From: Sinomonas sp. R1AF57
GTDB lineage: Bacteria; Actinomycetota; Actinomycetes; Actinomycetales; Micrococcaceae
Assembly: GCF_002224485.1 (NCBI RefSeq)
Contig: NZ_CP022463.1
Coordinates: 2,958,205 to 3,022,204, forward strand
Direction: 5' to 3'
Length of the DNA: 64,000 nucleotides
Below are positions 1 to 64,000 of this stretch, piece after piece (position 1 is the stretch's first letter; the number at the start of each line of letters is the position of its first letter). The position numbers were made by a program, and so were the translations under genes. The notes under the pieces are model-generated. The model was given only the letters and a program-made list of their open reading frames with translations, made no database searches and was not told where the DNA came from.

Positions 1-118
1 GCCGGCGGTTGCCGGGGATGATGCCGAGCACCACGACCCGGATGACCAGGTCGAGGACGCCGAGCGCGAAGGTGAGCCAGTCGGGCAGGAGCCCAATCAG
101 AGGCAGCTGCAGGAGCAT
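1..118 (-). CDS. cls: Cardiolipin synthase, N-terminal fragment (runs off window)
   Basis: Only the first 39 codons are inside the window; the gene continues past position 1. The visible residues begin MLLQLPLIGLLPDWLTFAL and continue as a hydrophobic stretch ending in IIPGNRR. This matches the start of actinobacterial phospholipase-D-type cardiolipin synthases, which condense two phosphatidylglycerols at the membrane. The catalytic HKD motifs are not visible, so the assignment rests on recognising the N-terminal membrane segment. The gene diverges from the aminodeoxychorismate lyase, with only 33 bp between the two start codons. Confidence 0.6.
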   Translation of the reverse strand, partial: MLLQLPLIGLLPDWLTFALGVLDLVIRVVVLGIIPGNRR

Positions 119-151
119 GGGCCCAGCCTACGGTGCGCCTAAGCTGTCCCC

Positions 152-1066
152 ATGACCTCCACCGTGCTGACGTTCCTCGATCCAGCGTTTCCCGACGGGC
201 GCGTGGAGGACGCCACGAAGCCGCAGCTGTTCGCGACCGACCTCGGGGCCACCCGCGGCGACGGCGTGTTCGAGACGCTGCTCGTGATGGACGGCCACGT
301 CCGCAAGCTCCCCGCGCACCTGCGCCGGCTCGCGTCCAGCGCCCGGCTGCTCGAGCTCGACGTGCCGGACCACGAGGCCTGGGAGCGGGCCATCATGACG
401 GCCCTGGACGAGTACCAGCGGACCGTGGCCCCCCTGCAGGAGGTGGTCGTGAAGCTCGTGGCGACGCGCGGCGTCGAGGGCGCCCATGCGCCCACCTGCT
501 GGGTCGCGGCCTCGGCCCCGGCGCCGGCGGCGAAGCGGCAGCGCGAGGAGGGCATCGACGTCCTGCTCCTGGACCGCGGCTACGACTCCGACGTGGCCGA
601 ACGCGCGCCCTGGCTCCTCCTCGGGGCGAAGACGCTCTCCTACGCGGTGAACATGGCGGCGCTGCGCTACGCACACGCGCACGGTGCCGACGACGTCATC
701 TTCACCTCCGAGGACGGCAAGGTGCTTGAGGGTCCGACGTCCACGGTCCTCATCGCGCACGCCGAGAAGGACGACGCCGGCCGCGCCACCCTCCGCCGAC
801 TGGTCACCCCACAGCTCGATTCGGGGATCCTCCCGGGAACGTCGCAGGGGGCGCTCTTCGCGGCGGCCAAGGAGGCCGGGTGGGAGCTCGGCTACGGGCC
901 GCTCGAGCCGGACGACCTGTTCGACGCCGACGCCGTCTGGCTCATCTCCTCGGTTCGGCTCCTGACACCTGTGAACCACGTCGACGGGAAGCCGATCGGA
1001 TCGGACCCCGAGCTCGCCAAGGCGCTGACCGCCGAACTCGCGGGGCTCTTCGACGCGATCGCGTAG
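152..1066 (+). CDS. pabC: Aminodeoxychorismate lyase (class IV aminotransferase fold)
   Basis: A 304-residue fold-type IV PLP enzyme. Family members form 4-aminobenzoate and pyruvate from 4-amino-4-deoxychorismate in folate synthesis, in the cytosol. The RGDGVFETLL block (residues 35-44) and the PLP lysine K160 in LLGAKTLSY are visible. E193 in VLEGPTSTV is the expected pyridine-nitrogen contact. The ATG at 152 gives a normal family length. Branched-chain and D-amino-acid aminotransferases share the fold, so the exact substrate is inferred from overall resemblance to actinobacterial PabC. No pabA or pabB is adjacent. Confidence 0.75.
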   Translation: MTSTVLTFLDPAFPDGRVEDATKPQLFATDLGATRGDGVFETLLVMDGHVRKLPAHLRRLASSARLLELDVPDHEAWERAIMTALDEYQRTVAPLQEVVVKLVATRGVEGAHAPTCWVAASAPAPAAKRQREEGIDVLLLDRGYDSDVAERAPWLLLGAKTLSYAVNMAALRYAHAHGADDVIFTSEDGKVLEGPTSTVLIAHAEKDDAGRATLRRLVTPQLDSGILPGTSQGALFAAAKEAGWELGYGPLEPDDLFDADAVWLISSVRLLTPVNHVDGKPIGSDPELAKALTAELAGLFDAIA

Positions 1067-1144
1067 CGCCGGGCTCCTTCGGGGGTGGGCAGGGGGTGAC
1101 CTCGGCGCCACACGGGGTGACCTCGGCGGGCTGGCTCTGGAAAT

Positions 1145-1160
1145 TAGTTGGAAGTCCGAG
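1145..1160. promoter_or_regulatory. Operator-like motif upstream of the mms operon
   Basis: TAGTTGGAAGTCCGAG lies 72 bp before the mmsA start, in an AT-richer patch. Its centre, TTGGA-NN-TCC, is nearly palindromic. The same layout (TAGTTGGACTTCCTAG) sits between the divergent acyl-CoA synthetase and acyl-CoA dehydrogenase genes at 8175-8190. The shared site suggests one regulator for both branched-chain acyl-CoA loci. The MarR protein at 5856-6362 is the obvious candidate, but that is inference. Confidence 0.55.
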
Positions 1161-1231
1161 TATCTTCGGTCTCGAGATGACTTGGATCACACATCCCTGA
1201 GCAAGCCCACCCCTGAGCAAAGGAGCTCTCC

Positions 1232-2734
1232 ATGGTCCGCGACCTCCACCACTACATCGGCGGCGCCCGTGTCGACGGGACGTCGGGCCGGTTCGGCGAC
1301 GTCTACGATCCCTGCCGCGGCGAAGTGCAGGCGCGCGTCCCGCTCGCGAGCGCCGACGAGGTCCGCGGGGCCATCGCCAGTGCCGAGAAGGGCCAGCCCG
1401 AATGGGCCGCCATGAACCCCCAGCGCCGGGGCCGGATCCTGCTCAAGTTCGTGGACCTCGTCAACGAGAACATGGACGAGCTCGCACGTCTGCTCGCCTC
1501 GGAGCACGGCAAGACGTTCGCGGACGCGAAGGGCGACCTCCAGCGCGGGCTCGAGGTTGTCGAGTTCTCGGCCGGCGCGGCCCCGCACCTGCTCAAGGGC
1601 GAGTTCTCGGACAGCGTCGCGACCGGCGTAGACGTCCACTCGCTCCGCAAGCCACTCGGCGTCGTCGCCGGCATCAGCCCGTTCAACTTCCCCGCCATGA
1701 TCCCGCTCTGGCAGGCGGGGCCGGCCCTGGCCGCGGGCAACGCGTTCGTCTGCAAGCCGTCCGAGCGGGACCCCTCGGTCCCGCTCCGCCTCGCCGAGCT
1801 GCTCACCGAGGCGGGCCTTCCGGACGGCGTGTTCAACGTGGTCAACGGCGACAAGGAGGCCGTCGACACCCTCCTCGAGGACCCCCGCGTCAAGGCCATC
1901 GGCTTCGTCGGGTCCACCCCGATCGCGCAGTACATCTACGAGACGGCGGCCAAGAACGGCAAGCGCGCCCAGTGCTTCGGCGGCGCGAAGAACCACATGG
2001 TCGTCCTGCCCGACGCGGACCTCGACATGGCCGCGGACGCCCTCATCGGTGCGGGCTACGGCTCCGCGGGCGAGCGCTGCATGGCGATCTCGGTGGCGGT
2101 CCCCGTGGGCGAGGAGACGGCCGACGCCCTCGTGGGCAAGCTCCGCGAGCGCATCGCCGGGCTGCGGGTCGGGGCGAGCCTGGACAAGGATGTCGACTTC
2201 GGGCCGGTCGTCGCGGCCTCGGCCAAGGAGCGGATCGAGGGCTATATCGCCGCTGGCGCCGAGGAGGGCGCGGAGCTGGTCGTGGACGGCCGCGGCCACG
2301 CGGTCGAGGGCTACGAGGGCGGCTTCTGGGTGGGCCCCACGCTGTTCGACCGCGTCACGAAGGACATGTCGGTCTACCGGGACGAGATCTTCGGCCCGGT
2401 CCTGAGCGTGGTGCGCGCCGCGGACTACGACGAGGCGCTGCGCCTGTGCAGCGAGCACGAGTTCGGCAACGGGGTCGCGATCTTCACCCGCGACGGCGAC
2501 GCCGCCCGCGACTTCGCGAGCCGGGTCGAAGTGGGCATGGTCGGCGTCAACGTCCCCATCCCCGTGCCCATCGCGTACTACACGTTCGGCGGCTGGAAGG
2601 CCTCGGGCTTCGGCGACCTCAACCAGCACGGCCCCGACGCGTTCCGGTTCTTCACCAAGACCAAGACGGTCACGACCCGCTGGCCCTCGGGCGTGCGCCA
2701 GGGCGCGAGCTTCGTGATGCCGGCGGGCAGCTGA
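1232..2734 (+). CDS. mmsA: CoA-acylating methylmalonate-semialdehyde dehydrogenase
   Basis: A 500-residue aldehyde dehydrogenase. The family oxidises methylmalonate semialdehyde to propionyl-CoA with NAD+ and CoA and release of CO2, a late step of valine breakdown. The SPFNFPAMIPLW block (residues 149-160) is typical. The catalytic cysteine is C283 in GSAGERCMAI. The position that carries the general-base glutamate in hydrolytic ALDHs reads FGGAKNH, as expected for CoA-dependent members. An AAGGAG ribosome site precedes the ATG. It is the first gene of a tight three-gene operon with the hydrolase and mmsB. Confidence 0.93.
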   Translation: MVRDLHHYIGGARVDGTSGRFGDVYDPCRGEVQARVPLASADEVRGAIASAEKGQPEWAAMNPQRRGRILLKFVDLVNENMDELARLLASEHGKTFADAKGDLQRGLEVVEFSAGAAPHLLKGEFSDSVATGVDVHSLRKPLGVVAGISPFNFPAMIPLWQAGPALAAGNAFVCKPSERDPSVPLRLAELLTEAGLPDGVFNVVNGDKEAVDTLLEDPRVKAIGFVGSTPIAQYIYETAAKNGKRAQCFGGAKNHMVVLPDADLDMAADALIGAGYGSAGERCMAISVAVPVGEETADALVGKLRERIAGLRVGASLDKDVDFGPVVAASAKERIEGYIAAGAEEGAELVVDGRGHAVEGYEGGFWVGPTLFDRVTKDMSVYRDEIFGPVLSVVRAADYDEALRLCSEHEFGNGVAIFTRDGDAARDFASRVEVGMVGVNVPIPVPIAYYTFGGWKASGFGDLNQHGPDAFRFFTKTKTVTTRWPSGVRQGASFVMPAGS

Positions 2735-3844
2735 ATGGCGGCGGCAGGCGCAGCGCCCGAGGCACCCCAGCCCGAGGTCGTCTTCGAGCGGCGGGGGCGC
2801 CTCGGCGTCGTCGTCCTCAACCGGCCGCGCGCGGTCAACGCGCTCACGGCGGGCATGGCCGCGGCGATGCTCGACCAGCTCACCGAGTGGGCCGAGGACG
2901 AGGCCGTGGAGACTGTCCTCGTGCGCGGGTCCGGCGGGCGCGGCCTGTGCGCCGGCGGGGACATCGTGGCGATCTACCGCGACATGCTCGACGGCGGCGA
3001 TGCCACCGCGCGCTTCTGGCGCACGGAGTACCGGCTCAACTCCCTCATCAGCCGCTACCCGAAGCCGTACGTGGCGTTCATGGACGGGCTCGTGCTCGGC
3101 GGCGGCGTGGGCATCTCCGCGCACGGCTCGCATCGCGTGGTCACCGAGCGAACGCGCACCGGCATGCCGGAGACCACGATCGGGTTCGTGCCCGATGTCG
3201 GCGGGACCCTTCTGCTCGGGACCGCGCCCGGCGAGGGGGGAACCCACGCGGCCCTGACCGGCGCGCACCTCGAGGGCGCCGACGCGATCCACCTCGGCCT
3301 CGCGGACTTCTTCGTCCCCGCCGACCGTCTGGAGGCCCTCGCCCGGGCGCTCGAGGCCGAGCCGGCGGACGACGCCGTGGCGCGCCTCGCCGTCGTGCCT
3401 CCCCTCTCCGAGCTCGAGGCGGAGCGGGGGTGGATCGACGAGGCGTACGCGTGCGACGACGCCGAGCAGATCGTGCGGCGCCTGCGGGCGTTGGGAGGCC
3501 CTGCTGCCGAAGCCGCCCGCGCGATCGAGGCCAAGTCCCCCACGTCCGTCAAGGCCACGCTCGAGGCGCTGCGCCGGGCGCGTGCCCGCGGGCCCCGCAG
3601 CACGGCCCTTGAGGAGACCCTCGACGAGGAGTACCGGGTCGGGGTGCGCCTGCTGGCCGGCCACGACTTCCGCGAGGGCATCCGCGCCCAGGTCATCGAC
3701 AAGGACCGTGACCCGCACTGGGCGCCCGCCACCCTGCACGAGGTGCGCCCCGAGGCCGTGGAGGCCCTCTTCGCGCCGCTCGGGGAGCACGAGCTGGGGC
3801 TTGCAGACGCCGTCCGTCAGAGTCTGGAGAAGGAGAGGGTATGA
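2735..3844 (+). CDS. 3-hydroxyisobutyryl-CoA hydrolase (enoyl-CoA hydratase family)
   Basis: A 369-residue crotonase-fold protein, longer than a ~260-residue enoyl-CoA hydratase and matching 3-hydroxyisobutyryl-CoA hydrolases. The oxyanion-hole GGDI is at about residues 74-77 and LGGGVGISAHGSHR at 121-134. The catalytic E146 in GMPETTIGFVPDVGG and D154 are conserved as in HIBCH enzymes. It releases 3-hydroxyisobutyrate for the next enzyme in the operon. Its ATG directly follows the mmsA stop codon and its stop overlaps the mmsB start, so the three genes are probably co-translated. Confidence 0.87.
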   Translation: MAAAGAAPEAPQPEVVFERRGRLGVVVLNRPRAVNALTAGMAAAMLDQLTEWAEDEAVETVLVRGSGGRGLCAGGDIVAIYRDMLDGGDATARFWRTEYRLNSLISRYPKPYVAFMDGLVLGGGVGISAHGSHRVVTERTRTGMPETTIGFVPDVGGTLLLGTAPGEGGTHAALTGAHLEGADAIHLGLADFFVPADRLEALARALEAEPADDAVARLAVVPPLSELEAERGWIDEAYACDDAEQIVRRLRALGGPAAEAARAIEAKSPTSVKATLEALRRARARGPRSTALEETLDEEYRVGVRLLAGHDFREGIRAQVIDKDRDPHWAPATLHEVRPEAVEALFAPLGEHELGLADAVRQSLEKERV

Positions 3845-4767
3845 CCCAGGAGACCGGCACGATCGCCTTCCTCGGCCTCGGCCACATGGGCGGCCCGATG
3901 GCCGCGAACCTGATCGGAGCGGGCTACACGGTCATCGGCTACGACCCCGTGCCCGCGGCGGTCGAAGCCGCCAAGGCGCACGGCGTGCCCATGGCGGCCT
4001 CGGCCGCCGAGGCCGTCGCAGGGGCGTCCGTGGTGCTGACGATGCTCCCGAGCGGGCGCCACGTCCTCGACGCCTACCGCGGCGCCGGCGGAGGGCCGGG
4101 GCTCCTCGAGGCCGCTGCGCCGGGCACGCTCTTCCTCGACTGCTCGACCATCAACGTCACGGAGGCCCAGGAGGCTGCCGCCGCGGCCATCGCCGCGGGA
4201 CACCGTTCCGTGGACGCTCCCGTCTCCGGCGGCGTGGTCGGAGCGGAGGCCGGGACGCTCACCTTCATGGTCGGCGGGGAGGACGACGACGTCGCCGTGG
4301 TCCGCCCGATCCTCGAGACGATGGGCAAGCGCGTGGTCCACTGCGGCGCCCACGGCCTCGGCCAGGCCGCGAAGGTCTGCAACAACATGATCCTCGGCGT
4401 GTCCATGATCGCGGTGAGCGAGGCGTTCGTGCTCGGGGAGAAGCTCGGCCTCACGCACGAGGCCCTGTTCGACGTTGCGGCCCACGCCTCCGGCCAGTGC
4501 TGGGCCCTGACCACGAACTGCCCGGTCCCGGGGCCGGTGCCCACGAGCCCCGCCAACCGGGACTACCAGCCCGGGTTCGCGGGCGCCCTCATGGCCAAGG
4601 ACCTGCGCCTGGCGGTCAACGCGCTCGAGCACACCGGCGTCGCGGCCGAGATGGGCCAGCTCGCGTCGAGGATCTACGACTCCTTCGTCGAGCACGGCGG
4701 TGCCGGCACGGACTTCTCGGGCATCATCAACACGATCCGGGACCAGTCCGAGCCCCCCGCCGTCTAG
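3841..4767 (+). CDS. mmsB: 3-hydroxyisobutyrate dehydrogenase
   Basis: A 308-residue beta-hydroxyacid dehydrogenase that oxidises 3-hydroxyisobutyrate to methylmalonate semialdehyde with NAD+, feeding MmsA. The Rossmann motif LGLGHMGGPMAANL is at residues 11-24. The substrate loop DAPVSGGVVGAEAGTL is at 125-140, and the catalytic lysine K178 is in GLGQAAKVCNN. It overlaps the hydrolase stop by 4 bp (ATGA). The chain hydrolase-MmsB-MmsA completes valine degradation from 3-hydroxyisobutyryl-CoA to propionyl-CoA. Confidence 0.93.
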   Translation: MTQETGTIAFLGLGHMGGPMAANLIGAGYTVIGYDPVPAAVEAAKAHGVPMAASAAEAVAGASVVLTMLPSGRHVLDAYRGAGGGPGLLEAAAPGTLFLDCSTINVTEAQEAAAAAIAAGHRSVDAPVSGGVVGAEAGTLTFMVGGEDDDVAVVRPILETMGKRVVHCGAHGLGQAAKVCNNMILGVSMIAVSEAFVLGEKLGLTHEALFDVAAHASGQCWALTTNCPVPGPVPTSPANRDYQPGFAGALMAKDLRLAVNALEHTGVAAEMGQLASRIYDSFVEHGGAGTDFSGIINTIRDQSEPPAV

Positions 4768-4776
4768 GAGTCAGAT

Positions 4777-5036
4777 CCCGGGGGTCACCTCCTCCGGGTC
4801 TGGGGGTCACCTCCTGAGGGTCGCGTCCTGCGGGTCGCGTCCTGCGGGTCGCGTCCTGCGGGTCGCGTGCCGAATTCCCCAGCTTTCGGGTAGCTCCGGT
4901 CGCGACACTCCGGGAGAACCGCCCGACACGCCGTGACGTGAAGACGAAAGCTGGGGACGAAGACCCACAGGAGGCGACCCCCAGAAGGTGACCCACAGGA
5001 CCTGACCCCCAGAAGGTGACCCCCAGGAGGTGACCC
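4777..5036. repeat. Repeat-rich spacer with nested inverted repeats
   Basis: This 260-bp spacer lies between convergent genes. GGGGGTCACCTCC-type units at the left recur inverted as CAGGAGGTGACCC-type units at the right. Four tandem copies (three exact, the last imperfect) of a 14-bp unit, GGGTCGCGTCCTGC, run from 4818 to 4873. An inner inverted pair, CCCCAGCTTTCG at 4877-4888 and CGAAAGCTGGGG at 4945-4956, encloses 56 bp. No coding potential is evident. It could fold into a large cruciform and may end transcription from both sides. Confidence 0.8.
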
Positions 5037-5762
5037 TCAGAGGGTTGCGGGGACCTCCCGGCCGGGGAAGAGGGTCGAGTACTGCTTCCGGTAGAGGCGG
5101 CGGCCCACGAGGCGGTACGCGACGCGGATAGGGGCCGGGACGTCCATGAAGAGCCCCTGCCGCTCCTCGGGCGGATTCGACGCCAGCACCATGCCGAGGT
5201 AGGCGAGCATCACCTTCGCGCTGAAGCTGCCGGTGCTGTGCTTGACCATGGCCGCCATCTCGTCCTCGGTGACGACCCGGTCCACGGCAGGCATGACCTC
5301 GGTGACCTCCCGGCGCAGGTGCACCTTGAGCAGGTCGCCCATGCTCGCATAGCGCTCGGCCAGGCGGTCGCGCACGTCCGGATCAGCCGTCCGCACCCAC
5401 TGCTCGCGCAGCGGCCCGATCTCCTCGAGCCGTTCGGCGACCTTCCGGTGCTGGGCAAGCATGAGCTCGACATGCATCGCGCAGCCGGGAGCCCGCTGGG
5501 CGAGCGCCGGGTACATGCTCTCGTCTTCGCCCTCGTGGTGGACGTGCAGCAGCTTGTCGAAGGTGGCGAGAACCTCGCCGACGTACGCTGCGCGGGCGGT
5601 GTCCCCGGCCTCGGCGGAGCGCACGAGCCCAGGAGCCTCATCGTAGGCCCACAGGAAGACCCGGTGGATCCGGCGCATGCCAGCCGTCCCGGCGCAGAGC
5701 GCGGGCCCGGGCGGCAGAGGAGCCGCGGTTTCCCCAGGGTGCATGGTGAAGAAGTCAGACAT
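5037..5762 (-). CDS. Hemerythrin HHE domain protein
   Basis: A 241-residue cytosolic protein with a hemerythrin-like four-helix region. Candidate di-iron ligands are seen in LLHVHHEGEDESMYP, HVELMLAQH and LLKVHLRREVTEVMP. Family members bind a non-haem di-iron centre and are linked to oxygen, NO or iron sensing and storage; the role here is unknown. I chose the ATG giving MSDFFTMHPGE at 5762 because the longer upstream reading has no conserved character. The C-terminal ~70 residues (YLGMVLASNPPEERQ onward) lie outside the HHE core. Confidence 0.8.
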   Translation of the reverse strand: MSDFFTMHPGETAAPLPPGPALCAGTAGMRRIHRVFLWAYDEAPGLVRSAEAGDTARAAYVGEVLATFDKLLHVHHEGEDESMYPALAQRAPGCAMHVELMLAQHRKVAERLEEIGPLREQWVRTADPDVRDRLAERYASMGDLLKVHLRREVTEVMPAVDRVVTEDEMAAMVKHSTGSFSAKVMLAYLGMVLASNPPEERQGLFMDVPAPIRVAYRLVGRRLYRKQYSTLFPGREVPATL

Positions 5763-5855
5763 CGTTGAGCCCCAATCTGGCCCCCCAGGGAACTCCCCAC
5801 GACGATCATAGGATCCGGCATCGGGCCCCACAATGCTGCGATCGAGCCCCCGCAC

Positions 5856-6362
5856 TCAGTCCGCGAAGTCGCCGGCCTGCCGTCGGAAGTCGGCGAGGAT
5901 GCGGATCAGCGACTCGACGTCGTCGCCCGTGAAGCCCGAGCGGCCGAACACCTCCGCGTTGAGCGCCGCGGTGGCCTTTTCCGCGAGGGCACGGCCCTCG
6001 GGCGTGAGTTCGATCAGCGTGGTCCGGCCGTCCGTGGGGTGCGGGGCCCTGCTCACGTAGCCGGCCTTCTCGAGACGGTCCACGGCGTTCGTCACCGACG
6101 TCGGATGCACCTGGAGGAGGGCGCTGGCCTTGCTCATGGGGAGCGCCCCGGTCCGTGCGAAGCTCAGGAGCGCGAGCATCTCGTAGCGCGCGAAGGTCAG
6201 GCCGAGCGGCTTGAGCACGTCCTCGATGCGCGCGATGAGGATCTGCTGGGTCCGCATGATCGCCGTGATGGCTGCCATGGGCGCCGCGACGTCCCCCCAG
6301 CCGTGCCGTTCCCAATTGCGCTGGGCGTCGGCGATGGGGTCGCGGGGAAGCGGGGCACCCAT
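5856..6362 (-). CDS. MarR-family transcriptional regulator
   Basis: A 168-residue winged-helix protein. The DNA-binding helices fall around residues 70-115 (ALPMSKASALLQVHPTSVTNAVDRLEKAGYV as a region). The wing motif is RAPHPTDGRTTLIELTPEG. It lies 30 bp downstream of the acyl-CoA synthetase on the same strand, so it is probably co-transcribed with it. MarR proteins in such places often respond to acyl-CoA or carboxylate ligands. It is the best candidate to bind the shared motif at 1145 and 8175, though this is inferred from position only. Confidence 0.87.
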   Translation of the reverse strand: MGAPLPRDPIADAQRNWERHGWGDVAAPMAAITAIMRTQQILIARIEDVLKPLGLTFARYEMLALLSFARTGALPMSKASALLQVHPTSVTNAVDRLEKAGYVSRAPHPTDGRTTLIELTPEGRALAEKATAALNAEVFGRSGFTGDDVESLIRILADFRRQAGDFAD

Positions 6363-6392
6363 GGTCCTCCTGACGTTCTGGCGATGCGGAGG

Positions 6393-8132
6393 CTAGTCTC
6401 GCAGATTCGGGAAGTCCGCCTCGGAGTACTCCACGCCGTACCCGCCGGCGGGCACGGCGGCAGCGTGCCGCTCCTCCTCGCTGTGCCGCAGCTCCACCCG
6501 GCGGATCTTGCCGGAGATCGTCTTGGGAAGGTCCGCGAACTCGATCCGGCGGATGCGCTTGAAGGGCGCGAGCTGGCCGCGGCAGAACCGGAGGATCTCC
6601 TCGGCCACCTCGGGGCCGGGCTCGTAGCCCCCGGCGAGCACTACGAACGCCTTGGGGACGGAGAGCCGCACGGGGTCGGGAGAAGGCACGACGGCGGCCT
6701 CCGCCACTGCGGGGTGCTCGATGAGGACGCTCTCGAGCTCGAACGGGGACAGCCGGTAGTCCGAGGACTTGAACACGTCGTCGCCGCGGCCCACATAGGT
6801 GATGACGCCGTGGGCGTCCCGGGAGGCCATGTCCCCCGTGTGGTAGTAGCCGTCCCGGAACGCGTCGGCGGTCCTCTCGGGGTCGCCGAAGTAGCCCGAC
6901 ATGAGCCCGACCGGGCGAGGGTCGAGGCGCAGGCACAGCTCGCCGTCGTCCGTCTCCTGGCCCGTCGCGGGGTCCACGAGCACGACGTCGTAGCCCGGCA
7001 GCGGCCGGCCCATCGCACCGGCGGTGACGGGCTGGCCGGGGGTGTTGGCGACCTGGACGGTGGTCTCGGTCTGCCCGAAGCCGTCCCGGATGGTCACTCC
7101 CCACGCCTTCTCGACCTGCCCGATGACCTCGGCGTTGAGCGGCTCGCCAGCCGAGACGACCTTCCGGGGCGGGGCCGTGAGCCGGGTGAGGTCGGACTGG
7201 ATGAGCATGCGCCACACCGTCGGCGGGGCGCAGAAGCTCGTGACCCCCTCCCTCCCCATCTGCTCCATGAGGGCCGAGGCGTCGAAGCGCTCGTAGTTGT
7301 AGATGAACACCGTGGCCTCGGCGATCCACGGGGCGAACACGTTGGACCAGGCGTGCTTGGCCCACCCGGGCGAGGCCACGTTCAGGTGCACGTCCCCGGG
7401 CTCGAGCCCGATCCAGTACGTCGTCGAGAGGTGGCCCACGGGATAGGAGACGTGGGTGTGCTCCACGAGCTTGGCGCGGCTCGTGGTGCCGGACGTGAAG
7501 TACAGCAGGAGAGTCTCGTCCGCCTTGGTCGGCGCGTCCGGGCTGAAGGCGGCAGGAGCGGAGGCGGAGTCCGCGTAGTCGAGGGCGTCCTGCTGAAGGT
7601 TCGCGGCCGCCGTCGTGCCCGCCTCCCCGCCGATGACGATGAGCCGGTAGGCGCCGGGCACGTCATCGAACTTGTGGGCGTTCGCCGCGCCGACGGCGAC
7701 CCAGTGGGCTCCTCCGCGCTCCACCCGGTCCTCGAGGTCGCGCCGGCCCATCAGGGTGGTGGTCGGGATCATGACGACGCCGAGCTTGATGCCCGCGAGC
7801 ATGAGCTCCCAGAGCTCCACCTGGTTCCCGAGCATGATGATCATGCGGTCGCCGCGCGCGACCCCCTGCGCCCGGAGCCAGTTCGCCACCTGGGAGGAGC
7901 GGGCCGAGAGCTCGGCGAATGTCCGACGCGTGGAGCTGCCGTCCTGCTCGACGATCACGAGGGCCGGCTGGCTGCCGCGCGCGGGGTCCGCGGCGAGGGC
8001 GTCGAACCAGTCGAGCGCGAAGTTGAACTCGTCGAAGCGGGGCCAGGCGAACTCAGCGTGCGCTCGGGCGTAGTCCTCCCGGAGCGCGAGCAGCTGGTCG
8101 CGGGCCTGCCGGAACTCGTCGGTGACAGTCAT
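6393..8132 (-). CDS. AMP-binding acyl-CoA synthetase
   Basis: A ~579-residue ANL-superfamily ligase that activates a carboxylate as acyl-AMP and transfers it to CoA. The P-loop LLLYFTSGTTSRAK, the GFGQTETT A5 region, YYHTGDMAS, and the C-terminal KTISGKIRR with its adenylation lysine are all visible. Overall it resembles acetyl/propionyl/medium-chain acyl-CoA synthetases. I chose the ATG at 8132, six bases after an AAAGG; ATGs at 8135 and 8165 are alternatives. It diverges from the acyl-CoA dehydrogenase and precedes the MarR gene. A branched or short-chain acyl substrate is inferred from context. Confidence 0.87.
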   Translation of the reverse strand: MTVTDEFRQARDQLLALREDYARAHAEFAWPRFDEFNFALDWFDALAADPARGSQPALVIVEQDGSSTRRTFAELSARSSQVANWLRAQGVARGDRMIIMLGNQVELWELMLAGIKLGVVMIPTTTLMGRRDLEDRVERGGAHWVAVGAANAHKFDDVPGAYRLIVIGGEAGTTAAANLQQDALDYADSASAPAAFSPDAPTKADETLLLYFTSGTTSRAKLVEHTHVSYPVGHLSTTYWIGLEPGDVHLNVASPGWAKHAWSNVFAPWIAEATVFIYNYERFDASALMEQMGREGVTSFCAPPTVWRMLIQSDLTRLTAPPRKVVSAGEPLNAEVIGQVEKAWGVTIRDGFGQTETTVQVANTPGQPVTAGAMGRPLPGYDVVLVDPATGQETDDGELCLRLDPRPVGLMSGYFGDPERTADAFRDGYYHTGDMASRDAHGVITYVGRGDDVFKSSDYRLSPFELESVLIEHPAVAEAAVVPSPDPVRLSVPKAFVVLAGGYEPGPEVAEEILRFCRGQLAPFKRIRRIEFADLPKTISGKIRRVELRHSEEERHAAAVPAGGYGVEYSEADFPNLRD

Positions 8133-8174
8133 CATCCGCCTTTTCATCCTCGTGATCTGCGTCACGACGAAATA

Positions 8175-8190
8175 TAGTTGGACTTCCTAG
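8175..8190. promoter_or_regulatory. Operator-like motif between synthetase and dehydrogenase
   Basis: TAGTTGGACTTCCTAG in an AT-richer patch of the ~110-bp divergent intergenic region. It matches the motif at 1145-1160 at 13 of 16 positions, including the TTGGA-NN-TCC centre. It lies about 55 bp from the dehydrogenase ATG and about 43 bp from the synthetase ATG, so it could control both directions. Confidence 0.55.
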
Positions 8191-8244
8191 GGTTTGAACA
8201 GGGATCCGCTCCCGCCAACGAACCGCCGACGACGAAGAGGTCAC

Positions 8245-9450
8245 ATGCTCCAGGCATCAGGCTTGCTCCGACCCGAGACCGCGCAGCCGGGACCGCCGTT
8301 CCCGGACGCCGACCTCATGCACGTGCTCGACCTGCTCCCGGCGGACGAGCGCGCCCGGCTCGAGGAAATCCGAGCGGTCCTCCAGCGCGACGTCCGGCCC
8401 CTCACGCCGGCGTTCTGGAACCGCGAGGAGTTCCCGTTCGACCTCCTGCCCCGGCTGGCCGATCTGGGTCTCGGGCGTCTCCAGACCGACGGATCCTCCC
8501 GGCTGTTCACGGGCCTGGCCTACCTCGAGGTCGCCCGCGCGGACGTCTCGCTGTCGGCGCTCGTGGGGATCCACAATGAGCTGGTCCTCGGGATGATCAG
8601 CGAGCTCGGCTCCCAGGAGCAGAAGCTGCGCTGGCTGCCCGGCCTCGAGTCCTTCACCTCGCTCGGCGCGTTCGCCCTGACCGAGCCGGAGCACGGCTCG
8701 GACATCGCCGGCGGGCTGGCCACGTCTGCGACGCGCGACGGCGACGGCTGGGTCCTGCGCGGAGCCAAACGGTGGATCGGGGCCGGCACCATCGCCGACT
8801 TCGCCCTCGTCTGGGCCCGGGACACGGCCGACGGCGCGATCAAGGCCTTCATCGTGGAGACCGACCGCCCGGGCTTCACCGCCACGAAGATCGAGAACAA
8901 GATCGGGCTGCGCATCATGCAGAACGCGGACATCGTGCTGGACGAGGTGAGGGTGCCGGACGCGAACCTGCTCCCCGGGGCCACGGCGTTCTGCCAGGCC
9001 AACGACCTGCTCCGGGACTCCCGTGCGTGGGTCGGCTGGCAGGCGGCCGGCATCCAGCTCGCGGCGTTCGACATCGCCCGGGCGTACGCCCTCGAGCGGT
9101 TCCAGTTCGGCAAGCCGCTCGCCGGGTTCCAGCTCGTCCAGCAGCAGCTGTCCGAGATCCTCGGCAACGCCCAGGCCTCGCTCTCGCTCATGGTGGGGAT
9201 CGCGCGGATCCAGGAGGCCGGGCGGCTCGAGATGGTCCAGTCGGCGATGGCGAAGGCGACGACGACCCGGCTCGCCCGCTCCTCGGTGGCGCTGGGCCGC
9301 TCGGTGCTGGGCGGCAACGGGATCACGACCGACTACGAGATGGCCAAGCTCTTCGGCGATGCCGAGGTGCTGTACACCTACGAGGGGACGTACGAGATCA
9401 ACTCCCTCATCGTCGCGCGCGCGGTCACCGGCAAGTCGGCGTTCGTCTGA
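8245..9450 (+). CDS. Acyl-CoA dehydrogenase
   Basis: A ~401-residue FAD enzyme that introduces a trans-2,3 double bond into an acyl-CoA and passes electrons to ETF. Visible family blocks are FALTEPEHGSDIAGG, ERFQFGKPLAGFQLVQ, and the C-terminal TYEGTYEIN, whose first glutamate is in the catalytic-base position of glutaryl-CoA-dehydrogenase-like members. The ATG at 8245 (MLQASGLLRP) follows a GAAGAGG site; an upstream ATG at 8194 is less likely. The valine-catabolism neighbours suggest isobutyryl-CoA or another branched acyl-CoA, but glutaryl-CoA cannot be excluded from sequence alone. Confidence 0.88.
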   Translation: MLQASGLLRPETAQPGPPFPDADLMHVLDLLPADERARLEEIRAVLQRDVRPLTPAFWNREEFPFDLLPRLADLGLGRLQTDGSSRLFTGLAYLEVARADVSLSALVGIHNELVLGMISELGSQEQKLRWLPGLESFTSLGAFALTEPEHGSDIAGGLATSATRDGDGWVLRGAKRWIGAGTIADFALVWARDTADGAIKAFIVETDRPGFTATKIENKIGLRIMQNADIVLDEVRVPDANLLPGATAFCQANDLLRDSRAWVGWQAAGIQLAAFDIARAYALERFQFGKPLAGFQLVQQQLSEILGNAQASLSLMVGIARIQEAGRLEMVQSAMAKATTTRLARSSVALGRSVLGGNGITTDYEMAKLFGDAEVLYTYEGTYEINSLIVARAVTGKSAFV

Positions 9451-9638
9451 CCGACACGTTCGGTCCCGGGGTTTTGGCCGCCACCAGTCACGTTGTCGAC
9501 GAGAAGTGCCACAGGGCGCGACTCGTGGGCGACAACGCGACTTCCCGCCCCGGAGTGGCCCCGCGCGAGAGGACCCCGGCGTTCCCGCAGGGCGAACTGC
9601 TCTGGCGCGCGGCGTCGTCGTGCGTCTAGCGTGCACCT

Positions 9639-9947
9639 ATGGAACGCACCGACCGCGACGCACCGCCACCCGGACTCCCCGCACTCGACGACGACGCCCC
9701 CCTGGACGAGGGCTACGACCAGGGCGACCACTACGGCCACAACCAGGACTTCACGGAGCTGCGCGACCCGCGGCGCTTCGCGGACACACCTCCGGGCGAG
9801 CCCCTGCGGCCCATCGATGCGGCGCCCGAGGCGCCTCGGAAGCGCGTCCGGCCCCACCCGGGCGGCCTCGCCACGGGGGGCGCCGGCGGGATCCCCGACG
9901 ACAAGGGCCACTCGCACACGGGCTTCGGGGACGTCGACCGCGACTGA
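9639..9947 (+). CDS. Small hydrophilic protein of unknown function
   Basis: A 102-residue protein rich in Asp, Pro, Gly and His, with no hydrophobic segment, so probably cytosolic and largely disordered. Notable stretches are DDDAPLDEGYDQGDHYGH near residues 17-34 and GGIPDDKGHSHTGFGDVDRD at the C-terminus. I do not recognise a domain. The weak upstream signals and strong third-position GC keep confidence moderate. It is followed directly by the 42-bp tandem repeats. Confidence 0.5.
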   Translation: MERTDRDAPPPGLPALDDDAPLDEGYDQGDHYGHNQDFTELRDPRRFADTPPGEPLRPIDAAPEAPRKRVRPHPGGLATGGAGGIPDDKGHSHTGFGDVDRD

Positions 9948-9953
9948 CGCCAC

Positions 9954-10078
9954 AGGGGTGACCTCGGCGTCACGCGGGGTGATCTCGGCGGCAGAGGGGG
10001 CGACTTCGGCGTCACACGGGGTGATCTCGGCGGCAGAGGGGGCGACTTCGGCGTCACACGGGGTGATCTCGGCGGAGG
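9954..10078. repeat. 42-bp tandem repeat cluster
   Basis: A unit built from GGGGTGATCTCGGCGGCAGA plus GGGGGCGACTTCGGCGTCAC repeats with a 42-bp period for about 2.5 copies. Shorter degenerate versions (GGGGTGACCTCGGCG) lead in. The same GGGGTGACCTCGGCG word appears twice at 1093-1130 and a relative lies near 52805. The cluster sits in the spacer before the MetE-like gene. No stable open frame with gene-like features runs through it on the plus strand. Confidence 0.8.
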
Positions 10079-10117
10079 TGCTCGCACCGGGCCGCGTGCG
10101 TGGACAACACTGGCACC

Positions 10118-11338
10118 ATGAACGCCATCCACAACACCGACTTCATCCAGGTCTCGCACGCGGGCTCGCTCCCGCGCAGCCCCGAGCTCCTCGCCGCCAA
10201 CGCCGCCCAGGCCGAGAACCCGGGTGATGCCTCGGCCTTCGAAGAACTCCTCGCCGGGTCCGTGAAGGACATCGTCGCGAAGCAGCGCGAGGCCGGGGTC
10301 ACCCTCCCCAACGACGGCGAGTACGGCCACACCATGTCCAACTCCGTGGACTACGGCGCGTGGTGGAACTACTCGTTCAGCCGGCTCGGCGGCCTCACCC
10401 AGGGCGGCGTGGACCGCTGGCAGATGACGGAGCAGATCCGCTCCGAGCCCGGCCATATCCGCCTCACCACCATGAAGGACCGCCGGGACCGCGTCCGTTT
10501 CGACGAGGCCTACAACGACCCGAACTCGTTCATCCTCACCGGCCGCAAGACCGTCCTGCAGCCCACCGTGACCGGGCCGATCACGTACACCGGCCAGGAG
10601 GCTGTCCAGCGTGACGTCGCCAACCTGAAGGCCGCCCTCGCGGCCAACGGCTACGAGACGGGCTTCCTCCCCGCCCTCTCCCCCGGCTCCGCGAGCCGCC
10701 TGCTCAACGAGTACTACAAGGACGAGGAGGAACTCGTCTACGCGTGCGCGGACGCGATGCGCGAGGAGTACAAGGCGATCACCGACGCCGGCCTCATCGT
10801 CCAGATCGACGACCCCTCGATCGCAGAGAACTGGGACATGATCAACCCCGAGCCGAGCGTCGAGGACTACCTGAAGTTCACCCAGGTGCGCGTGGACGCG
10901 CTCAACCACGCGATCCGCGGCCTCCCGCAGGAGCAGATCCGCTTCCACCTGTGCTGGGGCTCGTGGCACGGCCCGCACACCACGGACATCCCGTTCAAGG
11001 ACATCGCCCAGACGATGCTCTCGATCAACGCCGGCTCCTACTCCTTCGAGGCGGGCAACGTCCGCCACGAGCACGAGTGGAAGGTCTGGCGCGACCTCGA
11101 CCTCCCCGAGGACAAGGTGATCGTGCCGGGCGTCGTCTCGCACGCCACCAACGTGGTCGAGCACCCCGAGCTCGTCGCGGACCGCATCGAGAACTTCGCC
11201 TCGATCGTGGGCCCCGAGCGTGTCATCGCCTCGACGGACTGCGGCCTCGGCGGCCGCGTCCACCCGCAGATCGCGTGGGCCAAGCTCGAGGCCCTCTCTG
11301 AGGGCGCCAAGCTCGCCACGCAGCGGCTCTGGGGCTGA
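10118..11338 (+). CDS. Cobalamin-independent methionine synthase family protein (MetE C-terminal-domain type)
   Basis: A 406-residue protein covering only the catalytic C-terminal barrel type of MetE, like B. subtilis YxjG/YxjH; full MetE is about 750 residues. Candidate zinc ligands are H and C in RFHLCWGSWHGPH and C in ASTDCGLGGR. The N-terminal HAGSLPRSPELL also matches the family. These proteins are thought to move methyl groups to homocysteine or related thiols; the methyl donor is not certain. I prefer the ATG at 10118 over the GTG at 10100. It is followed 3 bp later by the thioesterase, so the two likely form an operon. Confidence 0.82.
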   Translation: MNAIHNTDFIQVSHAGSLPRSPELLAANAAQAENPGDASAFEELLAGSVKDIVAKQREAGVTLPNDGEYGHTMSNSVDYGAWWNYSFSRLGGLTQGGVDRWQMTEQIRSEPGHIRLTTMKDRRDRVRFDEAYNDPNSFILTGRKTVLQPTVTGPITYTGQEAVQRDVANLKAALAANGYETGFLPALSPGSASRLLNEYYKDEEELVYACADAMREEYKAITDAGLIVQIDDPSIAENWDMINPEPSVEDYLKFTQVRVDALNHAIRGLPQEQIRFHLCWGSWHGPHTTDIPFKDIAQTMLSINAGSYSFEAGNVRHEHEWKVWRDLDLPEDKVIVPGVVSHATNVVEHPELVADRIENFASIVGPERVIASTDCGLGGRVHPQIAWAKLEALSEGAKLATQRLWG

Positions 11339-11341
11339 GCG

Positions 11342-12322
11342 GTGGCGCACGACGCCGGCGGCTCGCCTGACGCGCACGAGGTCACCCTGCGCTTCCTCGC
11401 CGCGCCGACGGACAAGGGCCACTCGGGCTCGGTGGACGCCGGCACGGTGCTCGAGTGGGTCGACAAGGCGGCCTACGCCGCAGCGGTCGGCTGGGCGAAG
11501 ACGTACTGTGTGACGGCGTACGTGGGCAACATCCACTTCGCGGACCCGGTGAACGTGGGCGACATGGTCGAGGTCACGGCCACGATCGTCTACACGGGCC
11601 GGACGTCGATGCACATCCGCACGGTCGTCTCCTCGGGCGATCCGAAGGGCGGCACCCCGACGATGCGCAGCCAGTGCCTGGTCATATTTGTGGCGGTCGG
11701 ACCGGACGGGCGCCCCGTCGAGGTCCCGCGGTGGGTGCCGCGCACGGAGGCCGAGCGCGAGGCGGAGGAGCACGCCGTCGCACGTATTGCGGTGCGGGAC
11801 GAGATCGTCGCGTCGATGAAGCAGCAGGAGTACACGGACGCCGGCACGGCGGAGCGGGTGGTGCTGCGCTTCCTCGCCGCGCCGACCGACGTGAACTGGG
11901 GCGGCAAGGTGCACGGCGGCACCGTCATGAAGTGGATCGACGAGGCCGCGTACGTGTGCGCCTCGCGGTACTGCGGGCGGGACACGGTCGCGGTGTTCTC
12001 CGGCGGGGTGCGGTTCTACCGTCCGCTGCTCATCGGGGACGTCGTGGAGGTCGAGGCGAGGCTCGTGTACACGGGGACGAAGGGCATGCACATCGCGGTC
12101 CACGTCCGCTCGGGCTCACCGCGGGGCCACGAGCTGAACCTCACGACCTACTGCCTCACCGTCATGGTGGCCCGGGACGAGAGCGGCGCCGCCGTGCCCG
12201 TGCCGCCGTGGGAGCCCGTCTCGGACGAGGACCGGCGGCTGTGGGCACACGCCCGCGAGCTGCTCACGATCCGCGGCAAGGCCCCCGGCGGTCGCCTCCC
12301 GAACCACATGCTCGAGGCCTAG
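11342..12322 (+). CDS. Double-hotdog acyl-CoA thioesterase
   Basis: A 326-residue protein with two hotdog domains in tandem (about residues 14-140 and 160-290), as in ACOT-type acyl-CoA hydrolases. Each domain opens with LRFLAAPTD. Domain 2 continues NWGGKVHGGTVMKWIDEAAY, keeping the Asn and Asp expected at the active site. In domain 1 the matching stretch is KGHSGSVDAGTVLEWVDKAAY, with the Asn lost. One active site per pair is common in this family. The start is a GTG three bases after the MetE-like stop. Substrate unknown. Confidence 0.82.
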   Translation: MAHDAGGSPDAHEVTLRFLAAPTDKGHSGSVDAGTVLEWVDKAAYAAAVGWAKTYCVTAYVGNIHFADPVNVGDMVEVTATIVYTGRTSMHIRTVVSSGDPKGGTPTMRSQCLVIFVAVGPDGRPVEVPRWVPRTEAEREAEEHAVARIAVRDEIVASMKQQEYTDAGTAERVVLRFLAAPTDVNWGGKVHGGTVMKWIDEAAYVCASRYCGRDTVAVFSGGVRFYRPLLIGDVVEVEARLVYTGTKGMHIAVHVRSGSPRGHELNLTTYCLTVMVARDESGAAVPVPPWEPVSDEDRRLWAHARELLTIRGKAPGGRLPNHMLEA

Positions 12323-12332
12323 CCCCCACCGG

Positions 12333-12422
12333 TTGAGGGGTCATGTCCCTAGCTTGAGGGGTCATGTCCCTAGCTTGAGGGGTCATGTCCCTGCGTGAGC
12401 GTGCAGGGACATGACCCCTCAA
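12333..12422. repeat. Three 21-bp direct repeats ending in a perfect 20-bp hairpin
   Basis: TTGAGGGGTCATGTCCCTAG occurs at 12333, 12354 and, with a changed end, 12375. The third copy pairs perfectly over 20 bp with an inverted copy at 12403-12422, leaving the 8-base loop GTGAGCGT... (12395-12402). There is no T tract. It lies between the thioesterase stop and the ArsR promoter, and could act as a transcription barrier or a protein-binding array. Confidence 0.85.
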
Positions 12423-12463
12423 CACACTCCCCCAACACGGGGGCGGGACCCCGCAATGGGGCC

Positions 12464-12508
12464 TTGCGGCGGCTGCCCTGCGGGGGCTAACATGCAACCA
12501 AATGGTTG
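12464..12508 (+). promoter_or_regulatory. ArsR promoter with operator over the start codon
   Basis: TTGCGG at 12464 and TAACAT at 12488, 18 bp apart, form a plausible promoter. The palindrome CAACCAAATGGTTG at 12495-12508 follows directly and contains the ArsR ATG at 12502. A start site 7-9 bases after the -10 box would coincide with the ATG, giving a leaderless mRNA. CAACC-type palindromes are typical of ArsR repressors paired with SRPBCC genes, so autorepression is likely. Confidence 0.6.
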
Positions 12509-12876
12509 TAGATCAGAAGCCCCGGGACCTCACGGACGAGGAGATCGACAGGATCTTCGGCGCCCTCGCAGACTCGACCCGCCGGGACATCCTCCGGCAG
12601 TCGATGCTGCGGGAGCAGTCCGTCTCGGAGCTCGCGAAGAACTACGCGATGAGCTTCGCGGCGGTCCAGAAGCACGTCGCGGTGCTCGAACGGGCACTGC
12701 TCGTCACGAAGGAACGGCGCGGGAGGGAGCAGATCGTGCACTCCAACCCCGCGGCGCTCCGCAGGGCGGCCCGCCTCCTCGACGCCTACGAGGAGCTGTG
12801 GCGGGACCGCATCCGGCGCATCGAGGCGATCCTCGACGAGACGCCACCGCGCACAGGCCACGACCAGGGGACATGA
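12502..12876 (+). CDS. ArsR-family repressor
   Basis: A 124-residue winged-helix protein. IFGALADSTRRDILRQ (about residues 18-33) and ELAKNYAMSFAAVQKHVAVLERA (about 42-64) form the HTH, with the wing in VTKERRGREQIVHSNP. No metal-binding cysteine pair of the classic ArsR kind is seen. It belongs to the subgroup that partners SRPBCC/AHSA1 proteins. It overlaps the downstream gene by 4 bp, so the two are one operon. The start codon lies inside a palindromic operator. Confidence 0.88.
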   Translation: MVVDQKPRDLTDEEIDRIFGALADSTRRDILRQSMLREQSVSELAKNYAMSFAAVQKHVAVLERALLVTKERRGREQIVHSNPAALRRAARLLDAYEELWRDRIRRIEAILDETPPRTGHDQGT

Positions 12877-13379
12877 CCATGACCTTCGTCAGCAGCAGCA
12901 AGGACACCCAGAACCTGACCTTCACCCTCGTCACCGAGTTCGACGCCGCCAAGGAGCGCGTGTGGGACGTGTGGGAGGACCCGCGCAAGCTCGAGCGCTG
13001 GTGGGGCCCTCCCGGCTGGCCGGCGACCTTCGGCCGCCACGAGTTCCACCCCGGAGGCCTCTGCCACTACTGGATGACCGGCCCGGACGGGGAGAAGGCC
13101 TACGGGTGGTGGCGGTTCCTCGCCATCAGCCCGCACGACCGGCTCGAGATCGAGGACGGCTTCGCCAACGAGGACGGCTCCCCGCTCGACCCCGAGGACA
13201 GCGCGACGTTCACGGTCACCTTCGAGGAGGCAGGCACCGGGACACGCATGACGACGGTCTCGGCCTTCCGCTCCCTCGAGCAGCTCGAGCGCATGGCCGA
13301 GATGGGCATGGAGGAGGGCCTGAAGGAGGCCTCGGGCCAGATCGACGCGATCCTCGCCGAGGCGCAGGCCGTGCGCTGA
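12873..13379 (+). CDS. SRPBCC (AHSA1-like) domain protein
   Basis: A 168-residue START-like protein. TLVTEFDAAKERVWDVWEDPRKLERWWGP near the N-terminus (in two parts) is the classic AHSA1 opening, and EEGLKEASGQIDAIL forms the long C-terminal helix. It is presumed to bind a small hydrophobic ligand in the cytosol; the ligand is unknown. Translation starts at ATGACC overlapping the ArsR stop, with a second ATG six bases later as an alternative. The ArsR/AHSA1 pair is a common mobile two-gene unit and ends at a strong hairpin. Confidence 0.83.
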   Translation: MTMTFVSSSKDTQNLTFTLVTEFDAAKERVWDVWEDPRKLERWWGPPGWPATFGRHEFHPGGLCHYWMTGPDGEKAYGWWRFLAISPHDRLEIEDGFANEDGSPLDPEDSATFTVTFEEAGTGTRMTTVSAFRSLEQLERMAEMGMEEGLKEASGQIDAILAEAQAVR

Positions 13380-13390
13380 GACGGCGGCAC

Positions 13391-13434
13391 GCACGACGGC
13401 GCCGGGTCACCGAGGCGACCCGGCGCCGTCGTGC
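13391..13434. terminator. Bidirectional hairpin terminator
   Basis: An 18-bp perfect stem (GCACGACGGCGCCGGGTC paired with its complement at 13417-13434) with an 8-base loop. It sits between the SRPBCC gene and the convergent NADH dehydrogenase. There is no clear T run, as is common in high-GC actinobacteria. Confidence 0.8.
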
Positions 13435-13463
13435 GCCCGTTCCCCGTTACACCGGGGTCCCTT

Positions 13464-14726
13464 CTACGCCCGGGGCTTGTCCGGGCGGCTCAGGACCACG
13501 AACGAGCGGCGGTGGCTGATGTAGTCGCTGGGCCAGGTCGCCATGGCGCGGACCTTCTGCAGGCTGCCCGAGAGCAGGAAGACGTGCACGCCGAGCCAGG
13601 CGAGGAACGCGAGGGGGCCGGCGAGGACCTTCCGATCTGGACCGGGACCGACTTCGGCGACCGCGGCGCCGCGGCCCACCATGGCCATGTAGCCCTTGTC
13701 CGAGTAGTGGAACGGCTCGCGCGGGCGGCCCTCGATGTCGGCGAGGATGTTCTTCGCGGCCCAGCCGCCGGCCTGCAGCGCACAGGAGCCGAGCTGCGGG
13801 AGCTTGTTGCCCTTGTCGTCGGTCATGTTGGCGGCATCGCCGAGGACGTACACCCCCTCGACCCCTGGCGCGGTGAGGTCCTCATTGACGTCGATCCTGC
13901 CGCCGCGGCCTTGGAGTAGGCCCGAGCCCGCCACGACTGGCCCGGCCTTGAGACCACCGGCCCAGACGACCAGGTTCGCGGGGATCTCGGTCCCGTCGTT
14001 GAGCACGACCGCGTCCGGGGTGATCTCCTTGACCGGCACGCCGAGGTGCAGCTGGACGCCCATGCCGGACAGGCGGCGTCGTGCGTACTCCTTGGACTTG
14101 TCGGAGAACGGGGGGAGCACGTTCGGGAGCATGTCCACGAGGTGCACGCGGCAGCGGGAGGCGAGGCGCTGGGAGAAGTAGCCCGGAAGGACATACTTCA
14201 CGGTCTCGGCCATGGCGCCGGCCGTCTCGACGCCGGTGGGGCCGCCGCCGATCACCACGAAGTGCAGCTCCGAGCTGTCGTCGACCCGGTCTGCCTCCTC
14301 GAGGATGTTCGAGAACGAGCTGCCGAGGCCCACGGCGTCCTCGACCGAGTAGAGCGGATACGTCCCCTCCTCGGCGCCCGGCGTGTTGAAGAAGTTGGCC
14401 TCGGCGCCCGAGGCGAGCACCAGGAAGCGGCCCTCGTAGGTCCTGCCGTCCGGAGTGGTCACGCGCTTCGCGGCCGGGTCGACGCCGGTCACCTCCGCGA
14501 CCAGCACGCGCACGTTCGGCTGGCTCCGGAAGATATCGCGCAGGGACCGGGCCACCTCCGAGACGCCGAGCTGGACGGTCGCCACCTGGTACAGCAGCGG
14601 CTGGAATTGGTGGTAGGGGTTCTTGTCGATCAGGAGGACCCGCACGCCCTTGCGCCCAAGCTCACGCGCGGCCGCAACGCCCGCGAACCCTCCGCCGACC
14701 ACGATGACTTCGTAGTTCTCGTCCAC
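13464..14726 (-). CDS. ndh: Type II NADH dehydrogenase (NDH-2)
   Basis: A ~420-residue FAD enzyme that passes electrons from NADH to quinone at the inner face of the membrane without pumping protons. The FAD motif VVGGGFAGVAAARELG is near residue 10, and the NAD motif VIGGGPTGVETAGAMAE lies mid-protein. YVLGDAANM is the second FAD contact. A hydrophobic C-terminal segment (LAFLAWLGVHVFLLSG) is the expected membrane anchor. The start is uncertain: GTG at 14726 sits about 8 bases after a TAATGT -10-like box and could be leaderless; GTG at 14735 is the alternative. Confidence 0.87.
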   Translation of the reverse strand: MDENYEVIVVGGGFAGVAAARELGRKGVRVLLIDKNPYHQFQPLLYQVATVQLGVSEVARSLRDIFRSQPNVRVLVAEVTGVDPAAKRVTTPDGRTYEGRFLVLASGAEANFFNTPGAEEGTYPLYSVEDAVGLGSSFSNILEEADRVDDSSELHFVVIGGGPTGVETAGAMAETVKYVLPGYFSQRLASRCRVHLVDMLPNVLPPFSDKSKEYARRRLSGMGVQLHLGVPVKEITPDAVVLNDGTEIPANLVVWAGGLKAGPVVAGSGLLQGRGGRIDVNEDLTAPGVEGVYVLGDAANMTDDKGNKLPQLGSCALQAGGWAAKNILADIEGRPREPFHYSDKGYMAMVGRGAAVAEVGPGPDRKVLAGPLAFLAWLGVHVFLLSGSLQKVRAMATWPSDYISHRRSFVVLSRPDKPRA

Positions 14727-14857
14727 GGGGCGCACATTACCCGCTCGGAGAGGATCTGAACCGCTGCGGGCAGCAAGCTGACTCCCGTGGCGCCGCCCGG
14801 GGCATGTTGCCAATCGTTACCGCCGGGCCATGGCTGGCCCCATGCCCGCGTGCTACG

Positions 14858-14960
14858 TTCAACGCAGAGTAATGAGCGCCAGTGGGAAGCCCTGACTAGC
14901 TGGCCGGCAACCCTCCGTTCGGCGGGGTGCCTCAGGTGAGTACTCGGCGTTCGTTGATCG
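14858..14960 (+). promoter_or_regulatory. SAM-IV riboswitch
   Basis: The segment has the SAM-IV core: GAGCGCCAGTGGGAAGCCC, then GCTGGCCGGCAACCCTCC, then a GCGGGGTGCC arm and CAGGTGA. The outer helix can form from GTTCAACG/GAGTA at the left with TACTC/CGTTGA at the right. SAM-IV elements occur in actinomycetes upstream of sulfur and methionine genes and turn them off when S-adenosylmethionine is high. It ends 24 bases before the DUF1737 start and precedes the rhodanese and metZ genes, which fits. Confidence 0.85.
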
Positions 14961-14983
14961 AGAGCAAAGCCCGAAGGAGCCCC

Positions 14984-15292
14984 ATGTCCGAGACCGTGAC
15001 AGAGCCGGCTGAGACCACACCGCTGAACGATCCCGCAGCTCCTTCCGGGGCCGCCGAGGAGAAGCTCGCCTACCGCCTCCTCACGGGCCCGGACACGCGC
15101 GAGTTCTGCGCCCGCATCTCCCAGGCGCTCGCGGACGGGTACGTGCTGCACGGCAGCCCCGCCGCGACCTTCAACGGCTCCGAGGTGATCGTCGCCCAGG
15201 CCGTGATCCTCCCGCACGCGGTGGCGCGCGCCGACGCCGCAGTGGCCTCCGCGGTCGAGGGGCTCGAGTACGAGGGCGAGGGCCACGCGTGA
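14984..15292 (+). CDS. DUF1737 domain protein
   Basis: A 102-residue protein. After a Pro/Glu-rich N-terminus, residues ~30-70 read LAYRLLTGPDTREFCARIS and LADGYVLHGSPAATFNG, which is the DUF1737 pattern. Function is unknown. A GAAGGAG site sits before the ATG. It is the first gene after the SAM-IV riboswitch and overlaps the rhodanese start, so it is probably part of sulfur-amino-acid metabolism. The C-terminal half (IVAQAVILPHAVARADAAVA) has no domain I recognise. Confidence 0.75.
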   Translation: MSETVTEPAETTPLNDPAAPSGAAEEKLAYRLLTGPDTREFCARISQALADGYVLHGSPAATFNGSEVIVAQAVILPHAVARADAAVASAVEGLEYEGEGHA

Positions 15293-15699
15293 GCTACGCG
15301 GGCGACATCGACCCGCTCGAGGCGTGGGAGAAGCTCAAGGACGGCGCCGTCCTCGTGGACGTCCGCACCGAGGAGGAGTGGGCCCACATCGGGATCCCCG
15401 ACACCAAGGCCACCGAGAACGACCCGCTCTTCATCCCGTGGGTCTTCGCCGGAGGCATCCCCAACCCGGACTTCGTGATGGAGCTGACGCTCCAGGCCCC
15501 TGAGCCGGGCAGCACCGAGCTCGTGTTCCTGTGCCGTTCGGGCAACCGCTCCGTCGCCGCCGCGGAGGTGGCCGCCAACCTCGGCTTCACGGCCTACAAC
15601 ATCCTCGAAGGCTTCGAGGGACACCCCGGCCCCGACGGCCACCGCACCGTGAACGGGTGGAAGAACCGCGGGCTGCCGACCAATCTGGGACAGGACTAA
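15289..15699 (+). CDS. Rhodanese-like sulfurtransferase
   Basis: A 136-residue single rhodanese domain. ALVDVRTEEEW-type residues (AVLVDVRTEEEWAHIGIP) and the active-site loop FLCRSGNRS are visible, with the sulfur-carrying cysteine in place. It starts at a GTG overlapping the DUF1737 stop. Rhodaneses in front of O-succinylhomoserine sulfhydrylase are thought to deliver sulfide or persulfide sulfur to the enzyme. Control by the upstream riboswitch is inferred from operon layout. Confidence 0.87.
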   Translation: MSYAGDIDPLEAWEKLKDGAVLVDVRTEEEWAHIGIPDTKATENDPLFIPWVFAGGIPNPDFVMELTLQAPEPGSTELVFLCRSGNRSVAAAEVAANLGFTAYNILEGFEGHPGPDGHRTVNGWKNRGLPTNLGQD

Positions 15700-15707
15700 G
15701 TACTTTC

Positions 15708-16928
15708 GTGACGTTTGACACCAACCGCAATCTATCGGCCGGTTGGAGCGAAGACACCCAGGCCGTGCGCGGCGGGCTCCTCCGCACCAACTTCCAGGAA
15801 ACGTCCGAGGCCGTCTTCCTGAACTCGGGCTTCGTCTACGATTCGGCGGAGGCCGCCGAGCGGGCCTTCACCGGCGAGGACGAGCGCTTCGTCTACTCGC
15901 GCTACGGGAACCCGTCCGTCGCCACCTTCCAGGAGCGCCTGCGCCTCCTCGAAGGCACCGAGGCATGCTTCGCGACCGCCTCCGGCATGTCGGCGGTGTT
16001 CACGGCCTTGGGCGCCCTGCTCGGCGCGGGAGACCGCGTGGTGGCGGCCAGAAGCCTGTTCGGCTCGTGCTTCGTGATCCTCAACGAGATCCTGCCCCGC
16101 TGGGGCGTCGAGGCCGTGTTCGTGGACGGCCCTGACCTGGACCAGTGGCGCGAGGCCCTCTCGGTGCCCACCACGGCCGTGTTCTTCGAGTCGCCCTCGA
16201 ACCCGATGCAGGAGATCGTGGACATCCAGGCCGTGGCCGACCTCGCGCATGCAGCGGGAGCCAAGGTCGTCGTCGACAACGTCTTCGCAACTCCCCTGCT
16301 CCAGCGCAGCCTGGACTTCGGCGCCGACGTCATCGTGTACTCCGGGACGAAGCACATCGACGGACAGGGGCGCGTGCTCGGCGGCGCCGTCCTCGGCACG
16401 AAGGAGTTCATCGACGGCCCCGTCAGGCACCTCATGCGGCACACCGGGCCGGCGCTGTCGGCCTTCAACGCCTGGGTGCTCACCAAGGGCCTCGAGACGA
16501 TGGGGCTGCGGGTGCGGCACTCCTCCGCCAACGCCCTCGCGATCGCGGAATGGCTCGAGGCGCAGCCGGACATCAGCTGGGTCAAGTACCCGCACCTGCG
16601 CTCGCACCCGCAGTACGACCTCGCCCGCAAGCAGATGAGCGCCGGCGGCACCGTGCTCACCTTCGAGCTCGGCGCTCCCGAGGGCCAGGGCAAGGAGGCC
16701 GCGTTCCGCTTCCTCAACGCGCTCAGCGTCATCGACATCTCCAACAACCTCGGGGACGCCAAGTCCCTCATCACGCACCCTGCCACGACGACGCACCGGG
16801 CCATGGGCCCCGAGGGCCGCGCCGCGATTGGGCTGAGCGACGGCGTGGTGCGGCTCTCAGTGGGGCTCGAGGACGTCGGGGACCTCATCGGGGACCTCGG
16901 GCAGGCCCTGCGCGCGGCCGCCTGCTGA
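15708..16928 (+). CDS. metZ: O-succinylhomoserine sulfhydrylase
   Basis: A 406-residue PLP enzyme of the Cys/Met metabolism family that makes homocysteine from O-succinylhomoserine (or the O-acetyl ester) and sulfide. YSRYGNPSVATFQERL (about residues 63-78), ATASGMSAV, and the PLP lysine K215 in YSGTKHIDGQGRVLGG are present. The start is a GTG at 15708, nine bases after the rhodanese stop. Placement behind a SAM-IV riboswitch and a rhodanese supports the MetZ call over cystathionine synthase or lyase relatives. Confidence 0.9.
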   Translation: MTFDTNRNLSAGWSEDTQAVRGGLLRTNFQETSEAVFLNSGFVYDSAEAAERAFTGEDERFVYSRYGNPSVATFQERLRLLEGTEACFATASGMSAVFTALGALLGAGDRVVAARSLFGSCFVILNEILPRWGVEAVFVDGPDLDQWREALSVPTTAVFFESPSNPMQEIVDIQAVADLAHAAGAKVVVDNVFATPLLQRSLDFGADVIVYSGTKHIDGQGRVLGGAVLGTKEFIDGPVRHLMRHTGPALSAFNAWVLTKGLETMGLRVRHSSANALAIAEWLEAQPDISWVKYPHLRSHPQYDLARKQMSAGGTVLTFELGAPEGQGKEAAFRFLNALSVIDISNNLGDAKSLITHPATTTHRAMGPEGRAAIGLSDGVVRLSVGLEDVGDLIGDLGQALRAAAC

Positions 16929-17131
16929 GCGGCGCCGAGCGGGGCAGCGGCGCCGTCGGGCGCGCCAGCTGCGGGCCGGGCTTGACAGAACGGCCGCTAT
17001 GTTTCGAGTGGAACCGCACGCGCCACGCATAGTAGGTTGCTACAGGCGGTACCTGCCAGGGGGGTGGCAGACGCAAGAGGACAGCCCCCCCGGGGGCAGA
17101 CGTGCGCGCTAGGCGCAGAAGGGACGGCCGC

Positions 17132-18298
17132 GTGGACTCGAGCGCGCTGAAGCGGACATGGTCGATGGCGGCCTCGCTCGGGGACGACGTTCCGCTGTAC
17201 TTCTACTCGCACCTGTTCGCGACCCACCCTGAGGTCAGGGAGATGTTCCCCGTCGCGATGGGCGCGCAGCGGGACAAGCTCTTCGCAGCCCTCGGCCACA
17301 TCATCAGCCACGCCGACCGCCTCAACGAGGTGGAAGGGTTCATCGGCCAGCTCGGACGCGACCACCGCCGCTTCTCGGTGGCCCCCGAGCACTACTCGAT
17401 GGTCGGCGCATCGTTCCTCGCCACGCTCCAGAAGTTCCTCGGCCCCGAGTGGACGGACGAGGTGGCCCGGAGCTGGTCCGAGGCCTACGGGCTCATCGCC
17501 AAGGTCATGGTCATGGCCGCCGAGGACTCCTCGGACGAGACGCCGCCATGGTGGGAGGGCGAAGTCCTCTCCGTGGACCGGCGCAGCCTCGATGTCGCCG
17601 TGCTCGACGTCCGCATGCCGCAGGACTTCACGTTCATGCCAGGCCAGGCCGTCGCCGTCGAGGTCCCCGCGCTGCCGCGGACCTGGCGGTACCTGAGCCC
17701 CGCCAACGCGCCCCGAGCGGACGGGATCGTGCAGTTCCACGTCCAGCTCATCCCCGGCGGCCTGTTCAGCACGGCCGCGGTGCGCAGGACCAGCCCCGGA
17801 GACACGATCCGCGTCGGCATCCCGATCGGCGACCAGCTCGCCGTCGACGGCCACCGTGACCTGCTCCTGATCGGCGGGGGAACGGGGCTCGCGCCCCTTT
17901 CCGCCGTCCTCGACCGCGTCGCCGCGCAGTGGCGCGACACAGGCTTCGGCCCGCGCGTGGACCTCTTTCACGGCGCCCGCGTCCCCTGGAACCTGTACGA
18001 CCAGTCCAGGCTCGCGGACCTCGCGGCCCGAGAACCGTGGTTCTCATTCCACCCAGTGGTCTCGGACGACCCGACATTCCCCGGTCTGACCGGGTACGTC
18101 GGCAGTGCCGCAGCCGCACACGGCTCGTCGGTGGGGCGACTGGCCCTCGTGTGCGGTTCGACGCCGATGGTGCGCCACACCGTCAGCGAACTGGTCGCCG
18201 CGGGCGTGCCGCGCGACGACATCCGCTATGAGGACTACACCGGGGTCGAGGACAACTCGTCCCCCACCGGAGAAGACCAGCTAGAAGGGACCCGATGA
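17132..18298 (+). CDS. Divergent flavohemoprotein (globin plus FAD/NAD reductase)
   Basis: A ~388-residue fusion: globin about residues 5-130, then ferredoxin-reductase-like FAD and NAD domains. The globin keeps a B10-type tyrosine in YFYSHLFATHPEV and a candidate proximal His in GRDHRRFSVAPEHYSMVG. The FAD loop reads WRYLSPANAP, not the usual RxYS, and the NAD motif is GGGTGLAPL. It is thus an unusual flavohemoglobin; NO dioxygenase activity is not assured. I chose the GTG at 17132 behind an AGAAGGGA site. It overlaps the DivIVA-domain gene by 4 bp. Confidence 0.8.
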   Translation: MDSSALKRTWSMAASLGDDVPLYFYSHLFATHPEVREMFPVAMGAQRDKLFAALGHIISHADRLNEVEGFIGQLGRDHRRFSVAPEHYSMVGASFLATLQKFLGPEWTDEVARSWSEAYGLIAKVMVMAAEDSSDETPPWWEGEVLSVDRRSLDVAVLDVRMPQDFTFMPGQAVAVEVPALPRTWRYLSPANAPRADGIVQFHVQLIPGGLFSTAAVRRTSPGDTIRVGIPIGDQLAVDGHRDLLLIGGGTGLAPLSAVLDRVAAQWRDTGFGPRVDLFHGARVPWNLYDQSRLADLAAREPWFSFHPVVSDDPTFPGLTGYVGSAAAAHGSSVGRLALVCGSTPMVRHTVSELVAAGVPRDDIRYEDYTGVEDNSSPTGEDQLEGTR

Positions 18299-18795
18299 GC
18301 ACCTCCATCCACGGCGGCCGGATCAGCCCCTCCGACGTCCGCAACGCCACGTTCGAACAGGTCGGCCATGGCTACGAACCCGGAGCCGTGCACCACTTCC
18401 TGGCGGCCGTCGCCGACCAGATGGACGCCGACCGCGTCCAGCTCGAGGCACGCGGCGCCAACGCGCAGGACGAGATGGTGAAGATCATCAGCCAGGCGCA
18501 GGTGCTCGCGGAGAAGTTCGTCGCTGAGGCCGAGCAGTACTCGAAGGACCTCGTCGCGAGCGCCCGGACGCAGTACAGCGAGATCCTGCGCCGCGCCGAG
18601 AACGCCGCGGTGAGCCGCAGCGAGGGCCAGGCCGTCGCGACCACCCAGGCCGCCCCTGCCTACACCACGCCCATCGACGAGATCGAGTACGTGCGCACCT
18701 ACACCAAGGTCGCCCAAGTCCAGCTGCGGGCCGTCATCGACGCGCTCGCGGAGCAGGTCGACAAGCTCGGCGACATCCCCAAGTCGGGCCAGTAG
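18295..18795 (+). CDS. DivIVA-domain coiled-coil protein
   Basis: A 166-residue protein. ISPSDVRNATFEQVGHGYEPGAV (residues ~10-32, in parts) is the DivIVA N-terminal membrane-targeting pattern, and a long coiled coil follows (residues ~40-110). DivIVA proteins mark curved membrane at poles and septa in actinobacteria. This one is shorter than true DivIVA/Wag31 and sits between two flavohemoprotein genes. It overlaps the first by 4 bp, so it is likely co-expressed. A role in localising the haem proteins is speculation. Confidence 0.75.
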   Translation: MSTSIHGGRISPSDVRNATFEQVGHGYEPGAVHHFLAAVADQMDADRVQLEARGANAQDEMVKIISQAQVLAEKFVAEAEQYSKDLVASARTQYSEILRRAENAAVSRSEGQAVATTQAAPAYTTPIDEIEYVRTYTKVAQVQLRAVIDALAEQVDKLGDIPKSGQ

Positions 18796-18870
18796 CCGGC
18801 CCCCTCCCACCCCAGCCCGACGGGCCAAGCCAGCCACCCGCCGTCGTCCGTTCGTGAAGGAGTAGTGCCA

Positions 18871-20076
18871 ATGCTGTCATCCACCTCAGTGCCGGTCATC
18901 GAGGCGACCCTCCCGGTTGTCGGCGAGAACATCACGACCATCGCCCAGCGCTTCTACGAGCACATGTTCGCGGCGCACCCCGAGCTGTTCGACGGCGTCT
19001 TCAACCGCGGCAACCAGGCGGACGGACACCAGCAGCAGGCCCTCGCAGGCTCGATCGCGGCGTTCGCGACGATGCTCCTCAAGAACCCCGACTCGGTCCC
19101 CGAGCACCTCCTGTCCCGGATCAGCCACAAGCACGCCGCGCTGGCCATCGCCCCCGAGCAGTACCAGATCGTCCACGAGAACCTCTTCTGGGCCATCGGC
19201 GACGTGCTCGGCGAGGCGGTGACCCCCGAGGTCGCCGCCGCGTGGGACGAGGTCTACTGGATCATAGCCAACACCCTCATCAACCTCGAGCGCGGCCTGT
19301 ACGCCGACTTCGGCGGCAAGCCGGAGAACATCTGGCGCACGTGGCGCGTGGTCGAGAAGCGGCACGAGACCGACGACGTGGTCTCGATCGTGGTCGAGCG
19401 CACCGACGAACGCGACGTGTACCCGTCCCAGCCGGGCCAGTACGTGACCCTGCAGATGCCCACCAAGGACGGCCTGCACCAGCCGCGCCAGTACAGCCTC
19501 ACGCGGACCGACGACGGCCACCACCGCACCTTCGCCGTCAAGCGCGTCCATGACGCCGGCAAGCCCGAGGGCGAGGTCTCGACCCTCGTGCACGACTCGC
19601 TCAAGGTCGGCGACGAGGTCACGCTCTCGGCGCCGTTCGGCGATGTCGTCCTCGCCGGCGGCGACGGCCCGCTCGTCTTCGCCAGCGCCGGGATCGGCGT
19701 CACCCCCTACGCGGGCATGCTCAACCACCTCGCCGCGCAGGGCTCCCAGCGCGAGGTCCTCTTCCTCCACGCCGGCACCTCCCCCGAGAGCTTCGTGCTC
19801 CGCGACCAGATCACCCAGGACCTCGCGAGCCTGCCCAACGCCACGCTGCACTCGTGGTTCGAGCAGCCCGGCGGGGAGCTGGGCCCGAACGAGCACCAGG
19901 GGTTCATGGACGTCACGGCCGTGGACCTCCCCCAGGACGCCACGTACTACCTCTGCGGGCCGCTCCCGTTCATGCAGGCGGTCCGCGAGCGCCTGCTCGG
20001 CCTCGGCGTCCCGGCGCGGAAGATCCAGTACGAGGTCTTCGGCCCGGACCTGTGGCAGGCCGACACCGAGGAGTAG
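18871..20076 (+). CDS. hmp: Flavohemoprotein, NO dioxygenase
   Basis: A ~401-residue flavohemoglobin that converts NO and O2 to nitrate using NAD(P)H. The globin (residues 1-140) has YEHMFAAHPELFDGVFN, and the proximal His in SHKHAALAIAPEQYQIVH. The FAD loop QPRQYSLT has the standard RxYS. The reductase C-terminus has YLCGPLPFM and YEVFGPD. The ATG at 18871 lies eight bases after GAAGGAG, a better spacing than the GTG at 18865. It follows the DivIVA-domain gene by 75 bp and may share its transcript. Confidence 0.92.
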   Translation: MLSSTSVPVIEATLPVVGENITTIAQRFYEHMFAAHPELFDGVFNRGNQADGHQQQALAGSIAAFATMLLKNPDSVPEHLLSRISHKHAALAIAPEQYQIVHENLFWAIGDVLGEAVTPEVAAAWDEVYWIIANTLINLERGLYADFGGKPENIWRTWRVVEKRHETDDVVSIVVERTDERDVYPSQPGQYVTLQMPTKDGLHQPRQYSLTRTDDGHHRTFAVKRVHDAGKPEGEVSTLVHDSLKVGDEVTLSAPFGDVVLAGGDGPLVFASAGIGVTPYAGMLNHLAAQGSQREVLFLHAGTSPESFVLRDQITQDLASLPNATLHSWFEQPGGELGPNEHQGFMDVTAVDLPQDATYYLCGPLPFMQAVRERLLGLGVPARKIQYEVFGPDLWQADTEE

Positions 20077-20083
20077 TCCCCTC

Positions 20084-20536
20084 ATGGCATCACGGCTGAG
20101 GCGCTTCGAGATCACTCTCGAGGCGCCTTGTCCGCCCTCGGAGGCGTGGGCGCGGGTGCTCGACCTGCGCGCCCACGACCGGCTCGTCCCGTTCACGCGC
20201 GTCACCGAGGGCATGGTGTCCGCGGCCGAGCTGCGGCCGGGCCACCGCTTCGTGGCCTGCACAATGGTCGGGCGCTACGGGTTCGACGACGTCATGGTCG
20301 TCGAGTCGGTCGAGCCGCCCTCGGGCGCCCGGCCGGGGCACGCCCGCATCGTCAAGGGCGGGAAGCTGGTGCGCGGCGCGATCGAGCTCACCGTCTCCGC
20401 GCACGACGGCGGCGCGGCCGTGCGCTGGCAGCAGGACTTCGGTCTGGGCCGGCTGGGCGGCCCACTGCTCGCCGCCGTGGCCTTCGGCGCGAGGCTGGGG
20501 TACCGCACGGTGCTGCGGCGCCTCCTGCGCGGCTGA
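20084..20536 (+). CDS. SRPBCC-type protein of unknown function
   Basis: A 150-residue protein. FEITLEAPCPPSEAWARVLDLRAHDRLVPFT (in parts, residues ~8-38) suggests a START/SRPBCC fold, as in polyketide cyclase and CoxG-like proteins. No catalytic residues are evident. It follows the hmp stop by seven bases and is probably in the same operon. The C-terminus is basic (TVLRRLLRG). The ligand is unknown. Confidence 0.68.
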   Translation: MASRLRRFEITLEAPCPPSEAWARVLDLRAHDRLVPFTRVTEGMVSAAELRPGHRFVACTMVGRYGFDDVMVVESVEPPSGARPGHARIVKGGKLVRGAIELTVSAHDGGAAVRWQQDFGLGRLGGPLLAAVAFGARLGYRTVLRRLLRG

Positions 20537-20690
20537 GCCGCGGGCCGCAGTCCACCGCGCGGGCCGCAGTCCACCGCGCTTCCGTCCCCTCCTGCTCGCA
20601 ATGGACGTCCGCAGCGGCGTTTCCGGATCCGACACGCGGTGTGCGGGCGGCCTGCAGCCCTCAATGCGAGCAGGACGGGACGCTTGCAGA
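20537..20690. repeat. Spacer with direct and inverted repeats
   Basis: CGCGGGCCGCAGTCCACCG occurs twice in tandem at about 20539-20576. CGTCCCCTCCTGCTCGCAAT near 20583 is matched by the inverted ATGCGAGCAGGACGGGACG near 20664, enclosing ~60 bp. The layout resembles that of the spacers at 4777 and 12333 although the words differ. No gene is seen. Confidence 0.7.
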
Positions 20691-20742
20691 GGCCCCAGGC
20701 CGTGAAGATGGCCAGCTCACCGGGCGGCGGGAGAATGGGGAG

Positions 20743-21198
20743 GTGAATACGTCTCCCCGGGACCTGCGGCTGCCGCCCTCCCCCGGCGCGCCACGCGGCG
20801 TCGTGATCCGCGGGGCCGAGATCGTCGAGCGATTCAGCCGCTCGAGCGGCCCCGGCGGCCAGGGTGTCAACACCACAGACAGCCGTGTCGAGCTGCTCTT
20901 CGACCCCGGAGCGAGCACCGCCTTCTCCCCCGTCCAACGCGAGCGGGTCCTCAAGGCGCTCGCGAGCAGGCTCGTCGGAGGACGCCTCCGCATCGTCGCC
21001 TCCGGGGAACGCTCGCAGCTGCGCAACAGGGAGGCAGCCCGGGACCGGCTGGTCGATCTGCTGGATGAGGCCCTCGCCCCTCCGGGGCCCCCGCGCCGGC
21101 CGACTCGCCCGACCCGCGGCTCCCAGAGCCGCCAGCTCGACGCCAAGCGGCGCCGCAGCGAGATCAAGTCGGGCCGACGCGCTCCGCGAGCAGACTGA
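20743..21198 (+). CDS. arfB: Alternative ribosome-rescue factor B (RF-1 domain)
   Basis: A 151-residue protein with the class I release-factor core. The GGQ tripeptide is at residues 38-40 in SRSSGPGGQGVNTTDSRVEL. The C-terminal tail is rich in Arg and Lys (RQLDAKRRRSEIKSGRR), as needed to enter the empty mRNA channel. ArfB hydrolyses peptidyl-tRNA on stalled ribosomes. It lacks codon-recognition domains, as expected for the length. The GTG start at 20743 follows a GGGGAG site. Confidence 0.88.
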   Translation: MNTSPRDLRLPPSPGAPRGVVIRGAEIVERFSRSSGPGGQGVNTTDSRVELLFDPGASTAFSPVQRERVLKALASRLVGGRLRIVASGERSQLRNREAARDRLVDLLDEALAPPGPPRRPTRPTRGSQSRQLDAKRRRSEIKSGRRAPRAD

Positions 21199-21295
21199 CC
21201 GCTGGGAGCGTCCGCGCGTGCGCCCTCCGTCCTTGAGACGTGATCGGACGTCGCCCCCTTGTGCCCCTCAGAAGCCAGCCGGATCCATAGGTGAC

Positions 21296-21335
21296 TTGAC
21301 GTGGGTCACGTCTCGTCAAATATCCTATAGGAAAG
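21296..21335 (+). promoter_or_regulatory. Promoter and GntR-type operator of the kinase operon
   Basis: TTGACG at 21296 is followed by an AT-rich run that contains ATCCTATAGGAAA at 21322-21334. Its core, TCCTATAGGA, is a perfect 10-bp palindrome. The same 13 bases recur at 29649-29661, upstream of the facing operon. The site overlaps the likely -10 region, which fits repression. The FCD/GntR protein at 24521-25246 is the likely binder. Confidence 0.7.
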
Positions 21336-21399
21336 AGGTTTACCGAGTGCCCCGGGCTGTCCCTGAGGCACCGCTGGCTCAACGACGAGGAGCATCCCC

Positions 21400-23136
21400 A
21401 TGACACGACTCTGGAACGACCCGGCGTCCTTCGCGGACGACATGGTGGACGGCTTCGTCCGGGCGAGCGGCCGCTGGGTCCGCAAGGTCTCCGGCGGCGT
21501 GTCCCGGTCCACGCGCTCCTCCGCCGACGAGGTCGCCCTCGTGATCGGCGGAGGGTCCGGCCACTACCCCGCGTTCGGCGGGCTCGTGGGCCCGGGGCTC
21601 GCGCACGGCGCGGCGATGGGCAACCTGTTCGCCTCGCCGTCGGCCCACCAGGTCGAGTCGGTCATCCGCGCGAGCCATCAGGGCCGCGGCGTCCTCCTGA
21701 GCTTCGGCAACTACGCCGGGGACGTCCTGCACTTCGGCGCCGCGCAGGAGGCCGTCCGCAGGGACGGGATCGACTGCCGCACGGTCCTCGTCACCGACGA
21801 CATCTTCAGCGCCCAGCCCTCGGAGACGGAGAAGCGGCGCGGGATCGCCGGCGACCTCACCGTCTTCAAGACCGCCGGCGCCGCCGCGGCCGCCGGCTAC
21901 GACCTCGACGGGGTGGAGCGTGTCGCGCGGCTCGCCAACGCTCGCACCCGGTCCATGGGCGTCGCCTTCACAGGCTGCACCCTGCCCGGCGCCGACGCCC
22001 CGCTCTTCACCGTCCCGGAGGGCAAGATGGCGGTGGGCCTCGGCATCCACGGCGAGCCCGGCATCGAGATCACGGACATCCCCAGCGCCGACGGGCTCGC
22101 GGAGCTCTTCGTGCAGCACCTCCTCGACTGCGCCGAGGTCCCGGACGGCGCCACCGTGGACGGCGGCCGCGTGGTCCCCATCCTCAACGGGCTCGGCTCG
22201 GTCAAGAACGAGGAGCTCTACGTCGTCTTCTCGCGGATCGCGGACCTGCTGGAGGAAGCCGGCCTGACGCTCGTGGATCCCCAGGTGGGCGAGTTCTGCA
22301 CGAGCTTCGACATGGCCGGCGCGTCGCTGACGCTCCTCTGGGTCGACGAGGAGCTCGAGCGCCTGTGGCTTGCTCCCGCCGACACCCCCGCCTTCCGGAC
22401 GGGGAGCGTCGAGCGGGAGGCGCTCGTCGCCGTCGTGCCCCAGGAGGCGGGCGCGGACGACGCCGAGCGGCCGCTCCCCGAGGCGAGCGAGGAATCGCGC
22501 CGGGCTGCTGCCCGCATCGCGGCGGCGCTCGAGGCGGCCCGGGACGCGATCGGCGCCGAGGCCGACGAGCTGGGGCGGATCGACGCCATCGCCGGCGACG
22601 GCGACCATGGGATCGGCATGAAGCGCGGCACCGTCGCCGCCGCCGCGGCGGCCTCGGGCCTCGTGGAGCGCGGCGCGGGCGCCGGAAGCCTCCTCGAGGG
22701 TGCCGGCGACGCCTGGTCGGACCGCGCGGGCGGGACGTCGGGCGCCATCTGGGGCCTCATCCTGACGACTCTCTCTGCGCACCTCGGCAACACCGAGGCC
22801 GTCTCCGCCCCGAAGGTCGCCTCGGGCATCGCCGCGGCGAAGGACGCCGTCATGGCGTACGGCAAGGCGAGCGTGGGCGACAAGACTCTCGTCGACGCGC
22901 TGGTGCCCTTCGCCGACACGCTCACGTCCCGCGTCGAGGCCGGCGACGGCCTCGCGCAGGCGTGGAAGGAGGCGGCGTCCGCCGCGTCCGCGGCAGCTGC
23001 GGCCACCGCGGACCTCATGCCCGTCATGGGCCGCGCGCGCTCGCACGGGACCAAGGCGCTCGGCGTCCCCGATCCCGGCGCGCTCTCGCTCGCCCTCATC
23101 GCCGGCCGCGTCCACGCGGTGCTCACCGAGGACTGA
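21400..23136 (+). CDS. Dihydroxyacetone-kinase-family ketose kinase (DhaK-DhaL fusion)
   Basis: A 578-residue ATP-dependent kinase. The DhaK half (about 1-330) has GGGSGHYPAFGGLVG and the substrate-binding His H217 in VGLGIHGEPGIEI, which forms a hemiaminal with the ketose. The DhaL half (about 365-578) has the Mg-ATP motif AGDGDHGIGMKRG near residue 400. Family members phosphorylate dihydroxyacetone or C4 ketoses such as erythrulose. The RpiB-like and TIM-like neighbours match known tetritol pathways, so an erythrulose kinase is more likely than a glycerol-pathway enzyme. First gene of its operon. Confidence 0.82.
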   Translation: MTRLWNDPASFADDMVDGFVRASGRWVRKVSGGVSRSTRSSADEVALVIGGGSGHYPAFGGLVGPGLAHGAAMGNLFASPSAHQVESVIRASHQGRGVLLSFGNYAGDVLHFGAAQEAVRRDGIDCRTVLVTDDIFSAQPSETEKRRGIAGDLTVFKTAGAAAAAGYDLDGVERVARLANARTRSMGVAFTGCTLPGADAPLFTVPEGKMAVGLGIHGEPGIEITDIPSADGLAELFVQHLLDCAEVPDGATVDGGRVVPILNGLGSVKNEELYVVFSRIADLLEEAGLTLVDPQVGEFCTSFDMAGASLTLLWVDEELERLWLAPADTPAFRTGSVEREALVAVVPQEAGADDAERPLPEASEESRRAAARIAAALEAARDAIGAEADELGRIDAIAGDGDHGIGMKRGTVAAAAAASGLVERGAGAGSLLEGAGDAWSDRAGGTSGAIWGLILTTLSAHLGNTEAVSAPKVASGIAAAKDAVMAYGKASVGDKTLVDALVPFADTLTSRVEAGDGLAQAWKEAASAASAAAAATADLMPVMGRARSHGTKALGVPDPGALSLALIAGRVHAVLTED

Positions 23137-23203
23137 GCGGTGCTCGCCGAAGACTGACCCGGGCCCCGGCCCCAGAACGAAACACCCACAGAAGGAGACA
23201 CAC

Positions 23204-23662
23204 ATGCCCGCATGGCGGATCGTGGTCGGCTCGGACGACGCCGGCTTCGACTACAAGGAGATCATCAAGCGCGACCTCGAGGGCAGCGAGGCGGTCGTCT
23301 CGGTCGCCGACGTCGGCGTGGACGCCGACGGCCACACGAACTACCCGACGATCGCAACGACGGCGGCCGAGATGGTCGCCCGCGGCGAGGCGGACCGCGC
23401 CATCCTCATCTGCGGCACCGGGCTCGGCGTCGCGGTCGCTGCCAACAAGGTCAAGGGCATCCGCGCCGTCACCGCGCACGACAGCTTCTCGGTGGAGCGC
23501 AGCGTCCTCTCGAACAACGCCCAGGTCCTGTGCATGGGCCAGCGCGTCGTCGGGATCGAGCAGGCCCGCCGCAACGTCCGGGAGTGGCTCACGTACGTGT
23601 TCGACGAGGCCAGCGCCTCCAACGACAAGGTGCAGGAGATCTGCGCGTACGAGGCGCAGTGA
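23204..23662 (+). CDS. RpiB/LacAB-family sugar-phosphate isomerase (probably C4)
   Basis: A 152-residue isomerase. The active-site cysteine C70 is in AILICGTGLGVAVAANKVKG and the SNNAQVLCMGQRVVG block (103-117) is typical. RpiB enzymes interconvert ribose and ribulose 5-phosphates; relatives in tetritol clusters (EryI/DerI) interconvert erythrulose 4-phosphate and erythrose 4-phosphate. The kinase and TIM-like genes on either side support the C4 reaction. An AAGGAG site precedes the ATG. It overlaps the next gene by 4 bp. Confidence 0.82.
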   Translation: MPAWRIVVGSDDAGFDYKEIIKRDLEGSEAVVSVADVGVDADGHTNYPTIATTAAEMVARGEADRAILICGTGLGVAVAANKVKGIRAVTAHDSFSVERSVLSNNAQVLCMGQRVVGIEQARRNVREWLTYVFDEASASNDKVQEICAYEAQ

Positions 23663-24528
23663 CTCCTCCCGACGAGGCAGTGGTGGAGGCGATGGCTTCC
23701 TTGGCAGGGCAGTACCTCATCGGCGTCAGCACGAAGATGTACTTCAGCCACGCGCAGACCATGGCGTGGTGCCGCGACGTCGCCGCCCGGGCCCGCGCCC
23801 ACGCAGCCGTGCGCTCCGAGAGCGCACGGCTGTTCGTCGTCCCGGGCTACCTCTCGATCCCGGCCGCGCTGGAGATCCTCGACGGCGTGGCGGACGTCGG
23901 AGCGCAGGACCTCGCCGTCGAGGACCGCGGAGCCTTCACCGGCGAGGTGAGCGGAGCCCAGATCGCCGAGCTGGGCTGCCGGCTCGTCGAGATCGGGCAC
24001 GCCGAGCGCCGCCGCCTGTTCGGGGAGGACGACGCGACGGTGCGCGCCAAGACGCTCGCCGCCCTCCGCAACGGCCTGGTCCCGCTCCTGTGCATCGGCG
24101 AGCCCGAGCGCGGGAAGCCCGAGGACGCCGTTCGCGAGTGTGTCCGGCAGCTCGAGGACGCCCTCTCCGAGGCGCGGGACCGTGGCCTGTCTGGCCCCGT
24201 CATCGCGGCGTACGAGCCGCACTGGGCCATCGGCGCGCCGGAGCCCGCGTCCTCGGAGCACATCGTCGCCGTGTGCTCCGCGCTGCGCGACCACGTCCGG
24301 GGGCTCGAGGCCTTCCCGGGGTCCAGGGTCATCTACGGAGGCAGTGCCGGGCCTGGACTCCTGACGGCGATCGGCGCCGCCGTCGATGGGCTGTTCCTGG
24401 GGCGATTCGCCCACGACCCGGCCGCCGTCGAGGCCATCCTCGACGAGGTCGCTGCCCTCACGTCATCCACCGGGGACGGCAAGGCTCCGGCTGGTACCAT
24501 CGGGGGCGCAGGAGGAACCCATGTCTGA
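23659..24528 (+). CDS. Triosephosphate-isomerase-like ketose-phosphate isomerase (LerI-like)
   Basis: A ~289-residue TIM homologue. Catalytic-type residues are present: K26 in GVSTKMYF, H114 in EIGHAERR, E186 in AYEPHWAIG. The usual N-x-K opening of glycolytic TIM is replaced by S-T-K, a feature I associate with the erythrulose-1-phosphate isomerase branch (LerI). That enzyme converts L-erythrulose 1-phosphate to D-erythrulose 4-phosphate, the RpiB-like enzyme's substrate. The start is GTG at 23659, with ATG at 23692 as alternative. Confidence 0.78.
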   Translation: MTPPDEAVVEAMASLAGQYLIGVSTKMYFSHAQTMAWCRDVAARARAHAAVRSESARLFVVPGYLSIPAALEILDGVADVGAQDLAVEDRGAFTGEVSGAQIAELGCRLVEIGHAERRRLFGEDDATVRAKTLAALRNGLVPLLCIGEPERGKPEDAVRECVRQLEDALSEARDRGLSGPVIAAYEPHWAIGAPEPASSEHIVAVCSALRDHVRGLEAFPGSRVIYGGSAGPGLLTAIGAAVDGLFLGRFAHDPAAVEAILDEVAALTSSTGDGKAPAGTIGGAGGTHV

Positions 24529-25246
24529 GACCGTCTACCCTCTCGCGGGCGCGGGTGCCCTCGAGCGCAAGGGCCTGCGCGACCGTGTCTACGACCTGAT
24601 CCTCGACATGCTCATGACCGCGGACATCGCGCCGGGGGCCCGCCTCTCCATCGATGCCCTGGCGCGCGACCTCAGGGTCTCCCCCACCCCGGTCCGCGAG
24701 GCGCTCGTCCAGCTCGAGCGCACCGGGCTCGTGGTCCGCGAGGCCCTCAAGGGGTACAGGGTCGCTCCCCCGCTGGCGGACGAGCAGCTCGAGTCGCTGT
24801 TCGATGCCCGGCTCGTCCTGGAGTGCGGCGCCGCCGAGCTCGCCGCCCGCGACGCGGTGAACCTCGTGCCGCTCCTCGAGCAGGCCCTCGCCGAGCACCG
24901 CGCAATCGGCGCCAAGGTCCGCGAGGCGGCCGACGAGCCTGCGGGCACCTGGCCGGTGAGCCTCCTGCGCGAGTACTTCCTCATCGACTGGAACTTCCAC
25001 CACCTGATCTTCGAGGGGACCCACAACCCCTTCCTCATCGACATGTCCTCCGCCATCTCGACGCGCGTCCACCGCCTGCGCCAGACCATGCACAGCGGCC
25101 TGAGCGACGCGGACGAGGCCGTGACCGAGCACGGCGCCATCCTCGAGGCCCTCCGCAGCGGCGGGCCGGAGGCGGCGTCAGCCGCGATGCGGGAGCACAT
25201 CGAGAGGGTCCGCATCCGCTCGCGGCGCGACGTCGCCGCCCCCTGA
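24521..25246 (+). CDS. GntR-family regulator, FCD (FadR/VanR) subfamily
   Basis: A 241-residue regulator. The winged helix (about residues 15-85) includes LSIDALARDLRVSPTPVREALVQLE (in parts) and GLVVREALKGYRV. The FCD ligand domain follows with RLVLECGAAELAA, WNFHHLIFEGTHNPFL and EHGAILEALRSG; metal-ligand His residues are visible. It overlaps the TIM-like gene by 8 bp and closes the left operon. It most likely binds the identical TCCTATAGGA sites at both outer promoters, responding to a sugar acid or phosphate. Confidence 0.87.
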   Translation: MSETVYPLAGAGALERKGLRDRVYDLILDMLMTADIAPGARLSIDALARDLRVSPTPVREALVQLERTGLVVREALKGYRVAPPLADEQLESLFDARLVLECGAAELAARDAVNLVPLLEQALAEHRAIGAKVREAADEPAGTWPVSLLREYFLIDWNFHHLIFEGTHNPFLIDMSSAISTRVHRLRQTMHSGLSDADEAVTEHGAILEALRSGGPEAASAAMREHIERVRIRSRRDVAAP

Positions 25247-25282
25247 GCGGCGCGTCGCCGCATCGGCCGCCTGACAGCACAG

Positions 25283-25318
25283 CACGAGGCCCCGGTCCGA
25301 TCGGACCGGGGCCTCGTG
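25283..25318. terminator. Shared terminator of the two convergent operons
   Basis: An uninterrupted 18-bp self-complementary stem (CACGAGGCCCCGGTCCGA and its exact complement) with essentially no spacer loop, midway between the GntR stop and the transporter stop. It would act in both directions. Confidence 0.85.
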
Positions 25319-25334
25319 TGTGCTGGGCCTGGCG

Positions 25335-26711
25335 TCAGTGGCCGACGGCCGGCGCCTCCTTGGCGAGGAGCTCGTCCGACTTCGCGACCTTGAAGAACTT
25401 GGTGGCGAACACCATGATCGCGGCGAGGAAGGCGAAGACTCCGAGGGAGACCACGCCCCAGACGCCCGAGTCGGTAGGCACGGCGGCGTTGATGCCGGTG
25501 CGCATGAGCGGAGCGACGAAGCCGCCGAGGTTGCCGAGCGAGTTGATCAGGCCGATGCCCGCTGCGGCGGCGGTGCCGGTGAGGAACGCCGTCGGGAAGG
25601 CCCAGGTGATGGGGCCGACCGAGAGGAAGCTCGCGACGGCGAGGGTGATGAACAGGATGCCGAGGAGCGGCTGGTTGTTCGCTCCCGCCCAGCCCGAGGC
25701 GAGGATGAACACGCCCGTGCCGATGTACAGCATGGTGCCCCAGTTGCGGCGGCGGACGATCGTGTGGGCCGCCCTGCCGAGGAAGTAGCAGGCAAAGAGC
25801 CCCACGAGCCACGGGATGGCCGAGACGAGGCCGACCTCCCAGCCGACCTTCTTGCCGAGCAGGCCAGCGACCTGCTGCGGGAGGTAGAAGGTGGTGCCGT
25901 AGACGGCGATCTGGAGGGCGAAGTAGATGATTGTGAAGTACCACACCTTCCAGTTGGCCATCGCACGCCAGATGCCGTTCGGGCCGTCCTCGGTGCGGAC
26001 CTTGTCCTCGAGCGCCATGACGTTCGAGAGCGCGGCCTTCTCCTCGTCGTTCAGGAACTTGGCCTGGGCGGGGCTGTTCGTGAGGAGGAACAGCGCTGCG
26101 ATGCCGGCGACGACCGCCAGCATGCCCTCGACGAAGAACATGACCTGCCAGCCGTGCCACGGCGTGAGGGTGTCGCCGAAGCTGATGAGGCCGCCCGAGA
26201 GCGGGGCTCCGATCATCTGGGAGAACGGCTGCGCGAGGTAGAAGATCGCGAACATCTGGACGCGGACCTTGTTCGGGAACCACTCCGCGAGGAACATGAT
26301 CACGCCGGGGAAGAGCCCGGCCTCGGTCACGCCGAGGAGGAACCTCAGCACGGTGAACATCGTGTCGTTGGTCGTGAAGGCGAACGCCGCGGCGACGACG
26401 CCCCACGTGATCGCGATGCGGGCCAGCCAGAACCTAGCGCCGAACTTCTTCAGGGCGAGGTTGCTCGGGATCTCGAACAGCGCGTAGCCGATGAAGAAGA
26501 TGCCCGCGCCGAGGGCGAACGCGCCGTCGGACACGCCGCGGTCGGCGCGCAGCGCCGCCTCCGCGAAGCCCACGTTGGTGCGGTCGAGGAAGGCGACGAA
26601 GTACAGGATGACGAGCATCGGCATGAGATGCTTCGAGGCCTTGGCGATGGCCGATCTCAGGGCCGGGTTGGTGCCTACGGTGTCAGTCAAACGGGCGCTT
26701 GACGAAGACAT
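25335..26711 (-). CDS. MFS transporter, anion:cation symporter (ACS) type
   Basis: A ~458-residue permease with about 12 hydrophobic segments. FLDRTNVGFAEAAL in TM1 and the GITEAGLFPG-like GVTEAGLFPGVIMFLAEWFP block mark the ACS group (tartrate, glucarate, phthalate and allantoate type). AALDRTNV-type charged residues fit proton-coupled uptake of an organic anion. I start at ATG 26711, seven bases after GAAGGAG. It is the last gene of the right operon and probably imports the substrate. An anionic substrate would favour a sugar acid over a tetritol. Confidence 0.85.
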   Translation of the reverse strand: MSSSSARLTDTVGTNPALRSAIAKASKHLMPMLVILYFVAFLDRTNVGFAEAALRADRGVSDGAFALGAGIFFIGYALFEIPSNLALKKFGARFWLARIAITWGVVAAAFAFTTNDTMFTVLRFLLGVTEAGLFPGVIMFLAEWFPNKVRVQMFAIFYLAQPFSQMIGAPLSGGLISFGDTLTPWHGWQVMFFVEGMLAVVAGIAALFLLTNSPAQAKFLNDEEKAALSNVMALEDKVRTEDGPNGIWRAMANWKVWYFTIIYFALQIAVYGTTFYLPQQVAGLLGKKVGWEVGLVSAIPWLVGLFACYFLGRAAHTIVRRRNWGTMLYIGTGVFILASGWAGANNQPLLGILFITLAVASFLSVGPITWAFPTAFLTGTAAAAGIGLINSLGNLGGFVAPLMRTGINAAVPTDSGVWGVVSLGVFAFLAAIMVFATKFFKVAKSDELLAKEAPAVGH

Positions 26712-26767
26712 GTCCACTCTCCTTCGAGGGGATGCCGGGGTTGGGTGCGTGGTGGTGGAGTGCTCGG

Positions 26768-26878
26768 TCAGCCGCCGAGCGCGGGCAGGATGCTGGCAAG
26801 CCCGAATCCGACGAGGATCAGGCCGATGGCGAGGAACAGAATCCTCGACTTCGTCCAGGGGCCGGTCTTCAGGCGCAT
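26768..26878 (-). CDS. 36-residue single-span membrane protein, likely MFS small subunit
   Basis: A short open frame encodes MRLKTGPWTKSRILFLAIG and continues to ASILPALGG. It has a basic N-terminus and one 18-20-residue hydrophobic segment. A GAAGGGAG ribosome site lies just before the ATG, between the SDR and MFS genes and in their direction. It resembles the short membrane proteins annotated as MFS-transporter small subunits next to ACS-like carriers. It is shorter than most gene finders report. Confidence 0.65.
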   Translation of the reverse strand: MRLKTGPWTKSRILFLAIGLILVGFGLASILPALGG

Positions 26879-26893
26879 GTCGATGCTCCCTTC

Positions 26894-27661
26894 TCAGTGC
26901 ATGTAGAGGCCGCCGTCGACGTTCAGGGTCTGGCCCGTCACGAAGCCTGCGTCCTCGCTGATGAGGTAGTTGATGGCTGCGGCGATGTCCCGCGGGCTGC
27001 CGATGCGCGGCAGCACGCCGTCGGCCGCCATCCTCTCCTTGCGCTCCTCAGTGAGGGTGCCGCCCATGATGTCGGTGTCGATAGGGCCGGGGGAGATGAC
27101 GTTGACGGTGATCCCCTGCTGGCCCAGCTCGCGGGCGACGCTGCGGGAGAACCCGATGATGCCGGCCTTGGCGGCCGAGTACGGGGTCTTGCTGTAGGTG
27201 CCGCCGCCGCGCTGGGCGGAGACGGACGAGAGGCTCACAACGCGGCCGACTCCGTGCTTGACCATGGACTCGACGGCGCGGCGGGTCGCGTAGTGGACGC
27301 CGTTGAGGTTGATGTCGAGGACGCGCTTCCACTCCTCGGCTGTGACCTCGAGGTAGGGCACGGGCGAGGAGACGCCGGCCAGGTTCACGAGCGCGACGAT
27401 CTGCGGGAGGGAACCCTCGAGCTCGTCGAAGGCAGCGCGGACCTGGTCCTCGTCGGCGACGTTCGCGCCGGCTCCGGCTGCGGCCACGCCGTGTTCGAGG
27501 GCGATCTCCTCGGCGACGCGCTTGGCTGCCTCGGCGTCGAGGTCGATGATGCCGATGCTCCAGCCGCGCTCGGCGAGGTAGTGCGCGGACGCGCGGCCGA
27601 TGCCGCGGGGCGAGGCGGCGCCGGTCAGGATGACGGTGCGGGATGCGGGGAAGGCGGTCAT
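26894..27661 (-). CDS. Short-chain dehydrogenase/reductase
   Basis: A 255-residue classical SDR. The cofactor motif TGAASPRGIG is at residues 13-22, NLAG at 93-96, and the catalytic Ser near 145, Y161 and K165 in TPYSAAKAG. Asp40 after beta-2 (GIIDLD) suggests NAD(H). SDRs in related clusters oxidise polyols or sugar acids; here it may produce or reduce a C4 or C5 keto compound. It is 19 bp downstream of the hydroxyacid dehydrogenase in one operon. Substrate not readable from sequence. Confidence 0.85.
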   Translation of the reverse strand: MTAFPASRTVILTGAASPRGIGRASAHYLAERGWSIGIIDLDAEAAKRVAEEIALEHGVAAAGAGANVADEDQVRAAFDELEGSLPQIVALVNLAGVSSPVPYLEVTAEEWKRVLDINLNGVHYATRRAVESMVKHGVGRVVSLSSVSAQRGGGTYSKTPYSAAKAGIIGFSRSVARELGQQGITVNVISPGPIDTDIMGGTLTEERKERMAADGVLPRIGSPRDIAAAINYLISEDAGFVTGQTLNVDGGLYMH

Positions 27662-27680
27662 GCTGCTCTCCAGGTCTGGC

Positions 27681-28649
27681 TCAGTTGTCGGTGTGGATCG
27701 GTGCGGGGCCGAGCTCGTCCATGAGCTTCTTCATGGCGACGTAGGCCCGGTTGCGGTAGGCGACGAGCTCCGGGATGCGCTCTGCCGGGACGTCCAGGTA
27801 GCCCTCGCCGGACTTCGTGCCGAACTTGCCGGCCTCGACGAGCTCCTTGAGGGACTCCGGCGTGGCGAAGCGCTCGGGCCAGCGGGTCTGGAGCGAGGCG
27901 TAGCAGAAGGAGTAGACATCCAGCCCGGCCATGTCCGCGATCGCGAACGGGCCGAACACGGGCAGCCGGAAGCCGAAGGTGGTCCGGACGATCGTGTCGA
28001 TGTCCTCGGGGGTGGCGATGCCCTCCTCGACGATCTGGCTGGCCTCGTGGAACAGGGCGTACTGGAGCCGGTTGAGCACGAAGCCCGTGGCGTCCTTGAC
28101 CCGCGCGCTCTCCTTGCCGGTGGCCGCGACGAGCCGCTCGACGAAGGGGATGAGGGACTCGTCCGTGCCGGGGTGCGGGATGAGTTCGACGCCGGGGATG
28201 AACGGCGCTGGGTTCGAGAAGTGGACCCCGAGGAAGCGCTCGGGACGCTCCACGGCCTCGGCGAGGGAGGCGATGAGGATCGTCGACGTGTTGGAGCCGA
28301 TGATCGCGTCGAGCCGCGCCGCGGCGCTGATCCGGCGCAGCGTCTCGTGCTTGATCTCGAGCTTCTCGGGCACGGCCTCCTCGATGAAGTCGGCCTCTGC
28401 CACCGCCTCCTCGATCGACGCGGCAGGCGAGAGGTTCGCCTCGAGGCGCTCAACGGCGTCCTGCGGGAAGAGCCCGTCCGCGACGAACTCGCGCGCCTCG
28501 TCCAGGAGACGGCCGTAGTTCTTGCGGGCGATCTCCTCGGAGACGTCGGCGATGCGGACTGTCGCGCCGGAGAGGGCGAGGACCTGGGCGATTCCGCCGC
28601 CCATGTAGCCCGAGCCGACGACGGCGACGGTGACGTGCTGGGAAGTCAT
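27681..28649 (-). CDS. 3-hydroxyacyl-CoA-dehydrogenase-fold beta-hydroxyacid dehydrogenase
   Basis: A 322-residue NAD enzyme. The Rossmann motif VVGSGYMGGGIAQVLA starts at residue 10; SNTST at 119-123, H143 in GVHFSNPAPFIPG and E155 form the HCDH-type active site. No fatty-acid genes are adjacent. The family also contains L-gulonate 3-dehydrogenase, which makes a 3-keto acid that decarboxylates to a ketose. In this cluster a 3-hydroxy group of an aldonate is a plausible target. Its ATG at 28649 follows the TIM-barrel stop by 2 bp. Confidence 0.8.
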   Translation of the reverse strand: MTSQHVTVAVVGSGYMGGGIAQVLALSGATVRIADVSEEIARKNYGRLLDEAREFVADGLFPQDAVERLEANLSPAASIEEAVAEADFIEEAVPEKLEIKHETLRRISAAARLDAIIGSNTSTILIASLAEAVERPERFLGVHFSNPAPFIPGVELIPHPGTDESLIPFVERLVAATGKESARVKDATGFVLNRLQYALFHEASQIVEEGIATPEDIDTIVRTTFGFRLPVFGPFAIADMAGLDVYSFCYASLQTRWPERFATPESLKELVEAGKFGTKSGEGYLDVPAERIPELVAYRNRAYVAMKKLMDELGPAPIHTDN

Positions 28650-28651
28650 GG

Positions 28652-29590
28652 TCAGCGGCCCTTCGGGAGGAGAGTGCGGATGTACTTCTGGTTCGTGGCG
28701 CACACGCCGAGGCTGTCGCCGCCGTACTGCTCGGTGAGGATGATCCCGTCGAAGCCGAGCGCGATCGCGTCGCGGAAGACCTGCCGGTAGTTGATGAGGC
28801 CGGCCTCCATGGTCGAGGGGACGGAGGTGGCCCAGCTGCCGTCGGCGGCCTCGTCGCGCGTGTAATTCTTCACGTGCCAGTAGTTCGCGTACGGGAGGGT
28901 CTTGTCGAAGAGCTCCTGCCAGCTCTCGACCGGGCGGTGGAGGCGGATGAGGTTCGCGACGTCGGGGTTGAGCCCCACGTTGTCGAGCCCGACCTCCTCG
29001 ATGAACCGCACCGCGCTGTCGGCCGTGCCGATGTACGTGTCCTCGTACATCTCGAGGGACATCCGCAGGCCAAGGTCGGCGGCGTGCTTGCCGAGCTCGC
29101 GGATGCGCCCGACGGCGGTGTCCCACACCTCGCGGTCGTCCGGGTCCTTCGGGCCCTCGGCGGTCCAGAACCACAGGGCCTTGCGCTGGGCCTCGCTGAA
29201 CGGCTGGTGGAGTCCGGTGGAGAAGACCTGCATGCCCCACTCGGCGGCGGCCTCGATGGTGCGGTGCGCGTACTCGAGGTTGCGCTCCTCGTGCCCGGGC
29301 ATGATGACGCTCTGGCGCTGGAGATGCACGGACGGGATGCCCACGCCGTGGGACGCGGCGATCGAGAGGAACTCGTCGCGGCGGGAAGGCTCGAGGTCCG
29401 CAGGTCGGACGTGGCTGTCGGCCAGCTCGGCGAGGTTGAAGCCCACCTCGGCGATCTGGGAGAACATGTCGTCCCAGGTCTCGGCGGGGGCGTCGTGCAG
29501 TGCGATGCCGTTGCGGTCCACGGTCCTGAATCCGTGGAGGCAGGTGGCGATCGGCCATGAGTCGGCCGTGAAGGCGGGTTCCGTCGGCAT
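28652..29590 (-). CDS. Xylose-isomerase-like TIM-barrel protein
   Basis: A 312-residue sugar isomerase/epimerase-type barrel. E180 (MSLEMYE), D210 (LNPDVAN), H239 (YWHVKN) and E287 (ILTEQYGGD) form the expected E-D-H-E metal site. Family members isomerise or epimerise sugars; some decarboxylate 3-keto sugar acids (for example 3-oxo-isoapionate decarboxylase). First gene of the right operon, directly after the shared operator. I chose the ATG at 29590 after a CGGAG site; ATG at 29605 is an alternative. The reaction is inferred only. Confidence 0.75.
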   Translation of the reverse strand: MPTEPAFTADSWPIATCLHGFRTVDRNGIALHDAPAETWDDMFSQIAEVGFNLAELADSHVRPADLEPSRRDEFLSIAASHGVGIPSVHLQRQSVIMPGHEERNLEYAHRTIEAAAEWGMQVFSTGLHQPFSEAQRKALWFWTAEGPKDPDDREVWDTAVGRIRELGKHAADLGLRMSLEMYEDTYIGTADSAVRFIEEVGLDNVGLNPDVANLIRLHRPVESWQELFDKTLPYANYWHVKNYTRDEAADGSWATSVPSTMEAGLINYRQVFRDAIALGFDGIILTEQYGGDSLGVCATNQKYIRTLLPKGR

Positions 29591-29643
29591 GGTGCTCCGT
29601 TGCATCGGTTTCTTTCCCGAGCCGTCCTGTGGTGCGGCTCACG

Positions 29644-29682
29644 AAAAGATCCTATAGGAAATATGTCTGACGTCAACCGCCG
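29644..29682 (-). promoter_or_regulatory. Promoter and GntR-type operator of the TIM-barrel operon
   Basis: Read on the minus strand, TTGACG and TAGGAT lie 16 bp apart and form a good promoter. The plus-strand ATCCTATAGGAAA at 29649-29661 spans the -10 box and is identical to 13 bases at 21322-21334. The palindrome would block polymerase when bound. This links both convergent operons to one regulator. Confidence 0.72.
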
Positions 29683-29769
29683 GCGCAAAATTTCTGGGCA
29701 GCGCAGAGCGGAGCAGGAAGTGACTCCCCAGCAGGGAGGTGTGGCAGGAAGCCCGACGGCGGGCGCGGC

Positions 29770-30873
29770 CTACGCGCCGGCGTCCCACCCGCCGTCGTGC
29801 TTCTGGGTGGCCTCGACGGCGGCGGCGACCACGGCGCGCAGCTCGAGCCCGTCGATGACGGCGTCCCGCTGGGCCCGCTCCCCCGACCCCCGCTGGAAGA
29901 GGGCCTTGAGGTCGCGCTCGGCCCAGTGCAGCTCGCCGGACTCCCGCAGCACCGGCGCGATGTGCGCGACCAGGGCGTCCACCGCGTCGGCCGCGCGCAC
30001 GGGGCGCTGCTCGAGCGGGTGCACGAGGTCGCCGTTGAGCCCGGAACGGCTCGCCCGCCAGGCGGCCAGGCGCAGGAGCGCGGCCGGGGTGCCCAGCGGC
30101 TCCTTCCCCTCGGCGGCCTCGCGCGCCGCGGTCTCCACGAGGCCGCGCACGAGGACGGCGACGAGCGCGGAGTCCGCGGCGTCGAGGCACACGTCCGCGA
30201 CCCGGACCTCGACCGTGGGGTGCTCGCGGGAGAGCCGGGCGTCGAAGTAGACCATGCCCTCGTCGAGGATGGCGCCGGTGCGGACCATCGACTCCACGAG
30301 CCCGCGGTACCGCTCCACCGTGCCGAAGAGCTCCTGGGGGCCCGAGGTCGGCCAGCGGTTCCACGCCTGGGTCCGATAGCTCGCGTAGCCGGTGTTGGTC
30401 CCGCGCCAGAACGGCGAGTTGGCGCTGATCGCCACCAGCAGCGGGAGCCATTCCCGGATCCTGTCCAGGACCGCGATGCCCTCCTCGGGGGACTCGACAG
30501 AGGTGTGGACGTGGAGCCCGCACGTGAGCTGCTCCTGGGAGGTGAGCCGGTACTCGTCGGCCATCTGCTCGAAGCGCGCGCCCGGGCTCAGGTGGGTGGC
30601 TGCGCTCAGGGGCGACGTTCCGAGCGCGGCGATGCGCGCCCCGACCTGCCGCGCCGCCTGGTCGACGCTGCGCCGCGCCCGGTAGAGCTGGCCGAGGATC
30701 TCGTCATGGGTACGGGCCGGCGCGGTCTGGATCTCGATCTGCTCGAGCTTGAACTCGCGCTCGGTGTCCCGAGGCCTGCCCATGACCGCGAGGATCCGCT
30801 CGACGTCCGCCACTGGCTGGCCCGTCTCGGGGTCGACGATGAGCAGTTCCTCTTCAACCCCGAACGTCCGCAT
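29770..30873 (-). CDS. YbdK-type carboxylate-amine ligase (GCS2 family)
   Basis: A 367-residue member of the glutamate-cysteine ligase 2 family. FGVEEELLIVDPETGQPV at the N-terminus, EIQTAPARTHDE, and CGLHVHTSVES are diagnostic, with VEVRVADVCLDA near the C-terminal third. YbdK shows weak gamma-glutamylcysteine ligase activity in E. coli, but the physiological substrate is unknown. EgtA of ergothioneine synthesis is a relative; no egt genes are adjacent. The ATG at 30873 gives the standard length. Confidence 0.87.
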   Translation of the reverse strand: MRTFGVEEELLIVDPETGQPVADVERILAVMGRPRDTEREFKLEQIEIQTAPARTHDEILGQLYRARRSVDQAARQVGARIAALGTSPLSAATHLSPGARFEQMADEYRLTSQEQLTCGLHVHTSVESPEEGIAVLDRIREWLPLLVAISANSPFWRGTNTGYASYRTQAWNRWPTSGPQELFGTVERYRGLVESMVRTGAILDEGMVYFDARLSREHPTVEVRVADVCLDAADSALVAVLVRGLVETAAREAAEGKEPLGTPAALLRLAAWRASRSGLNGDLVHPLEQRPVRAADAVDALVAHIAPVLRESGELHWAERDLKALFQRGSGERAQRDAVIDGLELRAVVAAAVEATQKHDGGWDAGA

Positions 30874-30927
30874 GCCGCCATTCTGTCAGGCCCCGGGCGC
30901 GCGGCTGGGCAGCGCGCGGCGGCCGGT

Positions 30928-31269
30928 CTACGACTCCGAAGGGCCGAGCCGCCCGCGCGCGGGGCCGTCGGCCCGGGGCTCCTTGAGCTCGATGAAGAGG
31001 GTGTGGGTCTCGCTCGTGCCGATGTTGGTGCCCGAGTGCTCCTGGGCGTCGAGCCAGCGTGCCTGGAATGGGGGCATCTCGACCTCGACCTCGCGGCCGC
31101 CGGAGGTGAGGCGGCGGCTGAAGCCCGTCAGGGTGACCATGACGCTGTCCGGGTGGGAGTGCGTCCCCGTGGAATCGCCGGGCCGGTCCAGGTACTCCAG
31201 GACGCGGACGCGGTCGTTCTCGAACACGAGGCGGTAGAGGTCCGGGCTGACCTCGAGCGGATCGGACAT
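30928..31269 (-). CDS. Small cupin-domain protein
   Basis: A 113-residue single cupin. STGTHSHPDSVMVTLTG provides the first metal motif (two His), and HSGTNIGTSETHTLFIEL the second part. Function is unknown; it resembles cytosolic cupins annotated as ectoine-synthase-like or dioxygenase-like. The ATG at 31269 follows AGGAGG by seven bases. It diverges from a TetR gene and shares a large palindrome with it, so it is probably the TetR target. Confidence 0.75.
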   Translation of the reverse strand: MSDPLEVSPDLYRLVFENDRVRVLEYLDRPGDSTGTHSHPDSVMVTLTGFSRRLTSGGREVEVEMPPFQARWLDAQEHSGTNIGTSETHTLFIELKEPRADGPARGRLGPSES

Positions 31270-31300
31270 GGCGGGCCTCCTGGGTTCCGCAGATTCATGG

Positions 31301-31329
31301 TACTTCCGTCCCATGAAGGGACACTAGTA
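31301..31329. promoter_or_regulatory. 29-bp palindromic operator between cupin and TetR
   Basis: TACT-N3-GTCCC-N5-GGGAC-N3-AGTA is a perfectly symmetric arrangement of half-sites in the 71-bp divergent spacer. Size and placement suit a TetR dimer (or pair of dimers) repressing both genes. Confidence 0.65.
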
Positions 31330-31340
31330 TCGTAAGCCGC

Positions 31341-31967
31341 ATGGTCCACGCGCACAATGGCCTTCCGGCGAGTCCCCAGGCCGGGTCCTACACGGCCACC
31401 GGCCGGACGGGGCAGAAGAGCCGCACCCAGCGGGCGCTGGTGGACGCCCTCCGCAGGCTCATGGCGGACGGGCAGGACCCCTCGGTGTCCGACGTCGCGG
31501 CCAGCGCCGGAATCTCGCGCACCACGGCCTACCGGTACTTCCCCGACAAGGAGTCGCTCCTGAACGCGGCGATGCCCCAGACGGGCGAGCGTTCGCTCCT
31601 CGGCGAGGACCCGCCGTCGGACGTCGCCGAGCGGTTGGACCGCACCCTGGACGAGCACTTCGCCTTCATCCGGGACTGGGAGCCCCAGATGCGCGCCGCG
31701 CTTCGGGCCTCCCTCGCCCCCGGCGCGGGCCAGCCGGCGCTCCGCGGCGGCCGGGCCGTGCGGTGGTACGAGGAGGCGCTCGCGCCCCTCGCCGGGACCC
31801 ATCCCGGGATCGACGTGCACCGCCTCGCCGTCCGGCTCCGCGCCGCGGCCGGGATCGAGCCGTACGTGTGGCTCACGGGCGTGGGCGGTCTGGGCGCGGA
31901 GGAGGCCTTTGCGGCCATGAAGTCCACCGCCTTCGACATCCTCCACGCCGCAGTAGGCGGCGCATGA
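31341..31967 (+). CDS. TetR-family transcriptional regulator
   Basis: A 208-residue regulator. The HTH lies at about residues 27-72: TQRALVDALRRLMADGQ, then VSDVAASAGISRTTAYRYFPD. The C-terminal ligand domain is poorly conserved, as usual. It starts 12 bp from the 29-bp palindrome and is divergent from the cupin gene, so autoregulation and cupin control are likely. The ligand is unknown. Confidence 0.85.
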   Translation: MVHAHNGLPASPQAGSYTATGRTGQKSRTQRALVDALRRLMADGQDPSVSDVAASAGISRTTAYRYFPDKESLLNAAMPQTGERSLLGEDPPSDVAERLDRTLDEHFAFIRDWEPQMRAALRASLAPGAGQPALRGGRAVRWYEEALAPLAGTHPGIDVHRLAVRLRAAAGIEPYVWLTGVGGLGAEEAFAAMKSTAFDILHAAVGGA

Positions 31968-31993
31968 GCCCCTCCGGTCCCTAGTCTTGTGCC

Positions 31994-32647
31994 ATGGAAC
32001 ACGACGTGTGGCCCCTCGTCCTCGACCTCGCAGGGGTGTTCTTCTTCGCCGTCTCCGGCTCCCTCATGGCGGCGCAGAAGAACTTCGACATCGTGGGATC
32101 GCTCTTCCTCGGCTCGCTCACGGGACTCGGCGGCGGCGTGATCCGCGACCTCGTGCTGGGCCGCTTCCCGAACGCGTTCGCCGAGCCGGTGTACCTCGCG
32201 CCGCCCGTGGCCGCTGCGGTGGTGGTCTTCTTCCTCCTGCCCGCGGTTGTGAAGCTGCGCCGCACGCTGCTGCTGTTCGACGCCGCGGGGCTCGCGCTGT
32301 TCTGCACCACCGGCACGATCACGGCGCTCACCCTCGGCGCCAACCCCATCTCGAGTGCCCTGCTCGGCACCACGACGGCGATCGGCGGGGGGCTCCTGCG
32401 CGACACGGTCGCCAACGTGCGGCCCCAGCTGTTCGACCGGCACGACATCTACGCCGTCCCTGCCCTCCTCGGAGCCGGTCTGGTCGCGTTCCTCTGGCAG
32501 CTCGGCGCCTACACGCCCGCGAGCGGCGGGGCGGTCGCCGTGGTCGTGTTCGCCCTGCGCGTGCTGTCGCTGCGCTTCCGCTGGCGCGTGCCGTTCGCCG
32601 CCGTCGTGGCCCACCGCGAGGGGCGCACGACGCCGCCCGGCGACTGA
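31994..32647 (+). CDS. TRIC-type (UPF0126) membrane channel protein
   Basis: A 217-residue membrane protein with about seven hydrophobic helices in two repeats. Each repeat carries the family glycine-rich kink: GSLTGLGGGVIRDLVLGRFP (residues ~38-57) and GTTTAIGGGLLRDTVANVRP (~122-141). Prokaryotic TRIC proteins are trimeric K+-permeable channels. It follows the TetR gene by 26 bp in the same direction but need not share its control. Confidence 0.88.
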   Translation: MEHDVWPLVLDLAGVFFFAVSGSLMAAQKNFDIVGSLFLGSLTGLGGGVIRDLVLGRFPNAFAEPVYLAPPVAAAVVVFFLLPAVVKLRRTLLLFDAAGLALFCTTGTITALTLGANPISSALLGTTTAIGGGLLRDTVANVRPQLFDRHDIYAVPALLGAGLVAFLWQLGAYTPASGGAVAVVVFALRVLSLRFRWRVPFAAVVAHREGRTTPPGD

Positions 32648-32732
32648 GCGCGAAGCCCGCCGTTCCGCCTCTGGACGCCGGGGTCGGGACGTGGTCCCAT
32701 GAGCTTGTTTCCGTCAGGGTTCAGGAGCGAGC

Positions 32733-34085
32733 ATGGGCCTTTCCGTCTCGACCGCGAAGGTCGACATCACCCCCTCGTCCGCCGCACCGAACCCGTACCT
32801 GGGGGGCTACGGCACCGACGACGGCGGGCGCGAGGCCTCCGCCGCCACGCCGTTCGCGCCGATCTACGTGCGCGCCGTCGTGCTCTGGGATGGCGGGGCT
32901 CCGAACCTGCTCCTGACCGCGGACATCCTCGCCTTCCCGGTGGCGCTGCACGACGCCGCCCTCCCGCGCATCCTCGGGCTCGCCGGCTGGGGCGCCTCTG
33001 ACGTGGTGCTGCAGGCGACCCACACGCACAACGGCCCCGTGCTCGTCGAGACCCTCGATCCCTACATCTCCTACGGGCTGACCGACCTGGCGGAGGTCAC
33101 GGCCTACGGCGCGTGGCTCGTGGACCGGGTGGTCGAGGCCGCGCAGCAGGCGCTCGCGGCGCCGCAGACCCCCGTCACGCTCGACTACCAGGTCCTCACC
33201 CAGACCTTCGCCGTCAACCGGGTGGGCCTGCCGTACAACGAGACCGACGTCTCGCTGCTCACCGCGAGGGGTCCCGGCGGCGAGCCCGTGGCCGCCATCT
33301 TCGGGTACGGCTGCCACCCCGTCGCGGCCGGCCTGCAGACTCTGTACGACGGCGACTACCCCGCTGGCGCGTGCGCCTTCGTCGAGGACAGCACGGGGGC
33401 GTTCGCGATGTTCGTCCAGGGGGCTGGCGGCGACCAGAATCCGCGCGGTGCCGCCAGCTGGTCGCTGCGGGACCAGTGGGGCGACTCGCTCGGCTCTGCC
33501 GTGGTGCGGGGGCTCGACACTCCGGGGCGCACGCTGGCGGGCGGCATCTCCACGGCGGTGCAGGGGCTCACGATCCCGCTGGACATCGACGCCTCCCCCG
33601 GGAACCTCGCGGCGGTCCGCGCCGACTACACGAACAGGCTGCCGAACCCCGCGGGCTTCCCGCCCTGGTACCGGCGCCACGCGGAGACCATGATCGAGAG
33701 GATCGACCAGGGGCAGGTCGCCACAGGCGTCCCCTCGGCGGTCCAGCGGTGGACGATCGACGGAGAGGAGCCCCTGAAGATCGTATGGGCGAGCGGGGAG
33801 CTGGTGAGCGGGTACGCGGTCTACCTGCGCGCGCACTTCGGCGGCTCCCAGTCGGTATGGGTCTGCGGGTACGCCGGGGCGTCGGTCTGCTACATCCCCA
33901 CCGCCGAGTTCTTCGCGCCCTCCATGGCGCAGGGCAGCTACGAGGGCGGGTGGGACACGGACTTCCCCGGGATCGCGGGGGGCAGCATGACGGTGTACAG
34001 CTGCCTGGGGCACTTCGTGGGAGGCGGCGCCGGCGTCGAGTCGACGATGACCGACGCCTTCGCCCAGATCCTCGACGCCGGCTGA
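32733..34085 (+). CDS. Neutral/alkaline ceramidase-like protein without signal peptide
   Basis: A 450-residue protein. STAKVDITPSSAAPNPYLGGYG opens like the N-terminal domain of neutral/alkaline non-lysosomal ceramidases (in parts). ATHTHNGPVLVE carries the zinc-type His pair, and GYGCHPVAAG a second. Ceramidases are normally exported; no signal peptide or Tat motif is visible here and the start MGLSVSTAKV looks right, so a cytosolic hydrolase of another amide is possible. Stand-alone gene. Confidence 0.7.
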   Translation: MGLSVSTAKVDITPSSAAPNPYLGGYGTDDGGREASAATPFAPIYVRAVVLWDGGAPNLLLTADILAFPVALHDAALPRILGLAGWGASDVVLQATHTHNGPVLVETLDPYISYGLTDLAEVTAYGAWLVDRVVEAAQQALAAPQTPVTLDYQVLTQTFAVNRVGLPYNETDVSLLTARGPGGEPVAAIFGYGCHPVAAGLQTLYDGDYPAGACAFVEDSTGAFAMFVQGAGGDQNPRGAASWSLRDQWGDSLGSAVVRGLDTPGRTLAGGISTAVQGLTIPLDIDASPGNLAAVRADYTNRLPNPAGFPPWYRRHAETMIERIDQGQVATGVPSAVQRWTIDGEEPLKIVWASGELVSGYAVYLRAHFGGSQSVWVCGYAGASVCYIPTAEFFAPSMAQGSYEGGWDTDFPGIAGGSMTVYSCLGHFVGGGAGVESTMTDAFAQILDAG

Positions 34086-34120
34086 CGCCAGGCCCGCTGG
34101 CTGATCGCCTGCGCCCGGCG

Positions 34121-34417
34121 TCAGTGCTCGTCGTAGTGGTGCTCGTGGATGGCGTGCTTGTGGCCGTCGTGCTCGTAGTCGACGTGGTCGCCGTGCTGGA
34201 CCGCCTCGTGGCCGCAGCCGGGCCCGTGCTCGTGCTCCGTGACCGAGTGCTCGGCGACGTGCTCGTGGTCGTCGTAGTGGTCGCCGTGCACGGCGTGGTG
34301 GTGGTCGTTGTGCACGTAGTCGACGTGGTCGCCGTGCTGGACCGTCTCGTGGCCGCAGCCGGGCCCATGCTCGTGGTCCGCGATCGTGTGGCCCTCGTGG
34401 ACGTGCGTCTTCGTCAT
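34121..34417 (-). CDS. Duplicated histidine-rich metal-binding protein
   Basis: A 98-residue protein with about a quarter His and many Asp/Glu. It is an internal duplication: EHGPGCGHETVQHGDHVDY (about residues 16-34) recurs as EHGPGCGHEAVQHGDHVDY (about 62-80), each followed by a His/Asp-rich tail. Such proteins are often mislabelled zinc transporter permease, but no membrane segment is present. It probably buffers zinc, nickel or cobalt in the cytosol. It converges with the ceramidase-like gene. Confidence 0.75.
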   Translation of the reverse strand: MTKTHVHEGHTIADHEHGPGCGHETVQHGDHVDYVHNDHHHAVHGDHYDDHEHVAEHSVTEHEHGPGCGHEAVQHGDHVDYEHDGHKHAIHEHHYDEH

Positions 34418-34592
34418 CGTCGGTTACCTGCCCCTTCGCCTCGGGTCCCGGCGACCGGCACCGCGCCGAGCGCCTGCCGACAGCCTACGAATCCCCCGCC
34501 TCCCGGGCCAGACCCCCGCGTGACTTTTCGCGGCCGGGACGCGGTTGTCACCGTGGGCGGCATGCGACGCCCCAGCCGCAGAAAGGATCCCC

Positions 34593-35038
34593 ATGCCCCT
34601 GCCCGTCAGCCTTGAAGAGTTCGTCCTCGGGTGGGACACGTTCCGCGCCGCGCTCGCGGCGGAGGCCGGGGAGATCACCGCCACCCTCGGCCTCGAGCCC
34701 CACGCGTGCGACGGCGCGATGGTCGCCACGCGCATGCCGCTCGCCGGCCGGCTGTGCGGGCCGGGCGGGCACTTCTCCTCGACTGCCCTGTTCGGAGCCG
34801 CGGACCTGACCGGGTCCTACCTCGCAGGCCAGGCCATGGGCCCGGGGCGCTCGCCGCTCGTGACGCAGTCGAGCATGAGCTTCCTCGACAGCTCGGGCCT
34901 CGGCCCGGCCGTCGGACGGCTCGGCTGCAGCGCGCGGGCGGGAGCGTCGTCGTCGCCCGGGTGGACGTGACCGACGGCGACGGGCGGCTGCTGACGACGT
35001 CGACCTTCACCTACGTGCCCGCGCCGGCGGAGGGGTGA
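34593..35038 (+). pseudogene. Frameshifted hotdog (PaaI-like) thioesterase
   Basis: One frame from ATG 34593 reads a coherent hotdog protein up to about 34915 (PLAGRLCGPGGHFSSTALFG, LVTQSSMSFLDSSGLGPAVG). The natural continuation, ARLQRAGGSVVVARVDVTDG to TFTYVPAPAEG, lies in the -1 frame and ends at 35038. The shift falls in the GC run around 34910-34930 and looks like loss of one base. Either a recent inactivation or a sequencing error; an intact copy would be ~148 residues. Confidence 0.7.
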
Positions 35039-35117
35039 GCGGCGTGATCCAGCGTGTCCGAGCGGCAGATATGCGCGCTGTCACGGCCACCACGATTCCA
35101 GCATAGGATCAGTAGGC

Positions 35118-35927
35118 ATGGCTCCTAAAAATGAACCGGAACCGGAGACTGACGTCGAGGGCGGCCAGTCCGGTGGAGTGCAGTCCGTGGAGCGTGCGCT
35201 GACTGTCCTGGAGATCCTGGCCCGGGAAGGGCACGCGGGCGTCAGTGAGATTGCCGAGGAGATGGGAATCCACAAGTCCACCGTCTCTCGGCTGATGGGG
35301 TCTCTGGTGAGTCGTGGGATGGTCCACCAGAACAGCGATCGCGGCAAGTACCAGCTCGGGTTTGGGATCCTCCGCCTGGCCAGCTCCATTCCTGGGCGGC
35401 TGAGTCTGGTCCACGAGGCACGGCCTGTGCTGGAGAGCCTCGCCGAAGAGTTCAAGGAAACGGTCAACCTCGCCGTCCTGCGTTCCAACTATGCCGTCAA
35501 CGTCGACCAAGCCATGGGCCCCTCCACACTGGCAACGTATGACTGGGTGGGAAGCCTGACGCCGCTGCACGCCACCTCCAGCGGGAAGGTGCTCCTGGCT
35601 GGCTTGGGTGCGGATGAACGGGACCGAATCCTGAAGGAGACCGGACTGAAAGCCCGCACGGCCAGGACCATCACCAGCCGGAAAGAACTGGATGCCCAGC
35701 TGCTCGAGGTGGGCGCCAAGGGGTACGCGGTAGTGCGGGAGGAGTTCGAGATCGGCCTGAATGCAGTGGCGGTGCCCGTCTACAACCATCGGGGCGAAGT
35801 GACGGGTGCCATCAGCATTTCGGGGCCCGCGTTCCGGTTCGACCCCGAGAAGATCCCGGGCCTGCTGGAAACGCTCACGGAAGCCGGACTCAAGGTCAGC
35901 GCCAACATGGGCTACACGCGGCGCTAG
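35118..35927 (+). CDS. IclR-family transcriptional regulator
   Basis: A 269-residue regulator. The HTH is at residues ~20-75 (QSVERALTVLEILAREGHAG, IAEEMGIHKSTVSRLMGSLV). The effector domain has HATSSGKVLLAG, TITSRKELDAQL and VPVYNHRGEVTGAISISGP. It heads the betaine/dimethylglycine block. The two promoters at 36525 and 43253 share an operator that it may bind. Codon use is somewhat less GC-biased than in flanking genes, in keeping with horizontal acquisition of the block. Confidence 0.88.
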   Translation: MAPKNEPEPETDVEGGQSGGVQSVERALTVLEILAREGHAGVSEIAEEMGIHKSTVSRLMGSLVSRGMVHQNSDRGKYQLGFGILRLASSIPGRLSLVHEARPVLESLAEEFKETVNLAVLRSNYAVNVDQAMGPSTLATYDWVGSLTPLHATSSGKVLLAGLGADERDRILKETGLKARTARTITSRKELDAQLLEVGAKGYAVVREEFEIGLNAVAVPVYNHRGEVTGAISISGPAFRFDPEKIPGLLETLTEAGLKVSANMGYTRR

Positions 35928-35944
35928 GGCGTGCTGCCAAGCCG

Positions 35945-36211
35945 TGCTGGGCCGGACTTCGACCACTGGGCCAAGGACGGTACCTGGGCGAAGGTCGTCG
36001 AGCAGGTCCAAGTCCAAGCCAGGCCGATGCCTCCGGGGACCCGGACTGGATCGTCTCGATCGATTCCACCTTCGTGCGGGTGCACCAGCATGGTGCGAAG
36101 GAAGGGATCCCGCGGCGGATCGCGATGCGCACGGACAAGACAGATCGGAACTACTTCGCGGTGGCGGTGATGGTCTCCACCCTCACGGCCCGCGCCGCGG
36201 CGATCCGTTGA
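35945..36211 (+). pseudogene. Internally deleted IS5-family transposase remnant
   Basis: Frame one reads FDHWAKDGTWAKVVEQVQVQ; after a frameshift near 36020 the next frame reads ASGDPDWIVSIDSTFVRVHQ, the IS5-type first catalytic Asp region. Soon after, the sequence jumps to a C-terminal-like TDKTDRNYFAVAVMVSTLTA and a stop. The central catalytic part is missing. I found no convincing terminal repeats. It marks past transposition between the IclR gene and the oxygenase. Confidence 0.7.
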
Positions 36212-36524
36212 TGTTCGCCATGACCCGGGGCAACAGCCTGGCGTTCAGCCGGCAGCCAAGGTCGACCCGGCCCGGCGGAGCCCGAACGTCTCTGCCATCG
36301 CGGGCGGCATCCCGGCAATTTTCCCGGGGCTGATCAACGTGCGGTGGCGGCCATCTTCACTGATCCTGCACGGCATCGGCATCGTGCTGGTCCATCCGTC
36401 CTGCCTGCTGGACGGGGGCGCCGTGAACATCCTTCCGAACCTGGCCCAGGCATCAAACGGAGGACTCCGTGGCCAGGTGCATTCGCCTCCTGCCTGCGGA
36501 GTTTCATAACGCACCCGTCATACC
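36212..36524. other. Non-coding stretch, no gene recognised
   Basis: This ~310-bp stretch has short open frames on both strands, none with a convincing ribosome site or a recognisable protein. It may hold decayed transposon or gene debris continuing from the IS5 remnant. I see no tandem or inverted repeat in it. Confidence 0.5.
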
Positions 36525-36576
36525 TTGACAGCGCGGGTGGCCTGCGTCACGCTGTTGCACATGCTGATTGTTGTTG
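36525..36576 (+). promoter_or_regulatory. Promoter and operator of the Rieske oxygenase genes
   Basis: TTGACA at 36525 and CACGCT at 36548 are 17 bp apart. TGTTGCACA at 36553 and GTTGTTG at 36570 follow. The same two words with the same 17-bp offset recur at 43283/43300 behind another TTGACA-N17-CACGAT promoter. The pairing suggests a common regulator, most simply the IclR protein at 35118. Confidence 0.65.
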
Positions 36577-36607
36577 CGTAGGACGCACGTTCCAGGAAGG
36601 GCCTGAT

Positions 36608-36709
36608 ATGGATTCGCTCCAAGCATCGCCCGCGAGAGCCCTTCTCGCGCAGCTCCTCCTGAACGCGCAACTCCAACCCCAGACGATGCCGCTTGCCTCC
36701 ACGCCATAG
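36608..36709 (+). CDS. Possible 33-residue leader peptide
   Basis: ATG at 36608, six bases after AGGAAGGG, opens MDSLQASPARALLAQLLLNA and continues to TMPLASTP. It is amphipathic, not clearly a signal peptide. It lies between the promoter at 36525 and the Rieske gene at 36753, so it would be translated from the leader. A regulatory role is possible but unproven; it has no recognised relatives. Confidence 0.35.
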   Translation: MDSLQASPARALLAQLLLNAQLQPQTMPLASTP

Positions 36710-36752
36710 TCGCCCAGAAGCCACACTTACCCAGCCCTCCCGGGAGGAATCA

Positions 36753-38057
36753 ATGACTGCTCCAGTGAACGCGCCCCTCAATTCGCGCGGAAGACTCGCT
36801 TCGACCCTGCCTGCAGAGAAGCTGGCGGAGATCGCCGCGCTGTTCGAGTTCCGGCGTCAGGGATACTCACTCGACGCCCCCTTCTACACCGACCCGACGC
36901 TCTTCAAGATCGACATGGAGGCCATCTTCGGCCAGCACTGGATCTTTGCCGGCAGCGTTGCCGAACTGCCGGAGCCGGGCGACTACATCACGGTCGACTA
37001 CGGCCCCTACTCCCTGATTGTGCTGCGCACCGACGAGGGTGACGTCAACGTCCTGCACAATGTCTGCCGCCACCGTGGTGCACGTGTCCTGACCGAGGCT
37101 GCCGGTTCCACCGGAAACCTGGTCTGCGGCTACCACTCCTGGACTTACTCGCCCGAGGGCAACCTGATCCACGCCTCCGCGCCCGGTGAAGCGAAGTTCG
37201 ACAAGAACTGCTTCGCCCTCAAACGTGCCCACAGCCGCGAGGTCGCCGGACTCATCTTCGTCTGCATTGCTGACGAACCGCCCGCGGACTTCGACGAGAC
37301 CTCGAAGATCTTCGAGCCCTACCTCGCACCCCACGACCTGTCCAAGACGAAGATTGCCTACCAGCAGAACATCATCGAAGAGGGCAACTGGAAGCTCGTC
37401 ATGGAGAACAACCGTGAGTGCTACCACTGCGATGGGCACCCGGAACTCGCCTGCTCGCTCTTCCCCACCTGGGGCCTGACCGAGGGACTGATCCCGGCTC
37501 ACCTTGAAGAGGTCTGGGACCGCAACAAGGAAGCCCAGTCCTCGCTCGAGGAGCGGTGCCGCCGGTACGGCCTGCCCTACGAGGTGGTTGAGGAACTCGA
37601 CACCCGCATCGCCGGCATCCGCATCTCACGCGAATCCCTGGACGGCGAGGGCGAATCGTTCTCGGCCGACGGCCGTAGGCTCTCCAAGAAGCTGCTTGGC
37701 GACCTGCCCGACTTCCGCCTGGGCCGCTGCTCGATGCACCTGCAGCCCAACAGCTGGTTCCATTTCCTTGGCGACCACGTGATCACGTTCGGCGTCTTCC
37801 CCATCAACGAGCACCAGTCGTTGGTCCGCACCACCTGGTTGGTGGCCGACGACGCCGAGGAGGGCGTGGACTACGACCTCGACAAGCTCACCTACACCTG
37901 GAAGCAGACCAACCTGCAGGACAAGGCGTTCGTGGAGCTGTGCCAGCAGGGAGCTGCCAGCCCCGCGTACGAGCCCGGCCCCTACATGAAGAGCGAATAC
38001 CAGGTAGAGGCGTTCATCAACTGGTACGTCCAGCGCGTCCAGGAGCACTTGGCATGA
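36753..38057 (+). CDS. gbcA: Rieske oxygenase, glycine betaine monooxygenase type (GbcA-like)
   Basis: A 434-residue aromatic-ring-hydroxylating-dioxygenase alpha-type protein. Rieske ligands are C105/H107 (NVCRHRGAR) and C125/H128 (LVCGYHSWTY). The mononuclear iron site is in NNRECYHCDGHPEL. GbcA-type enzymes demethylate glycine betaine oxidatively to dimethylglycine and formaldehyde. The next gene is a matching reductase and a dimethylglycine oxidase lies downstream, supporting betaine over carnitine or stachydrine. The ATG at 36753 follows GGGAGGAATCA. Confidence 0.82.
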   Translation: MTAPVNAPLNSRGRLASTLPAEKLAEIAALFEFRRQGYSLDAPFYTDPTLFKIDMEAIFGQHWIFAGSVAELPEPGDYITVDYGPYSLIVLRTDEGDVNVLHNVCRHRGARVLTEAAGSTGNLVCGYHSWTYSPEGNLIHASAPGEAKFDKNCFALKRAHSREVAGLIFVCIADEPPADFDETSKIFEPYLAPHDLSKTKIAYQQNIIEEGNWKLVMENNRECYHCDGHPELACSLFPTWGLTEGLIPAHLEEVWDRNKEAQSSLEERCRRYGLPYEVVEELDTRIAGIRISRESLDGEGESFSADGRRLSKKLLGDLPDFRLGRCSMHLQPNSWFHFLGDHVITFGVFPINEHQSLVRTTWLVADDAEEGVDYDLDKLTYTWKQTNLQDKAFVELCQQGAASPAYEPGPYMKSEYQVEAFINWYVQRVQEHLA

Positions 38058-39460
38058 CCGACGTCCTCACTGAGATTCCCACCCAGGAGCCACAGCGCAT
38101 CCGCGGCCTTGAAATGCCGTGGAACCGGGTGATGGGCAGCATCGAAGGACCGGCCAGCGCAGCCAAGGCCCTGGGTCCGTGGCATCCGCAGGAGTTCATG
38201 GCCGAATGCGTCGAGACTGTTCCCGAAGCGGGCGGCATGATGACCTTCGTGTTCCGCCGCACAGACGGCGCGCCCCTGGCGTTCCGCGCGGGCCAGTACG
38301 TGAACATCGCCTTTCCGGTGAACGGCGAGGACCAGGAACCGGTGGACCGCAGCTACTCGCTGTCCAGTTCGCCCACGGAACCGTGGACCTTCAGCGTTAC
38401 CGTCAAGCGCGACCCGGGCGGACTGGTTTCCCCTTGGGTGCACCAGAACGTCAGGCCCGGCACCGTCCTGGACATGCTTGGACCTGTAGGTGCATTCCAC
38501 CTGCCTGACGCCGACCGGCGCGCGCGGTACCTCTTCCTGGCCGCCGGCGCCGGCATCACCCCCATCATGTCGATGCTGCGCACCATCCACTCCCTGCCCG
38601 GAAGCGCCGACGTGGTGGTGCTCTACCACGGCGCGGAAGCAGGCGGCTTCGCCTTCCACCGGGAGCTGGCCTACATCGCATCCGTGGACTCGCGCGTCAA
38701 GGTCTTCTACTCCCTGGGCGACCGCAGCAAGCCCGACGGGTGGGAAGGGCTCAGCGGAAGGCTGACGGCCGCCATGATCGACCAGGTTGCTCCGGATGCA
38801 AACGGCCGCCAAGTGTATGCCTGCGGCCCGGAGGGTTACCTGAACAGCGCCACCGAACTCCTCAAGAAGGTAGGCGTCGACGACACCTCCATCTACATGG
38901 AGTTCTTCTCGGGTGACCGCCAGACCATCCTCGAGTACCAGGCTGAGCTCGCCCTCGCGGCGGACATCGCGGAGGAGATCGCAGAGGAAATCGCCAACTC
39001 CGCTGAGGACTACTACGAAGGCCAGCCCACCCCGTTCGGACTCTATGAGCCCGGTTACAACGAGGATGGAACACTGCAGGCCACGGGGCTGCCGCTCGAA
39101 ACTGCCAACCCGGACGCGCCAATCCCCGGAGGAAGTTCGGACGCAGGGCCCGGGACAGAGACCCCCGATGCCTCGAGCTTCGACACGGTCGGAACGGGAA
39201 GTCTCACCCTGTCCTTCATGCGCACCGGCATCAATGTGCGGATCGATCCCGACCAACACATCCTCGAGGTGGCGCAGCGGGCGGGTGTCAGGATCGGCGC
39301 CAACTGCAAGGAGGGCATGTGCGGCTCCTGCAAGATCGTCAAGCTTTCCGGGGAGGTCGAGATGAACCACCAAGGCGGGATCCGCAAACGGGAGATCGAC
39401 GCAGGCAAATTCCTTCCCTGCTGTTCCACAGCGCGCACCGACATGGTCCTCGACGCCTGA
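38054..39460 (+). CDS. gbcB: Reductase of the Rieske oxygenase (FAD/NAD plus 2Fe-2S ferredoxin, GbcB-like)
   Basis: A 468-residue electron-transfer protein. Order: FAD domain (about 45-150, with PVDRSYSLSSSP), NAD domain (about 155-285, with AAGAGITPIMSML and YACGPEGY), then a C-terminal plant-type ferredoxin with CKEGMCGSC and a distal Cys in FLPCCSTA. Between them, residues ~300-390 form an acidic Gly/Pro-rich linker not seen in ~366-residue GbcB proteins. It starts at an ATG overlapping the oxygenase stop by 4 bp. It passes NAD(P)H electrons to GbcA. Confidence 0.82.
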   Translation: MTDVLTEIPTQEPQRIRGLEMPWNRVMGSIEGPASAAKALGPWHPQEFMAECVETVPEAGGMMTFVFRRTDGAPLAFRAGQYVNIAFPVNGEDQEPVDRSYSLSSSPTEPWTFSVTVKRDPGGLVSPWVHQNVRPGTVLDMLGPVGAFHLPDADRRARYLFLAAGAGITPIMSMLRTIHSLPGSADVVVLYHGAEAGGFAFHRELAYIASVDSRVKVFYSLGDRSKPDGWEGLSGRLTAAMIDQVAPDANGRQVYACGPEGYLNSATELLKKVGVDDTSIYMEFFSGDRQTILEYQAELALAADIAEEIAEEIANSAEDYYEGQPTPFGLYEPGYNEDGTLQATGLPLETANPDAPIPGGSSDAGPGTETPDASSFDTVGTGSLTLSFMRTGINVRIDPDQHILEVAQRAGVRIGANCKEGMCGSCKIVKLSGEVEMNHQGGIRKREIDAGKFLPCCSTARTDMVLDA

Positions 39461-39540
39461 ACGCCCGCAGAAGCGGCGCCTGCGTCCCCCACACACAGAC
39501 GGCCTGACACAGACCTTGCCCGCTGGCCAGTACAGCTGGC

Positions 39541-39590
39541 CATCGATCTCATATATCAGTCGTCAATTTTGAATATATCTACAAGGAGGA
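39541..39590 (+). promoter_or_regulatory. AT-rich promoter-like patch before purU
   Basis: CATATATCAG...TTGAATATATC is a strikingly AT-rich patch in this GC-rich sequence. It contains loosely symmetric ATATAT/ATATAT ends and lies just before AAGGAGGAGG. It may be a separate promoter or a regulator site. It does not carry the TGTTGCACA operator of the other two promoters. Confidence 0.4.
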
Positions 39591-39595
39591 GGGGC

Positions 39596-40501
39596 ATGAC
39601 CCTCATCGAATCAGCGCGTGCCACGGCTGTCCGGCCGGAGGTCAAGGACGAGCACGCCCAGAAGTTCGTGCTCACCCTGTCCTGCCGGGAGCAGGCCGGA
39701 ATCGTGCAGGCAGTGACCACGTTCCTTTTCGAGCGCGGCTTCAACATCGACGAGCACCAGCAGTTCGACGACAGCCTGCGCGAGACGCTGCACCTGCGCA
39801 CCGCGTTCTCCGGACCGCCCAGCTACACCCCCGCCATGCTCGAAGAAGAGTTCGGCGGCATCGCGCAGCGGTTCGACATGAAGTTCAGCTTCCACGACCA
39901 GACCCAGCAGCGTGTCCTCGTCATGGTCTCCAAGTTCGGCCACTGCCTCAACGATCTCATCTTCCGCTGGCGCGGTGGCAGCCTGGGCGGTGAGCTGGTC
40001 CTGGTCGTTTCCAACCACGAGACCCACCGCGCCATGGCCGAGGCTGCGGGCCTGCCATTCATCCACGTCCCGGTCACCCCGGACACCAAGGCTGACGCCG
40101 AACGCCGCCTCTTGGAGCTCGTGGATGAATACGACGTCGATCTGGTTGTCCTTGCGCGATACATGCAGGTGCTCTCAAACGATCTCTGCCGTTCCCTGGA
40201 AGGCCGTGCGATCAACATCCACCACTCCTTCCTCCCCGGCTTCAAGGGTGCCAAGCCCTACCACCAGGCCCACGCACGCGGCGTGAAGCTCATCGGTGCC
40301 ACCGCTCACTACGTCACCGCCGATCTGGACGAGGGCCCGATCATCGAGCAGGAAGTCATCCGGGTAGACCACAGCTACGGCCCCTCCGCCCTGGCCACCG
40401 TCGGGCAGGACGCCGAGGCACTCGCCCTGTCCCGCGCCGTCCGCTGGCACTGCCAGCACCGCGTCCTGCTGGACGAGACCAGCACCGTGGTGTTCCGATA
40501 G
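39596..40501 (+). CDS. purU: Formyltetrahydrofolate deformylase
   Basis: A 301-residue enzyme that hydrolyses 10-formyl-THF to formate and THF. The ACT domain is at about 22-95 (LSCREQAGIVQAVTTFLFER), and the formyltransferase-type catalytic domain follows, with NIHHSFLPGFKGAKPYH and TADLDEGPIIEQEV supplying the N, H and D residues. An AAGGAGGAGG site precedes the ATG. Here it probably recycles one-carbon units from betaine and dimethylglycine demethylation, not purine synthesis. Copies of purU occur with such clusters. Confidence 0.9.
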   Translation: MTLIESARATAVRPEVKDEHAQKFVLTLSCREQAGIVQAVTTFLFERGFNIDEHQQFDDSLRETLHLRTAFSGPPSYTPAMLEEEFGGIAQRFDMKFSFHDQTQQRVLVMVSKFGHCLNDLIFRWRGGSLGGELVLVVSNHETHRAMAEAAGLPFIHVPVTPDTKADAERRLLELVDEYDVDLVVLARYMQVLSNDLCRSLEGRAINIHHSFLPGFKGAKPYHQAHARGVKLIGATAHYVTADLDEGPIIEQEVIRVDHSYGPSALATVGQDAEALALSRAVRWHCQHRVLLDETSTVVFR

Positions 40502-40533
40502 CCGGCACCGCCGGCACAGACCTTAATTCGTAA

Positions 40534-43044
<2,511 letters not shown>

Positions 43045-43088
43045 GTGCTGGGAACAGCAAGCTAGGGGTCAGCGTTCGCAGCGGGCGT

Positions 43089-43170
43089 CCCGTTTTCCGT
43101 GAAAGGTGCTTCGATGGGCCTAAGACCTGGGGAGGCATTTCCCATCGAAGCACCGCTTTCGGAAAACGGG
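43089..43170. repeat. 30-bp imperfect inverted repeat with 22-bp loop
   Basis: The left arm at 43089-43118 starts CCCGTTTTCCG and ends GCTTCGATGGG; the right arm at 43141-43170 is its complement at 26 of 30 positions. Mismatches are clustered in the middle. It lies 45 bp after the dimethylglycine oxidase stop. It could be a terminator or the remnant of a small non-autonomous element; there is no T tract. Confidence 0.8.
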
Positions 43171-43252
43171 GCCCCGCAGCCGGCCCACTTCGGCATGCCC
43201 CGGAGCCAGAAGCAAGAACGCCTACATACTCTGCCTTTCACAGGGCCCGCCC

Positions 43253-43306
43253 TTGACATTGAGTGTGAGCTAGCGCACGATTTGTTGCACAGGGCGAACG
43301 TTGTTG
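43253..43306 (+). promoter_or_regulatory. Promoter and operator upstream of the MFS gene
   Basis: TTGACA at 43253 and CACGAT at 43276 are 17 bp apart. TGTTGCACA (43283) and GTTGTTG (43300) follow with the same offset as at 36553/36570. A long leader of ~400 bases separates it from the transporter, which includes the small frame at 43482. Confidence 0.62.
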
Positions 43307-43481
43307 ATCATCACGGAACGAAGCTGGCCCGGGTGTTACCCCCGGGGACCCACCCGTGATGCGCTTGGAAACAGACAAACGAATTCATGATGGCCGATCA
43401 GAGAGAGTCCTGTCTCGCGCATCGGCCGCGCAACGTTGTCACCCTCCATACGGCAGCGCTGATCACTAAAGGAAACTGTTT

Positions 43482-43688
43482 ATGACTATCAAAGGTGGCA
43501 GCACCGTCGATCAAAGCAGTGCGGTGCGCCGGAACCTGGGGACGACGCCGAAGTCATCTCCCGAGTTCTGCCCGGCCACATCGGCTGGCATTGAGTCAGC
43601 CCGGCCCGTCCACCGGTCGCTCAGGGCTGCTGCGGCTGTCCATGCGCCCAGGAAACGGCGCTCAGGTGCCGGCAGCGGTTCGCGCTGA
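43482..43688 (+). CDS. Possible 68-residue protein or vestigial gene start
   Basis: ATG at 43482 follows AAAGGA and opens MTIKGGSTVDQSSAVRRNLG; the rest is Ser/Arg/Ala-rich with no recognised domain. It may be the surviving N-terminus of a lost gene between the promoter at 43253 and the transporter. An overlapping frame from 43495 runs into the MFS gene but lacks membrane-protein character until 43711. Confidence 0.3.
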   Translation: MTIKGGSTVDQSSAVRRNLGTTPKSSPEFCPATSAGIESARPVHRSLRAAAAVHAPRKRRSGAGSGSR

Positions 43689-43710
43689 AGCCAGAAGGGA
43701 ACGAATCTCA

Positions 43711-45123
43711 GTGATTAATTCGATCAAGGCGACGGCCTCCGCCGACACCTCCATATCAAAAGAGACCAGCTCCAAGTTCAAACGCCGCTTCATGGTACGG
43801 CTTGTCGCTGTCTTCATCGGCGGGATGTTCCTCGACGGTTACATCCTCGGAATCATCGGCCCCGTCACCGGACCCATGCGGTCAGATCTCCAGCTCGACG
43901 CACTGTCTCTGGGCATGATCGCTGCAGGCCCGCTGGCTGGTATCTTCGTCGGCTCCCCGCTGGCCGGCTGGGCTACTGACAAGTTCGGGCGCAAGCCCAT
44001 GTTCCTCGTGGACATGGGCCTGTTCCTGGTCGCCTCGGCGGCTCAGTTCTTCGTAACCTCCGGAGACGGGGCCGTGATCCAGCTCGCCGCGATCCGGTTC
44101 TTCATGGGCGTCGCGATCGGCGGCGAGTACTCAATCGGCGGCCCACTGCTGTCAGAGTTCTCGCCTCCAAAGCTCCGCGGGCGACTGCTCGGGCTGACTC
44201 TGATCGCCTGGTACGTCGGTTTCATGATGGCATTCATCATCGGCACGCTCCTGCACGACGCCGGCACCCCATGGCGCCTCGTGATCGGCACGAGCACGAT
44301 ACTCGCATTCGCCCTGTTCCTCGCCCGCCTCGGCCTCCCCGAATCGCCGAGCTGGCTCATCACGAAGGGACGGCGTGAGGAAGCACTCGCGATCGCACGC
44401 CGATACGTCGAATCGCCCCAGATGCACCACAGCATCACCGAAGAGATCGATCTGCGAAAGATCCAGGAGGCCCAAGCCGCGCAGAGCAGGACCAAGATCA
44501 AGAGCGCCTCCGTCGGAATGCTGTTCTCGAGGCAGTACTGGCGCACGACCCTCTTCACCTCAGGTTTCTGGTTCTGCGCAGTCACTCCGTACTTCGCGAT
44601 CGCGACCTTCGCCGACGACGTGCTCAACCATTTCGGCTTCGGCGGCGGCTGGGCCGGCGGAGTGGGCCTGTCTGCACTTGCGACCGCGGGCGTTGTCACC
44701 ACCGTGCTTCTGATTGACAAGCTCGGCCGCCGAATCCTCACGGTGCCCGGGCAGTGGCTCTGCGCAGGAATCCTGCTGATCATCGGAGTCTGGACGGACG
44801 CACCGGCGATCCTCGTGCTCGTCCTGTTTCTCGCCTTCTCCTACTTCAACGCCGGCTACACCACGCTGACCCAGGTCTATCCGGCCGAGGTATTCCCCGG
44901 CCACCTGCGCGGCATCGGCATGGGCTTCGCCGCAGCCTTCAGCCGCATCGGAGCCGCACTGGGCACCTTCGCCCTGCCATGGGCGATCAGCAACATCGGC
45001 ATGGGCCCAAGCATGGTCATAGCTGCCGCCGTCGCATTGCTCGGCGCAGTCCTCTCACAGTGGCTCGCGCCTGAAACGAAGGGTCGCACCCTCGCCGAGA
45101 TCTCAGCAGACGTCTCCCACTGA
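43711..45123 (+). CDS. MFS transporter (sugar-porter/metabolite:H+ symporter type)
   Basis: A 470-residue permease with 12 predicted hydrophobic segments. GWATDKFGRKPMFLVDMG after TM2, LGLPESPSWLITKGRREEAL after TM6 and the C-terminal LAPETKGRTLAEI are the sugar-porter family marks. The GTG start at 43711 follows GAAGGGA. Its place in the betaine block and its shared operator suggest uptake of betaine, choline or dimethylglycine, although such quaternary amines more often use BCCT or ABC carriers. Substrate unproven. Confidence 0.82.
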   Translation: MINSIKATASADTSISKETSSKFKRRFMVRLVAVFIGGMFLDGYILGIIGPVTGPMRSDLQLDALSLGMIAAGPLAGIFVGSPLAGWATDKFGRKPMFLVDMGLFLVASAAQFFVTSGDGAVIQLAAIRFFMGVAIGGEYSIGGPLLSEFSPPKLRGRLLGLTLIAWYVGFMMAFIIGTLLHDAGTPWRLVIGTSTILAFALFLARLGLPESPSWLITKGRREEALAIARRYVESPQMHHSITEEIDLRKIQEAQAAQSRTKIKSASVGMLFSRQYWRTTLFTSGFWFCAVTPYFAIATFADDVLNHFGFGGGWAGGVGLSALATAGVVTTVLLIDKLGRRILTVPGQWLCAGILLIIGVWTDAPAILVLVLFLAFSYFNAGYTTLTQVYPAEVFPGHLRGIGMGFAAAFSRIGAALGTFALPWAISNIGMGPSMVIAAAVALLGAVLSQWLAPETKGRTLAEISADVSH

Positions 45124-45194
45124 CGTCGGGACTGCACGGTCACTTCGACTCAGAGCTAAGGCCGTCGGGCGGCCGGGTAACCGAGCCCAACATA

Positions 45195-45232
45195 CAGGAG
45201 GCCTTCGCCGCCACAGCGGCGAAGGCCTCCTT
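45195..45232. terminator. Hairpin terminator after the MFS gene
   Basis: AGGAGGCCTTCGCCGC and its exact complement form a 16-bp perfect stem around a 4-base loop (CACA), followed by TTCAT. It ends the betaine block before the NmrA-like gene. Confidence 0.85.
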
Positions 45233-45328
45233 CATGCGTCCAGGATGACATCAATAGGATCTCCTTCGCCCGGTGGGTGCACAGCAGCAACGGCCCCACT
45301 GGCCGCCGCCCGCCCGTAGGCTGTGGCC

Positions 45329-46072
45329 ATGAGGATCGCCGTCGTCGGGGCCACGGGCGTTGCCGGCGCCCACGTCGTAGCACGCCTGCGCCAGAAGGGC
45401 CTCGAGCCTGTCGGAATCTCGCGCTCGAGCGGCGTCGACCTCGTCACGGGCGGGGGACTCCCCGACGCCCTCGACGGCGTCGACATCGTCATCGACGCCT
45501 CGAGCCCCACGTCCCAGGATCCCAGGGTGAGCCGGTTCGACGCCGTCGTGCGCGCGGCCCGCCACCTCGCGCACGCCGCCGTCGAGGCGGGCGCGCGCCG
45601 GCTCGTGGTGCTGTCCATCGCGAACATCGAGAAGCCGGAGTTCGACGCGTTCGAGTACTACGTGGCCAAGCGCGACCAGGAGGACGCCGCGCGGGACAGC
45701 GGGCTCGAGGTGAGCATCGTCCGCTCAGCGCAGTGGTTCGAGTTCGCCGAGAACTCGAGCGCCGTGGTGTACGCCGAGGACCGCGTGACGGCGCAGGACT
45801 GGCTCATCCAGCCGGTCGCCGTCGGCAACGTCGCCGAGGTGCTCGTCCGCGAGGCGCTGCGCCGCACCGCACGCGATGCCACCATCGCCGGGCCCGAGGC
45901 CATCCGCCTGCCGGAGCTCGTGCGGCGCATCCTGGGCCGGCGCCACGACCCGCGGCGCGTCGACGCCGTCGCGCCCCCGCTCAGGGAGTTCGCGGACGGC
46001 GCCCTCCTCGCCGCGCCAGACACCGAGATCCTCGGGCCCGACGTCGCCGGCTGGCTCGCCAGCCGGGGGTAA
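45329..46072 (+). CDS. NmrA/atypical SDR NAD(P)-binding protein
   Basis: A 247-residue Rossmann protein. The cofactor motif MRIAVVGATGVAGAHVVARL is at the very N-terminus. VDIVIDASSPTS, ARRLVVLSIANIEKPEFDAF and YYVAKRDQEDAARDSGLEVSIVRS (in parts) follow the atypical-SDR pattern, with YxxxK in EYYVAKRDQ. Relatives are used as redox-sensing or quinone-reducing proteins. ATG 45329 is preferred over GTG 45323. Stand-alone gene, function unknown. Confidence 0.78.
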   Translation: MRIAVVGATGVAGAHVVARLRQKGLEPVGISRSSGVDLVTGGGLPDALDGVDIVIDASSPTSQDPRVSRFDAVVRAARHLAHAAVEAGARRLVVLSIANIEKPEFDAFEYYVAKRDQEDAARDSGLEVSIVRSAQWFEFAENSSAVVYAEDRVTAQDWLIQPVAVGNVAEVLVREALRRTARDATIAGPEAIRLPELVRRILGRRHDPRRVDAVAPPLREFADGALLAAPDTEILGPDVAGWLASRG

Positions 46073-46142
46073 CCACTCGCACGCAGCCAAGAGCACACCT
46101 CCGCCTCTGGCCCGCCGGCGCCGCCGCTGGTAGGCATGGGCC

Positions 46143-49100
46143 ATGACGCGCTCCCCCACGCTGGATGCGATGCAGCCGCCGTTCAAGGCGGTCATCTTCG
46201 ACCTGGACGGCGTCGTCACGGACACGGCGGCGGTGCACGAGAAGGCGTGGCGGGACCTGTTCGACGCGGCGCTGCAGGACGCGCGCGTTCCCCCGGGCGC
46301 GGACACGTCCCCGTTCCGGCGCAGCGACTACCTCGAGCACGTGGACGGACGGCCCCGCGAGGAGGGCGTGGCGGCGTTCCTCGCCTCGCGCGGGATCGAG
46401 CTGCCGCGCGGGACCGCTGCGGACGGGCCTGATGCCTGGACAGTCGCCGGTCTGGGGGCGCGCAAGAACGAGCTCTTCGCACGGCATCTGGCCGAGTCTG
46501 GCGTCGCGGTCTTCCCCGAGACCATGGACCTCCTCACCCGGCTCCGCGCCGGCCATGTCCCCGCGGTCCTGGCCAGCGCGAGCCGCAACGCGCGCCGGGT
46601 CCTCGCCGCGGCGCACCTCGAGGACGCGTTCGCCGCAGTGCTCGACGGCGTCGAGGCCGCGGAGCTGGGGCTGCCCGGGAAGCCGGAGCCGGACCTGTTC
46701 CTCGAGGCCGCGCGACGGGTCGGGGTGGACCCGTCCGAGGCGGTGGTCATCGAGGACTCCGAGGCCGGTGTGGCGGCAGGGCACCGGGGCGGGTTCGGCC
46801 TCGTGGTCGGCGTCGACCGCGCGGAGCGGCGCGCCGCGCTCGAGGAGGCGGGGGCCGACGTCGTGCTCCGCGACGTCGGCGAGCTGGACCTGGGCCTGGT
46901 GCTCGCCGACCCGCTGACCCTCGTCTATGAGGGGTACGACGCCGGCCACGAGGGCCACCGCGAGGCCCTCACCGTGCTCGGCAACGGGTATGTCGGCGTG
47001 CGCGGGGCCGCACCCGAGAGCAGCCGCGGCGGCGCTGGGTACCCGGGCACCTACCTGAGCGGTGTCTACAACCGCGTGGTCAACCAGGTCCAGGGCCAGG
47101 ACACCGAGGACGAGCACATGGTCAACGCGCCCAACTGGCTGCACCTGGACCTGCGGATCGGGAACGGGCCGTGGTGGTCCGAGGGCGGGCTGGCCCTGCG
47201 CCGCGAGCGCCGCACGCTCGACCTCGCTGCCGCGGTGCTGGTCCGCGAAGCGGACCTGGCGGACGACGCCGGGCGCCTCCTCCGCGTCCGGCAGCGCCGC
47301 TTCGTCTCGGTGGCGCAGCCGCAGCTCATGGCCCTCGAGACCACCGTGACCGCGCTGGGGTGGAGCGGCCGCGCGGTGGTGCGCAGCGGCGTCGAGACCG
47401 ATGTCGCCAACGAGAACGTGCTCGAGGACGCCCTCCTCGCGCGGCGGCACCTGCGCGACGTCACCCCCGCGGACGACGGCGAGGGGCCGCCCGGTGCGGG
47501 GATCCTCGCCGAGGCGGAGACGCTCCAGAGCGGGATCCGGATCGCCATCGCGCTGCGGCACGAGGTCGACGGGCGGGAGCCCGACGCCCCGGTGCGCGGG
47601 CAGGTGGGCGGGCTGCACTATGCCCAGTTCGCCCTCGCCCTGGCGGACGGCGTCCCGGTGGCCGTGACGAAGACCGCGGCCGTGACGACGTCACGCGACC
47701 GGGCGGCGTCGTCCGCGCGGACGGAGGCGGCCGCCGTCCTGCGTCGGGCCAGCGGCGGCTTCGATGCGCTCCTGGCCGAGCACGCGGCCGTGTGGGAGCG
47801 GATCCGGGCGCTCTTCACCGTCCGGATCGACGCCTCGCCCCACGTCCAGCTCGTGGTCAACCTCCACGTCTTCCACGTCCTGCAGGCCCTCGCGCCGTCC
47901 GTGACCGAGCTCGACGTCGGCGTCCCCGCCCGTGGCCTGCACGGCGAGGGGTACCGGGGGCACGTCTTCTGGGACGAGCTGTTCGTGCTGCCGCTCATCA
48001 CCTCGCGGATCCCCGCCGTCGCACGGTCCCTCCTCGCCTACCGGTGGCGGCGGCTGCCCGCGGCGCGCGAGGCCGCGGCGGCGCGGGGGCTCGCGGGCGC
48101 GCTGTTCCCCTGGCAGAGCGGCAGCGACGGGCGGGAGGAGACTCCGCGCTGGATCTTCAACCGCAGGTCCGGGCACTGGATCCCTGACGTGTCGCGGCTG
48201 CAGCGGCACGTGGGACTCGCGGTCGCCTTCAGCGCGTGGCAGTACTTCGAGGCGACGCAGGACAGGTTCTGGCTCCTGCGCCACGGCGCTGAGCTCATGG
48301 TCGAGGTGGCACGGCTGTTCGCGTCCATGGCCGAGTACGACTCCGCCGAGGACCGCTTCTACCTCCGCGGCGTCATGGGGCCTGACGAGTACCACACGGG
48401 ATACCCCCACCGGCAGGAGCCCGGGCTGGACGACAACGCCTACACCAACGTGATGGCGGCGTGGACATGCCTGCGCGCGTGCCGGGTCCTGGGCCTCGTG
48501 CGGGGCCACGACAGGGAGGACCTCATGGCGCGCCTCGGCATCCGCGAGGAGGAGGTCCATCGCTGGGAGCACCTCAGCCGGCGCATGGCCGTGCCGTTCC
48601 ACGACGGCCTGATCAGCCAGTTCGCCGGCTACGCGGACCTCGAGGAGCTGGACTGGGACGCCTACCGGGAGAAGTACCACAACATCGGCCGCCTCGACCT
48701 GATCCTCGAGGCCGAGGGAGACACCACCAACCGGTACCGGCTCGCGAAGCAGGCGGACACGCTCATGCTCGTGTACCTCCTGGGCCAGGAGGAGCTGCTG
48801 GCCCTCCTCGACCGGCTCGGGTACGGGTTCACGCCCCGGCAGCTGGACGAGACGGTGGACTACTACCTCGCCCGGACGGCGCACGGCTCGACACTGAGCC
48901 GGGTGGCGCACGCCTCGGTGCTCGCTGGGGTGGACCCGGAGCGCGCCTGGGAGACCTTCCGCGAGGTCCTCGACGCCGACCTCGACGACACCCAGGGCGG
49001 CACCACCCGCACCGGCGTCCATCTGGGGGCGATGGCGGGCTCGATCGATGTCGTGCAGCGCAGCTTCGCGGGGCTGCGCCTCACCGGCGACGCCCTCGTG

Positions 49101-49316
49101 TTCGCCCCCCGCCTGCCGCGGGAGGTGAGGTCGGTGGCGTTCCGGGTGCGGTACCGGGACCAGCTGCTCGACGTGAGCCTCGACCACCGCGCGCTCGAGG
49201 TCGCCTCCGCCCCCGGCGACGCCGCGCCCGTGCGCGTGCGCGTGGTCGGTGCCGACGGCGGCGGCGAGGTCCCGCTTGCGCCCGGGGAGAGGAGGAGGTT
49301 CGAGCTCCGGGAATGA
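46143..49316 (+). CDS. Beta-phosphoglucomutase/GH65 disaccharide phosphorylase fusion
   Basis: A 1057-residue two-enzyme chain. Residues ~14-240 are a HAD phosphomutase: nucleophile pair D20/D22 in FDLDGVVTDTAAVHEKAW, IEDSEAGVAAGH near the end. Residues ~265-1057 are glycoside hydrolase family 65, with general acid E749 in GVMGPDEYHTGYP and phosphate-site AHGSTLSRV. GH65 enzymes split maltose, trehalose, kojibiose or nigerose with phosphate to beta-glucose 1-phosphate, which the mutase turns into glucose 6-phosphate. The disaccharide cannot be read from sequence. Confidence 0.9.
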   Translation: MTRSPTLDAMQPPFKAVIFDLDGVVTDTAAVHEKAWRDLFDAALQDARVPPGADTSPFRRSDYLEHVDGRPREEGVAAFLASRGIELPRGTAADGPDAWTVAGLGARKNELFARHLAESGVAVFPETMDLLTRLRAGHVPAVLASASRNARRVLAAAHLEDAFAAVLDGVEAAELGLPGKPEPDLFLEAARRVGVDPSEAVVIEDSEAGVAAGHRGGFGLVVGVDRAERRAALEEAGADVVLRDVGELDLGLVLADPLTLVYEGYDAGHEGHREALTVLGNGYVGVRGAAPESSRGGAGYPGTYLSGVYNRVVNQVQGQDTEDEHMVNAPNWLHLDLRIGNGPWWSEGGLALRRERRTLDLAAAVLVREADLADDAGRLLRVRQRRFVSVAQPQLMALETTVTALGWSGRAVVRSGVETDVANENVLEDALLARRHLRDVTPADDGEGPPGAGILAEAETLQSGIRIAIALRHEVDGREPDAPVRGQVGGLHYAQFALALADGVPVAVTKTAAVTTSRDRAASSARTEAAAVLRRASGGFDALLAEHAAVWERIRALFTVRIDASPHVQLVVNLHVFHVLQALAPSVTELDVGVPARGLHGEGYRGHVFWDELFVLPLITSRIPAVARSLLAYRWRRLPAAREAAAARGLAGALFPWQSGSDGREETPRWIFNRRSGHWIPDVSRLQRHVGLAVAFSAWQYFEATQDRFWLLRHGAELMVEVARLFASMAEYDSAEDRFYLRGVMGPDEYHTGYPHRQEPGLDDNAYTNVMAAWTCLRACRVLGLVRGHDREDLMARLGIREEEVHRWEHLSRRMAVPFHDGLISQFAGYADLEELDWDAYREKYHNIGRLDLILEAEGDTTNRYRLAKQADTLMLVYLLGQEELLALLDRLGYGFTPRQLDETVDYYLARTAHGSTLSRVAHASVLAGVDPERAWETFREVLDADLDDTQGGTTRTGVHLGAMAGSIDVVQRSFAGLRLTGDALVFAPRLPREVRSVAFRVRYRDQLLDVSLDHRALEVASAPGDAAPVRVRVVGADGGGEVPLAPGERRRFELRE

Positions 49317-49324
49317 GGACAAAG

Positions 49325-49408
49325 TTCTGCTAGGCAGAAAACGTACTCTTCGTGGTGCTGCTGCATCTGCGAATACCGCGCTCCACATCCACTTTATATT
49401 CTGCAGAA
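49325..49408. promoter_or_regulatory. Two TTCTGC palindromes upstream of the hydroxylase gene
   Basis: TTCTGC-TAG-GCAGAA at 49325-49339 is a perfect palindrome eight bases after the previous stop. TTCTGCAGAA at 49399-49408, extended by CAGAA, is a second. Both lie in the AT-richer 177-bp region before the hydroxylase gene. They look like operator sites of a dimeric regulator, but no regulator gene is adjacent. Confidence 0.6.
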
Positions 49409-49493
49409 CAGAACACGTTGGCTCACGCGTGACAGCAGTCACTACCCTCGTAGAGAGGCCATCCCGACGGCCCTTCAACGACGAGGAGCACCC

Positions 49494-51428
49494 ATGCAGT
49501 TCTACCTAGACGGATACCGCCCCGGCGACCCGGAGGACTTCCCGGCAGCGCCGGGCATCGAGCCCCGTTCGGGCAGCGGCGAGCTTCCCGCCGAGGTGGA
49601 CGTGCTCGTCGTCGGCACGGGCCCCGCGGGTGTCGTCCTCGCGGCCCAGCTCGCGCAGTTCCCGGGCATCACGACCCGCGTCGTCGAGCGCCGCACCGGC
49701 CCCCTCGAGATCGGCCAGGCCGACGGCGTCGCCTGCCGCACCGTGGAGATGTTCAACGCGTTCGGCCTCGCGGAGAAGCTCATGCGCGAGGGGTACTGGG
49801 TCAACGAGACCACGTTCTGGGGCCCCGGCGAGGGCGAGGGGATCGCCCGCACCGGCCAGGTCCAGGACGTCGCAGAGGGCCTGTCCGAGTACCCGCACGT
49901 GATCGTCAACCAGGCGCGCATGCAGGAGTACCTGCTCGAGCGCATGCGCACCTCCTCCAGCCGCCTCGAGCCGGAGTACGGCCTCGAGGTCACCGATGTC
50001 CAGGTCCTCCCCGACGGCGGCGACCACCCCGTCAAGGTCACGCTCCAGCGCGAAGGCGGGGACACCGCCGTCGTGCGCGCCAAGTACGTGGTGGGGTGCG
50101 ACGGCGCACGGTCGGCGGTGCGGAAGTCGCTCGGGATCGATCTGCGCGGCGACGCGCGGAACCACGCGTGGGGCGTCATGGACGTGCTCGCCGTGACCGA
50201 TTTCCCCGACATCCGGAAGAAGTCCGTCATCCAGTCGCCCTCGGGCGGCAACATCCTCATCATCCCCCGCGAGGGCGGCTACCTCGTGCGCTTCTACGTG
50301 GACCTCGGCGACCTCGAGCCGGGCGACCGGGACGCCCGCAAGCGGTTCACCCGGGAGTCGATCGTCGAGGCGGCGCAGAAGGTCCTGCACCCCTACACCC
50401 TCGAGGTCAAGGACACGGCGTGGTGGAGCGTCTACGAGGTGGGCCAGCGCATCGCGGACCGGTTCGACGACGTGCTCCCCGAGGAGCGCGGCACCCGCAC
50501 CCCCCGGGTCTTCATCGCCGGCGACGCCTGCCACACCCACAGCGCCAAGGCCGGCCAGGGCATGAACGTCTCCATGCAGGACGGCTTCAACCTCGGCTGG
50601 AAGCTCGCCGCCGTGCTCGAGGGCCGCAGCCCCGAGTCCCTCCTGGACACCTACTCCGGCGAGCGCCGCCAGATCGCCCAGGACCTCATCGACTTCGACC
50701 TGCGCTTCTCCACCATGATGGCCGCCAAGCCGAAGGACCCCGCCCACCCCGAGGCCGGCGGCGTGGACCTCGAGGAGAAGCAGAAGATCTTCACCGAGGC
50801 CGGGCGGTTCACCGCCGGGTTCGCCACCGAGTACACGCCCGCCCTGCTCACCGGCGGCGCCGAGCACCAGGCCCTCGCCACCGGCTTCCCGATCGGCCAG
50901 CGCTTCTACTCGGCACCGGTGGTCCGCCTCGCCGACGCGAAGCCCGAGGGCCTCGGCCACGTGGCAGAGGCGGACGGGCGGTGGAGGATCTACGCCTTCG
51001 CCGGCGCCGAGGACCCCCACTCGCCCGAGTCCGGCATCGCGCAGTTCTGCCAGTTCCTCGGCGAGTCCGAGGACTCCCCCGTGCGGCGGTTCACCCCCGA
51101 GGGCGCCGACCCCGACGCCGTGTTCGACGTCCGGGCCGTGTTCCAGCAGGCGCACCGGGAGCTCGCGCTCGAGAAGCTGCCGGCGTTCCTCCTGCCGCGC
51201 AAGGGCCCGTTCGGGCTCGTGGACTACGAGAAGATGTTCGCCGCGGACCACAAGGGCGGCACGGACATCTTCGACGCGCGGGGCATCGACCGGAACCGGG
51301 GCGCCGTCGTGGTGGTGCGGCCGGACCAGTACGTGGCCCACGTCCTCCCGCTCGACGCGCACGCCGAGCTCACGGACTTCTTCGCCCGCTTCATGGCCCC
51401 GACGGCGCAGCTGGCGCAGGTCGGCTGA
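49494..51428 (+). CDS. FAD-dependent phenol/3-hydroxybenzoate-type hydroxylase
   Basis: A 644-residue group A flavin monooxygenase. The FAD motif is VVGTGPAGVVLAAQLAQFPG (~residues 37-56), the DG motif VGCDGARSAVRKSLG follows mid-protein, and the GD motif is FIAGDACHTHSAKAGQGMNV. The C-terminal ~180 residues are the thioredoxin-like dimerisation domain of phenol 2-monooxygenases. Length and overall shape match 3-hydroxybenzoate 4-monooxygenase (MobA type), giving protocatechuate. No ring-cleavage gene is adjacent, so substrate is uncertain. Ends at a strong hairpin. Confidence 0.82.
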   Translation: MQFYLDGYRPGDPEDFPAAPGIEPRSGSGELPAEVDVLVVGTGPAGVVLAAQLAQFPGITTRVVERRTGPLEIGQADGVACRTVEMFNAFGLAEKLMREGYWVNETTFWGPGEGEGIARTGQVQDVAEGLSEYPHVIVNQARMQEYLLERMRTSSSRLEPEYGLEVTDVQVLPDGGDHPVKVTLQREGGDTAVVRAKYVVGCDGARSAVRKSLGIDLRGDARNHAWGVMDVLAVTDFPDIRKKSVIQSPSGGNILIIPREGGYLVRFYVDLGDLEPGDRDARKRFTRESIVEAAQKVLHPYTLEVKDTAWWSVYEVGQRIADRFDDVLPEERGTRTPRVFIAGDACHTHSAKAGQGMNVSMQDGFNLGWKLAAVLEGRSPESLLDTYSGERRQIAQDLIDFDLRFSTMMAAKPKDPAHPEAGGVDLEEKQKIFTEAGRFTAGFATEYTPALLTGGAEHQALATGFPIGQRFYSAPVVRLADAKPEGLGHVAEADGRWRIYAFAGAEDPHSPESGIAQFCQFLGESEDSPVRRFTPEGADPDAVFDVRAVFQQAHRELALEKLPAFLLPRKGPFGLVDYEKMFAADHKGGTDIFDARGIDRNRGAVVVVRPDQYVAHVLPLDAHAELTDFFARFMAPTAQLAQVG

Positions 51429-51453
51429 GGCCAGCCGTCCGGCTGGTGAGGTG

Positions 51454-51489
51454 ACAGAGGGGGCCGCGCAGGAGCGCGGCCCCCTCTGT
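51454..51489. terminator. Hairpin terminator after the hydroxylase
   Basis: ACAGAGGGGGCCGCGC and its exact complement make a 16-bp stem with a 4-base loop. It lies between the hydroxylase and the convergent MFS gene and can serve both. Confidence 0.85.
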
Positions 51490-51533
51490 GCTGTGCGCGG
51501 TGCTGTGCGCGGAAGGTGCGCGGAGGCGCGGCG

Positions 51534-52796
51534 CTACACCGCGGCGTCGACGTTCCGCCGCCGCCCCGCCAGGTACCCGAAGGTCACGGCGCCGACCCCG
51601 ATCGCGAGGAACGCCCAGCCGGCGAGCGCGAACTGGCCGGTCGCGTTGTGGATCTGGGCCACGATGAGCGTCCCCAAAGAGCCCACGCCGTAGCCGACCC
51701 CCTGCATCATCCCGGAGAGGTGGACGGCGGTGTGCGGGTTGCGGGTGCGGAGCATGATCATGGTCAGCGCGACGGCGGTGAGGGCGCCCTGGCCGAGCCC
51801 GAGTAGCCCGATCCACACCCACACGAACTCGAGCGGGCCGAGGACGCTGAGCGCGAATCCGAGGGACGTCATGAGCGCGACCGTGACGTTGATGCCGCGC
51901 TGGTCCCACATCCGCGCGGCGAGTGTGGGCGCGAACAGGGAGCCGAGCATCTGGAGCAGGATCGAGACGGAGACCATCGCCCCGGCGCTGGCGCCGTCGA
52001 TCCCCCGCTCGCGCAGGATCGGGGCGAGCCACGCGAACACGCTGAACGAGGTCATCGCCTGGAAGAGCATGAAGAGGGTCACGTGCCAGGCCACCCGCGA
52101 GCGCCAGACGTTCGTGCCCCCGTGGTCCGCGCCGGCCCGGGCGCGCGGGGCACGCACCGCGACGGGGGCGAACAGGAGCACGACGGCGGCGGCCGGCGCA
52201 GCCCAGAACAGGAGCGCGGCGCTCCACTCGCCGGTGGCCTGGAAGACGGGATAGGTGAACCCGGCGCCGAGGGCGGCGGAGGCGCAGATCGCCGTCGTGT
52301 ACAGGCCGCCCATGAGGCCGAGCCGGTGGGCGAAGTCCTGCTTGACCTCGCTGGGGAGGATGACGTTGCACAGCGCGATCGCCGCCCCGCACAGCGCGGT
52401 GCCGACGATCAGGCCCGGCAGGTGCCCCGCGCTCCCCCACTCCGTGGGCCGGACGAGGAGGCCTCCGGTGAGCACCACCATGGCCCCGAGCAGCACGCGC
52501 TTGGAGCCGAACCGCCGCGAGAGCACCGGCGCAAGCGGTGCGAAGAGCCCCAGGAGCGTCACGGGCGCCGTCGTCAGCAGCGCGACAGCCCATTCGGGCA
52601 CCGTGCCGCTCGCGCGGATCTCGGTGAGGACGGCGGAGAAGCTCGAGAAGGCGGTGCGCAGGTTCAGCCCGATCAGCACGAGGCACAGGCCGAGGAACAC
52701 GAGCTTGCCCCGGCTCTGCCCGGCCGGCGGACGGAGCCCGGGGACCCTGCCCGTCCCTTGGGGGGAAGGCCCTTCGAGACGCGTGTTTCCGCTCAT
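51534..52796 (-). CDS. CynX/NimT-family MFS transporter
   Basis: A 420-residue permease with about 12 hydrophobic segments. LCLVLIGLNLRTAFSSFSAV in TM1 and GLFAPLAPVLSRRFGSKRVL after TM2 are the hallmarks of the CynX/NimT group (cyanate, 2-nitroimidazole). LLGLGQGALTAVALTMIMLR is in the C-terminal half. It may export a drug-like compound or import a small anion. It converges with the hydroxylase across a terminator, so a shared substrate is possible but not shown. Confidence 0.85.
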   Translation of the reverse strand: MSGNTRLEGPSPQGTGRVPGLRPPAGQSRGKLVFLGLCLVLIGLNLRTAFSSFSAVLTEIRASGTVPEWAVALLTTAPVTLLGLFAPLAPVLSRRFGSKRVLLGAMVVLTGGLLVRPTEWGSAGHLPGLIVGTALCGAAIALCNVILPSEVKQDFAHRLGLMGGLYTTAICASAALGAGFTYPVFQATGEWSAALLFWAAPAAAVVLLFAPVAVRAPRARAGADHGGTNVWRSRVAWHVTLFMLFQAMTSFSVFAWLAPILRERGIDGASAGAMVSVSILLQMLGSLFAPTLAARMWDQRGINVTVALMTSLGFALSVLGPLEFVWVWIGLLGLGQGALTAVALTMIMLRTRNPHTAVHLSGMMQGVGYGVGSLGTLIVAQIHNATGQFALAGWAFLAIGVGAVTFGYLAGRRRNVDAAV

Positions 52797-52991
52797 GGGC
52801 GCGGTGTCACCTCGGCCGCGCCGATCACTTCTGCCATAGGGACGAGCCTACCGGCCGGTACCCCGCGGCCGGCTTCCCGGCCGGGCTCACCCCGCCTGAT
52901 CGGGCTGTTGACTCGCCCACACCGGCGGGACGTAAATAGCTGCAAGAAGCTGCCCAGGGGGCCACAGGGCCGGGATTCCCGAGGGGGCGAC

Positions 52992-54179
52992 ATGTCCGAG
53001 GCAGGTTCAGGGCGCCGCCTGCTGACCGTGCTCGACGGTCCGCACGCCGGACAGAAGTTCTACCTGCCCGACGGCGAGACCATCCTCGGCCGGAGCGCCG
53101 ACGCGGACATCGTGCTGGACGACGAGAGCATCAGCCGCCGCCACGCCGCGGTGACGGTCTCCCCCAACGGCAGGGTCCGCCTCGACGACCTCGGCTCCCG
53201 CAACGGCACATGGCTGAACGACGAACGCGTGGCGGCCTCCCAGGAGCTCCTGGATGGGGACGAGGTGGGCCTGGGCGAGGTGCGCCTGTCGTTCCACACT
53301 CCACCCTCCGCCGTCCGGCCGCCACCGCCGCGCAGCCGCAAGCTGTGGAGGGGCGCGCTGCTCGCGGGGGCCGCCGAGGTCGTGGTCCTGCTGGGGAATG
53401 TGGCCGCGAACGCCCTCGCTGGCTGGACCGGGACCGCGGGCTGGCTGGCGGCTCCGGTCGTCGGCGTCCTCGTGGCGATGGTCAACGACGTCCTCAAGAA
53501 GTCCGAGCCGGAGGAGAAGCCGGAGCGGCACCCGGGACGCGGGCAGCCGTCCCGGGCGCGCGCCGGGGAGAGCGCATCCGGGAGGCCGAGCGGGGCGGGC
53601 AGCCTCGTCCTGGTCCTCGCGGTCCTCGCCGTGGTGGGCCTCGCGCTGGCGTTCGGCGTCCGGTACGTGTCCGGCCTCGTGACCGGGAACGAGCCCGGGA
53701 TCGAGCGCCTCGAGGCGCAGCAGGGGATCGAGCGGAGCGGGGTGACCCTGACAGTGCTGAGCGTCCTGGAGACGGACCACTTCACCCAGGTGCGCGCGTC
53801 CGTCCGGAACTCCCTGGAATTCACCGTCACGATGCCCGTGTACAAGAACGCCGTGCTCACCCCCGACGGCGGGGAAAGCCTCGAGGCAGATCCGTTCAGG
53901 AGTTCGTGGACGGACAGCATCCCGCCCGGAGCCGAGCGGCAGGGCCGGATCACCTTCCCGGGCCACCTGCCCGGCAGCCGCATTGCGGCGACGCTCAGCT
54001 TCTCCACCGTGTTCGGCCAGGGCTTCGGCGGCCCCGCCTCCCTCACCACTCCGCCCTTCGTGCTGAAGGACCTCGCCTCGGCCAAGACCACGGCCGCCGC
54101 CGCGCACGACGGCGAGCGCGCACCTCTGGGGCGAGCACCCGCCGTCGTGCGCGGGGCGGCTTGGGCCGCGGTGGCCTAG
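52992..54179 (+). CDS. FHA-domain membrane protein
   Basis: A 395-residue protein. Residues ~10-105 are a forkhead-associated domain that would bind phosphothreonine: ILGRSADADIVLDDESISRRH and LDDLGSRNGTWLND. Two hydrophobic segments follow (about 125-165, LLAGAAEVVVLLG... and 205-230, SLVLVLAVLAVVGLALAFG). The C-terminal ~150 residues resemble extracytoplasmic DUF4352-type domains. It likely links a Ser/Thr kinase signal inside to something at the cell surface. No kinase gene is adjacent. Confidence 0.8.
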   Translation: MSEAGSGRRLLTVLDGPHAGQKFYLPDGETILGRSADADIVLDDESISRRHAAVTVSPNGRVRLDDLGSRNGTWLNDERVAASQELLDGDEVGLGEVRLSFHTPPSAVRPPPPRSRKLWRGALLAGAAEVVVLLGNVAANALAGWTGTAGWLAAPVVGVLVAMVNDVLKKSEPEEKPERHPGRGQPSRARAGESASGRPSGAGSLVLVLAVLAVVGLALAFGVRYVSGLVTGNEPGIERLEAQQGIERSGVTLTVLSVLETDHFTQVRASVRNSLEFTVTMPVYKNAVLTPDGGESLEADPFRSSWTDSIPPGAERQGRITFPGHLPGSRIAATLSFSTVFGQGFGGPASLTTPPFVLKDLASAKTTAAAAHDGERAPLGRAPAVVRGAAWAAVA

Positions 54180-54562
54180 CGAATCCGATAGGGCAGGTGG
54201 ATGAAGTGCGGGACAGGCAGGGCCACTGCAGGAGCCATCAGAGTGGGCGGGGTGGGCGCCACCGGCAGCATCGGAGGCCTCCCGGCTGCCGCCGCCAGGC
54301 TAGTCGGGACCGCCGGCTGCCATCCAAGAGCGCCGGGCGAGGACGTCTCCCGCTCGATCCCCCCGAGGAGGACCGCCGAGAGGAGACCGAGGGCGCAGAC
54401 CAGAGCAGCCGCCGCAGCCTGACGGCTCCCCCGGGCAGTGGCCGAGGCGTCCGAGGCCTGCCGGTGCGCACTGGATGCCCGATGCATCGGATGCCCGCGC
54501 GGGACGAAGACAGTTATCGGGGCGCGGCGCGTCCGCGGCCCGACTGCCAGATGAGCACGCAT
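54176..54562 (-). CDS. Putative secreted or membrane-anchored protein, unknown function
   Basis: A ~128-residue protein: basic N-terminus (MRAHLAVGPRTRRAPITVFV), a single hydrophobic segment (AAAALVCALGLLSAVLLGG, about residues 68-86), then a Pro/Ala-rich tail ending VPHFIHLPYRIR. I recognise no domain. Its stop overlaps the FHA gene stop in the same CTAG. The start at 54562 follows AGGGG by about eight bases. Confidence 0.5.
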   Translation of the reverse strand: MRAHLAVGPRTRRAPITVFVPRGHPMHRASSAHRQASDASATARGSRQAAAAALVCALGLLSAVLLGGIERETSSPGALGWQPAVPTSLAAAAGRPPMLPVAPTPPTLMAPAVALPVPHFIHLPYRIR

Positions 54563-54678
54563 GCAAACCACCCCTGACGAAAGGCTCCCCAGCACGCCGT
54601 GTAGCACCAAGCGTCCACTCAGGAAGCACCAAGGTCAAGGCCGGATTGACTTGGGACGCGGGCGGGAAGGGCTCTTGC

Positions 54679-55464
54679 GTGACGAACGCACCAGACTACC
54701 GAGCGGCCCTGTCGCGCCTGTGCCCCCTGTCCGACCCCGAGACCGGGACCCTCGTGGGGTTCGATGGCCGCTTCTGGCCGGTCGAGGTGCCCGTGGCGCT
54801 CACTGCGCTGAGCCTGCTGCCGCCGCGGGCGCTCGGCTCCATCACCGCCGATTTCCCCCGAGCGTCCCGACCCGCCCGGCATCACATCGCGGATGCCGCT
54901 GAGATCCTGGCGGACACCGCCGGAGAGTGGCTCGAGCGCCGGTGCACGGAGCCGGACGCGGAGGATGCGAACCTCCGGTCGGTGTGCCAGCCCTTGGCAG
55001 CCGAGGTCTCCAACGCCGTCGCCTACCGCGAGATCCTGGACGCCGTGTGCGGGGAGGGCGACGACGACGAGGGACTGCGTGAGGCGGTCCTTCCCGCAGC
55101 ACTGACGGCGTTCGAGACAGGGAAGCGGCCGCGGCTCGACGAGGTCGGCGACGACGCCGCCGCCTCCTCCCCCGCCGCGCTGCCCCGGACCGACTACTTC
55201 AGCGTGGACAGCGCACTGCGCGAGCGCGCCGGCGCCTACCTCATGGCCTTCGCCCTCGCGCCCGAGTGCGACGATCCGGCCACACCCCTCGCCGCCCGCA
55301 CCACGGAGCCGGATCAGTTCACCGCGTTCGCCCTCGCGCACCTGCATCAGCCGCAGCGGTATGCGGACGCCGTCCGCGAGCACCGCACGCTTGATCCGAA
55401 GGTGCTCGGCCCTGCCATCGCGGCCCGGACACCGGCCCCCGAGCCGCTGCCCTGGGGCGCCTGA
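54679..55464 (+). CDS. Conserved-looking protein of unknown function
   Basis: A 261-residue Asp/Glu/Ala-rich soluble protein starting at a GTG. Segments such as CPLSDPETGTLVGFDGRFWPVEVPVALTAL (in parts), LPRTDYFSVDSALRERAGAY and QFTAFALAHLHQPQRYADAV look globular and alpha-helical, without membrane spans or a known motif. An upstream frame extension to 54475 overlaps the gene on the other strand and is less likely. Neighbours give no hint of role. Confidence 0.55.
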   Translation: MTNAPDYRAALSRLCPLSDPETGTLVGFDGRFWPVEVPVALTALSLLPPRALGSITADFPRASRPARHHIADAAEILADTAGEWLERRCTEPDAEDANLRSVCQPLAAEVSNAVAYREILDAVCGEGDDDEGLREAVLPAALTAFETGKRPRLDEVGDDAAASSPAALPRTDYFSVDSALRERAGAYLMAFALAPECDDPATPLAARTTEPDQFTAFALAHLHQPQRYADAVREHRTLDPKVLGPAIAARTPAPEPLPWGA

Positions 55465-55616
55465 CCGCCCGGCCTCGGGAAGACCACTCACGACGCCGTT
55501 GTCCCCCTCAGGCGCCCGGCGTACCGTGAGTGGCATCGGGGACCGCACAACAACAATCGACGCGGGATCACGCTGGGGCAACCCCGCGCCGGGCCTCCAG
55601 AGCAGGAGTCCTCATC

Positions 55617-56078
55617 ATGCCCACCATCGAAGAATCCGTCGTCATCGACGCCCCGCAGGAGGAGATCTACGACTACCTCCTCGACCCGACGCACCTCCCC
55701 GAGTTCAGCGGCAGCATCATCAATGCCGAGCTTGAAGGTCCCGGCCCCGCACAGGTGGGCTCACGGTTCAGGGGGACCACGAAGGTCCTCGGACGCGCCA
55801 TCGACTGGGTGGCCGAAGTCACCGAGCACGAGCGTCCCCGGAGACAGTCCATCCGCTCCGTCGAGAGCAAGGTCGATTTCACCGGGACCTACACGCTGGA
55901 ACCCGAGGGCTCGGGGACCCGCGTCACCTACCGGCTCGAGACCTCCCAGGGCCTCGGCGGCGTGTTCGGGAGCCTCGCCGACGCGCTGGTGAACAAGACG
56001 TATGCGCGTCAGGTGCGGGCGGACCTCGCGACCCTCGCCGAGATCTTCACGGAGCACCGGGAGAGCTCGACGGGCTGA
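55617..56078 (+). CDS. SRPBCC family protein (polyketide cyclase/dehydrase-like)
   Basis: A 153-residue START-like protein. ESVVIDAPQEEIYDYLLDPTHLPEF opens the fold (in parts), followed by DFTGTYTLEPEGSGTRVTYRL. Such proteins bind lipophilic ligands in the cytosol; many are of unknown function. An AGCAGGAG site precedes the ATG. It ends at a strong hairpin that also marks the edge of the following island. Confidence 0.78.
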   Translation: MPTIEESVVIDAPQEEIYDYLLDPTHLPEFSGSIINAELEGPGPAQVGSRFRGTTKVLGRAIDWVAEVTEHERPRRQSIRSVESKVDFTGTYTLEPEGSGTRVTYRLETSQGLGGVFGSLADALVNKTYARQVRADLATLAEIFTEHRESSTG

Positions 56079-56100
56079 GCACGGCGCACACCACGCACGA

Positions 56101-56135
56101 CGCCGGGCCCGCACCTTCTCGGTGCGGGCCCGGCG
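56101..56135. terminator. Hairpin terminator
   Basis: CGCCGGGCCCGCACC pairs perfectly with its complement over 15 bp around the loop TTCTC, followed by TTTCG. It ends the SRPBCC gene. Confidence 0.85.
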
Positions 56136-56356
56136 TTTCGCTGCGAGAGGGTCAGTCGGCCGCTGCGGTGGACACGCCCGAGGCTGCTAGCGATGTGCCG
56201 GCTGCAGTCGCGCACATGCGCCGCCATGAGGCTCGAGGCTTTCGGCCGTGTTCTTAACCAGAATCGCCCGGAGGATCGGGGCGAGCTCAGAGATGCGTTC
56301 GACGGGGAGCGGCCGCCCGCGCGTTTCGGGCCGCCACACCTGAGGCGATTGAGCGC
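56136..56356 (-). other. Spacer with possible gene remnant at the island edge
   Basis: No intact gene. On the minus strand one frame reads VWRPETRGRPLPVERISELA and on to ILRAILVKNTAESLEPHG before stopping near 56185; it looks protein-like and could be a truncated tail left by insertion of the methyltransferase island. It has no start of its own. I do not recognise the family. Confidence 0.35.
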
Positions 56357-57808
56357 CTAGACAGCCACGAGGGAGTGCTGCTCAAATTGTCCAGAACTGA
56401 CCGCCGGAGACTCCTCATTGGCCCGGGCAAAGGCCTCTAAATGAGCCTTCAGCATCCTGCCAACCGCATACGACTGCCAGGGCGAAACCGCGTTTCCAAC
56501 TTGCGTGTACTGCGGGACTTCGACCCGTCGACGGTGTGCACCCGTTGTTTCCTTCCCCATAAACTCGAAGTTGTCAGGAAATCCCTGAAAGCGCGCGAGT
56601 TCACGAACCGTAAAGGTGCGAGATTCGGCGGGATGCACATAGTCGTCGGGCAGCGATACCACTGTGCGCGCAGGCTTTTCAGGGTCAAGCGCTTTCTGGC
56701 TGTGCTTCCGAGTGCCAAGAAGCAACATGAACTGGATGAGCGCAGCCTCGTCATGGATCTTATGTCCAGCGTCGTTGGCATCAGCCTGAAGAACGACCGG
56801 ATACTCCACCTCTGCGAGGAATGGACTTGCGACCTCCACAAAGTCTTCCTGAGTCGCGGCGATACGCGACAACAGGAGCCGGTCTACCCCAGCCCGCTGC
56901 ATCCAGCGATAGAGAGAGAACCGGTTGACGACTCGTTCTCCGTGGCGACGTCGATTCTGGTTGGGGACCTCGCCGCCCGCTGCTCGCCGAACGGCTTCGC
57001 TCAGTCCCCCGAGACGCCTGAGGTACTCCGCGTTCCGGTCTTGTCCCGGGATCAGCCTCCAGTCGCTGAGGTCCGAAATGGCATCGCGAACGGTCCAGAC
57101 CTCATCACGGCGAACTGTTGGCCGCGGCGCGAGAGCGGGACATTCCGTGAGCTCATCCACGAACGACGAGCGCCACACCTCATCAGTGACGCCAATCTGG
57201 AGTTGATCAGCGACATCCCGGCGCAGGGCAATCAGCATAAGCCGGGGACGATGCTGAGGAGCCCCATAGTGCATCGCGTTGACCTGAACGGGCTGGACCG
57301 CGTAACCAGCCGAGCCTTGCTCGGCAAGAGCTGTTCGCAACTGCGAGAACGAAGACTCCTCACCAGGCTCGAAGCTGTTGCCCATACCGACCACGTTCTC
57401 GATCACGACGGCCTTGGGCTCGGTCGCATCAACGAAGTCAAGGTATTCCCACGCAAGACGATTGCGAATATCGGCCTTGTTCCGTCGGCCAGCCATGGAA
57501 AAGCCCTGACATGGCGGCCCACCGACGACCACGTCCAGAGCCGTCGAGCGGAGAGAGGCCATGATCTCGGGGGCGCCAAGCACATCGGCCAGAGGCCGCA
57601 CGATGACCTTGCTCTGCACCTGCTCCGCAAGGCTCGCAGCCACGTAGCGATCCCACTTACGAGGATCAGATGCGTCTCCCACATAGTTGTGGAAGAACGT
57701 CCGAGCAGCCATGTCAGACTTCTCGACCGCGGCGACCAGAGCTCCCCCCGCACGCTCCATCCCCAGCGACAGCCCTCCGCATCCAGAGAACAGGTCAACG
57801 AACTTCAT
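56357..57808 (-). CDS. C5-cytosine DNA methyltransferase
   Basis: A 483-residue DNA-cytosine methylase. Motif I FSGCGGLSLG (7-16), motif IV PPCQGFSMAGRR with nucleophile C100, motif VI ENVVG (137-141), motif VIII QHRPRL, and motif X QVGNAVSP near 448 are all present, so it looks active. It transfers a methyl group from SAM to C5 of cytosine at a site that cannot be read from sequence. It lies 83 bp downstream of the giant nuclease-ATPase gene on the same strand, as the probable self-protecting partner. Codon use is less GC-rich than in the flanking chromosome. Confidence 0.93.
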   Translation of the reverse strand: MKFVDLFSGCGGLSLGMERAGGALVAAVEKSDMAARTFFHNYVGDASDPRKWDRYVAASLAEQVQSKVIVRPLADVLGAPEIMASLRSTALDVVVGGPPCQGFSMAGRRNKADIRNRLAWEYLDFVDATEPKAVVIENVVGMGNSFEPGEESSFSQLRTALAEQGSAGYAVQPVQVNAMHYGAPQHRPRLMLIALRRDVADQLQIGVTDEVWRSSFVDELTECPALAPRPTVRRDEVWTVRDAISDLSDWRLIPGQDRNAEYLRRLGGLSEAVRRAAGGEVPNQNRRRHGERVVNRFSLYRWMQRAGVDRLLLSRIAATQEDFVEVASPFLAEVEYPVVLQADANDAGHKIHDEAALIQFMLLLGTRKHSQKALDPEKPARTVVSLPDDYVHPAESRTFTVRELARFQGFPDNFEFMGKETTGAHRRRVEVPQYTQVGNAVSPWQSYAVGRMLKAHLEAFARANEESPAVSSGQFEQHSLVAV

Positions 57809-57891
57809 GATTCGAACATATCTACGAACGCCATCTTCTGATTCTCACACCCGAGCCCACCGCATGTCCAGGCGACACGCAACTAGCAAGC

Positions 57892-60800
57892 CTACAGGCG
57901 GTCCAACTCGTAGTATGGCGTGACCCGAACGATCTTCGGCTCCGCGCAGCCGAACGACATGTACAGCACCTCATGCTTGTCGAAGGCGGGGATGCGGTCG
58001 GTGGTCTTGTCACTCACGCCCTTGAGCCCGAGATTTCCTAGCTGCTTCGTCGACACGCTCGGCACCCTGTGGATGACCCACGTCCTAAGGGGCTCTCCGT
58101 AGTTGAGCTTGCCTGTATCGAAATGTGAGAGGTATTGGCTGGACAGCATGACTCCGAAGCCGAATTGGCGCCCCTGCAGCATGAGGTCCATCAGCACCGA
58201 GAAGTTGTAGCGCATGATGTTGACTGCCTCGTCCACAACAAGGAATGACTTCAAGTAACGAAGCTGTGGTCGAGAGCCCTGAAACGGCGGCTTGGTGGAA
58301 CGGATCATGTGGTCGTAGTAAAGGTTTAGAAAGAGTGCCACAATCGCATTCTTTGCGTCTTGGTCCTGCCCCAGCTTGTCCAGCGCAACGACGAGAACAC
58401 GGCCTGTCAGCAATTCCTGGAAACTACGTAGATTCTCTCGATGGTAATCGAAGATCTCCCCGTAGACGAACGTCTCAAGGATGGAGGAAACAGCGTCGGG
58501 CTTTCCCTGCTCTTCGAGATACAGATCGAGGACATCGGAGAGGAGCGGCTCCCTGCCCCCCTGGAAGATGTCCCGGATCACCTTCTTGAGGACACTGGCC
58601 TGAACCGGCCCGATGCCGCTATAGATCTTGGAGAGCGTATCGACGAACGCTCCGGCCTGCTGATGAGGTTTCCTCGAGTATTCGTCCGTCACTGGCATGA
58701 AGACATTGAGAGGCATCCTGTAGGGCCGGAGAACAACTCCACCAACGCGGTCCAGAAACTCCTGATGCTGGAAGTCGCCCTTGTAATCAAAGATCAGCAC
58801 CGACGTCGATTCATCTGGTTGCCGTTCGGCTGCCTGCGAGCGAATCTGACTCAGAAGCGCCTTGACGAACTCGGTCTTGCCTGTGCCGAGGTCGCCGACA
58901 ATGCCGACGTTCATCTGAGTCAGGCCCGTATTGCTCGGCCAGAAATCTACGGCCGCATGTCCAATGGAATCCAGAGCGTGGCCGATATTCACCCTCACAC
59001 CATCCCCGACGATCCCCCCAGCAGATTGGCCCGGCTCCCGCTCTGTCACAGGGGAACCCGTTGCCTGCCCCGTGAGCGCTTCCCCGGGATCCATATTGGC
59101 AGTCAAGTTCTCTCGGTGGTCCTCATCCGACGGATCATCCTGACCCTGCCAAAGAGTCGGCTCGTCGCCGTGGATCGGGCTTTCGGATCGATCGAGAAGG
59201 TCATTCCAGGACTCGATCAGAGCAGACTCAGGGTCTTCGAGGGCAGCAAAGACGGCCCTCGTATCGGCCACCATACCGACGGCCCCAAGTTCGCGACTGC
59301 CCAGCCGTCCGGAATAGTAGCTGCTGGCTCCTGAGCCGTCACCCAGATAGTCGAAGTAGGTCAGGATCGGGCGGCCGGCTCGGACGGCCATCTGGCCTCG
59401 CGCGACCTTGTCCAGCCTGTCAGACAGAGTTGCGGACTGCTCGTCGGCGGCGGGCTTAAGCTTGATTGCCGTTTCTACGAGAGTCGCAAGGGCATTGAAC
59501 CAGAGCGCCCGATCGGCACCGTCTTCGAGGGATCCGGCGGTGTTCTCAATCTCCTTAACAACCTTCAGACTGGATGCGAGTTGCTCGAGCGAATCATCGA
59601 ACGCCGAACTCTCAGCCGATGGCAGCTTGTGGGCGGGGCCCGCGGCGGACTTCAATCCGTAGCTCTTGATCTCCACGGGCGAAATGACGACTTCTTCATC
59701 TCCGAGTTCCAACAACAGCAGGTCTGCACGCCGGTAGTCCTGACCGTGCTCGGCACCGCCTGCCAGAACCCTGAGGAAGTAGTCGGCCGCGTCGACGGGG
59801 ATGACCAGCCTGCTGGCTCCGCGCCCAGGGGCACGGTCGAACAGTTCAAAGGCAAGGTAGAACCCCAAGGCGCCAGCCACGTGGGTGCCTCCGAGCGAAA
59901 GCAATGAAGCCAGTCCGACTCCGCGCCTTCCCAAGGTTCGCTGGACTCGCTCTTTCAGAGAGTTCTTCTGCGCAGGTGAATCACTAATCACCCCGGCAGC
60001 TTTGACCAAAAGATGTTCGAGCTCGTGTCCGAACGCTTCGGGTACGCGAGCGATTGAAATATGCGGGCGCCTCTCTATCAGGGCGGCCCTATCCTTCACT
60101 CGCTCGAAGATCGGTGGACGCCACTCCCAGAGCATCTTCTGCCCGGCACCGAACTGATCCATCATGCCAGCCATGACTGCGGGGGTGATGTGGGTTTCTC
60201 CGAGCACCGTCCAGTCGGCCGACTCATCGGCAAGAAACGCGGAGACCATCCCTGAATGTATCGCTGGCGAACCGCCTTCCAACTGCTTGAGCGCCGCAAC
60301 GAACGGCGTCTCGATTCCGCCGGAAATCGCCGGAAAAGACGGGCTCTCGTACGCGCCGAAGGACTGACCGTGGGCCTCAAATCGCCTGAGGGGAACCTCC
60401 GCCACTGTCCCCTTCGCCAAGCCCTCGACCGAGATCCTTGCGGTGATTCCGGCTCCCTCAAGGAAGCGCAGGTTGCAGGCGATAGGGCGCGACGGGTCAT
60501 GCCGGTACCTTGACCACGTCACAAGCAGTTCTCGATTCTCACGAACCATCCGAGTTACATCATCACGTGGTGGTGCTCCATCTCGTAAGACGGAGTCGTA
60601 AACGCGGATACCACCTTGGAAGGACTCCTTCGCCGACCAGTCCCGCGCCATTCTCAGAACAGCACTGTCAATCTCTGTGATGCGGTTTGCTGGCTCTGAG
60701 GCCGCAAGATCGACCGTCAAAGTCGTCGCATGCGGGTGCATCCTCCTGAAGGATCGCAGCGCGGCATCGACGCTCGCCCCATTCAGCCCTGTCGCCGCAG

Positions 60801-63330
60801 TTCCAGGCGCCATATAGTCGCCGATTCGGGCCGGTGACTTGAGGGCGATGCCCTCGTCTGACCCAGCAGGGACCAGGACGGACCAGCCCAAGAAGATCTG
60901 GTCTTCTCCGGCGTCCGACGGTATGGCGATCATGTGACGGTTCTTCTTCGGACCTGGACCGGTCACCGGGAAGTTCCAGCCCTCGATGGTGCCCAGGAGT
61001 TCTCTGGATCGAGCCGAAGCGTCAAGGACCGACTCGCTGCCAGCGAGCCAGGCCAATCTCACGGGATGCACAGGGCTTAGCAGAACGGCACTACAGTGAT
61101 AGCCCTGCTTAACGTCCCAAACGCTGAGAGAGAACGGATATGCCGCCCAGAACCGCATGGCGTGGTTAGGCAGGGCCGAGGCCGCGCGCACGAGGTCTGC
61201 GTATGCCATCAGGTAATCGTCGAGCCGCGAATCCTGCCACAGTTCCCTAACGGAAGTCCTCGAAGGCCACTCGTACCCCAAACTTGAGGCTCCTGCTTGC
61301 CTGCCGAGTAGTCTGGGCAGTTCCAGCGCTTCGAACGCCTCCCGGAACCGACTGGCCTCCGGACCATTGATGAACGGGTCGTCGAACGTCAGGTTCATCA
61401 GATGAGGCTGTAGAAGCGCCCGAGTTTGATTCGACATCAGGACGGCCCCCGCCCACTGAGGGGTTGCGCCGTCCAGAGAACAACTCAGGTCCGAGGGCAT
61501 TACTACATGGCCCAGCGACTGCAGGAAGTCACGGTCTCCAAGACAAACGGCCTCGGCCAGACGCGCTTCGTATTGTCCGCGGATAGACGATTCAACGTCG
61601 GCGCTCGGGCGCTCAGCGCTGATGGGTTCCTTCAGCGCTGCGGCGATAATCGCCGACTGTTGGCCCTTTCCTGCAGCAACGGGGCGAACACGGAAGGTGT
61701 AGTCACCAGCTGAAAAATCGTTGTCGGCCCCGGCACTGAACTGGGCCGTCCGGACCTCGGACAGGACAGGATGAGCAGGTACGGGGTTGCCATTGAGAGT
61801 GACAGCGGCCTCCGCATCTGCATGCCACAGCAACGCCTGATAGCCATACTCGTTCGGGACGACCTCGACAGTTGGTTCCAGATCCTCTTCCGACGGCTCG
61901 AGAACGGTGGGTCTGCCGAGGGCGCCATCTTTCCGGACGGGAGCGACTATCAGGAGTACCTCCTCCGCAGACAGGAAGTACACCTTGACGCCCGGCTTGC
62001 CAGGAATCCCGCGGGCGAGTACGTGCGATCTGTCCACGTGCAGGACAACCGAAGCAGCACGGAAGGGTGCCGCGTTTCGGCCCGTTCCAGCGGGACGGTG
62101 GAATCGCCCTCGGATTCGCAGCTGGCCGGGCTCTACTGAGATCCCTTCCGTTTCCCATGCCCCGGCGCCCTTGGGAACAACGTCGATGCCGCACAAGTCG
62201 AGCGGCACCACGGTGTCCGCCGGACCAGTCCAGGAAACGAGGATGTCGATTTCCGCCGACGTGGGCCGTCGGCCCACGAGTGGATCCGTCGCCAGCGGAA
62301 CGATGAACGGCGTGGTTAGAGAATCGGGGGTGAGACGGAGGTTCCCCCTCCCGACCAGATCCATGGTCAAGTACGCGTCGGAGGCCGTCCCCGAGGGATC
62401 CACGAAATCGGCAACGCTGATCCGGGACAGGACATCGAGTCGTTCCGGGCTACCTGCGACCCATGCAACGAGCCCTGACTTGGGGTCGCCGGTCTGGAGG
62501 ACAGCCTGGTTATACCCGTCCGCGGTGACCGCGCTGAAGGACGGGTCGTCCGTACGCATGGCGATCTGGGCCAACGACTGCTTGAGCGAGTCTTCGTCCG
62601 CCCAATACTCATGGAAGGCATCCGCGACTTCGCGAACAACACTCGGCGCGCTCTTCGTCACGGTCGCGGGCCGAGGGAGGCCGAAGGACGCAAAGCACCA
62701 CCTCTCCATGAACTCTGAAAATCCTAGCTCGGAACCTTCGCTCACCTGTGTTTTGAAAACTTCGGCCAAATTCCGCAGCGCCGATTCCACATGACGGAAC
62801 CACCGCACATTCCAGCTGCCGACGCCTTGCTGATCTGCCACGTGGAGCACCCGCAACATCCCCAGACACCGCTCAAGAACTTCGATCGCATCATTGTCCG
62901 GCTTTGTATCCAGGCCAGCTTGAGCGCCGAGGCGTTCAAGGAGGATCCGCGCGACCTCGCGCAAGCCCAATCGGTCGTTAGCGGCGTCAGGGTAGCTCGG
63001 GCCCGCTACCTCAGTGAACGTCTGAAGGAAGGATGCCAGATCCGGCTGCCGCCCGTACACCACGGCGAGGCGATCTCCTTGGCGATAGCGCACCGACTCT
63101 TTGGCCGACACGACCACGACTTCACTGCCGGCAGACTGCTGGCTCGCAGCTGCATTGATGAGGATCGCAAAGGGGCTAGGGGCGGTGGGGCGCGCAATGT
63201 TGGCAGCCCGGACGATATCCACAGCACTGGCAAAGTCAATACCATCGGGAAGATGGAAGAAGCTCAGCCCGTCAATACCTGCAAGTGCCTGCCCCAGGGC
63301 TCCAGCGAGGCTCGCCGTCCTGTCGGTCAC
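57892..63330 (-). CDS. Giant PD-(D/E)XK nuclease-like plus HerA/FtsK-type ATPase protein
   Basis: A ~1812-residue protein. C-terminal ATPase about 1460-1812: Walker A GIVGDLGTGKTEFVKAL with K1485, Walker B SFLVVDEAVNIM with D1700/E1701, ending in TKQLGNLGLKGVSDKTTDR, as in HerA/FtsK DNA motors. A PD-(D/E)XK-like set lies at about 1160-1225: D1203 (YRRADLLLLEL) and E1220-I-K1222 (PVEIKSYG). The first ~1100 residues are unrecognised. DptH of phosphorothioation-dependent restriction is the nearest layout I recall. I start at GTG 63330, one base after the upstream stop; TTG 63351 is an alternative. Confidence 0.8.
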   Translation of the reverse strand: MTDRTASLAGALGQALAGIDGLSFFHLPDGIDFASAVDIVRAANIARPTAPSPFAILINAAASQQSAGSEVVVVSAKESVRYRQGDRLAVVYGRQPDLASFLQTFTEVAGPSYPDAANDRLGLREVARILLERLGAQAGLDTKPDNDAIEVLERCLGMLRVLHVADQQGVGSWNVRWFRHVESALRNLAEVFKTQVSEGSELGFSEFMERWCFASFGLPRPATVTKSAPSVVREVADAFHEYWADEDSLKQSLAQIAMRTDDPSFSAVTADGYNQAVLQTGDPKSGLVAWVAGSPERLDVLSRISVADFVDPSGTASDAYLTMDLVGRGNLRLTPDSLTTPFIVPLATDPLVGRRPTSAEIDILVSWTGPADTVVPLDLCGIDVVPKGAGAWETEGISVEPGQLRIRGRFHRPAGTGRNAAPFRAASVVLHVDRSHVLARGIPGKPGVKVYFLSAEEVLLIVAPVRKDGALGRPTVLEPSEEDLEPTVEVVPNEYGYQALLWHADAEAAVTLNGNPVPAHPVLSEVRTAQFSAGADNDFSAGDYTFRVRPVAAGKGQQSAIIAAALKEPISAERPSADVESSIRGQYEARLAEAVCLGDRDFLQSLGHVVMPSDLSCSLDGATPQWAGAVLMSNQTRALLQPHLMNLTFDDPFINGPEASRFREAFEALELPRLLGRQAGASSLGYEWPSRTSVRELWQDSRLDDYLMAYADLVRAASALPNHAMRFWAAYPFSLSVWDVKQGYHCSAVLLSPVHPVRLAWLAGSESVLDASARSRELLGTIEGWNFPVTGPGPKKNRHMIAIPSDAGEDQIFLGWSVLVPAGSDEGIALKSPARIGDYMAPGTAATGLNGASVDAALRSFRRMHPHATTLTVDLAASEPANRITEIDSAVLRMARDWSAKESFQGGIRVYDSVLRDGAPPRDDVTRMVRENRELLVTWSRYRHDPSRPIACNLRFLEGAGITARISVEGLAKGTVAEVPLRRFEAHGQSFGAYESPSFPAISGGIETPFVAALKQLEGGSPAIHSGMVSAFLADESADWTVLGETHITPAVMAGMMDQFGAGQKMLWEWRPPIFERVKDRAALIERRPHISIARVPEAFGHELEHLLVKAAGVISDSPAQKNSLKERVQRTLGRRGVGLASLLSLGGTHVAGALGFYLAFELFDRAPGRGASRLVIPVDAADYFLRVLAGGAEHGQDYRRADLLLLELGDEEVVISPVEIKSYGLKSAAGPAHKLPSAESSAFDDSLEQLASSLKVVKEIENTAGSLEDGADRALWFNALATLVETAIKLKPAADEQSATLSDRLDKVARGQMAVRAGRPILTYFDYLGDGSGASSYYSGRLGSRELGAVGMVADTRAVFAALEDPESALIESWNDLLDRSESPIHGDEPTLWQGQDDPSDEDHRENLTANMDPGEALTGQATGSPVTEREPGQSAGGIVGDGVRVNIGHALDSIGHAAVDFWPSNTGLTQMNVGIVGDLGTGKTEFVKALLSQIRSQAAERQPDESTSVLIFDYKGDFQHQEFLDRVGGVVLRPYRMPLNVFMPVTDEYSRKPHQQAGAFVDTLSKIYSGIGPVQASVLKKVIRDIFQGGREPLLSDVLDLYLEEQGKPDAVSSILETFVYGEIFDYHRENLRSFQELLTGRVLVVALDKLGQDQDAKNAIVALFLNLYYDHMIRSTKPPFQGSRPQLRYLKSFLVVDEAVNIMRYNFSVLMDLMLQGRQFGFGVMLSSQYLSHFDTGKLNYGEPLRTWVIHRVPSVSTKQLGNLGLKGVSDKTTDRIPAFDKHEVLYMSFGCAEPKIVRVTPYYELDRL

Positions 63331-63331
63331 G

Positions 63332-64000
63332 TCAGAATGCCCTTTCCACAATCACCGCATTGTCTGCATCAGCGCTTCCACGCGCCATGCCCGCCCGCTC
63401 AAGGAGAGACACTAGGTCCCCCAGTTCTGGGCGCATGCCCAAACGACCCAAATCGGCCAAGACATCGCCGACCGTGCACTGACGCGATGGACCGTCGCAA
63501 GCAAGGCTCGCGACGACCGTCACCCATTCGGTGCCCGGGTCGACGAGAACAAACCGCCGACCATGTGACTTCAGTATCCCGTAATAGTCGGTATATGGAC
63601 CGCTCGCCTCACGGACCTGCAAGCCATACTTAACTGTTTCGTGAACAGTCTTGCTCCTGTCCGTACTGTCGGCCAACGATTTCACGAGACGTTCGACATG
63701 CCCTTTTTCGCTGGCCAGTTCCCTCAGGAATTCCGTCGCAGGGATCTCGCTGAGCGACCGCTTCTGGGAATGCTCCTTCATCCGATCGAGCAAATACGTG
63801 CGTACTTTTTCACCACGCCGGAGTCGATGTTTTATAAGGGATGCAACATCCCGTGTCGTCACCGTGGCGCGGCTCGACTGCCATGGCAGAGGCGGACTGA
63901 CGGTGGCCACCAGCTCAGCGAACGTGGGCGGAACGGAAGTGTCGATGATGGCAGTTGCGAGACGTTCGTACCACGCTGCCTCCCACAGGAATCCGAGCCC
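63332..64000 (-). CDS. Unknown protein of the nuclease-ATPase operon, C-terminal part (runs off window)
   Basis: At least 222 residues are visible, open to the window edge. The readable part includes FLWEAAWYERLATAIIDTSV, a basic helical region (LIKHRLRRGEKVRTYLLDRM), and GILKSHGRRFVLVDPGTEWV followed by a winged-helix-like end (VGDVLADLGRLGMRPELGDLVSLLERAGMA in parts). I do not recognise the family. It stops one base before the giant gene's start, so the two are surely co-transcribed. It may be a DNA-recognition or regulatory subunit; that is a guess from context. Confidence 0.7.
   Translation of the reverse strand, partial: GLGFLWEAAWYERLATAIIDTSVPPTFAELVATVSPPLPWQSSRATVTTRDVASLIKHRLRRGEKVRTYLLDRMKEHSQKRSLSEIPATEFLRELASEKGHVERLVKSLADSTDRSKTVHETVKYGLQVREASGPYTDYYGILKSHGRRFVLVDPGTEWVTVVASLACDGPSRQCTVGDVLADLGRLGMRPELGDLVSLLERAGMARGSADADNAVIVERAF

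Follow-up and report, generated by a model that had tools for sequence, protein, structure and literature searches.

DndFGH (DptFGH) is described as a phosphorothioate-sensing machine. Its proteins are reported to assemble as a DndF:G:H complex of 2:2:1 that binds, translocates and nicks DNA (PMC10470545). SspFGH acts on DNA without its partner's mark (PMC8092258), and both machines damage DNA that does not carry that mark (PMC10470545, PMC8092258). Unpaired SspFGH is toxic (PMC8092258), as is unpaired DptFGH (review PMC12707154). Adenine methylation does not block DndFGH, which is held to sense phosphorothioate only (PMC10470545). According to PMC10853773, DndFGH without all Dnd modification genes is common, and the machine is argued to be standalone and possibly to sense modified nucleotides. 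The same paper reports cytosine methylases with CxC-DndE systems and not with DndFGH, and its available text mentions neither Vsr nor Dcm. Other HerA-based systems have been described (PMC12839542), and the available text of PMC5608340 holds nothing on a pairing of FGH with a C5 methylase. No published FGH module with a C5 methylase (with or without Vsr) was recognised in our literature search, which left out supplements, preprints and most subscription papers.

The locus considered here lies at the right edge of a window of 64,000 nucleotides, positions 2958205-3022204 of a 3.94-Mb single-contig genome. An earlier note had placed three minus-strand ORFs here, a C5-cytosine methylase, a giant ORF and an ORF entering the window at position 64000, and all three are where it put them. 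It also took them for one operon that included an unknown protein. ORF calls across the window and the flank read beyond its edge agree on a single minus-strand operon, but one of four genes, F, G, H and M, because the gene cut by the window edge is preceded by an 801-aa gene; the unknown protein is that cut gene, a 491-aa DndG-like protein. F (genome 3023012-3025417, equivalent to L002:11013-13418) encodes 801 aa and lies wholly outside the window. G occupies 63332..64000 and continues to genome position 3023011, with the C-terminal 222 of its 491 aa in the window. H (57892..63351) is a DndH-like giant protein of 1819 aa when read from a TTG; an alternative GTG start at codon 8 (position 63330) gives 1812 aa, the length and residue numbering first reported for it. 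M (56357..57808) is a C5-cytosine DNA methylase of 483 aa. F and G abut. The distance between G and H depends on the start of H: from the TTG the two genes share 20 nt, from the GTG they are 1 nt apart. The gap between H and M is 83 nt and contains promoter-like hexamers on the minus strand (57841..57870), a weak match (9/12; one found where 0.4 are expected) that would allow M to be expressed separately.

The island is less GC-rich than its flanks (0.56-0.64 against 0.66-0.72), as first noticed. A terminator thought to mark its start did not hold up, since terminator-like matches near the left end are close to chance (three found, 1.7 expected, sd 1.4). A phage origin was considered and set aside; blastn, within its sensitivity, matched none of 50,697 phage records to the DNA from M to H (56357-63351). 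From the ORF listing, the reading frames beyond F look like ordinary chromosomal genes. The right-flank DNA is present in 15 of 18 relatives searched, part of these matches being weak. One same-genus genome (G1122) has the same four genes at the same site, with amino-acid identities of 65% for F, 76% for G, 69% for H and 73% for M. Three other relatives (sister species) have the same right flank adjoined by different restriction-type genes: in L117, which matches stretches of both flanks, an HNH protein; in L115 an NsnA/PD-T4-2-like protein; and in L118 a protein with a match to a type IV enzyme model. With such varied restriction-type genes beside the right flank, the insertion site looks like a defence hotspot.

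H ends in a HerA/FtsK-type ATPase (residues ~1440-1819; 57895..59034, minus strand) with Walker A GDLGTGKT and Walker B VVDEA. Residues 1448-1799 match PADLOC DndH (1.4e-57) and H matches the C-terminal domain of DptH (PDB 7es4, 4.8e-42). The HMM check suggested for the giant protein thus bore out a HerA/DndH C-terminus but left the DptH equivalog TIGR03237 (first 1256 residues) unmatched, for which a control scored 1387 bits. Outside the HerA domain the profile match between H and DptH is weak (best 37%). Ahead of the ATPase are a putative PD-(D/E)XK-like nuclease core (residues ~1145-1260; 59572..59919, minus strand) and, before that, a methyltransferase-like (Rossmann) fold (residues ~833-1105; 60037..60852, minus strand; Z up to 11.7 against SAM methyltransferases). 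This is the domain order given for DndH (PMC10853773). The motif residues singled out at the outset as D1203/E1220/K1222, K1485 and D1700/E1701 are D1210/E1227/K1229, Walker A K1492 and Walker B D1707/E1708 from the TTG start; together with D1187 they are invariant in 77/77 aligned homologues, far beyond chance.

In the AF2 model of H residues 640-1440 (mean pLDDT 82.5), the methyltransferase-type fold is followed by a helix-strand pattern bearing D1187, D1210, E1227 and K1229. Foldseek gave no match with E below 0.001 for this model; the best structural rows are methyltransferases and no nuclease is listed, which proves nothing either way. H of a rhizobial relative (L007) aligns to DndH profiles from residue 1189/1210 onward, so the nuclease region is covered. 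The invariant residues, a succession of strands and helices in the model that fits a nuclease, and the alignment of the relative to DndH profiles indicate that H is probably a nuclease. Its methyltransferase-like fold is probably inactive, as described for DndH. A motif scan of that region found no NPPY-type motif, and the sole FxGxG-like match in H (LEGAG, residue 964) is not conserved in the alignment with relatives L005 and L006.

G is predicted to have the DndG fold. The AF2 model of the G homologue of L017 (mean pLDDT 91.6) matches DndG 7exx with a Foldseek E of 3.1e-4, no other entry of the PDB set reaching an E below 0.001, and superposes on it with Z 15.1 over 354 aligned residues (rmsd 5.4), the next row being SspB with Z 4.6. 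The relation of G to DptG is visible by fold only; it was not detected by sequence profile, and the DptG equivalog TIGR03236 is not matched by G (control 311 bits). A search for DptG in 274 genomes of one class, run without a positive control, found nothing.

F is a remote homologue of DptF. HHalign against seven DptF proteins gave 91.7% (E 7.8e-7) for the clade of this F and 92.1% for all F proteins, and every cross-family control stayed below 1%; taken by itself, the F clade of proteobacteria matched weakly (21.5% and 3.9%). F and DptF are in register at Walker A, at the acidic motif of strand 2, at the Walker B region with its Asn and at a conserved block farther along. F has the features of a P-loop kinase with an acidic residue after strand 2 and an asparagine in the Walker B region, and K204 and D244 are invariant in 74/74. 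The DptF equivalog TIGR03238 is matched neither by F (E<=10) nor by F of L007 (E<=1), a control DptF scoring 525 bits. Against SspF, HHalign gave 94.8% for the whole F set and 2.0% for the clade of this F alone; the SspF model PDLC02793 matches 5/24 F proteins (best 1.4e-6) and this F has no SspF match. Residues 7-120 of F match the PADLOC candidate PDC-S36 (4.6e-30), as do 8/24 F proteins scanned, and have no Pfam family match. That this N-terminal domain reads DNA or its modification is a guess.

The remote DptF homologue past the window edge and the DndG fold of the cut gene place the nuclease half of the locus in the DndFGH superfamily. The system had been put forward as undescribed. For the machine this no longer stands, as genes of dptF/dptG type, named in advance as counter-evidence, lie across and just past the window edge; its pairing with a C5 methylase still appears to be undescribed.

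Phosphorothioation genes were sought by several routes. By blastp there are no dndB/C/D/E genes in the 20-kb stretch around the operon (L002) and, with one reference set, none in 87 non-control loci. A DndC profile exceeded its cut-off in 0/50 and 1/20 host genomes (1 of 70), and found both dnd positive controls; sub-threshold matches comprised one of 130 bits in one more host genome and two weak ones near 20 bits. Pairing with DndABCDE phosphorothioation was thus not found in the loci and host genomes searched. M is present in 0 of 4 tabulated canonical dnd/dpt loci, three more being beyond the reach of the H model and not tabulated. Since the NCBIfam models of DptF, DptG and DptH are unmatched and Dnd modification genes were not found, the genes are not filed as DndFGH; F, G and H are a separate branch of a DndFGH-type machine, remote relatives of DndFGH/DptFGH.

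In a tree of HerA domains, the 74 rows of the present branch fall on one side of one fork (100/99 support; 200/200 bootstrap trees), the outgroup being small (5 DptH and 3 plasmid HerA rows) and several long branches being flagged. The DptH rows are themselves not one group. Three of the 74 (L042, L088 and L095) have no detected M. Proteins of ~960-1000 aa with a terminal DndH-like HerA domain are encoded on Vibrio plasmids (L014, L101 and L099), in L014 and L101 after mobI in conjugation regions; these are a possible source of captured HerA domains.

The methylase is intact, as had been proposed. M matches Pfam PF00145 (2.4e-48), exceeds the cut-off of TIGR00675 (dcm) and has FSGCGG, GGPPCQ, ENV, QHRPR and GNAV, the main C5-methylase motifs I, IV, VI, VIII and X; PPCQ is invariant in 77/77 aligned homologues. 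An intact-motif C5 methylase within the operon is the feature of C5-methylase restriction-modification as a functional class. No Vsr gene lies beside the operon in the source genome. One is found elsewhere in that genome (G000:C1:450494-450829), above the family cut-off and unlinked to the operon.

We kept the best 80 of the 234 relatives of H that a scan of species genomes gave. H occurs in 2 genomes of a draw from the phylum and 3 of a draw from the order, each of 396 genomes with the source genome included, the draws overlapping. We surveyed 86 loci, of which 64 have full context (an ORF for H longer than 4.5 kb, with over 5.5 kb preceding it and 1.8 kb following); the remaining 22/86 were omitted from this count for short contigs, broken ORFs or too little flank. 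The same gene order had been proposed as something to look for elsewhere, and F, G and M occur together with H in 64/64 full-context loci, with Vsr in 46/64. M is on the same strand as H in 54 of the 64 and on the opposite strand in 10. Similarity to H was the basis for choosing the loci, and some are near-duplicates (L052 and L054, for example), so the 64 are not 64 independent cases. The arrangement recurs in actinobacterial and in alpha-, beta- and gammaproteobacterial records. Across the whole survey a methylase is present in 77/86 loci, and every one of the 73 loci scored with F and G has one.

The nine loci without a methylase are L010, L039, L041, L042, L061, L084, L088, L095 and L096. 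F was detected in none of them and G in L095 only; L010 (a truncated H beside IS genes) and L042 retain some upstream context. L088:3-7456, from a Bryobacterales MAG, encodes a diverged F-like ORF (weak SspF-model match), a 446-aa ORF without a match and a 1562-aa H; its 12.9-kb contig has no methylase, and a gene upstream of F would fall off the contig. The H-type protein at L042:3669-9107 (Akkermansiaceae MAG contig DGXY01000100.1) matches Cas10 over its first ~326 residues and from there on matches H proteins of the present branch at 38-48%, with cas1, cas2 and a repeat array just upstream of its gene. This Cas10-H protein is either a real fusion or an assembly chimera. On a Pseudoalteromonas plasmid (L008:9788-10282), H is split into ORFs of 164 and 1623 aa, both of which match the H profile.

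The methylase has been exchanged within the branch. Methylases in 43 loci of the L007-like group are of seven types, and on the HerA tree L060 (sister L070), L043 (sister L056), L083 and L078 carry a C5 methylase unlike that of their neighbours. Because L043 and L083 have the same type of methylase, the minimum number of exchanges is three. Before F, at the methylase site of relatives, L060 and L083 have no methylase match, and their methylase sits after H. In L043 a second, separate methylase piece of 51 residues (2967-3119, between the new methylase and F) matches relatives' methylases at 46-55%; it could be the remnant of an earlier methylase and is too conserved to tell its type. A fourth exchange was considered at L058, where the methylase differs from that of its sister L079. 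It was not counted because the contig has only 443 bp upstream of F, and the ancestral methylase could lie off it.

The methylase of L060 is ~33% identical to that of L070, and sliding-window identity detects no diverged segment in F, G or H after this exchange. A region of FGH that tracks M was sought by sliding-window identity, partial Mantel and label tests, and the results were rejected as proof of a specificity region. Identity dips at F 121-180 and H 1081-1140 (L007 numbering) in 3/4 testable loci (L078, L083 and L043); L060 has no dip and a fifth pair (L008) has no comparison group. Partial Mantel tests gave a diffuse picture. A naive permutation that ignores phylogeny was passed by the label test, whose top windows differ (H 751-780, F 661-690 and F 121-150).

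We propose that the locus most probably encodes a restriction system that relies on methylation and has a DndFGH-type machine at its core, in which M marks self and FGH translocates along and cuts unmarked DNA. This agrees with the restriction-type reading offered at the outset, there being a modifying enzyme and a DNA-translocating, probably nuclease-bearing protein. From its motifs, M would add 5-methylcytosine at a defined sequence in host DNA. By homology, F (P-loop), G (DndG fold) and H (HerA translocase and PD-(D/E)XK-like nuclease) would form one complex, which would bind DNA, pump it by means of HerA, and cut or nick DNA without the mark. In many relatives Vsr would repair the T:G mismatches that arise from deamination of 5-methylcytosine, limiting mutation at methylated sites, and its presence suggests that the genome is methylated permanently. 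Without M, FGH should damage the DNA of its own cell. This would explain why M is replaced by another C5 methylase while no locus with both F and G was found to lack one; such replacement without observed loss is as expected of a methylase that is an obligate protective partner. The analogy with DndFGH is strengthened by the toxicity of unpaired SspFGH and DptFGH and weakened by the inability of adenine methylation to block DndFGH. The unchanged FGH of L060 would be odd if FGH reads the same sequence as M.

That last point bears on a bolder and rather doubtful proposal, that FGH is a general machine with an exchangeable self-mark, phosphorothioate in Dnd and Ssp and 5-methylcytosine here, which checks for the presence of the mark as it translocates and is blind to the sequence that the methylase recognises. 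Different methylase types would then be interchangeable with FGH unchanged, as in L060. If true, such reading of an exchangeable mark would be unlike sequence-matched restriction-modification.

In an improbable alternative, FGH alone senses infection (nucleotides or invader proteins, via F), and the methylase has no part in this or shields no more than a subset of sites. The proposal that DndFGH is standalone and may sense modified nucleotides (PMC10853773), the invariance of the nucleotide-binding residues checked in F (74/74) and the want of an FGH segment that tracks M convincingly are in its favour, whereas M stands beside FGH in all full-context loci, is exchanged and not lost, and is often joined by Vsr (46/64). 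We think it very unlikely that FGH follows a type IV logic, attacking methylated DNA with M as a tightly controlled trigger that marks invaders. The PDC-S36 match of F, if it is a reader, and the type IV enzyme model matched at the same site in a sister species would suit such a role, but the constant presence of M, its motifs intact, and the frequency of Vsr imply that the host is methylated permanently, and both characterised FGH relatives act on unmarked DNA (PMC10470545, PMC8092258). That M is an ordinary orphan C5 methylase next to an unrelated Dnd remnant is scarcely credible and already disfavoured: DndFGH without all Dnd modification genes may be common (PMC10853773), but here F, G and H abut or overlap, the catalytic residues are invariant, the HerA domains sit on one side of a branch and the arrangement recurs from actinobacterial to proteobacterial records.

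With M as the protective partner of FGH, the present genes would be a further branch of the DndFGH machine linked to base methylation, and would demonstrate that one mark can stand in for another. They would also provide a simple system in which to test how FGH discriminates marked from unmarked DNA, with one methylase gene in place of four or five sulfur genes. Some orphan-looking methylases, such as the Pseudomonas aeruginosa PA7 one that adjoins F, G and H (L066), may be explained as protective partners of giant nucleases.

Other systems share part of this plan. DISARM class 2, Druantia and LlaJI-type multi-subunit 5mC restriction-modification join a C5 methylase to a multi-protein restriction module driven by ATP or GTP. 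The DrmMII and DruM models match the methylase only, and the core proteins beyond it, which we take to be DrmA/B/C and DruE, have no counterpart here, as DISARM, Druantia and BREX core models do not match F, G or H. The genes of DISARM, BREX and Dnd (dndA-E) had been called absent from the visible part; this is supported for the DISARM and BREX cores by the model searches with F, G and H and for dndB/C/D/E by blastp, and a remote DptF homologue lies past the edge. MADS, which presumably uses base methylation and has, we assume, eight genes in its full set, shares with the present system a DndG-like protein (the mad7 model matches DptG) and a HerA ATPase (the mad8 model matches H, 1.1e-15). It differs in that there are four genes here and G has no mad7 match (E<=10). 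A MADS discovery paper was not among our literature matches.

SspFGH of the Vibrio anguillarum type has the same three-gene plan, and its F is related when all F proteins are used. Its partner is SspBCD phosphorothioation, and G and H have no detected profile relation to SspG and SspH, for which one or two Ssp sequences were used. With DndFGH (DptFGH) the likeness extends to three genes in the same order, an F that has Walker A, the acidic motif and the Walker B-region asparagine, a DndG-fold G, and an H with a methyltransferase-like fold, nuclease-like motif and HerA domain. The present system differs from it in having a C5 methylase (often with Vsr) and no DndABCDE found, in leaving the curated DptF/G/H models unmatched, and in a HerA domain set apart from the 5 DptH rows tested. 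The machine itself is known; what appears to be new is its combination with a C5 methylase, often accompanied by Vsr, in place of the phosphorothioate genes.
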